Shown here: piece by piece, positions 1-33,795 of the stretch
Position numbering within the stretch: position 1 is the stretch's first letter
Layout: every line of letters begins with the position of its first letter
Source of the DNA: Clostridiales bacterium
Lineage (GTDB): Bacteria > Bacillota > Clostridia > Lachnospirales > Lachnospiraceae
Reading direction: 5' to 3'
DNA: 33,795 nucleotides
Assembly (NCBI GenBank): GCA_012523775.1
Contig: JAAYTK010000056.1
Span: 1 to 33,795, forward strand
Position numbers and translations under genes: made by a program
Notes under the pieces: model-generated
Told to the model about the DNA's origin: nothing
Seen by the model: only the letters and a program-made list of their open reading frames with translations
Databases searched by the model: none

Positions 1-20
1 GCAGCAGCATTTACAGCCAT
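1..20 (-). CDS. fliS: Flagellar export chaperone FliS, first codons only (partial)
   Basis: An ATG at 20..18 on the minus strand follows a strong ribosome binding site (AGGGAGGAAATCAC) 22 nt after the fliD stop. The six complete codons read M-A-V-N-A-A before the window ends. FliS, the chaperone that keeps flagellin soluble before export, typically begins MAxNxY-like and usually follows fliD directly, so position and start suggest fliS. Too little is visible to confirm the family. Confidence 0.55.
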
Positions 21-41
21 GTGATTTCCTCCCTGTCATAT

Positions 42-2066
42 CTAATAATTTTGATTATTGGTCATTCCTAGCATAGACATTAAAGCTGAGCTTTGTGAGT
101 TCATCCTAGCCATAGCGGTCTCCATTGCAGCGAACTGTCTATAATATTTTTCTTCTATCTCCAGCAGTCTGGATTCCATCTTTGCCAGATCTGATTTATA
201 ATTGGTTAATGTCTTAGCCATCTCTTTGTCATTGTATACCGTCAATGCACTACTAAGTGACGAGCTCTTCATTTTATCCATTAAGGCACTATAAAGATTA
301 TCCGCAAGCTTTGTCATTACCAACATGGCCTCTTCGGGATTGTTGGTTAGCGCATCCATCAGCTTATTGTCCTGACCTGCTACTTTTGCAAAGTCCTCAT
401 CACCGCTTATATGAAGAAGCCCTTTTTCCGAGTAACTTTGAGTAGTGATTCCAAAGCTGGACAATGAGTATGTCTTGCCGTTTACCGTTACGCCCTCATT
501 AAGTGTTGAACGCAGAACATTTATAAGACCACCTAAGGTATTATCTCTTCTAAGCAGGGAGTTCTTTATTTTATCCTCCCACTTTTTAATCTGTTCTTCG
601 GTCATTAATTCTCTTTCTTCATCGGTAAGAGGATCATAGCCACGGGCTGATTCGGCATTATAAGCGTCATTCATCTCTTTCAGAAGCTCATTATATGTCG
701 TAACAAAATCCTTAATCATATCATACACAGCCTCGGTATTTCCCGATACCGATATGCTGATAGTCTCATCATCCTCGGCGATCTCATTATCGAGTCCTGC
801 GGTTATGCCCTTCAATGTAAATGTCAGACCGTTAACCGAGAAATTATTGGACGAACCGGTAAGCTCGGCTTCATTATATATAACTATAGCATCAGACGCC
901 TTAACTAATACCCCTCCAAGAGGGCTGCCGCTCATCTCAACAATTCCTTCTTCATTCTTAACAATCTCACCAAGTCCCAGATTGGCAAGAATTCCTGTTT
1001 GATTGACTTGCTGATTGTTGGCATTGGCATATTCGGTAAGCAGTAAATCAAGCTCTCCCTCAGCCACTAGAAATACATTATCCTCTTCAGCTTCATTATT
1101 CTTCCATGCATCAAATTCGGCGGCTGCGGCTACTTCCGCGTCCTGTCTTAATCTGTCCTTTATAGCAGCCTGTAACACTTTATCATCTAATTCTTCGCCT
1201 TCTTCAAGGTCTTCTCTGAGTTTTTGCTCGACTTCAGGCGTCACTGCTGCTATATTGGCCTCATTAGCCATATAATCATTGATATATTTAGTCCTTACCT
1301 GCTGATGCTTAATCTCAAGAAGCTTGCCTCCGATTTCATTCTTATCTCCTGTAAGGTATGACTTAAGATATCCGTCTACTTTACTCTTGTCGGAACTGCT
1401 TAATGAATCGTAACCCAAAAAGTCACGAATAATATTCTTTTCCTGAACCTGCTCTGATGACGAGGTGGAAATCTCAAATGCATTCTCTACGCCACTGGCC
1501 TTTGAGCTTATAAATAAACGCTTCTGTCCACTGTCATAATTAGCATTTAGTCCTGCATTTTTCAATGAATTTATTAAATCACCCAGAGTTGTGCTTTCCC
1601 TGACTTCAAGACCCACTTCCTTATTAGCAGTCTTTATATGTATGGTGGTTCCCTGAGTTGCATCGAATCCAAGATCCACTAATTTAGTACTTAAGCTAAC
1701 CTGGTTTCCGTTTTTATCTGTTTCAAGCTTTGCTCCGGTGACAAATTGCGAACTGGCAAGCTGCTTAATCTTAATAAGATGGGTTCCTTCAGGGGCATTG
1801 CTCCCGGCGATTACATCTACTTTGTTTGTATTGGATGATGCCGCTTTTTTCACAGCATAACTACCCTGCATACGAAGCTTTGATAATTGATCCGTATACA
1901 AGGCATATATCTTAGCATTAAGATTGGCCCACTTTTCCTGTTTCCATTCGGTGGTAGTGATTTTATTCTGTACTCTTGTTGTCTTTAGCCTGTGTGCATC
2001 CATTAGCTTTGCAACAACGGCCTCAGTATCCATTCCGGAGATCAATCCCGATAGTCTCATTGCCAT
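42..2066 (-). CDS. fliD: Flagellar filament cap protein FliD (hook-associated protein 2)
   Basis: FliD forms the cap at the tip of the growing filament and helps flagellin subunits assemble outside the cell. The N-terminus (MRLSGLISGMDTEAVV) is the classical FliD start, and residues about 600-674 form the C-terminal helical/coiled-coil part. At 674 aa it is longer than a usual 450-550 aa FliD. Residues about 205-355 are an acidic, helix-rich stretch placed between the SSKASG...FEIS segment and the NLGLG segment, which normally lie close together; it looks like an inserted domain. The start is fixed by AGGAGGGATTAAT just upstream. It lies 11 nt after flaG and before fliS, so the three genes are probably cotranscribed from the SigD-type promoter ahead of flaG. 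Confidence 0.95.
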   Translation of the reverse strand: MAMRLSGLISGMDTEAVVAKLMDAHRLKTTRVQNKITTTEWKQEKWANLNAKIYALYTDQLSKLRMQGSYAVKKAASSNTNKVDVIAGSNAPEGTHLIKIKQLASSQFVTGAKLETDKNGNQVSLSTKLVDLGFDATQGTTIHIKTANKEVGLEVRESTTLGDLINSLKNAGLNANYDSGQKRLFISSKASGVENAFEISTSSSEQVQEKNIIRDFLGYDSLSSSDKSKVDGYLKSYLTGDKNEIGGKLLEIKHQQVRTKYINDYMANEANIAAVTPEVEQKLREDLEEGEELDDKVLQAAIKDRLRQDAEVAAAAEFDAWKNNEAEEDNVFLVAEGELDLLLTEYANANNQQVNQTGILANLGLGEIVKNEEGIVEMSGSPLGGVLVKASDAIVIYNEAELTGSSNNFSVNGLTFTLKGITAGLDNEIAEDDETISISVSGNTEAVYDMIKDFVTTYNELLKEMNDAYNAESARGYDPLTDEERELMTEEQIKKWEDKIKNSLLRRDNTLGGLINVLRSTLNEGVTVNGKTYSLSSFGITTQSYSEKGLLHISGDEDFAKVAGQDNKLMDALTNNPEEAMLVMTKLADNLYSALMDKMKSSSLSSALTVYNDKEMAKTLTNYKSDLAKMESRLLEIEEKYYRQFAAMETAMARMNSQSSALMSMLGMTNNQNY

Positions 2067-2077
2067 ATTAATCCCTC

Positions 2078-2476
2078 CTATCTTCTTTCATCAACAAGTA
2101 AGCCTGCAAGTTCCCACATTTTCTCTATCATTTCCAATGTTTTTTCTGGAGGAATCTCCCTGATAACCTCTTCTGTTTCTTTATCCAGTATTTTGATTGT
2201 CACTCTTTTAGTTTCTTCATGATATCCAAATTCACATTTTGTATTATGCTCTTTAAGTCTCCTGTTCGCTTTGGAAATCTCAGATTTTATATGACTCTCG
2301 CTGGCTGAGGCTTCTATTTCATTTTCCTTATCCGCTACAGGCTGAATATTAGGTGCCGATTGATTTCTAACCAAATCTAAGTTAACATCAGCACTTTTAG
2401 ACCCACCGGCATCATGTTTTGCTGCTGGGTTAACATTACTCTGGTATGCTGATGTTTTAACTACCTCTAAAGCCAT
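2078..2476 (-). CDS. flaG: FlaG family flagellar protein
   Basis: Small FlaG-family protein of 132 aa, usually encoded next to fliD and linked to filament length or assembly. The recognisable part is the C-terminal half: VTIKILDKETEEVIREIPPEK followed by a helix, matching the FlaG pattern of a beta hairpin plus the REIPPEx motif. The N-terminal 70 residues are low-complexity and probably disordered. The frame stays open upstream to 2602, but I place the start at 2476. That ATG has the ribosome binding site GGAGGTGTAATT, and a SigD-type promoter (2565-2591) lies inside the upstream extension. The leader has two candidate CsrA-binding hairpins. It opens the flaG-fliD-fliS group. Confidence 0.88.
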   Translation of the reverse strand: MALEVVKTSAYQSNVNPAAKHDAGGSKSADVNLDLVRNQSAPNIQPVADKENEIEASASESHIKSEISKANRRLKEHNTKCEFGYHEETKRVTIKILDKETEEVIREIPPEKTLEMIEKMWELAGLLVDERR

Positions 2477-2479
2477 AAT

Positions 2480-2495
2480 TACACCTCCATGTGTA
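2480..2495 (-). promoter_or_regulatory. Candidate CsrA-binding hairpin over the flaG Shine-Dalgarno
   Basis: The minus-strand RNA UACACAUGGAGGUGUA folds into a perfect 5-bp stem (UACAC/GUGUA) with the hexaloop AUGGAG. GGA sits in the loop and overlaps the flaG ribosome binding site. GGA in a hairpin loop at the Shine-Dalgarno sequence is the classical arrangement for CsrA repression. csrA itself is encoded 150 nt upstream. Binding is inferred, not shown. Confidence 0.55.
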
Positions 2496-2520
2496 TATAA
2501 ATAATATTTAGACAGCTTTA

Positions 2521-2536
2521 ATATCATCCTTGACAT
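2521..2536 (-). promoter_or_regulatory. Second candidate CsrA-binding hairpin in the flaG leader
   Basis: The RNA AUGUCAAGGAUGAUAU has a 6-bp stem (one G-U pair) with tetraloop AGGA. It contains CAAGGAUG, which matches the CARGGAUG core of the published CsrA SELEX consensus. Its GGA lies 41 nt from the GGA of the Shine-Dalgarno hairpin, a spacing compatible with one CsrA dimer bridging both sites. Confidence 0.5.
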
Positions 2537-2564
2537 TATAAATAAGCATATCTGTTCTTTAACT

Positions 2565-2591
2565 ATATCGGCATGATTAAAGAAAATCTTA
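2565..2591 (-). promoter_or_regulatory. SigD/FliA-type promoter of flaG-fliD-fliS
   Basis: The minus strand reads TAAG, 15 nt, GCCGATAT. The -10 element matches the Bacillus SigD consensus exactly, and the -35 matches three of four bases of TAAA. The expected start is near 2558, giving a leader of about 80 nt before the flaG ATG at 2476. Confidence 0.7.
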
Positions 2592-2623
2592 ATATCATTC
2601 AAATATATTTTACTATTAAATGG

Positions 2624-2845
2624 TTATTCGAACAACTTCTTCAATACGTCTTCATTTATATTAGTCGAAGCCGCTTCTTTATTGGATTCCAGTATCTGAA
2701 GATATAGTTCCTTACGATAGATTGGTACACTCTTAGGAGCATTTATTCCAATCTTTATTTGGTCACCCTTTATTTCTAATATTGTAATCTCAATATCATT
2801 ACCAATAATAATTGATTCATTTACTTTTCTCGATAGGGCTAACAT
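2624..2845 (-). CDS. csrA: Carbon storage regulator CsrA (translational regulator)
   Basis: CsrA is a dimeric RNA-binding protein that blocks or alters translation by binding GGA motifs; in Bacillus it represses flagellin synthesis. The 73-aa sequence starts [20 protein letters not shown] and continues [27 protein letters not shown], the full conserved CsrA core, with a short divergent tail. Its ATG overlaps the fliW stop codon (TAATG, one-base overlap), so translation of the two is probably coupled. This fits the known partner switch in which FliW binds CsrA and relieves repression. Two likely target hairpins are present in the flaG leader immediately downstream. Confidence 0.97.
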
Positions 2846-3312
2846 TATTTGCCCCCCTTCTCAGCCTTTATAGCCTTCAGCTTTTCATAAAAATAGTATT
2901 TAATCTCATAATCAGAATTCTCTACGATTACCTGGCATCCCTTTTTAGTATCCGCATTAATAACAAATGGAGCTCTTAAATTTGCTGAAATCTTAGAAAC
3001 ATCACTTGGAACCGTAACGGATACGAGCACCACTAAATTCTCCGGAGTAATTTCCCCCAGTGAAGATAAAAGCTCATCCTCTACAGTTGGGTTGTAATCC
3101 GGACATATAAGAAACGGACTAATGATAGGAATTGCAAGAGCCGGCTCTTCAATGTTTTGCAGCCATGTAATGTCAGGTCTCTCTCCGCTTTCATTGTCAT
3201 AAATAATCGCATATTTTTTGCAGTCTGTAAATCCCAGAATACCTTGATCAAAGATTATTATTTTATCTTCATCAAGCTCTACTTCACCGAAGTGCTTTGT
3301 CCTTACCAGCAT
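2845..3312 (-). CDS. fliW: Flagellar assembly factor FliW (CsrA antagonist)
   Basis: FliW binds either flagellin or CsrA. When flagellin is exported, freed FliW sequesters CsrA and flagellin translation resumes. The 155-aa protein shows family hallmarks: an N-terminal [21 protein letters not shown], then the segment with [21 protein letters not shown], and a C-terminal beta/alpha part ending SDYEIKYYF. Length is normal for FliW. The start has ribosome binding site AGGGGAAACCT. A SigA-like promoter (3358-3392) lies in the 90-nt gap after flgL, so fliW-csrA can probably be expressed independently of the flgM operon. Confidence 0.95.
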
Positions 3313-3357
3313 AGGTTTCCCCTTTCATTTGAACAAAATATGTTAATATATATATGT

Positions 3358-3392
3358 ATTATATCATATCTTCTGCGTATTTAACTCGTCAA
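3358..3392 (-). promoter_or_regulatory. SigA-type promoter of fliW-csrA
   Basis: The minus strand shows TTGACG, 18 nt, TATGAT. Directly behind it is an overlapping extended -10 (TGATATAAT, 3366-3358). Either could act; both place the transcript start in the flgL-fliW gap, about 40 nt before the fliW start. Confidence 0.5.
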
Positions 3393-3402
3393 CCTACTGT
3401 TT

Positions 3403-4896
3403 TTATAAGAAGTCAAGCAAGGAGTTTTTGACGACTCTGGAGGAGGCCGATAGAGATGAATTATATATCATCTGTGCAGCATAAAAATTGATAATGGTAT
3501 CAACAATATCCACATCCTCATTCTTTGACAGCAGTTCCTTAAAATCAACTCTCTGGCTGGAAAGCCTGTTCTCTGTCAATCTCAATCTGAACTGTCTGCT
3601 GCCCAAATCAGCAAGCGCCACATTAACTCTGTCCTGTTCTTTATTCGAGCTGGTAATTCCTCTCGAAAAAGCATTCTGCATGACTTCCTTTTTCAGATCA
3701 AGTTCTGTTTCAAGCTGCTCAAGCATTTTTTCATAACGGCTGACCTGTTCTTCTGTAAGATTCATATCCTCCATGCGTTTCTTTACCTCGGCTATTTTAC
3801 CCTCAGTATGTAATACGTCATCCACACAGTTTAGGATATCATCAATATCCCTGCCTATTTTATGTGATATTGCATCAGATCCTTCAGTATTTATAGTCAG
3901 TCTCTGATTAAAATTAACCTCATATTGAATTTCCTGTTTTTCCTTGGTAAAGGTTATCGCCGGTTGCTCCGGCTTGTTAACATCCGTCATAACACAGTTA
4001 AAATAATGTTCGGGTTTAAGTTCACCCTTATTGAAGGTTGTCTTCATATATGATAATTCTATATTGTCTGCTGTTCTTAATTCCTCATAAACGCTTTTGC
4101 TAAGAATTATTTCACCTGTTTCATATATGAAGTTAGCCCATCCCTCTTCGACGGCATAAGCATCAGAATCATAAGCCGAAATTATCCTTATATTCTCAAA
4201 CAACGGCTGTTCCTCTGACTCCCCACCCGTAACAGGCTTGGTATAACGGATGCTTCCTATATCAAAATTCTCCAGCTTATCATAGGACAGCTTTATTCTA
4301 TATGTGTTCTCCATCTGTGGAGGATTGCTAAAGTCTTCGCCCGGTTCATCATAAGAGATTAGTTCATAGCTGCCTGACACTCTGGAGACCATCTGTATCT
4401 GTTCGCCTGTAAAGTTCTCTGTAATATTATAGGTCAAATTGTTGGTATCTTCCATAAAGGTTAAGGAGCTGTCGGTCTTATATCCCGAAAACACATATCT
4501 TCCTGCGTAGTTTGTGTTTCCCTCCTGAAATATCTGATTCTTCATCTCCACAAGCTTTTGAACGATTGATGACCGGTCAGTCGCAGTTAATGTATCAGAG
4601 CTACCCTGAACACAAAGGGTGTTAATCTCTCTTAATAATTCATTAATTGTTGACAATGAGCTCTCCGTTACATCCATCCATGAAAATGCATCCGGAATAT
4701 TCTTTTCATAATACTGCTCAAGCTCTGTCAAATTGGTCCTTAACTTCAGAGCACGAACCGTAACAATTGGATCCTCTGATGGCCTCTGAATCTTCTTTCC
4801 GGTAGAATATTGTTCTTCAAGCTTGGATACATTTTGCTTATTCTTATTAATATTACTAAGCATATTATTAGTCATCATTCGGTTAGTAATTCTCAT
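3403..4896 (-). CDS. flgL: Flagellar hook-filament junction protein FlgL (HAP3)
   Basis: FlgL joins the hook-associated protein FlgK to the flagellin filament. The N-terminus MRITNRMMTNNMLSNINKNK with STGKKIQRPSEDPIVTVRALKLR is diagnostic for FlgL and flagellin-type D0/D1 helices. The C-terminus (LTENRLSSQRVDFKELLSKNEDVDIVDTIINF) supplies the partner helices. At 497 aa it is much longer than a roughly 300-aa Bacillus FlgL. The extra length lies in the middle (about residues 140-350), which would form the exposed variable domain. The start is set by GGAGGTGTCAT. It follows flgK by 46 nt in the flgM operon. Confidence 0.95.
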   Translation of the reverse strand: MRITNRMMTNNMLSNINKNKQNVSKLEEQYSTGKKIQRPSEDPIVTVRALKLRTNLTELEQYYEKNIPDAFSWMDVTESSLSTINELLREINTLCVQGSSDTLTATDRSSIVQKLVEMKNQIFQEGNTNYAGRYVFSGYKTDSSLTFMEDTNNLTYNITENFTGEQIQMVSRVSGSYELISYDEPGEDFSNPPQMENTYRIKLSYDKLENFDIGSIRYTKPVTGGESEEQPLFENIRIISAYDSDAYAVEEGWANFIYETGEIILSKSVYEELRTADNIELSYMKTTFNKGELKPEHYFNCVMTDVNKPEQPAITFTKEKQEIQYEVNFNQRLTINTEGSDAISHKIGRDIDDILNCVDDVLHTEGKIAEVKKRMEDMNLTEEQVSRYEKMLEQLETELDLKKEVMQNAFSRGITSSNKEQDRVNVALADLGSRQFRLRLTENRLSSQRVDFKELLSKNEDVDIVDTIINFYAAQMIYNSSLSASSRVVKNSLLDFL

Positions 4897-4942
4897 ATGA
4901 CACCTCCAATATCAGCATGACTCACGTTCATAGGATTTTTAC

Positions 4943-6799
4943 CTATACACCCATGTAGTTAATCAGCCTATCATATATCTCATCCATTACGGATATTACT
5001 TTCGCTGAAAGATTATATGCATATTGATAACGTACCAGGTTCATGGCTTCCTCATCAATATCCACTCCGGATACTGATAGCCTTTGGTTAGTAATTGCTC
5101 TAAGAATATTTTCCTGACTCTTAGTAAAATTATTTGCCTTCAGGGTATCAATTCCGATATCGGCCACCAGAGTCTTCATAAATCCTCCGGGTTCACCCTG
5201 ATCAAACATGGTCTTATCTGATTTTAATGCGATTAATGCCTCAACGACATCATTATTATCCACACCGTTAATGACATCCGTAGAAGCGGCAAATTTCGCA
5301 GGATCACTAAATAACTGACTGTTTATAGTGAAGTTTTCTGCTGTCAGAAAATAATATGATCCATATAATGGTCTGTCATCCGGTATCTCCTCATAGAAAC
5401 TGCCGGTCTGTGAATGAAAAGTGTCAAAATCATAGTAATAGTAATCATCAGACTCAGCTAAGGGACCAAAGACATACTCTCTGCCACTTACTTTATTGAT
5501 TGCACTAAAGAAATCGGCTCCGGGATTATTATCCAAATCCCTTCCGGTCCTGTGAACCTCGTTAAATGCTTTGGCATAAGTCCTAATGAACATGTTCATC
5601 TGGTCAAGGTAATAAGGGATTCCTTTATAATTTATGCTTTTACCTACAGAGGCCGTTGCTTCATATACATCTGTCATAAGAGGCCTTTCCAGTTCAAACG
5701 AATAGATAAAGGCACCTGTATCCTCGTCCCTCGTAACCTCAAAGCCGGCATATGCATAATCCTGATTTCCGATAGTTATGACTCCGGTTTCCGGTATGTT
5801 AAGCCTCTCCACTTCATTTATTGTTGTATCTGTTACTGTAATAAAGAGATCATCTATGGCGCCTGACACCTTACCCTGAAGATTATGCCTGTTGTTTCCA
5901 TCCCTTAATTCATACAGGGCTTTCAGTGACCCTCCCAAATTCTGACTACCCAGATTGAATAACTGTCCGTTAGCCCATGCTACGTCATATAATCCGTCAA
6001 TATCATTCTGATTCAGTTTCTTCTCTCTGGGAATGACCATAAGAGTGTTGAAATTACCGCCGTCCACCAGGGTCTGTCCATCCAGCTTAATAATGTAGCT
6101 GGTAATTCCTATTCCGCTTCCTACTACTTTCTCTGTAACGCTTACATTTGCCAAATATGATAAATCATCGACAAGAAGTGCTCTCTGGTCTCTAAGATCA
6201 TTGGCAGTTCCTCCGCTTACCTCCAATGTATTAATCTGCTTGGTAAGAGACGCTATCTGCTGTGCGATAGAGTTAATCTTATCTACCATGTTACGGATCT
6301 CAAAATTACACTCTTCCTGAATCTTTTTCAGATTTTCTGACATTGAGTTATAATAATCCGTTATGCTCTTACCGTAATTAATAACCTGACTTCGTATAGT
6401 CAGACTGGAGGGATAATTCGAGAGCTCCTGAAGACTGTTGTACAGAGAATCAAATGTTTTCGTAAAGCCATCTACACTAACCTCATTAAAATAATTTTCA
6501 ATTGCAGTCATATAATGAGATTTGTTGGAATATTCTCCTAAAATCGTATTGTTCTTTCTGTACTTAATGTCATAATATTCATCTCTTAACTGTGTTACTC
6601 CCGTAACGTTAACACCGGTTCCGGCCATTCCATAGGTACTGTTCATCCTAAGCGCTTTACCTGCTTTTTGCCCCATAACCTGTCTGCTATATCCCTCTGT
6701 CTCCGAGTTGGATATATTATGGGCAGTCGTATCAAGTGCAGCCTGATATGCATACAAACCGGTTTGTCCAATATGTAATCCAAAAAATGTAGATCCCAT
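4943..6799 (-). CDS. flgK: Flagellar hook-associated protein FlgK, paralogue B (HAP1)
   Basis: FlgK is the first hook-filament junction ring. The N-terminus (FGLHIGQTGLYAYQAALDTTAHNISNSETEGYSRQ) is the flagellar rod/hook-family motif. Residues about 88-250 contain the FlgK helical region (DEYYDIKYRKNN, NDLRDQRALLVDDLS). The C-terminus (VSGVDIDEEAMNLVRYQYAYNLSAKVI) pairs with it in the D0 coiled coil. At 618 aa, length is normal. A second, clearly related flgK lies immediately upstream, with a 33-nt gap between them. I cannot tell which copy is the canonical HAP1. This copy has a diverged N-terminal helix (SNSETEGYSRQ rather than ANVDTKGYVRQ) and a long variable middle. Confidence 0.93.
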   Translation of the reverse strand: MGSTFFGLHIGQTGLYAYQAALDTTAHNISNSETEGYSRQVMGQKAGKALRMNSTYGMAGTGVNVTGVTQLRDEYYDIKYRKNNTILGEYSNKSHYMTAIENYFNEVSVDGFTKTFDSLYNSLQELSNYPSSLTIRSQVINYGKSITDYYNSMSENLKKIQEECNFEIRNMVDKINSIAQQIASLTKQINTLEVSGGTANDLRDQRALLVDDLSYLANVSVTEKVVGSGIGITSYIIKLDGQTLVDGGNFNTLMVIPREKKLNQNDIDGLYDVAWANGQLFNLGSQNLGGSLKALYELRDGNNRHNLQGKVSGAIDDLFITVTDTTINEVERLNIPETGVITIGNQDYAYAGFEVTRDEDTGAFIYSFELERPLMTDVYEATASVGKSINYKGIPYYLDQMNMFIRTYAKAFNEVHRTGRDLDNNPGADFFSAINKVSGREYVFGPLAESDDYYYYDFDTFHSQTGSFYEEIPDDRPLYGSYYFLTAENFTINSQLFSDPAKFAASTDVINGVDNNDVVEALIALKSDKTMFDQGEPGGFMKTLVADIGIDTLKANNFTKSQENILRAITNQRLSVSGVDIDEEAMNLVRYQYAYNLSAKVISVMDEIYDRLINYMGV

Positions 6800-6832
6800 G
6801 GTACCTCCTTACAATCCATATGGCGAGCAGCT

Positions 6833-8563
6833 TTACAAGTTCATAATTATATGCTCAAGCATCTCACTTACGACATTGACATACCTTGCCGCAGCATTAT
6901 AAGAATGCTGGAATTTAATAAGGTTTGTCAGTTCCTCATCAGAGGATACACCGGTAACCTCTGACCGTTTATTATCAATACTGGTCACCATAGACTTCTG
7001 GTTCATGCTTATTGTATTAATCTGTTCTCCTCTGTTGGCAATCTCAGCGATAAACGAAATATAGTAATCACTTATATTATTTTTTGTCAAAGTGTTGGGA
7101 GATATGGTTGCGAATGGCTTTTGCCAGTTTTCCAACAGCTTCTGGACCATTTCGATATCATATGCACCGGTTTTATCATTCTTTGACAGCGGTAAAAGCG
7201 AATTATTATGTAGTATGTTTGGATTAACCTCAATCTCTCCCAAGGTATATAGGGAGTAATTATCATAAGGATCCTCTTCGATATATATCCTGACAGTAAT
7301 AGTCTCTGTTTCTCCGTCTTCGTTAATTATCTGAACATCCTGATAGTCTGTATAACGGGGGGTAGACTTCCTGCTAAATAAGCCTTCGCCCATAGTTCCC
7401 AAAGTATCAGTACCTACGGGAGCATTTTCCTCATCTAAGACCCGTATTTTGCTGCCGTCTGTTAAGGTTACCTCCTTATTCGGACATAGAGTGTCGTTTA
7501 TCATCGTCACTATCCCATGTATAAGTTGGTCAAACTGTGCCTGTACTGTCATCATTACGGACGGATTAATCAAATTATTATATTCCCTTACAGCATCCTG
7601 ATACTGTGTTTCTGTCTCGTATCGCTCACGGACAGGTATATCCGTATAATTGGCTTGTCTGTTACCTCTGGCTAAAAGCAGTCCCTTCAGGGAACCTATA
7701 TCTGTATCATACATGGATGACGGTGGTCTATCCATGTTAAATACATCGACATATCCATGGGCAACCCAAATTGGCTTTAGCATCTGGGTTCCCTCATCGG
7801 TCTGGGCTGTATCCATTTTGTAAACCAAATCCTCTGTCACAAACGGAACACCCTCCACGTTTACCGTTACTACACCGGCGGGATTTTCCTTGTATGTTAT
7901 ACTTACCATCTTACTAAGCTCGTCCAAAAGTAGATTTCTGTTGTCTCGTAAATCGTTGGCCTTTTCTACTCCTGTACTCTCGTAATGCCTGATTTTTATA
8001 TTCAGTTCTCTTATTTCATCACCGATTTCATTGATTCTTTTAACCTGATCAATTATATTGGTATTAAGATTAATCTGATAGTCATTCATCTGACTGTATA
8101 TTTTTTCTGCCCGTTCAATAAATGATACTGCTGTCTGTATTAATGACGCCCGTGCCACAATATTATCCGGTTCCCTTGTAAGCTCCTGCAGAGCTTCCCA
8201 AAATTCCTTCATGGTATTCTGAAATTGGACTCCCTCCAATTCTCCGAACAATCCCTCTATCTCTTGGATTGTCTGATATTGGGATTCATAAAAAGCCTGT
8301 CTACCAATCTCCTGGCGATAGGCTTGATCTAAAAAGGCATCTCTCACCTGTTTCACCTCAGCAAAATTAGCACCCAGGCCTCTTTGCATGGATGAAAGGT
8401 GTGATTCACCCCATTTTATATATTGAAAATCAGTTAATACTGCTTGTTGTCTTACATAGCCCTTTGTATCTACGTTGGCCAAATTATGTGATGTTACATT
8501 TAAGCCGGCCTGACTGACATTCAGACCGGATACGCCGATATGTAAGCTGCTAAATGAAGCCAT
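6833..8563 (-). CDS. flgK: Flagellar hook-associated protein FlgK, paralogue A (HAP1)
   Basis: This is the first of two tandem flgK-type genes, 576 aa from the preferred start. The N-terminus (SLHIGVSGLNVSQAGLNVTSHNLANVDTKGYVRQ) and C-terminus (TGVSSDEELTNLIKFQHSYNAAARYVNVV) are classical FlgK. The central NDLRDNRNLLLDELS segment also aligns with the family. Two in-frame ATGs occur; I use the inner one at 8563 because GGTGG sits 6 nt upstream of it but abuts the outer ATG at 8569. It lies downstream of flgN, the usual FlgK chaperone gene, and upstream of paralogue B, in the same operon. The two proteins differ along most of the middle, so this is an old duplication rather than a recent one. 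Confidence 0.94.
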   Translation of the reverse strand: MASFSSLHIGVSGLNVSQAGLNVTSHNLANVDTKGYVRQQAVLTDFQYIKWGESHLSSMQRGLGANFAEVKQVRDAFLDQAYRQEIGRQAFYESQYQTIQEIEGLFGELEGVQFQNTMKEFWEALQELTREPDNIVARASLIQTAVSFIERAEKIYSQMNDYQINLNTNIIDQVKRINEIGDEIRELNIKIRHYESTGVEKANDLRDNRNLLLDELSKMVSITYKENPAGVVTVNVEGVPFVTEDLVYKMDTAQTDEGTQMLKPIWVAHGYVDVFNMDRPPSSMYDTDIGSLKGLLLARGNRQANYTDIPVRERYETETQYQDAVREYNNLINPSVMMTVQAQFDQLIHGIVTMINDTLCPNKEVTLTDGSKIRVLDEENAPVGTDTLGTMGEGLFSRKSTPRYTDYQDVQIINEDGETETITVRIYIEEDPYDNYSLYTLGEIEVNPNILHNNSLLPLSKNDKTGAYDIEMVQKLLENWQKPFATISPNTLTKNNISDYYISFIAEIANRGEQINTISMNQKSMVTSIDNKRSEVTGVSSDEELTNLIKFQHSYNAAARYVNVVSEMLEHIIMNL

Positions 8564-8590
8564 AAACATTCCACCTTCACTTTGAAAGAC

Positions 8591-9103
8591 TTATTGTTTT
8601 GCATCAAACATCCCTGTTCCTAAAGATTTTTCACTATTTTGTGATGCATTTTTAGTGTAAGTGTTGTTCCCCGGCGACATCCTTGTACTTTGAAGAAAAT
8701 TCATATTGAATTCTATCATCTCTAGGGATTGTTTTATAAGCGCTTTGTTTCTGTTATTGATCTCTACCAATGTGTTTACCGTTTCCTTAAGCTTGTCATG
8801 GAGTATAGATAAGGTCTTCTTCTCCTCCTGCTGATCCAGTAAACTAATCAGGGTACTAAGGTTCATTTTCTCGTCCTTTTTACCAAGAACAATACTTATA
8901 TCCTCCATTACCCTGATTCTTTTATTCTCAAGCGCCGTAATCTGATCTATTGATTCTTGCTCCTTTGCGGTAATTTCCTGCAAGACCGCTATGTCATCCT
9001 TGACAATAACCTGTGTCTTTTCTCTGACTACAGGTACCAGATTATTATATATCTCAAGTTCTTTACCCAATACATCTATTAACTCATTAATTAAGCTTGC
9101 CAC
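8591..9103 (-). CDS. flgN: Flagellar export chaperone FlgN
   Basis: FlgN binds the C-terminal helices of FlgK and FlgL in the cytoplasm before their export. The 170-aa protein is almost wholly helical with heptad patterns (LINELIDVLGKELEIYNNL, then KEQESIDQITALENKR and LVEINNRNKALIKQSLEMIEFNMNFL). This matches the FlgN-like family in length and layout, with a short disordered tail. The start codon is GTG, preceded by GAGG at 6 nt. It lies between flgM and flgK, the standard order in Firmicutes. Identification rests on helical pattern plus context, because the family is poorly conserved. Confidence 0.85.
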   Translation of the reverse strand: MASLINELIDVLGKELEIYNNLVPVVREKTQVIVKDDIAVLQEITAKEQESIDQITALENKRIRVMEDISIVLGKKDEKMNLSTLISLLDQQEEKKTLSILHDKLKETVNTLVEINNRNKALIKQSLEMIEFNMNFLQSTRMSPGNNTYTKNASQNSEKSLGTGMFDAKQ

Positions 9104-9135
9104 AATATACCTCTTTCCGAAGCCTCAAAAGATGA

Positions 9136-9414
9136 TTATACCAGCTCATCAAAATAACGCTTAACCACCTTATCAGCAACCTCTGACATATTTACATTGT
9201 AAGTGCCGGATTCCATCCTCATCTTAATATCGTTAATTTTATCCTCTCTTACATCAGGAGTCTGCTTAACGATTTGATTTGCTACCCTATAATCCTTTCC
9301 GGCCTGAGAAATTTCCAGCATATCACTAAAACTCTTCTCTTTAGTCTTAGCAAGCTTCTTAACATTACTTGCGCCGTAAACCTGACTTACTTTGTTATAT
9401 GCTTCAATACGCAT
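9136..9414 (-). CDS. flgM: Anti-sigma factor FlgM
   Basis: FlgM holds SigD/FliA inactive until the hook is complete, when it is exported or otherwise inactivated. The 92-aa protein matches the family: N-terminal MRIEAYNKVSQVYGA, then SFSDMLEISQAGKDYRVA, and the C-terminal KINDIKMRMESGTYNV with MSEVADKVVKRYFDELV, the sigma-binding part. It is the first gene of the flgM-flgN-flgK-flgK-flgL operon. A SigD-type promoter 56 nt upstream means FlgM would sit in a negative loop with its own sigma factor. The ribosome binding site is AAGGTGG. Confidence 0.93.
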   Translation of the reverse strand: MRIEAYNKVSQVYGASNVKKLAKTKEKSFSDMLEISQAGKDYRVANQIVKQTPDVREDKINDIKMRMESGTYNVNMSEVADKVVKRYFDELV

Positions 9415-9469
9415 AATTTCACCACCTTAATAAACTAACTTATTGATTTGATATACGACCCTATATTAT

Positions 9470-9498
9470 TTATCGGCTATTTACAAATAAATATTATA
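9470..9498 (-). promoter_or_regulatory. SigD/FliA-type promoter of flgM, overlapping a SigA -10
   Basis: The minus strand shows TAAT, 15 nt, GCCGATAA: the -10 matches the FliA consensus and the -35 matches three of four bases. Expected start is near 9463, about 50 nt before the flgM ATG. A TATAAT (9498..9493) overlaps the -35. With TTGATA at 9523..9518 it forms a weaker SigA promoter with a long 19-nt spacer. Confidence 0.72.
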
Positions 9499-9564
9499 CC
9501 TGGCTTCAAATAAACCATATCAAAATATAACCGACCGAACCATCCTTTACAATGGCAAACATAA

Positions 9565-9584
9565 ATTCCCCTTATTAGGGGAAT
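9565..9584 (-). terminator. Hairpin, probable terminator after the S41 protease gene
   Basis: ATTCCCCT and AGGGGAAT form a perfect 8-bp stem with loop TATT, 30 nt after the stop of the protease gene. The following minus-strand bases (TTATGTTT) are only moderately T-rich, so termination may be partial. Confidence 0.5.
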
Positions 9585-9613
9585 CTATGCCAACACTATT
9601 TCAGTTCATCGTA

Positions 9614-10855
9614 CTATTTCTTAATCTGCTCCTTTATGACCTCTATAGCCTTTTGAAGCTGGTTATCCTTATCATGGGGAATGGTTACCAACTGTTTTAA
9701 CTCTTCATCAAGCTCAATCTCTATATCCGGTACAATACCTGTGCCATGGATATTTCGCCCCTTTGGAGTGAAATATTTAGATATGGTCAGCTTAACAGCC
9801 GTTCCGTCTGTTAAAGGTATTACCCTTTGAACAATTCCCTTTCCATAGCTTGTCGTACCAATAATAGTAGCCTTTTCATAATCCTGTAAGGCGCCGGCGA
9901 ATATTTCTGAGGCACTGGCACTGTTACCGTTAATCAATACCGCAAGGGGTTTGGTAAACTTATCGGATTTCTTGGCGTGTTCCTCCTCACGGTTCTTATT
10001 CTTATCCTCAGTATATACTATCAATCCTTTTGGAAGCAGGCGGTCCAATATGTTAACTACCGAATCTAATAATCCACCCGGATTATTCCTCACATCAACG
10101 ATTAGACCCTTCATTCCTTCCTTTTCTAATGATTTAATTGCATTGTTAAACTGCGATATGGTAATCTCATCGAATTCGACTATCTGTATATATCCTATGC
10201 TATCCTCCAGCATTTCAAATTCGATGGTGGGAATATTTATTTTCTGTCTGACTATAGTGAAATCAATGGGTTCTGCAACACCCTCCCTATAGATGGTTAT
10301 ATTTACCTTGGTACCTTCCTTCCCTTTTATTTTGCTGACCACCTCTGAAAGGTCCTCCCCGGTAACTTCTTCTCCCTCAACTTTATATAATATGTCGTCG
10401 GGAAGCAAACCCGCTTTGTATGCAGGCCCATCCTTATATGGTCTCACAATTGTAATTATACCGGTTTTAACATCCTGGCTTACGACAGCTCCGATGCCAT
10501 GATATACACCCGATGATGTCTCAATAAGTGTCGCATATTCTTCCTTAGTATAATAAGTTGAATATGGATCTCCCAGGCTGTTTATAAAGCCTCTGTATAT
10601 TCCTGTGGCGAAAGCGTCCTTATCTACCTCTTCCAGGTATAGCCTATCGATAAGCATTTGCATTACCGATAGTTTTTCGACTATCTCCTCATAGGGATCT
10701 TCATCCTTATCCTCAGCGGCGGAAACATCTTCTATATGAGCAGGGCTTTTATTCGGCACATCAGTCACATATATATATGTAACCATGCCTACAAAAGATA
10801 AAAACAACGCTCCGCATATACCGGACAGAAAGCCGGTCAAGAAATTTTTCCTCAT
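9614..10855 (-). CDS. Carboxy-terminal processing protease, peptidase family S41 (CtpA/CtpB-like)
   Basis: Membrane-anchored serine protease that degrades or trims proteins at the cell surface. Residues about 6-30 form an N-terminal signal anchor and residues about 115-200 a PDZ domain (GVYHGIGAVV... GPAYKAGLLPDDILYKVEG). The S41 catalytic core follows. The Ser-Lys-Gln triad fits S314 (in GNSASASEIFAGAL), K339 (in TTSYGKG) and Q343. RNNPGG near 256-261 is the family loop. The 413-aa length is typical. The ribosome binding site is AGGAGGACATAT. It starts 42 nt after the CdaR-like gene and may share its transcript. Substrates cannot be read from sequence; B. subtilis CtpB acts in sporulation, but no sporulation gene lies here. 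Confidence 0.93.
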   Translation of the reverse strand: MRKNFLTGFLSGICGALFLSFVGMVTYIYVTDVPNKSPAHIEDVSAAEDKDEDPYEEIVEKLSVMQMLIDRLYLEEVDKDAFATGIYRGFINSLGDPYSTYYTKEEYATLIETSSGVYHGIGAVVSQDVKTGIITIVRPYKDGPAYKAGLLPDDILYKVEGEEVTGEDLSEVVSKIKGKEGTKVNITIYREGVAEPIDFTIVRQKINIPTIEFEMLEDSIGYIQIVEFDEITISQFNNAIKSLEKEGMKGLIVDVRNNPGGLLDSVVNILDRLLPKGLIVYTEDKNKNREEEHAKKSDKFTKPLAVLINGNSASASEIFAGALQDYEKATIIGTTSYGKGIVQRVIPLTDGTAVKLTISKYFTPKGRNIHGTGIVPDIEIELDEELKQLVTIPHDKDNQLQKAIEVIKEQIKK

Positions 10856-10897
10856 ATATGTCCTCCTAACATGTCGAGCTACTCATTATCACAGGTT

Positions 10898-11986
10898 CTA
10901 ATAATCCAATTGCTCCATGTATTTCATATACTTAACAACCATTAAGGCTATTTTGAATGTTATGGCATCCTCAAAAACACGGAGATCAAGATTTGTGCTT
11001 TTCTGCAGCTTATCCAAACGGTAAACCAAAGTATTCCTATGAATGTATAATTGCCTGGAGGTTTCTGATACATTCAGGTTGTTCTCAAAGAATTTATTAA
11101 TTGTTGCCAATGTTTCATCATCGAAATCATCCGGTGACTTACCTTCAAATATCTCCCTAATGAACATTTTGCAAAGTGGCATGGGAAGCTGATAAATCAG
11201 CCTTCCGATTCCAAGATTGTTGTATGCCACGACGTTTCTGCCGCTATAGAATATCTTGCCGACGTCAAGAGCCATCTTAGCTTCCTTATAGGATCTCGAT
11301 ACATCTTTAATCTCATTAACAATAGTACCATAGGCCACATGAACCTTGGTCATGGCTTCTGTGTTCAGCATATCCAGAATAATTTTTGCTGTCTTGTTAA
11401 GATCCTCATAGGTTTCGTTCTGCTTGACTTCTTTCACCAGAATAATATTCTTCTCATCTACCGCTGTTATAAAATCCTTGGTTTTTCCGGAGAAAAGGCT
11501 TCTGACAGTCTCAAGAGCATTGGCATCCTTTTCATTCTTTGTTTCAATAATATATACCACTCTTTTTGCTTCGGTATCTATATGAAGCTTCTTAGCTCGG
11601 TTATAAATATCCACTAATAGCAAATTATCCAGTAACAGGTTCTTAATAAAATTATCCTTATCATAACGCTCTTTATAAGCTATAAGAAGATTCTGTATCT
11701 GAAAGGCTGCAATCTTGCCTATCATAAATACATCCTCACTGTCTCCCTTTGCTACTATAACATATTCCAACTGATGCTCGTCAAATACCTTAAAGAATTG
11801 ATATCCTTGAATAGCCTGACTGTCAGCAGGCGAAGAAACAAAGGATAAAACAATGCTCTCATAATGCTCTACGTTATCCGCTGTAGATGCCAAAACCTTG
11901 CCTTCTGTGTCCAAAACCGTGATATCAATACGAGTAATGCCCTTTAAGCCGTCAATGGTATTTTGTAGAATTTGATTTGAAATCAT
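10898..11986 (-). CDS. CdaR/PucR-family transcriptional regulator
   Basis: Probable DNA-binding regulator of carbohydrate use. Residues about 1-130 resemble the sugar-diacid-recognition sensor domain (DITVLDTEGKVLAST... MIGKIAAFQIQNLL). Residues about 140-270 resemble the degenerate GGDEF-like domain of the family (VAYGTIVNEIKDVSRSYKEAKMALDVG). Residues about 300-355 are the C-terminal PucR-type helix-turn-helix (NLNVSETSRQLYIHRNTLVYRLDKLQK). The 362-aa length fits CdaR. It follows the MsmX-type ATPase gene but is separated from it by a terminator. A TATAAT at 12011..12006 may be its -10, although no good -35 was found. Control of the neighbouring sugar ATPase is a guess from position; the ligand is unknown. 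Confidence 0.85.
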   Translation of the reverse strand: MISNQILQNTIDGLKGITRIDITVLDTEGKVLASTADNVEHYESIVLSFVSSPADSQAIQGYQFFKVFDEHQLEYVIVAKGDSEDVFMIGKIAAFQIQNLLIAYKERYDKDNFIKNLLLDNLLLVDIYNRAKKLHIDTEAKRVVYIIETKNEKDANALETVRSLFSGKTKDFITAVDEKNIILVKEVKQNETYEDLNKTAKIILDMLNTEAMTKVHVAYGTIVNEIKDVSRSYKEAKMALDVGKIFYSGRNVVAYNNLGIGRLIYQLPMPLCKMFIREIFEGKSPDDFDDETLATINKFFENNLNVSETSRQLYIHRNTLVYRLDKLQKSTNLDLRVFEDAITFKIALMVVKYMKYMEQLDY

Positions 11987-12196
11987 ATATTACACTCCCT
12001 TAAGTATTATATTTCTATTTTCGCTTAAAATACATAGATACTAGTCCCATTTTAGCATTAAATTAGTCAAAAGTAAACTATTCTTATAAATTTTGCATAA
12101 ACATTTTGGTACAAATCTATCAAAACACAAAGCTATATATATCGTTTACTCAATTAACTATATATTTTTTTATTGAATAGGACAAACTTTTTACAA

Positions 12197-12221
12197 ATAA
12201 AAAGGAGCACCGAAGTGCTCC
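12197..12221 (-). terminator. Rho-independent terminator after the msmX-like gene
   Basis: The minus strand reads GGAGCAC, loop TTCG, GTGCTCC, then TTTTTATTT. A perfect 7-bp GC-rich stem with a stable UUCG tetraloop and a U-run ends the ATPase transcript 15 nt after its stop. Confidence 0.92.
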
Positions 12222-12236
12222 CATAGAATCTAAATA

Positions 12237-13352
12237 TTAGTTTGTTATAACCTGTTCAGTATCTTTATCAAATATATGAAGCTTTGACATATCGAAAGCA
12301 ATCTTTAATACGTCATCAGGTCTTGCTGTTGTACGAGGATTTACACGGGCTGTGATATCAAGTACATCATCGATAGTGAAGTATAGGAATACCTCCGCAC
12401 CAAGAAGCTCGTATACTCTTACGGTTGCTTCTATTACAGCATCAGGATAATTGCTTATGAACATTTCTTCATCGTGGATATCTTCAGGACGAATTCCAAG
12501 AATAACTGTCTTTTCCTCGTATCCGCCTTCAATAACCTTCTTAGCCTTATTCTCAGGCAGCTTTAGGGAATTGTTATTGAACTCTACATATACATCATCG
12601 CCTTTTCTCATAACGACTGCATCAATAAAGTTCATCTGAGGTGATCCCATAAAGCCTGCAACGAACAGGTTCTGTGGCTTATCATAAAGGTTCTGTGGTG
12701 TATCAACCTGCTGAATTAAACCGTCCTTCATAACAACAATTCTTGTACCAAGTGTCATAGCCTCGGTCTGGTCATGTGTTACATAGATAAATGTTGTCTG
12801 AAGCTTTTGATGTAGCTTGGAAATCTCAATACGCATCTGTACTCTCAGCTTAGCATCAAGGTTTGACAAAGGCTCATCCATCAGGAATACCTTAGGATTA
12901 CGTACGATCGCACGACCCATGGCTACACGCTGTCTCTGACCACCGGACAGAGCCTTAGGCTTACGATCCAATAAATGCTCGATGTCAAGAATCTTAGCTG
13001 CTTCATGAACAACCTTATCGATCTGATCCTTTGGAACCTTTCTTAATTTAAGACCAAATGCCATGTTATCATAAACTGACATATGAGGATATAGCGCATA
13101 GTTCTGGAAAACCATCGCAATATCTCTATCCTTAGGTTCAACGTCATTTACTAGCTTATCATCAATATACAGTTCACCCTGTGTAATTTCTTCAAGACCC
13201 GCAATCATACGCAGTGTTGTAGATTTACCACAGCCTGACGGACCTACAAAAATAACAAATTCCCTATCAGCTATCTCAAGACTAAAATCTTTAACTGCTA
13301 CTACGCCGTTAGGGTATTGTTTAGTAATATTCTTTAATAACACACTTGCCAT
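12237..13352 (-). CDS. Sugar ABC transporter ATP-binding protein, MsmX/UgpC type
   Basis: ATPase that powers uptake of oligosaccharides or glycerol-3-phosphate by CUT1-type ABC importers on the inner face of the membrane. Walker A is at residues 37-45 (GPSGCGKST), the Q-loop in [13 protein letters not shown], the LSGGQ signature at 135-139, Walker B at 155-160 (VFLMDE), and the H-loop His at 193. Residues from about 240 on form the regulatory TOBE-like domain ([12 protein letters not shown]), so it is a full-length 371-aa protein. No binding protein or permease gene is nearby, and its own terminator follows. It is therefore an orphan ATPase that may serve several importers, as MsmX does in Bacillus. 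The ribosome binding site is AGGAGGATAGAAA. Confidence 0.95.
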
Positions 13353-13533
13353 TTTCTATCCTCCTATACTTTTCGTATGTTCTTGTACTATATTTATACC
13401 AGTATGATACACTATTTAAATTACTTAAACCATATCCCATTTTAACAAAATCAGTTTTAACGTTTTGTATAATTTGTATATTATAAGATAAATTAAGTAT
13501 TTTTACCGATAATCCAAATATTTTTTGATTTGT

Positions 13534-14412
13534 TTACTGTCTATATTCTCTAAATCCCTCACCCATTACCTCACGAACGTCATTAACTATTACAAAGGAA
13601 TTTGGGTCAATTTTCTTAGCAATTTCCGTGATTCTTACTATTTCCTTCTTGGAAACCACGCAAACAAGCATTTTTCTTTCTTTATTCGAATACATCCCGG
13701 TAGAATTCAGTCCCGTTACTCCACGGTCAAGTGAGGTCATGATTTCTTTCGCAATTTCTTCATATTCGTCCGAAATGATATAAGCCATCTTGGCAAACTT
13801 TAATCCCTCCAAATATCCGTCCGACACCTTAGCCGTCACAAATACGGCTATAATAGCATATAATGCATTTCCTATTCCGAATACCAGAGCTCCCAATAAT
13901 ATTATAGCACCATCAATAAATGTGAGAATAAATGGCACAGAAATATGTCGTTTATATCTATGAATGAGACTTGCCAGCAAATCGGTTCCGCCTGTGGATG
14001 CAGATGCCGAAAAAACCATTCCCAGACCCACTCCTGTTAATGCTCCGCCAACCACTGATGACAGCAGCATATCATTAAACTGAAAATCATAAATCGGAAT
14101 AATCATCAATGCCAGGACATACGCTGTTGTTCCTATAAATACATTCAGCATAGTCCTGATTCCTAAGAGCTTAATGGATATTATAAATAGAGGGACATTT
14201 GTAATAACGGTAAAAAACCATATCGGTATCCCACCCTGCCATAAAAATTCGGTCATTTCCTTTATTACAATGGCAAGTCCGGCTAATCCTCCCGTGACCA
14301 GTCCCAATGGCTCATATATTAAGTTAACAGCCAATGCCATCAGAGCTGATCCCACGGTAATGTTTATATAATTTCTTATTTGTAGATATTTTTCACTTTT
14401 AACCTTACTCAT
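13534..14412 (-). CDS. YitT family membrane protein (DUF161/DUF2179)
   Basis: Polytopic membrane protein of unknown function. The N-terminal 200 residues hold about five or six hydrophobic segments with the family motifs LIYEPLGLVTGGLAGLAIV and SASASTGGTDLLASLIHR. The C-terminal 80 residues are a soluble DUF2179 domain (AYIISDEYEEIAKEIMTSLDRGVTGLNSTGMYS... MLVCVVSKKEI). The 292-aa length is typical. It starts 70 nt after the LCP-like gene and may share its promoter. The ribosome binding site is weak (GAGTG). Some family members have been suggested as transporters, but nothing in the sequence gives a substrate. Confidence 0.9.
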   Translation of the reverse strand: MSKVKSEKYLQIRNYINITVGSALMALAVNLIYEPLGLVTGGLAGLAIVIKEMTEFLWQGGIPIWFFTVITNVPLFIISIKLLGIRTMLNVFIGTTAYVLALMIIPIYDFQFNDMLLSSVVGGALTGVGLGMVFSASASTGGTDLLASLIHRYKRHISVPFILTFIDGAIILLGALVFGIGNALYAIIAVFVTAKVSDGYLEGLKFAKMAYIISDEYEEIAKEIMTSLDRGVTGLNSTGMYSNKERKMLVCVVSKKEIVRITEIAKKIDPNSFVIVNDVREVMGEGFREYRQ

Positions 14413-14482
14413 TTATTCACTCTGCCTTCTTTATAGTCAATATTTTCATTCCTGTTTTTATAGTACACTGTTAAGATTTTGA

Positions 14483-15304
14483 TTATTCACCTATGTAATT
14501 CTTAAGCTGTTTGGCAGCCATAAGCCTGTTTATTGTATATTCGCTGTTACTATCGACGCCTGCGATTACCTCAAAGACAATATTTTTCCCCGGGGTATTC
14601 ATATAACTTTCCATATAATTAAGTTTATCCTCCAAAGGAAGATTGGATTTTATACTACCATATAGATCCTTAATATAATCCCGTAACTGTGCTTCTGTTT
14701 TTATGGTATGCATATATTCAATAAACCCTTCAGAAAACACTTCCTTCGGATAAGTACTGTCTGGGCCCTGTCCTTTACCCGTAACGAATACGGTGTCGTA
14801 AATACTCTGTGGTACTACTGTATAATAGCTTATTTGAATGTTAAGAAAGTCCTCCAGTATAAGCACACCATATTCATAAACCTCATCATCGGGTAAATAC
14901 CCTGTTATTGCGGATAACTTAAAATATTGAGGAATAGACGGCTTAACCAGAATAAGGTCCTGATATAATGAAACAGACAGGGTTAATTGTGACTTAATAG
15001 GAATTGTTATATAGTAAAGCATCCGATTGTTACAGTCGAGTATCTCCAGAACCAGCTTTTTAATCTCTCCGGTCTCTTCATCGACACAGTAGATTAGATG
15101 CTTTGAGACTTCATCGATACTTGGGTCGGTTATTGTGGGTTTCTCTTTGACAGGAGGAATTATTTCTATGGCATTACTATCTTCCATCCCAAAAAAGTGC
15201 ATAACAAGCCTATAGCTAGACGTAATTATCAGCAATAATAAAGCTAAAAAAATAAGGGATATAAAAAATCCTTTTGCAAAAATTCTCCCTGCACTTTTTC
15301 TCAT
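14483..15304 (-). CDS. Membrane-anchored protein with degenerate LCP-like domain
   Basis: Unrecognised 273-aa protein. Residues about 11-31 are one transmembrane helix (FFISLIFLALLLLIITSSY), so the rest is probably outside the cell. Residues about 68-170 have the rhythm of a LytR-CpsA-Psr domain: LIYCVDEETGEIKKLVLEIL, then MLYYITIPIKSQL where LCP enzymes have a SIPRDT-like motif, then YFKLSAITGYLPDDEVYEYG and LEDFLNIQISYYTVV. The conserved Arg of that motif is absent, so glycopolymer transferase activity is doubtful. The inner ATG at 15304 is preferred: AGGGGTG lies 5 nt before it, and the SigA promoter at 15328-15356 would start transcription at or near the alternative ATG at 15319. The assignment is by pattern only. 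Confidence 0.6.
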   Translation of the reverse strand: MRKSAGRIFAKGFFISLIFLALLLLIITSSYRLVMHFFGMEDSNAIEIIPPVKEKPTITDPSIDEVSKHLIYCVDEETGEIKKLVLEILDCNNRMLYYITIPIKSQLTLSVSLYQDLILVKPSIPQYFKLSAITGYLPDDEVYEYGVLILEDFLNIQISYYTVVPQSIYDTVFVTGKGQGPDSTYPKEVFSEGFIEYMHTIKTEAQLRDYIKDLYGSIKSNLPLEDKLNYMESYMNTPGKNIVFEVIAGVDSNSEYTINRLMAAKQLKNYIGE

Positions 15305-15327
15305 AAGTTCACCCCTCATACCAGACT

Positions 15328-15356
15328 ATTTTACCATATCGTATATTCCTTATCAA
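15328..15356 (-). promoter_or_regulatory. SigA promoter of the LCP-like gene
   Basis: The minus strand shows TTGATA, 17 nt, TAAAAT, with an expected start near 15321. It lies back to back with the plus-strand promoter of the SDR gene. Confidence 0.6.
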
Positions 15357-15362
15357 CTGCAC

Positions 15363-15391
15363 TTTATAACCTTAATAAGATGTGGTATACT
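15363..15391 (+). promoter_or_regulatory. SigA promoter of the SDR gene
   Basis: TTTATA, 17 nt, TATACT, with an extended -10 (TGG before TATACT). The expected start is near 15398, about 20 nt before the ATG at 15419. Confidence 0.55.
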
Positions 15392-15418
15392 TTCTTTTAA
15401 GAAATGAGAGGTGGCGTT

Positions 15419-16144
15419 ATGGGAACAGTATTAGTAACCGGTTCCTCCAGAGGAATAGGAAAAGCAATTGCATTTAAATTCGCAAAAGAAGGACATAATG
15501 TGATAATAAACGGATCGAGAGATAAAGAAAGACTGCTCCGGACAAAGACTGAAATCGAACAGTTCGGCGTATCCTGTCTGGCTTTCTTCGGAGATATGGG
15601 AAGTTATGATACGGCCAGAGAGTTGTTCTCCCGGATTAGCGAGCAATTCCGTTATCTGGACTTTCTCGTCAATAATGCAGGCATATCCTATGTCGGCCTT
15701 CTTACAGATATGACTATCGAGGACTGGAACAGGATCATAACAACAAATCTAACCTCTGTATATAATTGCTGCTCATTAGCCATTCCCGATATGGTTAGAA
15801 ATAAAAAGGGCAAAATAATCAATATATCCTCAGTATGGGGCAGTGTGGGAGCCGCCTGTGAGGTGGCTTATTCGGCCTCTAAAGGAGGCATGAATGCATT
15901 TACAAAGGCTCTTGCTAAGGAGCTTGCTCCCAGCAATATTCAGGTCAATGCAGTTGCCTGTGGTGCCATAGACACCGAAATGAATCATTTCTTAACGGAC
16001 AAAGAGATGCTGCAACTAACCGGTGAAATTCCCACGGGACGGCTTGGGCGTGCCGAGGAAGTAGCCGACCTTGTCTACTATCTGGCTACGAAAAACGAAT
16101 ATCTCACCGGTCAGGTAATCGGACTGGATGGTGGTTGGATATAA
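15419..16144 (+). CDS. Short-chain dehydrogenase/reductase, FabG-like
   Basis: NAD(P)H-dependent oxidoreductase of the classical SDR family, 241 aa. The cofactor motif TGSSRGIG is at residues 7-14, NNAG at 85-88, the catalytic Asn at 110, Ser at 138, Tyr151 and Lys155 (YSASK), and the C-terminal LTGQVIGLDGGW is typical of 3-oxoacyl-ACP reductases. It stands alone rather than in a fatty-acid cluster. A specialised role is therefore possible, for example an EF-P 5-aminopentanone reductase like B. subtilis YmfI, but the sequence does not settle this. The inner ATG is used because GAGGTGG lies 5 nt before it; an in-frame ATG at 15404 has no such site. It is the only confident plus-strand gene in the window. 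Confidence 0.88.
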   Translation: MGTVLVTGSSRGIGKAIAFKFAKEGHNVIINGSRDKERLLRTKTEIEQFGVSCLAFFGDMGSYDTARELFSRISEQFRYLDFLVNNAGISYVGLLTDMTIEDWNRIITTNLTSVYNCCSLAIPDMVRNKKGKIINISSVWGSVGAACEVAYSASKGGMNAFTKALAKELAPSNIQVNAVACGAIDTEMNHFLTDKEMLQLTGEIPTGRLGRAEEVADLVYYLATKNEYLTGQVIGLDGGWI

Positions 16145-16157
16145 AAGATTGAGATGA

Positions 16158-16922
16158 TTAATCTTCCATACTTCTGACCCATTCGTTATATATTTCTTCC
16201 TCATTCATGCCGAAAGCAGCCTCATAGTCTCCGGTTCCGGCAAATTCTTTAACTCTGTCCCAAGAAAATGTTATATTCAGATATTCGATATAATTATAAG
16301 AGAATGCATATCCGTTGAATTTCGCAAATTTAATCGGTCCAGTCAGGCCCTTTACCCGGGTCTGCTCTAAGGTGGGTACTGTACCATAATTCTTTATATC
16401 CCCGGGATTTTGCCCGGACAGATATCCCGCCAGTCCGTTATCAACCCAATAGGTCATATTCTTATTCAGAACATGATTATAAGCATGAACGATTTCATGA
16501 AGAACAACATCCTTAACCGAATCGTAGGTATGTTGCTTGCCGGGATTCGCAGGCGATGTAAGAATCACATCCGTGCCCACATTATCGCCAATATACCAAT
16601 CCAGTTTCAGAAAGGATGCAATAAACCCATACTTTTTTCTTTGCATGGTCTTTTGGCTGTCATAAATGTATATACGTATGTTTTGCTTTTCTTTCAGCCC
16701 AAGAAGCTCTGCCAGCTCTTCTGCTCTTTCCTCAGCCAACTCAAATGTATCTCTGGCTGCTTCTCTATCGGTCTCATAATATACATTAACCCAATCACCA
16801 ACAAATACACTCATTTTTGCATGGCCAAGCCTTATTGTCGGAATAAAATTAATAAGCATTATAAGGACCAAAACTGTAATCAAGCCAATTAAAGCCTTGA
16901 CTACTATCCTAAATATTCTCAT
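16158..16922 (-). CDS. Membrane-anchored HExxH metallopeptidase-like protein
   Basis: A 254-aa protein with a transmembrane helix at residues about 7-29 and an extracellular gluzincin-like domain. HEIVH at 142-146 supplies two zinc-binding His and the general base Glu. The downstream WVDNGLAGYL (159-168) matches the W-x-x-E-G-L-A-x-Y motif of MA-clan peptidases, but the third-ligand Glu is replaced by Asn162, with Asp161 beside it. Residues 46-90 (VNVYYETDREAARDTFELAEERAEELAELLG) fit the leading domain of peptidase-MA-like proteins. It is the last gene of the 18.2-19.0 kb group, 36 nt after the DsrE gene, and converges on the SDR gene with only 13 nt between stops. Activity is uncertain because of the ligand change. 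Confidence 0.72.
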   Translation of the reverse strand: MRIFRIVVKALIGLITVLVLIMLINFIPTIRLGHAKMSVFVGDWVNVYYETDREAARDTFELAEERAEELAELLGLKEKQNIRIYIYDSQKTMQRKKYGFIASFLKLDWYIGDNVGTDVILTSPANPGKQHTYDSVKDVVLHEIVHAYNHVLNKNMTYWVDNGLAGYLSGQNPGDIKNYGTVPTLEQTRVKGLTGPIKFAKFNGYAFSYNYIEYLNITFSWDRVKEFAGTGDYEAAFGMNEEEIYNEWVRSMED

Positions 16923-16958
16923 AACTCTCCTCCATTGGAACCCTGTTCCGCTTTACAG

Positions 16959-17294
16959 CTATATAGTAATAATTTTTTCTCCGTCCTGAATTATATAAGT
17001 TAAATTCTGTCCCCAATAAACCACATTAACGCCTATCTCCGATAATTTCTCAGATACACCCAGTTGATCCGAGCATCCTTTACAGGCAATAAACTTAACA
17101 CCGGTATGAATAGCCATTTTTATCTTCTCTCGGATGATTTCATTCTCCGAAGCCAGCTTGGCAGACGCGCCCCAGATTACGACCTCTACCTCATCCCACC
17201 AGTGGTTTAGCATACAGTTCTGTGAATACATCAGTACCATTTTCTCGGAAGTGATTAAATTATCAGTTGTCCAAAGAACATATAATTTTCTCAT
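16959..17294 (-). CDS. DsrE-family small protein
   Basis: A 111-aa protein with the DsrE/F-like alternating strand-helix pattern: MRKLYVLWTTDN, VEVVIWGASAKLA, KIKMAIHTGVKFIACKGCSDQLGV, and GVNVVYWGQNLTYIIQDGEKIITI. Cys71 and Cys74 (CKGC) sit where sulfur-relay members carry their reactive cysteine, so a role in thiol or sulfur transfer is possible. Many single-gene DsrE proteins have no known function. It lies between the CPBP protease and the HExxH gene, with gaps of about 30 nt on both sides, so it is probably cotranscribed with them. The ribosome binding site is a G-rich GGGGGGGAGA. Confidence 0.8.
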   Translation of the reverse strand: MRKLYVLWTTDNLITSEKMVLMYSQNCMLNHWWDEVEVVIWGASAKLASENEIIREKIKMAIHTGVKFIACKGCSDQLGVSEKLSEIGVNVVYWGQNLTYIIQDGEKIITI

Positions 17295-17323
17295 ATATTC
17301 TCCCCCCCATTTAAATATTTTAA

Positions 17324-18211
17324 CTAAATAACATCCAATCTGGATAAAACCTCAAGTAAACCAATCGATGTTAAATATACCGCAGATATAACGAGTAAAA
17401 TTACAGCAGCTACCGAAACCCTTTTCTCAATAACAACCGCTTCTGTGTCTTCATCTGATTTTGGTTCGGCCTTTAGACACTTAAATAATATAAGAGTAAT
17501 CAATAGACCGGCTATAGACAGGATGTGAAACCATAGCGGTATTGACGAACCAACTTTAGCTCTTAATGCTCCGGCAAACAAAACAGATGACAGGTTAGTC
17601 ATGGCATGAAAAATCATAGATGTAGAAATTGAATCCGTCTTATAAACCAAATACCCCAAAAATATGCCAAGAATACTGACAGGTATTACGTCGGAAATAC
17701 CGTTTAAAATATGAAGATATCCAAAGATCACTCCGGTTATTACAAATCCATACTTTTTAAAGCGTCCTTCATAAGCCCTTTGTATAAACCCTCGAAAAAG
17801 AATTTCCTCGCATATAGGCGCAAGAACAACGGTACCTATGACATAAAACAGGCTTTGTTGAATGGACATATCAGGTATATCCAATAAGAAAGTTCCCACC
17901 TGTTTATCAAAAAATGATGATATTAAAATATTTATGTAATTTATAAAGAACCACAGACTTATACCTGAAAACACACTGATTATATTGTTTCTCACAGATG
18001 TCTTCTTAAATCTGAATATATCCTCTTCTGACCATTTTGACAGCCTCACGATTAGAATAGGTGGTAAAAGAATATATATAAATTCATTAATCCACAGATT
18101 TGCTCCAAATCCAACTATAGGTTGAAAAAATATACTGCCCACAAATGTTATTACAGCCGTAAAGAAAAACAATGCATTGGCCTGTGTAATTGTCGGATAC
18201 TGCCTCTTCAT
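17324..18211 (-). CDS. CPBP family intramembrane glutamic endopeptidase
   Basis: Polytopic membrane protease of the CPBP (CAAX protease and bacteriocin-processing, Abi) family, 295 aa. The three family motifs are present: EEILFR at residues 135-140 (EExxxR), FGYLH at 163-167 (FxxxH), and HAMTN at 202-206 (HxxxN). Seven or eight hydrophobic segments surround them. The start is the inner ATG at 18211, because GGGAGG lies just before it; the in-frame ATG at 18226 lacks a site. It lies 18 nt after the tandem-repeat protein gene. Bacterial members process peptides or regulate membrane proteins. No bacteriocin gene is nearby, so the substrate is unknown. Confidence 0.92.
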   Translation of the reverse strand: MKRQYPTITQANALFFFTAVITFVGSIFFQPIVGFGANLWINEFIYILLPPILIVRLSKWSEEDIFRFKKTSVRNNIISVFSGISLWFFINYINILISSFFDKQVGTFLLDIPDMSIQQSLFYVIGTVVLAPICEEILFRGFIQRAYEGRFKKYGFVITGVIFGYLHILNGISDVIPVSILGIFLGYLVYKTDSISTSMIFHAMTNLSSVLFAGALRAKVGSSIPLWFHILSIAGLLITLILFKCLKAEPKSDEDTEAVVIEKRVSVAAVILLVISAVYLTSIGLLEVLSRLDVI

Positions 18212-18229
18212 CGTAACCTCCCACACATA

Positions 18230-19012
18230 TTATTGCTTTATAAATATATATACTTGTCCGTCTGTATCCTCGCAATCGACTTTAAACTGATACTCCCCCG
18301 GTGAAAGAACCATATCAAGCTGATCACAGATTCTTTGTTCAGGAGAAACCAGACCATAATAACCAAATGATTCACCTATGAGATTCACAGATAAATTACC
18401 CTGCATGGAAGATGTATATATGGATATACCTATCTTCTTAGACTCATTAAGTGACAACGTATGCACAAGTTCATCATTATAGCTGACACCCGAAAGATCT
18501 GCCGAATACACAAGCGAATACCCTTCAGGGGGATTGTTCAGCTCTCCTTTGTCAATTTTACTAAGCCTCTCATATTCGGTTAATTCCTTTGGTGTCTCTC
18601 TGTATCCGATCACAAGCTTTCCGTCTGCACATTCACTGGTTAGGTATACGGAATATTCTCCCTTATTAAATAAATATGTACTTGATACATATTGATTATC
18701 TGTATATTTTTTTACAGGTAAGACATCTTCATTGCTCTTTCTTCCCAGTATTGCCGAATCGCTGATTATTTTAATAATCTTATCACTGTCATTATCTGAC
18801 TGAACAAATATCTCTACAGTAGACGGAGACTCCAACTCTCTGGAAAAAAGAAGCTCATCTGATCTGGTATGATCGCTTAGATCAATTATTTCTTTATGAT
18901 AACCTGACGGAACTTTAAATACATTCCTATCCTTTGTTAACTGTTCCGTGATAATCAGTCCAAGCCCAATAAATAAAGTTATGATGAGAATGCTGTATAC
19001 TGTCTTTTTCAT
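18230..19012 (-). CDS. Membrane-anchored protein of unknown function with two tandem domains
   Basis: Not recognised. The 260-aa protein has an N-terminal transmembrane or signal segment at residues about 4-22. After it come two similar beta-rich units of about 100 residues. Unit 1 (34-138) has PSGY, DLSD, DEL, then NKGEYSVYLTSECADGKLVI. Unit 2 (161-259) has PEGY, DLSG, DEL, then SPGEYQFKVDCEDTDGQVYI. The matching order of PxGY, DLS, DEL, GEY and a late Cys before DGK or DGQ points to an internal duplication. It is probably the first gene of an operon with the CPBP, DsrE and HExxH genes. The ribosome binding site is GGAGAGGG. A ligand-binding or scaffold role at the cell surface would be a guess. 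Confidence 0.75.
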   Translation of the reverse strand: MKKTVYSILIITLFIGLGLIITEQLTKDRNVFKVPSGYHKEIIDLSDHTRSDELLFSRELESPSTVEIFVQSDNDSDKIIKIISDSAILGRKSNEDVLPVKKYTDNQYVSSTYLFNKGEYSVYLTSECADGKLVIGYRETPKELTEYERLSKIDKGELNNPPEGYSLVYSADLSGVSYNDELVHTLSLNESKKIGISIYTSSMQGNLSVNLIGESFGYYGLVSPEQRICDQLDMVLSPGEYQFKVDCEDTDGQVYIFIKQ

Positions 19013-19098
19013 AGTCCCTCTCCATTATTATAAGAATATTAATATAATTTATTACCATACATTTACTTTTCAATTCTATCATAAGAAGTTTTATACTT

Positions 19099-19145
19099 CA
19101 ATTAAAAATTAAAAGCCCCTGGAAAGCAAGCTCTCCGGGGCTTTT
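19099..19145 (-). terminator. Rho-independent terminator after rpsI
   Basis: AAAAGCCCC and GGGGCTTTT plus an inner GGA/TCC pair (one bulged base) form a stem of about 12 bp, 20 nt after the rpsI stop. On the minus strand it is followed by AATTTTTAATTG. Confidence 0.85.
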
Positions 19146-19164
19146 ATGCGCCTTGTTAATAATA

Positions 19165-19557
19165 CTATCTCTTTGAAAATTGAGGTGCACGACGTGCTGC
19201 CTTTAAGCCGTACTTCTTTCTTTCCTTCATACGAGGATCTCTTGTTAAGTAGCCGGCCTTCTTTAATACAGGACGATAGTCTGCATCTGCCTGTAATAAA
19301 GCTCTGGATATTCCATGGCGAATAGCACCAGCCTGACCTGTGAAGCCACCGCCTCTGACATTTACCATAACATCGAACTTATCAAGGTTGTCTGTCAATA
19401 CCAAGGGCTGACGAACAATAACCTTTAATGTGTCGAGTCCGAAATAGTCATCCATATCTCTTTTATTTATTGTAATATTCCCTTTTCCGGGTGATAGATA
19501 GACTCTAGCAATACTTTTCTTTCTTCTTCCTGTTCCGTAATATCTTGCCTTAGCCAA
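19165..19557 (-). CDS. rpsI: 30S ribosomal protein S9
   Basis: Ribosomal small-subunit protein whose C-terminal tail reaches the P-site tRNA. The 130-aa sequence shows the S9 hallmarks: [44 protein letters not shown], and the basic tail [17 protein letters not shown]. Length is normal. It follows rplM by 27 nt in the standard L13-S9 operon and is closed by a strong terminator. Confidence 0.98.
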
Positions 19558-19584
19558 TGTTATTTCCTCCTTTCAACCTTCCTA

Positions 19585-20019
19585 TTAGTATTTGATTTCT
19601 AATACTTCCGGCTTCTGAGCTGCGTGTGGATGCTCAGGTCCGGCATATACATGTAGTTTCTTCAACATGGACCTTCCTAAAGGTCCTTTCGGAAGCATTC
19701 CCTTTACTGATAGGGTAATTACGTCTGAAGGCTTCTTAGCCATCATATCGGCTAATTTAACCTCTCTAACGCCTCCTACATGACCGGAATGGCTGAAATA
19801 TGTCTTCTGTTCTAATTTCTTACCTGTTACTTTTATTTTATCTGCATTTACAACTATTACATAATCACCTGTATCGATAAAAGGTGTATAAGTAGGCTTA
19901 TTCTTACCTCTTAATACTTTAGCAATCTCGGATGAGAGACGGCCCAGTGTATGTCCTGTGGCATCAACTACGTACCATTTCTTCTCTATCGTCGACGGAC
20001 TAGCCATAAAAGTCTTCAT
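19585..20019 (-). CDS. rplM: 50S ribosomal protein L13
   Basis: Large-subunit protein needed early in 50S assembly. The 144-aa sequence is typical: [27 protein letters not shown], then [12 protein letters not shown], then [25 protein letters not shown]. It is first in the rplM-rpsI operon, with a consensus SigA promoter 148 nt upstream and a structured leader that suggests feedback control by L13. The ribosome binding site is AAGGAGG. Confidence 0.98.
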
Positions 20020-20160
20020 GGTTTTTCCTCCTTATGAAAATGTGTTCAAAATTTTCAATCAAAATCGCAGCATATTATTTATTTGCTGCTAAAAGATTAA
20101 ATATACGTTTTCAAACACCTTCTACCGGGGCTGTGGTGAAAGTATTTTATCACGTCACAT
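20020..20160 (-). promoter_or_regulatory. Structured rplM-rpsI leader, possible L13 leader
   Basis: About 140 nt of untranslated RNA is predicted between the promoter and the rplM ATG. Visible elements are CACC...GGUG near 20125-20145, a GUUUGAAAAC mini-hairpin, and GCAGC...GCUGC with a 13-nt AU loop near 20068-20090. Firmicute rplM transcripts often carry an autoregulatory L13 leader. I could not verify the covariance model, so this is an analogy. Confidence 0.4.
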
Positions 20161-20166
20161 TTTTGT

Positions 20167-20195
20167 ATTATATTACATGTTTCCGGGCGTGTCAA
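20167..20195 (-). promoter_or_regulatory. Perfect consensus SigA promoter of rplM-rpsI
   Basis: The minus strand reads TTGACA, exactly 17 nt, TATAAT: both hexamers match consensus and the spacer is optimal. Expected start is near 20160. This fits the high demand for ribosomal protein synthesis. Confidence 0.9.
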
Positions 20196-20275
20196 GGGTT
20201 TTTCCTTAGAACGCTGCCGAATATACATACTCCGCTGTTTTCCATCCTGTCGGAGGGATTTTCTTGATATACATC

Positions 20276-20965
20276 CTATATTTCCTCAGCAAATTCAACA
20301 CCATCTAAGCTGCATATTTTAGCTATGACATCGACCCTTGCCTTTTTCTGCTTTAATTTTATTGTCATGATTGCGGCAATCTGAGCGTTGGCGCCGTAAG
20401 TAGGCTTAACTATCTCTATTGTCTCGATATCCACCTGATAACTCTTCAGCGTATCAAGAACGGTCGTAAAAGGTACGGTATTGGAAAACTCTATATACAA
20501 GTCCATTATCCTGGATTTTGATACCAGAAAATTATCAAATCTATGTAGTACTACAGTAGCAAACGTAATCATAATACATGCCGCAACAGCCGCTTTATAA
20601 AAACCGATACCGATTGCTAAACCCATACAGGCAGTTGCCCATAGACCGGCAGCAGTAGTAAGACCCTTAACCTGATGTCTTCCTGTGACCAGTATGGTAC
20701 CGGCACCTAAGAAACCTATCCCCGAGATAACCTGCGCTGCCATCCTGGTAGGATCACTGACACCAAATTTTTCAAATATAAACTGATTTGTCATCATTGC
20801 CAGTACAGAACCCAAGCATACTAAAATATGGGTTCTTAGTCCGGCGGGTCTGCCTGATCTTCCTCTTTCAAAACCTATTATACCCCCCAGTATTACTGCT
20901 AAAACCAATCGGAATATAATCGATGTGTCATTGATTGAACTTAAATCTGCCTGAAAATCAAACAT
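20276..20965 (-). CDS. MgtC/SapB family membrane protein
   Basis: Membrane protein of 229 aa with about five transmembrane segments in the first 150 residues. Family motifs are RLVLAVILGGIIGFERGRSGRPAGLRTHILVCLGS and QVISGIGFLGAGTILV with GLTTAAGLWATACMGLAIG. The C-terminal 80 residues form a soluble ACT-like domain. Pathogen MgtC inhibits ATP synthase and aids growth in low magnesium; the role in this organism is unknown. Its ATG is 4 nt after the truA stop and its ribosome binding site (GAGGGG) lies inside truA, so it is translationally coupled to truA. It separates truA from rplM. Confidence 0.92.
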   Translation of the reverse strand: MFDFQADLSSINDTSIIFRLVLAVILGGIIGFERGRSGRPAGLRTHILVCLGSVLAMMTNQFIFEKFGVSDPTRMAAQVISGIGFLGAGTILVTGRHQVKGLTTAAGLWATACMGLAIGIGFYKAAVAACIMITFATVVLHRFDNFLVSKSRIMDLYIEFSNTVPFTTVLDTLKSYQVDIETIEIVKPTYGANAQIAAIMTIKLKQKKARVDVIAKICSLDGVEFAEEI

Positions 20966-20969
20966 ATAA

Positions 20970-21728
20970 TCACCCCTCTAACATAGTATCCATATCATAT
21001 TCTATTCCAATTAAGGTCAGTCCATGAGCAGGTGCAGTCGGACCTGCAAGACCGCGATCGAGCCCTTCCAGTATTCTGACCATATCGTCTGACGCCATCG
21101 CACCTCTTCCGACCTCAATCAAAGTTCCAACAATAATCCGAACCATATTATACAGGAATCCGTTCCCGATAACTCTAATCCTTATCATATATCCGTCTTC
21201 TTCCACATCAATATGATAAATTCTTCTTACTGTATCCAAAGCCTGAGTCTTTACCGAGCAAAAGCTTGTAAAATCATGTTCTCCCACAAGAAATGCTGCG
21301 GCCTCTCTCATGGCTCCTACATCCAGATTATAATATACGAAATATGAATATAGCCTCTCGGTAGGCAGTGAAATACTTCTGTTTAGAATACTATACTCGT
21401 ATATCTTCTTGCTCTTCACCTTTCTGGGATGAAAATCAGATGGCACCTCTACCGAGCTTTGGGCTCTTATATCCCAGGGAAGAAACCGATTTAGTGCATG
21501 GCAGATTTTATCTGCAGGTATCCTTGTTTCCGTATCGAACACAGCAACATTTCCCTTGGCATGAACACCGGCATCTGTGCGGCTGGCTCCGATTACCGTG
21601 ATTTCCTCCTGCAAGAGCTCCGATAAAGCCTGATTTACAATTCCCTCAATCGTTGGCTTTCCGGGCTGAATCTGCCATCCGTTATAAGAAGTTCCGTCAT
21701 ATGCTATTTCCAACTTGATTCTCTTCAT
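20970..21728 (-). CDS. truA: tRNA pseudouridine(38-40) synthase TruA
   Basis: Converts uridines 38-40 of the anticodon stem-loop to pseudouridine in many tRNAs. The 252-aa protein starts KRIKLEIAYDGTSYNGWQIQ and has the catalytic motif GASRTDAGVHA with Asp52. Later family segments are FHPRKVKSKKIYEYSI, GEHDFTSFCS and IRVIGNGFLYNMVRIIVGTLIEVGRG. All expected blocks are present. It follows ecfT by 42 nt in the common Firmicute order ecfA1-ecfA2-ecfT-truA. Confidence 0.97.
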   Translation of the reverse strand: MKRIKLEIAYDGTSYNGWQIQPGKPTIEGIVNQALSELLQEEITVIGASRTDAGVHAKGNVAVFDTETRIPADKICHALNRFLPWDIRAQSSVEVPSDFHPRKVKSKKIYEYSILNRSISLPTERLYSYFVYYNLDVGAMREAAAFLVGEHDFTSFCSVKTQALDTVRRIYHIDVEEDGYMIRIRVIGNGFLYNMVRIIVGTLIEVGRGAMASDDMVRILEGLDRGLAGPTAPAHGLTLIGIEYDMDTMLEG

Positions 21729-21770
21729 ATGCCACTCACTATCTAATTTATACTATTTTAACATAAATAT

Positions 21771-22598
21771 TTATATAAAATCAAAATATGGAAAATATTT
21801 TTCGTAAATACTTATAAATATTATACCGGCAAAATACAATAGCAGAATAAAGTAAGCTATCATATCCCTTCCGGCGTACCGTAAGGGCTTCATCTTAGTT
21901 CTTCCCTCACCCCCACGATAGCATCTGGCTTCCATGGCCATGGCCAGATCATTGGCTCTTCTAAAGGCCGATACAAATAACGGCACCAATAAGGGCACAA
22001 GTCCTTTAGCCCTCTTTAAAATGCCTCCTGATTCGAAATCAGCGCCTCTTGCCATCTGAGCCTTCATAATCTTATCTGTTTCCTCCAATAAAATAGGTAT
22101 AAACCGCAAGGCTATGGACATCATCATGGCTATTTCATGAACAGGCACCTTGATACGACGAAGAGGCCACATCAGCCTTTCTAATCCGTCAGTGAGCTGA
22201 TTCGGTGTGGTTGTAAATGTCATAAGTGATGAGCCCAAGATAAGATAAGTAAGTCTTAATCCCATAAATAAAGCGGAATGAAGGCCCTGCTTAGTAATCT
22301 TTAAAAAACCTAACTTAACTAAAATATCGCCTTGAGTAAGGAACAGATTAAAGGTTGTAGTAAATAAAAGAATAATTATTATTGGCTTAAGCCCCCTTAG
22401 GATGAACTTAAGAGGCACCCTAGACAGCATGATTATTGACACCAAAAACATGGTTACAGCAATATAACCATAGAAATAATCAAATAAAAAGATTGATATT
22501 ATAAATAAAAGTGTTCCGTTAAGCTTTAGCCTGGGGTCAAGACGATGTAACACGGAATCCACAGGATAATATTGTCCAATAGTAATGTCTCGTATCAT
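21771..22598 (-). CDS. ecfT: Energy-coupling factor transporter transmembrane protein EcfT
   Basis: The T component links the EcfA1/EcfA2 ATPases to exchangeable vitamin- or metal-binding S proteins in group II ECF transporters. The 275-aa protein opens with DITIGQYYPVDSVLHRLDPRLKL, typical of EcfT, and has four or five hydrophobic segments. The coupling-helix motifs are present: AQMARGADF around residue 180 and AMEARCYRGGEGR around residue 222. No S component is in the window, as expected for a shared group II module. Confidence 0.95.
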   Translation of the reverse strand: MIRDITIGQYYPVDSVLHRLDPRLKLNGTLLFIISIFLFDYFYGYIAVTMFLVSIIMLSRVPLKFILRGLKPIIIILLFTTTFNLFLTQGDILVKLGFLKITKQGLHSALFMGLRLTYLILGSSLMTFTTTPNQLTDGLERLMWPLRRIKVPVHEIAMMMSIALRFIPILLEETDKIMKAQMARGADFESGGILKRAKGLVPLLVPLFVSAFRRANDLAMAMEARCYRGGEGRTKMKPLRYAGRDMIAYFILLLYFAGIIFISIYEKYFPYFDFI

Positions 22599-22641
22599 AG
22601 CTAACTCTCTTTCCTAATCTGTGACTATAATATATATCAAT

Positions 22642-23490
22642 TTATAGCTTTAGACCTTTTATAATCTCATTTTTAGCCTCATCAACGGTAGTTACCCCCG
22701 TATTAACAGGAAATCCTTTTTCCCTTAATGTATGCATGACATAGGTGACCTGAGGTGCGGCGAGATGGATTTCTTCTAATTCCTTCAATCTGGAAAACAC
22801 CTCACGGGGCTCATGGTCCATAACCAGGCTTCCCCGATTCATGACCAAAATTCTATCCACATAATTTGCTACATCCTCCATACTATGGGTTACCAAAATA
22901 ACCGTTATACCGCTTTCCTCATGCAGGCTCGCTATCTGGTCCAGGATTTCATCCCTTCCTCTTGGATCAAGACCTGCCGTAGGCTCATCCAGTACAAGAA
23001 CCTCCGGTTTCATTGCAAGAATTCCGGCAATCGCCACCCTTCTTTTCTGTCCTCCGGATAGCTCAAAGGGAGAGGCATCCAGTAAATCCTCACCTATTCC
23101 AACCATCTTTAAAGCCTCATAGGTACGAATATCTGCTTCCAGCTTATCGATACCGAGATTCTTTGGCCCAAAATTAACATCCTTGTAAACAGTGGTCTCA
23201 AAAAGCTGATGCTCGGGATATTGAAATACCAATCCTACCTTGCTTCGCAGTGACCGCATATCGTAATTTTTCTCATAGATATCTTCACCGTTATAATAAA
23301 TCCTTCCGCTGGTAGCCTTAATAAGACCGTTCATATGCTGAATCAATGTGGATTTGCCTGAACCAGTATGACCTATTAGGCCAATAAACTCTCCTTTTTC
23401 TATTTTGAGGTTTATGTCTTTGAGAGCATGTTTTTCAAAGCTCGTTCCACTGCTGTATATATAATCTATATGATCAAATACTATCTGCAA
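22642..23490 (-). CDS. ecfA2: Energy-coupling factor transporter ATPase EcfA2
   Basis: One of two ATPases of the shared ECF module. Walker A is GHTGSGKST at residues about 40-48, the Q-loop lies in VGLVFQYPEHQLFE, the signature is LSGGQKRRVAIAG, Walker B is EVLVLDEPTAGLD, and the H-loop is LVTHSMEDV. The start codon is not ATG. I choose TTG at 23490, because AGGTG lies 6 nt upstream and the protein then begins MQIVFDHIDYIY as EcfA2 proteins do. A GTG at 23499 is the alternative and adds three residues. It lies about 30 nt after ecfA1 and 43 nt before ecfT. Confidence 0.94.
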   Translation of the reverse strand: MQIVFDHIDYIYSSGTSFEKHALKDINLKIEKGEFIGLIGHTGSGKSTLIQHMNGLIKATSGRIYYNGEDIYEKNYDMRSLRSKVGLVFQYPEHQLFETTVYKDVNFGPKNLGIDKLEADIRTYEALKMVGIGEDLLDASPFELSGGQKRRVAIAGILAMKPEVLVLDEPTAGLDPRGRDEILDQIASLHEESGITVILVTHSMEDVANYVDRILVMNRGSLVMDHEPREVFSRLKELEEIHLAAPQVTYVMHTLREKGFPVNTGVTTVDEAKNEIIKGLKL

Positions 23491-23519
23491 AAATATCACC
23501 TGCCATCCATTTATCTATA

Positions 23520-24380
23520 TTATTGGCTAATTCTAAGTTTTTCTAAGACCCGTATAAGCTCGTCGGTGGACAATATACCTTCCGGAATATCTAAACCTGC
23601 CTTCTTAAGCTCATATGCCAATTCGGTTACCTGTGGCACATCCAGTCGGTACCTCTTTATATCATCGACCCTGGAAAAAATCTCTCTAGGGGTTCCCTGC
23701 ATGACAATCTTACCCTTTTCCATGACAAATACTTTGTCTGCATTGATTACCTCATCCATGTGGTGGGTTATTAATAATACGGTAATATTTTCATGCTTGT
23801 TTAGCCAATGTACCGTTGAGACAACCTCCTTACGTCCTTCGGGATCAAGCATTGCTGTAGGCTCATCAAGCACAATACACTCTGGTTTCATTGCCATGAT
23901 ACCGGCAATTGCCACTCTTTGCTTCTGACCGCCTGACAACTTGTTAGGAGACTGCTCTCTATATTCAAGCATTCCCACTGCTTCCAGGCTCTTTTCAACT
24001 CTTTCCCAAATCTCGTCGGTTGGTATTCCCAGATTCTCCGGACCAAAACCCACATCTTCTTCTACCACAGAGGCTATAATCTGGTTATCGGGATTTTGAA
24101 ACACCATACCGGCAGACCTACGGATTTCCCATAGATTTTCCTCCTTTGATGTACTCAATCCATTGACCCATACGGTTCCCTCGCTTGGATAAAGAATTGC
24201 ATTTATATGCTTGGCCAGAGTGGATTTACCCGAACCGTTTGCACCGATAATGGCAATAAAGTCACCCTTTTTCACATTGAGGTTCACGCCGTCTATTGCT
24301 CTGTTAATGGATTCAACATCGCCCTCTTCATTTCTTCTTATATATTCAAAAGCCAGGTCTTCAACCTTTATCATTTCCAT
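23520..24380 (-). CDS. ecfA1: Energy-coupling factor transporter ATPase EcfA1
   Basis: First ATPase of the ECF module, 286 aa. Walker A is GANGSGKST at residues 46-54, the Q-loop lies in [11 protein letters not shown], the signature is LSGGQ at 148-152, Walker B is [12 protein letters not shown], and the H-loop is LITHHMDEV. The frame is open further upstream, but the ATG at 24380 has GGAGG 9 nt before it and is preferred; a second ATG two codons later is possible. It is the first gene of ecfA1-ecfA2-ecfT-truA-mgtC, with a SigA promoter at 24430-24458 and the rplQ terminator beyond that. Confidence 0.95.
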
Positions 24381-24429
24381 TAATGCTAACCTCCGAACGG
24401 TACCCGGTACCATTGTATTTACTGTATAC

Positions 24430-24458
24430 AATATAATGTTTATATTATAAATTGTAAA
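24430..24458 (-). promoter_or_regulatory. SigA promoter of the ecfA1 operon
   Basis: The minus strand shows TTTACA, 17 nt, TATATT, with an expected start near 24423. The 43-nt leader holds a small hairpin from the dyad GGTACCCGGTACC (24399-24411), just ahead of the ribosome binding site. Confidence 0.55.
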
Positions 24459-24565
24459 GGATTAATTAAGATAATGCTTCTTTTTTAAGTCATATTTATT
24501 TGCTATAATCATTTTATAAATGATTTTCCCATTATTTACCTTTTCTACTTGTGTATACAATTAGA

Positions 24566-24606
24566 ATAAACGAAAGGGACGTTAACTTAAATAAGTTTTA
24601 CGTCCC
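24566..24606 (-). terminator. Rho-independent terminator after rplQ
   Basis: GGGACGT (24576-24582) pairs with ACGTCCC (24600-24606), with inner ACTTA/TAAGT pairing. The minus strand then reads TTTCGTTTATT. It ends the alpha operon about 30 nt after the rplQ stop. Confidence 0.8.
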
Positions 24607-24637
24607 CTTATGTTTGAGTAGTTTAACGATTTTTGAT

Positions 24638-25174
24638 TTATACAAGCTCGATTAATACTTCCATTGCAGCATCGCCCTTGCGAGGCCCAATCTTTACTAT
24701 TCTGGTATAACCACCATTACGGTTTGCATATCTTGGTGCAATTTCATCGAACAGCTTGTCGGATAAATTGATCGTCTTTGTACTTCTCTTTCTTCCTGCA
24801 TTTTCCTTTGGTACCTCAGTAATAGGATACAGATACTTCATCATCTGTTTCCTTGCATGAAGACGAGATGCACTGTCCTTCTTAATAGTCTTTTCTATTT
24901 CATCATATACTGATGTCCTTTTGCCGTCTACGACTTCCTTGACTCTTTTGCCGTCTTTATCCTTACGTGCAACCTTAGCTTTGACTGTAACGGTTTCATA
25001 ATTATCTTTTTCCTTAACGGCAAGTGCAATCATGCCTTCCGCGATTCTGCGGATTTCTTTTGCCTTGGCCTCGGTTGTAACGATTTTACCATGATATAAT
25101 AAATTCGTAACTTGGTTTCTAAGTAAAGCTTTTCTCTGGCTTGCTGTTCTGCCAAGCTTTCTGTAACCTGCCAT
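24638..25174 (-). CDS. rplQ: 50S ribosomal protein L17, extended form
   Basis: Large-subunit protein near the exit tunnel. The ends are canonical: [23 protein letters not shown] at the start and [38 protein letters not shown] at the end. At 178 aa it is about 50 residues longer than most bacterial L17. One insertion (about residues 58-104, charged, [16 protein letters not shown]) precedes [13 protein letters not shown], and a second (about 118-137) follows it. The frame is intact, so these are real extensions rather than a fusion error. It is the last gene of the alpha operon. Confidence 0.96.
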
Positions 25175-25227
25175 GTCTTTCCCTCCTCTGAATTATTCTC
25201 TGTAACCTTATCTATCTATTAACTGGT

Positions 25228-26187
25228 TTAGTCGTCGCTTTGTCTTAATGATAAGCCAAGCTCCTTCAGTTTTGACAATACTTCCTCTAATGATTTACGT
25301 CCAAGATTTCTTACCTTCATCATATCCTCGGCTGTCTTGTTCGTAAGCTCTTCGACAGTATTGATTCCTGCTCTCTTTAAACAGTTATAAGAGCGAACTG
25401 ATAATTCCAATTCGTCAATATTCATCTCGAGGACTTTTTCCTTCTCATTGTCTTCTTTCTCTACCATAATTTCAGCAGTCTTCGCATGCTCTGATAGATC
25501 AATAAAGGAATCTAGATGAACGCTTAAGACCTTTGCAGCCAGACTAAGTGCTTCATCAGGTGCCAATGTACCGTCAGTATAAACATCTAAGGTTAGTTTG
25601 TCATAGTCAGTAATCTGTCCAACACGGGTATTCTCGACAGATAGATTGACACGCTCTACAGGTGTGTATATGGAGTCAATCGGAATAACTCCGATTGGCA
25701 GGTCATCTTTTTTGTTTTTATCAGCGCTGACATAACCTCTTCCTTTTGTTATTGTAAGCTCCATGTATAATCTGCTGTCCGGGCCGCCACATAAGGTAGC
25801 AATCACCTGGTCTGGATTAAGAATCTCGATATCCGGGTCGGCCTGTATATCCCCTGCTGTAACTACTACTTCACCTTCTTGCTCAATATAAGCAATTTTG
25901 GGCTCATTCGTATCACTTGTGTTTCTGATTGCCAGGTTCTTAATATTCATAATGATTTCAGTAACATCTTCCTTTACACCGGGAATAACACTGAACTCAT
26001 GAACTACTCCGTCAATCTTAATTTGGCTTACTGCAGCACCGGGCAGAGAGGATAGCATGATTCTTCTAAGAGAATTGCCTAGAGTTGTACCATATCCTCT
26101 TTCCAGCGGTTCCACAACAAAACGACCAAACTTTTTGTCTTCGGAAATTTCTGCAATCTCTATTTTGGGTTTTTCAAAATCAAACAC
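25228..26187 (-). CDS. rpoA: DNA-directed RNA polymerase subunit alpha
   Basis: The alpha subunit dimerises to start RNA polymerase assembly. The N-terminal domain (about 1-230) has [31 protein letters not shown]. The C-terminal domain (about 245-319), which contacts upstream promoter DNA and regulators, ends with [25 protein letters not shown]. The 319-aa length is typical. The start codon is GTG, set by GGAGGG 7 nt upstream. It sits between rpsD and rplQ. Confidence 0.98.
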
Positions 26188-26228
26188 AACAGGACCCTCC
26201 TTCTGGGTTATTTGAGTTGTTCTAATTA

Positions 26229-26825
26229 TTATTTGGAGTACAACTCTACAATTAACATCTCATTAACCGGGACATCGATTTGGTCTCTTGTAGGAATTTC
26301 TTTAACTGTACCCGATAATGTCTCCTGGTTAGCCTCAAGCCATGCCGGTACAGTCCTTCCAGCGGTAACCTCTAAGATATCCTTATATCTTTGGGCACCT
26401 TTAGCTTTTTCTCTTATTTCAATTGTATCTCCGGCTTTTACTGTATAAGACGGAATATTCACGGTCTTGCCATTAACCGCAACATGCTTGTGACTGACAA
26501 TTTGTCTTGCCTCTGCTCTGGTTCTGGCAAATCCCATACGGAAAATTATATTATCCAATCTAAGCTCTAACAGCCTGATAAGGTTCTCACCGGCTGTACC
26601 GTCTTTCATTTTCTGAGCTCTGTCATATAAATTTCTAAAAGGCTTCTCAAGAACACCATAAATGAACTTAGCCTTTTGCTTTTCTCTCATCTGCAGACCA
26701 TACTCACTGGTTTTCTTTCCTGCTCTGGAAAAGGATCTGTTGGATTTCTTATCGATACCCAAATACATAGGCTCCAAACCTAAGGATCTGCATTTCTTTA
26801 AAACTGGACCCATATCTCTAGCCAT
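26229..26825 (-). CDS. rpsD: 30S ribosomal protein S4
   Basis: Primary 16S rRNA-binding protein and, in several bacteria, a translational repressor of its own operon. The 198-aa sequence has the S4 N-terminal segment ([23 protein letters not shown]) and the S4 RNA-binding domain ([35 protein letters not shown]). Only one Cys is present in the N-terminal region, so this is the zinc-free form. It lies 19 nt after rpsK. S4 control of the alpha operon is a plausible function for the structured region before rpsM, but unproven here. Confidence 0.98.
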
Positions 26826-26844
26826 TTTTTATTTTCCCTCCTTA

Positions 26845-27246
26845 TCAGACTCTTCTGCGTTTTGGTGGACGACATCCGTTATGTGGAACCGGGGTTACGT
26901 CCCTGATACTTGTTACTTCTATTCCGCATGCCTGAAGCGCACGAATTGCGGCTTCCCTGCCTGAACCGGGGCCTTTAACCATAACTTCTACGGATTTCAA
27001 ACCGTGAACAAGTGCTGCTTTTGCTGCTGTCTCTGCTGCCATCTGTGCTGCATAAGGAGTTGATTTTCTTGAACCTCTGAAGCCTAATCCACCGGCGCTA
27101 GCCCAAGAAAGAGCATTTCCTTCTGCATCTGTCAGCGTAACAATTGTATTGTTAAAAGATGACTGAATATGTGCCTGTCCACGGTCTACGTTCTTCTTGA
27201 CACGCCTTTTAGTCACTTTTTTTGCTGATGACATTTTCTTAGCCAT
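26845..27246 (-). CDS. rpsK: 30S ribosomal protein S11
   Basis: Platform protein of the small subunit. The 133-aa sequence is canonical: [50 protein letters not shown], then [46 protein letters not shown]. Length is normal and the order rpsM-rpsK-rpsD is standard. An 80-nt gap separates it from rpsM. Confidence 0.98.
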
Positions 27247-27326
27247 TTAAATAAACCCTCCTATTGGATTTTCTAAATACGGAAGCATATTTTTCTTCCT
27301 TATTATAATGTGTTGCGCTTCAAAGA

Positions 27327-27695
27327 TTATTTCTTCTTATTAGCAACAGTTCTTCTCGGACCCTTTCTGGTTCTTGCATTGGTCTTAGTATTCTGACCAC
27401 GAACCGGAAGGCCTTTTCTATGACGAATTCCTCTGTAGCATCCAATTTCCTGCAATCTCTTAATATTAAGCGCTATTTCTCTTCTTAAATCACCCTCAAC
27501 CATCTGGGTTTCATCAATAACCTCACGAATTCTGGATACTTCATCATCGGTTAAATCTCTCACGCGGGTATTAGGATCAACATTTGCTTGAGCAAGAATA
27601 CGGTTAGAACTTGATCTGCCTATACCATATATATAGGTAAGTCCTATTTCTACGCGCTTATCTCTAGGTAAATCTACACCACTGATACGTGCCAT
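27327..27695 (-). CDS. rpsM: 30S ribosomal protein S13
   Basis: Head protein of the small subunit that contacts P-site tRNA and the L5 bridge. The 122-aa sequence matches: [34 protein letters not shown], then [37 protein letters not shown]. It follows rpmJ after an unusually long 250-nt gap filled with inverted repeats. GGAGGTG lies about 12 nt before the ATG, which is rather long spacing. Confidence 0.98.
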
Positions 27696-27945
27696 GTGCC
27701 TGGTACACCTCCAAATTAATATTGTTTTACATCAGACCTTAAGTCTTTTTTTCAGCCGCTTTAAATTGTAACAGACACACAATAACTATGCCTGCTAAGA
27801 TTTAGTGATGACGGTCACTAACCTTAAGGCAGATAGAATCCACCCACAATATCACAATTTTATCTGCCTTAAGGCAGAGTATTGTAACACAAAAAGCAAG
27901 AACTATTATATATATAAAACAATAGCTTAAACGAACTATTGTATA
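27696..27945 (-). promoter_or_regulatory. Structured gap between rpmJ and rpsM
   Basis: This gap has no open frame but four inverted repeats, listed here in transcription order. ACAATAG/CTATTGT (27919-27942) has a 10-nt loop and TTTT after it on the minus strand, like a weak terminator. A perfect 14-bp pair, CCTTAAGGCAGATA and TATCTGCCTTAAGG (27822-27835 and 27861-27874), has a 25-nt loop. TTAGTGA/TCACTAA (27802-27821) abuts that pair. AGAC/GTCT (27734-27746) is the last. A TATAAT at 27910..27905 has no good -35. The gap could hold a ribosomal-protein leader, an attenuator or a small repeat element. Confidence 0.6.
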
Positions 27946-28059
27946 TTAGCCTTGTCTTTGTTTGTGTCTGGGATTTTCACAGATAACTCTGATACTTCCC
28001 TTTCTTTTAATAATTTTGCATTTTTCGCAAATTGGTTTTACTGATGACCTTACTTTCAC
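27946..28059 (-). CDS. rpmJ: 50S ribosomal protein L36
   Basis: A 37-aa zinc-ribbon protein of the large subunit. The translation begins [20 protein letters not shown] and ends NPRHKQRQG, with the zinc ligands Cys11, Cys14, Cys27 and His32, so it is the zinc-binding type. The start codon is GTG, preceded by AGGGGTG. It follows infA by 90 nt and has its own extended -10 promoter. Confidence 0.97.
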
Positions 28060-28093
28060 AGTAATTCACCCCTTTCAAAAAAGTCCGCTTATT

Positions 28094-28122
28094 ATTATAT
28101 CACCGCTTAAAATTAATAGCAA
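28094..28122 (-). promoter_or_regulatory. SigA promoter upstream of rpmJ
   Basis: The minus strand shows TTGCTA, 17 nt, TATAAT with an extended -10 (TGA immediately before). The expected start is near 28087, about 28 nt before the rpmJ GTG. It would let rpmJ and perhaps the alpha operon be transcribed separately from the spc operon. Confidence 0.65.
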
Positions 28123-28149
28123 GCAATATTTTCGCGTGATTTTTGATGC

Positions 28150-28368
28150 TTATTTGTCACGCCAGATAATTCTTCCTTTGGTCAAATCATATGGTGATAA
28201 TTCGAGTGTAACCCTATCACCAGGTACTATTTTGATAAAGTTCATGCGCAGCTTTCCACTGATATGAGCTAACACCTTATGCCCATTTTCCAGCTCAACC
28301 TGAAACATCGCATTAGGAAGCTTCTCTACGACAGTACCTTCGATTTCAACTACATCGGATTTTGACAT
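28150..28368 (-). CDS. infA: Translation initiation factor IF-1
   Basis: Binds the A site of the 30S subunit during initiation. The 72-aa OB-fold protein is canonical: [68 protein letters not shown]. Its ATG overlaps the stop of the KOW gene by one base (TAATG), so translation is coupled. Confidence 0.98.
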
Positions 28369-28649
28369 TATTCAACCTCCTTGTTTGAAATTTCAACCTG
28401 TAACAATTTTATGGCTCTCTTAATCTCTTCATCCCTAACCAATTTTTTATTAATTGATTCTGAAAGTCGAGGATCAAAATATCTAAGTCTTTTAACATGC
28501 TTCAGATTTTTCTTTTTCGGATGATTTAAGGTTCTAATTTTACCATCCACTAAATATACATATTCATTATGGGTATCAATTATTACATAGTATTTTCCAA
28601 TATCTCTACCGGCTATTGATTTAACGAAACAACCTATTAATTCATGCAT
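28368..28649 (-). CDS. KOW-domain RNA-binding protein (L14e/L27e-like)
   Basis: A 93-aa protein often found between map and infA in Firmicutes. The N-terminal half ([38 protein letters not shown]) is a KOW motif like those in ribosomal proteins L14e and L27e. The basic middle ([17 protein letters not shown]) fits RNA binding, and the C-terminus is helical. The role is not established in the family; position suggests ribosome assembly or translation. The start is at 28649 with GGGGATATTCA upstream. It lies 30 nt after map and overlaps infA by one base. Confidence 0.85.
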
Positions 28650-28679
28650 TGAATATCCCCACTCCGTATTTCAAACAAG

Positions 28680-29432
28680 CTACAATATCGTTAGGATCTT
28701 GGGTTCACCGTCTGTTATCAATACTGTGTTTTCATAATGTGCTGACAGAGATCCATCCTCTGTAACAACGGTCCAATTATTATCCATCCAATATACATCA
28801 TATCGCCCTGCATTAACCATGGGCTCAATCGCCAAAGTCATACCGGCTACCAGCTTCGGTCCTCTGTTTCTTTGCTTGAAATTTGGTACCTGCGGCTCCT
28901 CATGAAGGTTTCGTCCGATTCCGTGTCCTACCAAATCTCTGACAACGGAAAAGCCAAATGACTCAACATAATTTTGGATTGCCACCGAGATATCGTGAAG
29001 ATGTCTTCCCTCCTTGGCATATTTAATCCCCTCATAGAAGCTTTGTTTTGTTACCTCAATTAGTTTTTTTGCATCATCGGTTATTTCACCGACAGGTATA
29101 GTTCTTGCTGCGTCTGAATGGTAGCCCTCATATATAACGCCACAGTCTAAGCTTACAATGTCACCCTCTTTAAGAATACAATCCTTATCGGGAATTCCAT
29201 GAACAACCTCATCATTTACAGAAATACATAGAGAGGCCGGAAATCCATTATAATTCAAGAAAGACGGTATACAACCATATCCCCTGATAAGCTCATGGCA
29301 TTTCTTATCTATATCCAGAGTAGAAATCCCCGGTCTTACGTAGTTTTCCAAATCCTCCAATACCTTTGCAAGAATCCTTCCTGATTCCTGCATTAGCTCT
29401 ATTTCTTTATCAGATTTTATGCTTATCGGCAT
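28680..29432 (-). CDS. map: Methionine aminopeptidase type I
   Basis: Removes the N-terminal methionine from new proteins in the cytoplasm. The 250-aa protein has all five metal ligands of the pita-bread fold, at Asp96, Asp107, His170, Glu203 and Glu234. His79 (VVHGIPD) lies in the substrate pocket. It is a short type Ia-like form without an N-terminal zinc extension. It lies 31 nt after adk in the usual spc order. Confidence 0.98.
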   Translation of the reverse strand: MPISIKSDKEIELMQESGRILAKVLEDLENYVRPGISTLDIDKKCHELIRGYGCIPSFLNYNGFPASLCISVNDEVVHGIPDKDCILKEGDIVSLDCGVIYEGYHSDAARTIPVGEITDDAKKLIEVTKQSFYEGIKYAKEGRHLHDISVAIQNYVESFGFSVVRDLVGHGIGRNLHEEPQVPNFKQRNRGPKLVAGMTLAIEPMVNAGRYDVYWMDNNWTVVTEDGSLSAHYENTVLITDGEPKILTIL

Positions 29433-29463
29433 TTAATCCATCCTTTCAAACTGTGTCCATACC

Positions 29464-30108
29464 TTAAGTCATAAGTACGTTAATGATCTGCTTATATATA
29501 TCATCTATTTCTCCGGTACCATCCACGCTGTGCAGTATACCCTTATTATTATAATAATCGATCAGTGGCTGAGTCTGTTCATGGTATACCTGCAGTCTTT
29601 TCTTAACTGTCTCGGGCTTATCATCATCTCTAAGCACCAACTCTGTGTTACAATAGTCACATTGACCACTTACCTTGGGTTTTAAAGTATCCACATGATA
29701 GGTTCTTCCGCAATTAAGACAAGCTCTTCTTCCGGCCATTCGTTTTATAATAACCTCATCGGCTACATCTACATTGATTGCAAATTCTATCCTATCATTA
29801 TTCTTATTAAGGGCGTCGTCCAGTGCCTTTGCCTGTGGTATGGTTCTGGGAAAACCGTCTAATACATACCCTTTTTTACAATCAGGTGCCTTAAAACGAT
29901 CCATAATCAGTTCTAATACCAGTTCATCAGGTACCAACAGTCCCTGATCCATATACCCTTTGGCCTTCAGTCCCAGCTGTGTTTCATTCTTTATATTCTC
30001 TCTGAATATATCTCCCGTTGAAATATGTGGAATTTCAAATCTATCAGCTATTCTTTTGGCCTGAGTTCCTTTTCCGGCACCCGGTGCCCCTAACATTATT
30101 ATCTTCAT
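29464..30108 (-). CDS. adk: Adenylate kinase, zinc-containing
   Basis: Interconverts ATP plus AMP with two ADP in the cytoplasm. The P-loop is GAPGAGKGTQ at residues 7-16, and AMP-site segments are STGDIFRENI and DGFPRTIPQA. The lid carries Cys130, Cys133, Cys150 and Cys153 (CLNCG...CDYCN), so it is the zinc-binding Gram-positive type. The 214-aa length is standard. It lies between secY and map. The 91-nt gap from secY holds a long hairpin. Confidence 0.98.
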   Translation of the reverse strand: MKIIMLGAPGAGKGTQAKRIADRFEIPHISTGDIFRENIKNETQLGLKAKGYMDQGLLVPDELVLELIMDRFKAPDCKKGYVLDGFPRTIPQAKALDDALNKNNDRIEFAINVDVADEVIIKRMAGRRACLNCGRTYHVDTLKPKVSGQCDYCNTELVLRDDDKPETVKKRLQVYHEQTQPLIDYYNNKGILHSVDGTGEIDDIYKQIINVLMT

Positions 30109-30138
30109 GCATATTCCTCCATAAGAGACATTGAGTAC

Positions 30139-30186
30139 AAAGCACGTAGAACGAATGCAAATATTGAAGCATTCGTTTTACGCTTT
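30139..30186 (-). promoter_or_regulatory. Long hairpin between secY and adk
   Basis: AACGAATGC (30150-30158) pairs perfectly with GCATTCGTT (30169-30177). The stem extends outward through GTA/TAC and AAAG/CTTT with small bulges. No T-run follows on the minus strand, so it is not an ordinary terminator. An RNA-processing or stability element that sets adk expression apart from secY is possible. Confidence 0.5.
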
Positions 30187-30199
30187 GTTATTATCTAGT

Positions 30200-31537
30200 C
30201 TAATCATTTAAAAAGCCTTTATAGTGACGTACCAGCATCTGTGATTCAACCTGCTTAATTGTCTCTATAATAACACCGACAATAATTATAATGGATGTCC
30301 CACCGAAGCTTACACTGGCACCAAAGGTACCCGAGAAAAACATCGGTATGACTGATACGATTATAAGTCCTAATGCACCTATTAAAATTACTCGATTAAG
30401 CACTTTGCTCAAGTGATCGGATGTAGGCTTTCCGGGACGAATACCGGGTATAAATCCACCCTGTTTCTTCATATTATTTGCTATCTCAATCGGATTAAAT
30501 GTAATCGATGTATAGAAATAAGCAAAGAATATAATTAATCCAATATAAATCAATAATCCTATGGAATACTTAAATTCACCAAAATCAAAGTTTTTAAAAT
30601 TGATATTTAACCAGCTGCCCTGATTCAATACCTTAAATACCTTGGGCCAGAAATGAGCCCTGTCCGGATAAACACCAAAAAATGATGCAATAACTCCGGG
30701 GAACGACATTAGTGAACTGGCAAATATAACAGGAATAACACCTGCTGTATTTACCTTCAGTGGAATATGAGAAGATTGTCCGCCTATCATCCTTCTTCCC
30801 TGCACCTTTTTTGCATATTGTACTGGAATTTTTCTTTCAGCACTCTGTAGAATCAAGACGAATACAATTGTAAACACAACCACGGCAACAGTTATAATTG
30901 TTGCAATGATTCCCTTCCATACCGGCTTATCATATACGAACTGATAATACAGCCTGATGAAATCGGCAGGTATCGTAGATACAATATTAATCATCAGAAT
31001 AATAGATATACCGTTACCTACACCGTTTTGTGTAATTCTCTCTCCAAGCCACATTAAGAATGTCGAACCTGCAGTAAAGGATGCTACAACAAGCATAACA
31101 TTTGTAAATGTGAGGCCACCCTCTAATACTCCTGAGCTTCCTCCAAAGCCGATTGCCATTGCGATTGATTCAATAACAGCAAGGCCAACAGCCAGATATC
31201 TGGTTATCTCTTCAATCTTTTTTCTACCGTCTTCTCCCTCTTTTTGCAGCTCTTCCAATTTAGGTATTGCGATTGTCAGCAACTGCAAAATAATTGATGC
31301 CGAAATATACGGAGATATACTTAGTGCGAAAATTGACATCTTGGTAAATGATCCACCGGTTAGATTGTTAAAGAAACCAAAGTTAATACTTGAAAACACT
31401 TGCTCCACGGCTTCTCTACTAACAGCAGGAGCAGGAAGTAAAGTACCAAGTCTTACTATAATGAGTGCACCAAATGTGTATAGCAATTTTGTCCTGATAT
31501 CTTTAATCTTTAGAGCATTTAAAAATGTTTTAAACAT
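30200..31537 (-). CDS. secY: Preprotein translocase subunit SecY
   Basis: Channel-forming subunit of the Sec translocon in the cytoplasmic membrane. The 445-aa protein has the ten-helix SecY pattern. Hallmarks are LGTLLPAPAV in the first periplasmic part, SIFALSISPYISASIILQLL for helix 2, and GIRPGKPTSDHLSKVLNRV in the cytoplasmic loop between helices 8 and 9. The ATG lies one base after the rplO stop and its ribosome binding site (GAGGTGATT) is the end of rplO, so the two are tightly coupled. Confidence 0.98.
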   Translation of the reverse strand: MFKTFLNALKIKDIRTKLLYTFGALIIVRLGTLLPAPAVSREAVEQVFSSINFGFFNNLTGGSFTKMSIFALSISPYISASIILQLLTIAIPKLEELQKEGEDGRKKIEEITRYLAVGLAVIESIAMAIGFGGSSGVLEGGLTFTNVMLVVASFTAGSTFLMWLGERITQNGVGNGISIILMINIVSTIPADFIRLYYQFVYDKPVWKGIIATIITVAVVVFTIVFVLILQSAERKIPVQYAKKVQGRRMIGGQSSHIPLKVNTAGVIPVIFASSLMSFPGVIASFFGVYPDRAHFWPKVFKVLNQGSWLNINFKNFDFGEFKYSIGLLIYIGLIIFFAYFYTSITFNPIEIANNMKKQGGFIPGIRPGKPTSDHLSKVLNRVILIGALGLIIVSVIPMFFSGTFGASVSFGGTSIIIIVGVIIETIKQVESQMLVRHYKGFLND

Positions 31538-31538
31538 A

Positions 31539-31976
31539 TTAAATCACCTCAGCATTTCCACCAAGAGCTTGAATTTTTTCTGCTGCACTCTTACTAAATG
31601 CATTAACCTTGACATCCAGCTTCTTAGTAAGTTCTCCATTGCCAAGAATCTTAACACCGTCTTTGGGGTTCTTAATGATTCCTGTTTCAATTAATGAATC
31701 AACTGTTACTGTAGCACCATCATCAAATCTATTTAATACATCTACGTTAATTGCAACTATTTCCTTTGAATTCCGGTTAGTGAAACCACGCTTGGGAATT
31801 CTTCTGTATAATGGCATCTGTCCGCCTTCAAATCCAATTCTTGGAGCTCCTGAACGTGCCTTCTGCCCCTTATGGCCTTTGCCGGCTGTCTTTCCGTTGC
31901 CTGAACCATGTCCGCGACCTTTTCTAAAGCGATCCTGCTTGGAGCCGTCTGCCGGTCTTAATTCTGATAGATTCAT
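31539..31976 (-). CDS. rplO: 50S ribosomal protein L15
   Basis: Late-assembly large-subunit protein. The 145-aa sequence has the Gly-rich, basic N-terminal extension ([32 protein letters not shown]) and the globular domain ([18 protein letters not shown]... [19 protein letters not shown]). Length and order (rpmD-rplO-secY) are standard. Confidence 0.98.
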
Positions 31977-32002
31977 CTACGTGCACCTCCTTCTTTCAGC
32001 AA

Positions 32003-32185
32003 TTATATTTCCTCAACCTTAACTAAGTGTTTTACATGATCAATCATTCCTCTGACTGCAGCATTATCCGGCATTTCCACGGTTTTGTTCAGCTTTCTCA
32101 AACCGAGGGCACGAACTGTTGCCTTGTGCTTAGGAATAGCACCGATCGTAGATTTCACTAGTGTTATTTTCAATTTGTCTGCCAT
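32003..32185 (-). CDS. rpmD: 50S ribosomal protein L30
   Basis: Small large-subunit protein of 60 aa: LKITLVKSTIGAIPKHKATVRALGLRKLNKTVEMPDNAAVRGMIDHVKHLVKVEE, the complete L30 fold. It lies between rpsE and rplO, with gaps of 36 and 26 nt. Confidence 0.97.
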   Translation of the reverse strand: MADKLKITLVKSTIGAIPKHKATVRALGLRKLNKTVEMPDNAAVRGMIDHVKHLVKVEEI

Positions 32186-32221
32186 TTTGACACCTCCACA
32201 TTAAATTACTGGGTAGAACCA

Positions 32222-32731
32222 CTAATTTGATAGCTGCTCCACCGGAATACCACGAAGCTTTGCTACTTCCTCAGGGGTCTTTAATTGGCTTAATCCATCA
32301 ATCGTAGCTAAAACTACATTCTGCTTGTTATTTGAACCGAGTGATTTTGTACGAATATTCTTATAGCCTGCAAGCTCAAGTACATTACGTACCGGACCAC
32401 CGGCGATAACTCCTGTACCTTCCGGTGAACGCTTTAGGAGTACCTCAGCACTACCAAATTTTCCGATAAAGTCATGGGGTATACTACCGTTATCATCAAT
32501 CGGCACTTTGATAAGCTTTTTAATAGCATCTTCTTTGCCTTTACGTATTGCTTCGGGAATTTCGGTTGCTTTTCCAAGACCAGCACCGATATATCCGTTC
32601 CTGTCGCCTACAACAACTAATGCTGTAAAACGCATATTACGTCCACCCTTAACAACCTTCGTAACACGCTTAATTGATACTACTTTATCCTCTAACTCCA
32701 GTTGACTTGTATCAACAATTGAACGTTTCAT
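32222..32731 (-). CDS. rpsE: 30S ribosomal protein S5
   Basis: Small-subunit protein involved in decoding fidelity and mRNA unwinding. The 169-aa sequence has the double-stranded RNA-binding-like N-domain ([43 protein letters not shown]) and the C-domain ([35 protein letters not shown]). The frame stays open upstream into rplR, but the ATG at 32731 with GGAGG just before it gives the normal length and avoids overlap with rplR. Confidence 0.97.
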
Positions 32732-32747
32732 GTGTTTTCCTCCTTGC

Positions 32748-33116
32748 CTAGAATTCCAGACCAGCATCCCGTGCTGCATCTGCCAACGCTTTGATCTTTC
32801 CATGATATATGAAACCGCCTCTGTCAAAGACAACCGCCTTAATTCCTTTTTCAATAGCTCTCTTTGCAATTACAGTACCTAAATGTGCTGCAGCTGCAAC
32901 ATCGTTGGTTTTTTCAAGCTCTGCCTTAACATCCTTTTCCAGGGTAGATGCTGCTACTAAAGTATTAGCGGCCGTATCATCAATAATCTGCACGTACATA
33001 TGGTTATTGCTTCTAAACACAGCCAAACGCGGTCTCTCAGGAGTACCCGTGAAACGGTTACGGATTTTTCTATGCTTTTTTCTTCTGATATCAGTTCTTG
33101 ATTCTTTTTTAACCAT
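32748..33116 (-). CDS. rplR: 50S ribosomal protein L18
   Basis: Binds 5S rRNA in the central protuberance. The 122-aa sequence is canonical: basic N-terminus [41 protein letters not shown] and C-terminus [28 protein letters not shown]. It lies 16 nt after rplF. Confidence 0.98.
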
Positions 33117-33132
33117 GTTATTTCACTCCTCC

Positions 33133-33675
33133 TTATTTCTTACCGGTCTTACCAACCTTGCGTCTGATTACTTCATCAGCATACTTAATACCCTTACCCT
33201 TATATGGCTCCGGTGGTCTCTTTGCTCTGATTTCAGCGGCGTATTGGCCAACCTTTTCTTTATCTATACCTTTTACTATAATCTTGTTCTGTCCATCTAA
33301 TACGGATTCGACTCCTTCCGGATCTGTCAAAACTACCGGATGTGAATAACCAATGGTCAATGTCAATTCCTTACCTGCCTTGGCTGCTCTGTAACCAACA
33401 CCGTTGATTTCAAGCATCTTTTGATATCCCTCGGTAACACCGGTTACCATGTTGGCAAGTAATGTTCTTGTCAGTCCGTGTAAGGACTTCATTTTCTTTA
33501 AATCATTAGGTCTGGATACAGTAATTTCTGATCCTTCTAATTTTATAACCATCTCGGAAGGTAACACTCTCTCTAATGTCCCTTTTGGTCCTTTTACGGT
33601 CACTTTATTATTTTCTGCTATATCTACAGTTACACCTGCAGGTACAGCGATAGGCATTTTTCCTATACGTGACAT
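33133..33675 (-). CDS. rplF: 50S ribosomal protein L6
   Basis: Large-subunit protein near the factor-binding site. The 180-aa sequence matches: [57 protein letters not shown], and the C-terminal [31 protein letters not shown]. The ribosome binding site is AGGAGGTG. An unusually long gap of 111 nt separates its start from the apparent end of rpsH. Confidence 0.98.
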
Positions 33676-33726
33676 GCCCGCACCTCCTGTTTTTCAATTG
33701 AATATCTACATAGGACTCTAAAAATT

Positions 33727-33744
33727 TTTTTTAGTTTACCACAC
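33727..33744. repeat. 18-nt direct repeat, inner copy
   Basis: TTTTTTAGTTTACCACAC on the plus strand is identical to the last 18 nt of the window (33778-33795), with a 51-nt period. On the minus strand it encodes Val-Trp-stop, the same as the apparent rpsH end. Confidence 0.85.
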
Positions 33745-33777
33745 TGAATGCAAGCATTCGATATATACACAGTGGTA

Positions 33778-33795
33778 TTTTTTAGTTTACCACAC
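33778..33795. repeat. 18-nt direct repeat, outer copy (may continue past the window)
   Basis: This is identical to 33727-33744. The match starts exactly at these left edges (the preceding bases differ), and its right edge is cut by the window, so the true repeat may be longer. Confidence 0.85.
33787..33795 (-). CDS. rpsH: 30S ribosomal protein S8, last codons only (partial)
   Basis: The minus strand at the very edge reads GTG TGG TAA, that is Val-Trp-stop. Bacterial S8 proteins usually end in xVW or xIW, and rpsH normally lies directly upstream of rplF, so this is probably the rpsH end. Only two codons and the stop are visible. Confidence 0.5.
   Translation of the reverse strand: MW

Follow-up and report, generated by a model that had tools for sequence, protein, structure and literature searches.

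Directly behind csrA and fliW, the contig analysed here carries flaG, the first gene of a presumed cap operon, and the question that this arrangement raises is whether the FliW-CsrA switch known for flagellin also governs flaG-fliD-fliS. The window, that is the whole stretch of 33,795 nucleotides from a Clostridiales bacterium of the Lachnospiraceae, has on its minus strand the order flgM, flgN, flgK, a second flgK-like gene, flgL, fliW, csrA, flaG, fliD and the start of a next gene. The names flgN and flgK are our assumption from position. An earlier note on this DNA had placed csrA and fliW just upstream of flaG, and Pfam confirms both genes, each with an open reading frame: csrA (2624..2845, minus strand, PF02599), the single csrA match in the genome, encodes the presumed binding protein, and fliW (2845..3312, minus strand, PF02623) its presumed antagonist. 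Pfam also confirms FlgM and flagellin-type domains in the flgL product. The first gene under the leader is flaG (2078..2476, minus strand, PF03646), and the next is the filament cap gene fliD (42..2066, minus strand, FliD_N/FliD_C). The start of the gene after it (1..20, minus strand) is cut by the contig end; from its position we take this gene to be fliS, and in the relatives L289-L294 a gene of 122-126 aa follows fliD. The window's CsrA and FliW match the FliW-CsrA chains of PDB 5dmb (E = 2.8e-18 and 5.1e-20) at the level of sequence. Of the genomes in the family, all 156 that match FlaG strongly carry csrA as well, leaving none among them as a natural control with flaG and no csrA; 11 more FlaG matches in the family were weak, and 46 genomes had csrA and no FlaG match.

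The flaG leader is predicted to be 82 nt long (2477-2558, minus strand), which bears out the roughly 80 nt and the SigD-type promoter proposed in the earlier note. It lies downstream of a sigma-28 promoter, TAAG-N15-GCCGATAT, with the -35 element TAAG at 2588..2591 and the -10 element GCCGATAT at 2565..2572 (both minus strand) separated by a 15-nt spacer, and transcription is predicted to start near 2558. Sigma-28-like boxes were found in 26/26 leaders of the genus. An alternative in-frame flaG start, TTG at 2602, was rejected, since the common N-terminus of the relatives begins at an ATG that matches 2476 and has a Shine-Dalgarno (SD) sequence. Because a scan of 2300-3500 found no terminator-like site, read-through into flaG from csrA is possible.

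Two hairpins had been described in this leader, each with GGA in its loop and 41 nt apart, and the minimum-energy fold of the leader holds both. The distal hairpin, UAAUGUCA-AGGA-UGAUAUUA (2519..2538, minus strand), has CANGGANG at 2525-2532 and is lifted by an outer stem (2510..2553, minus strand) in which 2544-2553 pairs with 2510-2518, as indicated by the minimum-energy fold and by the flank permutation described below. The SD-overlapping hairpin, UACAC-AUGGAG-GUGUA (2480..2495, minus strand), has CANGGANG at 2484-2491, a stem of merely 4-5 bp and its GGA unpaired in the loop. The energy of the fold was discarded as support for the structure, its values lying within chance: z was -1.58 for the leader, with 14/200 shuffles equally stable, and -0.61 for the leader plus 34 nt of coding sequence, where 49/200 shuffles folded equally well. 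Rfam gave no match at gathering score in the window, in L031 (the flagellin leader of the same genome) or in L289, and four sub-threshold matches (E from 0.76 to 8.3) fell far under their gathering scores.

The consensus for CsrA/RsmE binding is (A/U)CANGGANG(U/A), found in apical hexaloops, as described in the available text of two reports (PMC6692469, PMC4894983), and one CsrA dimer can bridge sites 10-63 nt apart according to the portion of PMC7652899 at hand, a range that includes the 41 nt from GGA to GGA here. Both sites in the leader fit the consensus exactly: the distal one reads U-CAAGGAUG-A, the one at the SD A-CAUGGAGG-U. In the window as a whole, CARGGAUG occurred 5 times against 2.1 expected, a count that 6/100 shuffles reached, and the stricter WCANGGANGW occurred 12 times against 3.7 expected, which 0/100 shuffles reached. 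A consensus fit at one SD is insufficient as proof, because infA in the same window (start 28368) has one too: ACAAGGAGGT at 28375-28384 (minus strand) lies over its SD and fits as A-CAAGGAGG-U, without a CAC..GUG stem, and is either a chance match or a non-flagellar target. Behind fliD, the next gene has an SD (ACAGGGAGGA, 27-36, minus strand) that fits WCANGGANGW too; by eye, the starts of the corresponding gene in L289-L294 do not. For the predicted sites of the flaG leader, the main evidence is conservation.

Leaders were collected by FlaG homology from the genus, here the Herbinix/Mobilitalea group, with the window counted in. FlaG was found in 27/34 congeneric genomes (again including the window's own), and 26 leaders were readable; L025 and L029 were dropped, their flaG being cut by a contig end, and L030, a distant second FlaG of one genome that lacks the sites, was excluded from the counts. 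All 26 of these homology-found leaders kept CANGGANG at both the distal and the SD place. A 27th leader, L161, was found via the SD motif, so that its SD site cannot count as independent; it carries the distal CANGGANG too, bringing the leaders with both to 27/27. The distance from GGA to GGA ranged from 36 to 55 nt in the genus (median 46), and both sites had pairable flanks in 27/27 leaders when G-U was allowed. Under the strict A/U..U/A rule the SD site was retained in 27/27 and the distal site in 14/27, the remaining 13 distal sites closing with U-G. When the part of the leader upstream of the SD was shuffled, 0.4% of the shuffles contained a distal site of full score. The 12-mer CACAYGGAGGTG occurred 39 times in the 34 genomes, compared with 6 for its reversed control, and by coordinates and downstream genes 26 copies stood before flaG, 1 in a flagellin leader and 12 elsewhere. 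Named strains with both sites include Mobilitalea sibirica DSM 26468 and Herbinix hemicellulosilytica T3/55. A record titled Anaerolineaceae bacterium MAG4 (L318) contains a congeneric Lachnospiraceae flaG locus, and this assembly is probably mislabelled or mixed.

The reach of the two sites differed beyond the genus. In the rest of the family, 109 leaders were taken from the listed matches, best scores first (L048, cut at a contig end, was scored as a miss). Of these, 103 had the SD site (100 under the strict rule) and 5 a distal site of full score, compared with 0.3% of shuffles. By sequence, then, the predicted SD site is family-wide and the distal site nearly confined to the genus. The earlier note had named a lack of conservation of the two loops among relatives as grounds to refute its dual site. 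This check did not refute it, both loops being kept in the 26/26 homology-found leaders, and the helices co-vary, but the two sites do not share one range. In a set of 80 loci, all 18 from the genus had both sites; among the other 62, the SD site stood by itself in 39, both sites were present in 4 and neither in 8, the hairpin was displaced in 10, and no start was found in 1. Elsewhere in the class, beyond this family, CANGGANG lay near the start in 26/67 leaders, most of which seemed by eye to lack the CAC..GUG stem; this figure is rough, as it includes doubtful starts such as those of L255, L277, L279 and L288, which give very short proteins.

The displaced form is a hairpin of the type ACA(T/A)GGAGGT that precedes a distinct SD (ACGAAAGGAG) by 51-60 nt. 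It was seen in nine further relatives (L357, L358, L364, L365, L367, L371, L373, L376 and L379), one titled Butyrivibrio and the others mostly Lachnospiraceae, and in L095. These hairpins were judged by eye not to be the SD of a leader peptide. More stem-loop-like sequence was observed between the hairpin and the separate SD of these leaders.

Because a MAFFT alignment put the L012 distal site in the wrong place, co-variation was tested on anchored segments. In the SD hairpin, the closing pair that encloses CACANGGAGGTG was a standard one in 94/113 leaders; shuffles averaged 55 (sd 5), and 0/10000 reached 94. The pair types were T-A (47), A-T (28), T-G (10), G-T (8) and C-G (1). The next pair outward gave no signal (50 against 46 in shuffles). 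When the closing pair was followed on a tree, built from FlaG, FliW and CsrA together since a tree from FlaG only had too few supported pairs, independent comparisons over all branches agreed 7 times, disagreed 0 times and showed no difference 7 times (sign p = 0.016); on supported branches the figures were about 3, 0 and 6, which is not significant, and this tree-controlled test was weak.

Of the pairs in the distal hairpin, the apical three held in 27, 27 and 25 of the 27 genus leaders with few changes, and the second and third were matched in 73 and 78 of 2000 shuffles. The remaining pairs of the window's 8-bp distal stem were kept in just 6 to 15 of 27. For the outer stem, the flanks were permuted: a leader's own flanks gave a mean of -8.9 kcal/mol against -6.2 kcal/mol for swapped flanks, and 0/20000 permutations across the 27 leaders did as well. 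Single leaders varied, the window's own flanks ranking 11th of 27 partners and those of L005 ranking last, with no convincing outer stem in that leader.

The hag leader of Bacillus subtilis, a flagellin leader, has a two-site layout. The flagellin leader of the window's own genome (L031) carries CsrA-type sites CATGGAGG and CAAGGAGG; no sigma-28 box was seen by eye between the upstream ORF and this gene. Of 30 flagellin leaders in the genus, 27 were used (L192, L198 and L204 were left out, as their start was not found), and 18 had two CANGGANG sites, 1 had one and 8 had none, a total of 37 sites compared with 2.2 in shuffles. One of the sites in these leaders is a non-SD hairpin, UUCGGCCACAUGGAGGUUGCUGAA, far from the start (L031; also L190-L219). 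In L289-L294, the flaG operon includes a second flagellin gene (272-322 aa), some 3.5 kb beyond flaG. These six loci were picked for having it, and by eye its leader shows both a CANGGANG hairpin at the distal place and an SD reading CAAGGAGG in 6/6.

We read the flaG leader as a two-site CsrA operator of the "tether and bridge" type that is released by FliW, with a probability of roughly 0.8; the binding of CsrA is itself a prediction, and we infer the release by FliW, the direction of the effect and its spread to downstream genes. The distal hairpin CAAGGAUG, raised by the outer stem, would be the high-affinity docking place of a CsrA dimer, whose second pocket would take CAUGGAGG over the SD, blocking translation of flaG and probably lowering the output of the fliD-fliS cistrons behind it. 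As long as flagellin is kept in the cell it would hold FliW, and CsrA would repress. Once the hook is complete and flagellin is exported, FliW would become free and remove CsrA, and the cap and chaperone would be produced along with flagellin. Such synthesis in step with flagellin export is predicted from the logic reported for B. subtilis in the available text of PMC6529632.

The likeliest rival to two working sites is that the SD site acts alone or mainly, with the distal hairpin serving as a stabilizing 5′ structure, for example against RNase, whose GGA is of little importance. The phylogenetic range of the sites speaks for this, since the family-wide SD site and the near absence of the distal site outside the genus mean that one site is evidently enough in most relatives, although the 5/109 distal sites in other genera still exceed the 0.3% of shuffles. 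A stem needed purely for stability would, on the other hand, have no need of CANGGANG, and the distal loop retains these letters in 27/27 genus leaders while the letters of the outer stem change, which makes this explanation unlikely. A second possibility concerns the SD hairpin, which could be a plain ribosome-access switch, either a self-sequestered SD or an RNA thermometer, working without CsrA. The CAC..GUG pairs do run across the SD and the closing pair does co-vary, but a stem of 4-5 bp with its GGA open in the loop and with the CANGGANG loop letters conserved is a poor fit to such a device. The same loop letters occur in flagellin leaders at a distance from the SD, and nine flaG leaders hold such a hairpin apart from their SD with no sign by eye of a leader peptide; we consider a switch of this kind very unlikely.

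The conservation of the SD site could also reflect ordinary optimization of ribosome binding together with chance. GGAGGUG is complementary to the 16S tail and makes a near-full SD, the infA SD in the window likewise reads CAAGGAGG, and outside the family, within the class, just 26/67 leaders have CANGGANG by the rough count given above. Ribosome binding alone is nevertheless inadequate, because the nine relatives mentioned above hold such a hairpin apart from the SD. CACA ahead of GGAGG is not part of an SD, yet it was found in 113/135 flaG leaders, compared with 1/37 inspected starts in the window, that one being flaG. At control starts from the same loci, CANGGANG was present at 0/110 for csrA and 1/49 for fliD, with GGAGG itself present at 40 of the 110 and 35 of the 49. 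An account from ribosome binding also leaves the distal site unaddressed, and we regard it as extremely improbable. Finally, a different RNA-binding protein might read the hairpins, for example FliW itself, which binds the hag 5′ UTR weakly according to the available part of PMC6529632. The hairpins spell the CsrA/RsmE consensus, and the gene next door is csrA itself, which renders another reader very improbable, and the two-site CsrA operator remains our preferred reading.

That flaG may be a further target of FliW-CsrA, as the earlier note had suggested, is thus supported here, but it is not new in principle, as the flaG leader of Campylobacter jejuni precedes it. In the accessible text of Dugar et al. 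2016 (PMC4894983), that leader was more than 346-fold enriched with CsrA and gave a Kd above 350 nM in gel shifts, and FlaG fell about 3-fold without FliW and recovered without CsrA. Deletion of csrA alone did not substantially change FlaG according to the same text, so an effect of CsrA on flaG may appear only when FliW is absent. Judged by this portion of the report, the two systems share a sigma-28 flaG and GGA motifs near the SD, with CsrA binding demonstrated there and predicted here. They differ in that the affinity in C. jejuni is low and fliW lies apart from csrA, whereas the present leader has two full-consensus hairpins in a Gram-positive lineage and adjacent csrA and fliW. CsrA control of flaG is thus already known from C. 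jejuni, and the flaG-leader case described here is well-supported.

In the hag leader of B. subtilis, a CsrA dimer occludes the SD and FliW releases it, as set out in the available text of PMC6529632, and the same is proposed here for flaG, although the target there is flagellin and here is the flaG-fliD-fliS cap operon. The E. coli glgC leader offers a parallel for the two-site layout: in the excerpt of PMC7652899 at hand, an upstream high-affinity GGA hairpin tethers the dimer, which bridges to an SD site, and the downstream site is described solely as overlapping the SD. In contrast to flaG, glgC is a metabolic gene, and in that excerpt its antagonists are small RNAs rather than FliW. For Roseburia and Eubacterium, the order of the locus and the presence of csrA have been described, and the leader goes unmentioned in the available portion of that source (PMC3720852). 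A literature search, conducted largely outside subscription journals, found no report on a CsrA-controlled flaG leader in Firmicutes; in the Firmicutes literature searched, FliW-CsrA was worked out on flagellin, and none was found that asks if the cap and chaperone share the signal. With its family-wide SD site and its nearly genus-only tethering hairpin, the flaG leader can be tested directly and is backed by a deep comparative record, and such leaders would open the evolutionary step from one CsrA site to a two-site operator to study. The filament cap and its helpers are probably made only during flagellin export, as is known for flagellin and for Campylobacter flaG.

Two further exact CsrA-consensus sites lie at the 3′ end of flgN, upstream of the flgK start at 8569. 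These sites, ACAAGGAUGU and ACAGGGAUGU (ACAGGGATGT, ACAAGGATGT), are located at 8608-8617 and 8677-8686 (minus strand), 69 nt apart. Counterparts with CANGGANG were found at both places in 15/18 relatives, at one place in 1 and at neither in 2. Across the window and its relatives, several codons within the sites were held against the usual choice: AGG in 18/18 (background 0.24), ACA in 16/16 at each site (background 0.33) and GGG in 16/17 (background 0.15). Codons adjoining the sites appear well conserved as well, so this constancy is suggestive rather than proof; through these putative sites, CsrA might control flgK together with its downstream genes. Taken with the flagellin leaders, these sites raise the possibility that FliW-CsrA in this lineage gates everything exported after the hook, beyond flagellin, such that flagellin, the flaG-fliD-fliS cap operon (in relatives with the second flagellin as well) and the hook-filament junction genes, flgK and those behind it, would be translated together at FliW release; to us the odds for and against this wider role look even.

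A third CsrA-type site, TCAAGGATGA, lies at 8994-9003 (minus strand), about 100 nt into flgN, in the palindromic context TGTCAAGGATGACA. In L171 and L175 (genomes G025 and G030), CACATGGAGGTG also serves as the SD for a protein whose N-terminus resembles a signal sequence (MNKKKIWMKLMLL...), and this gene is a possible non-flagellar target of CsrA.
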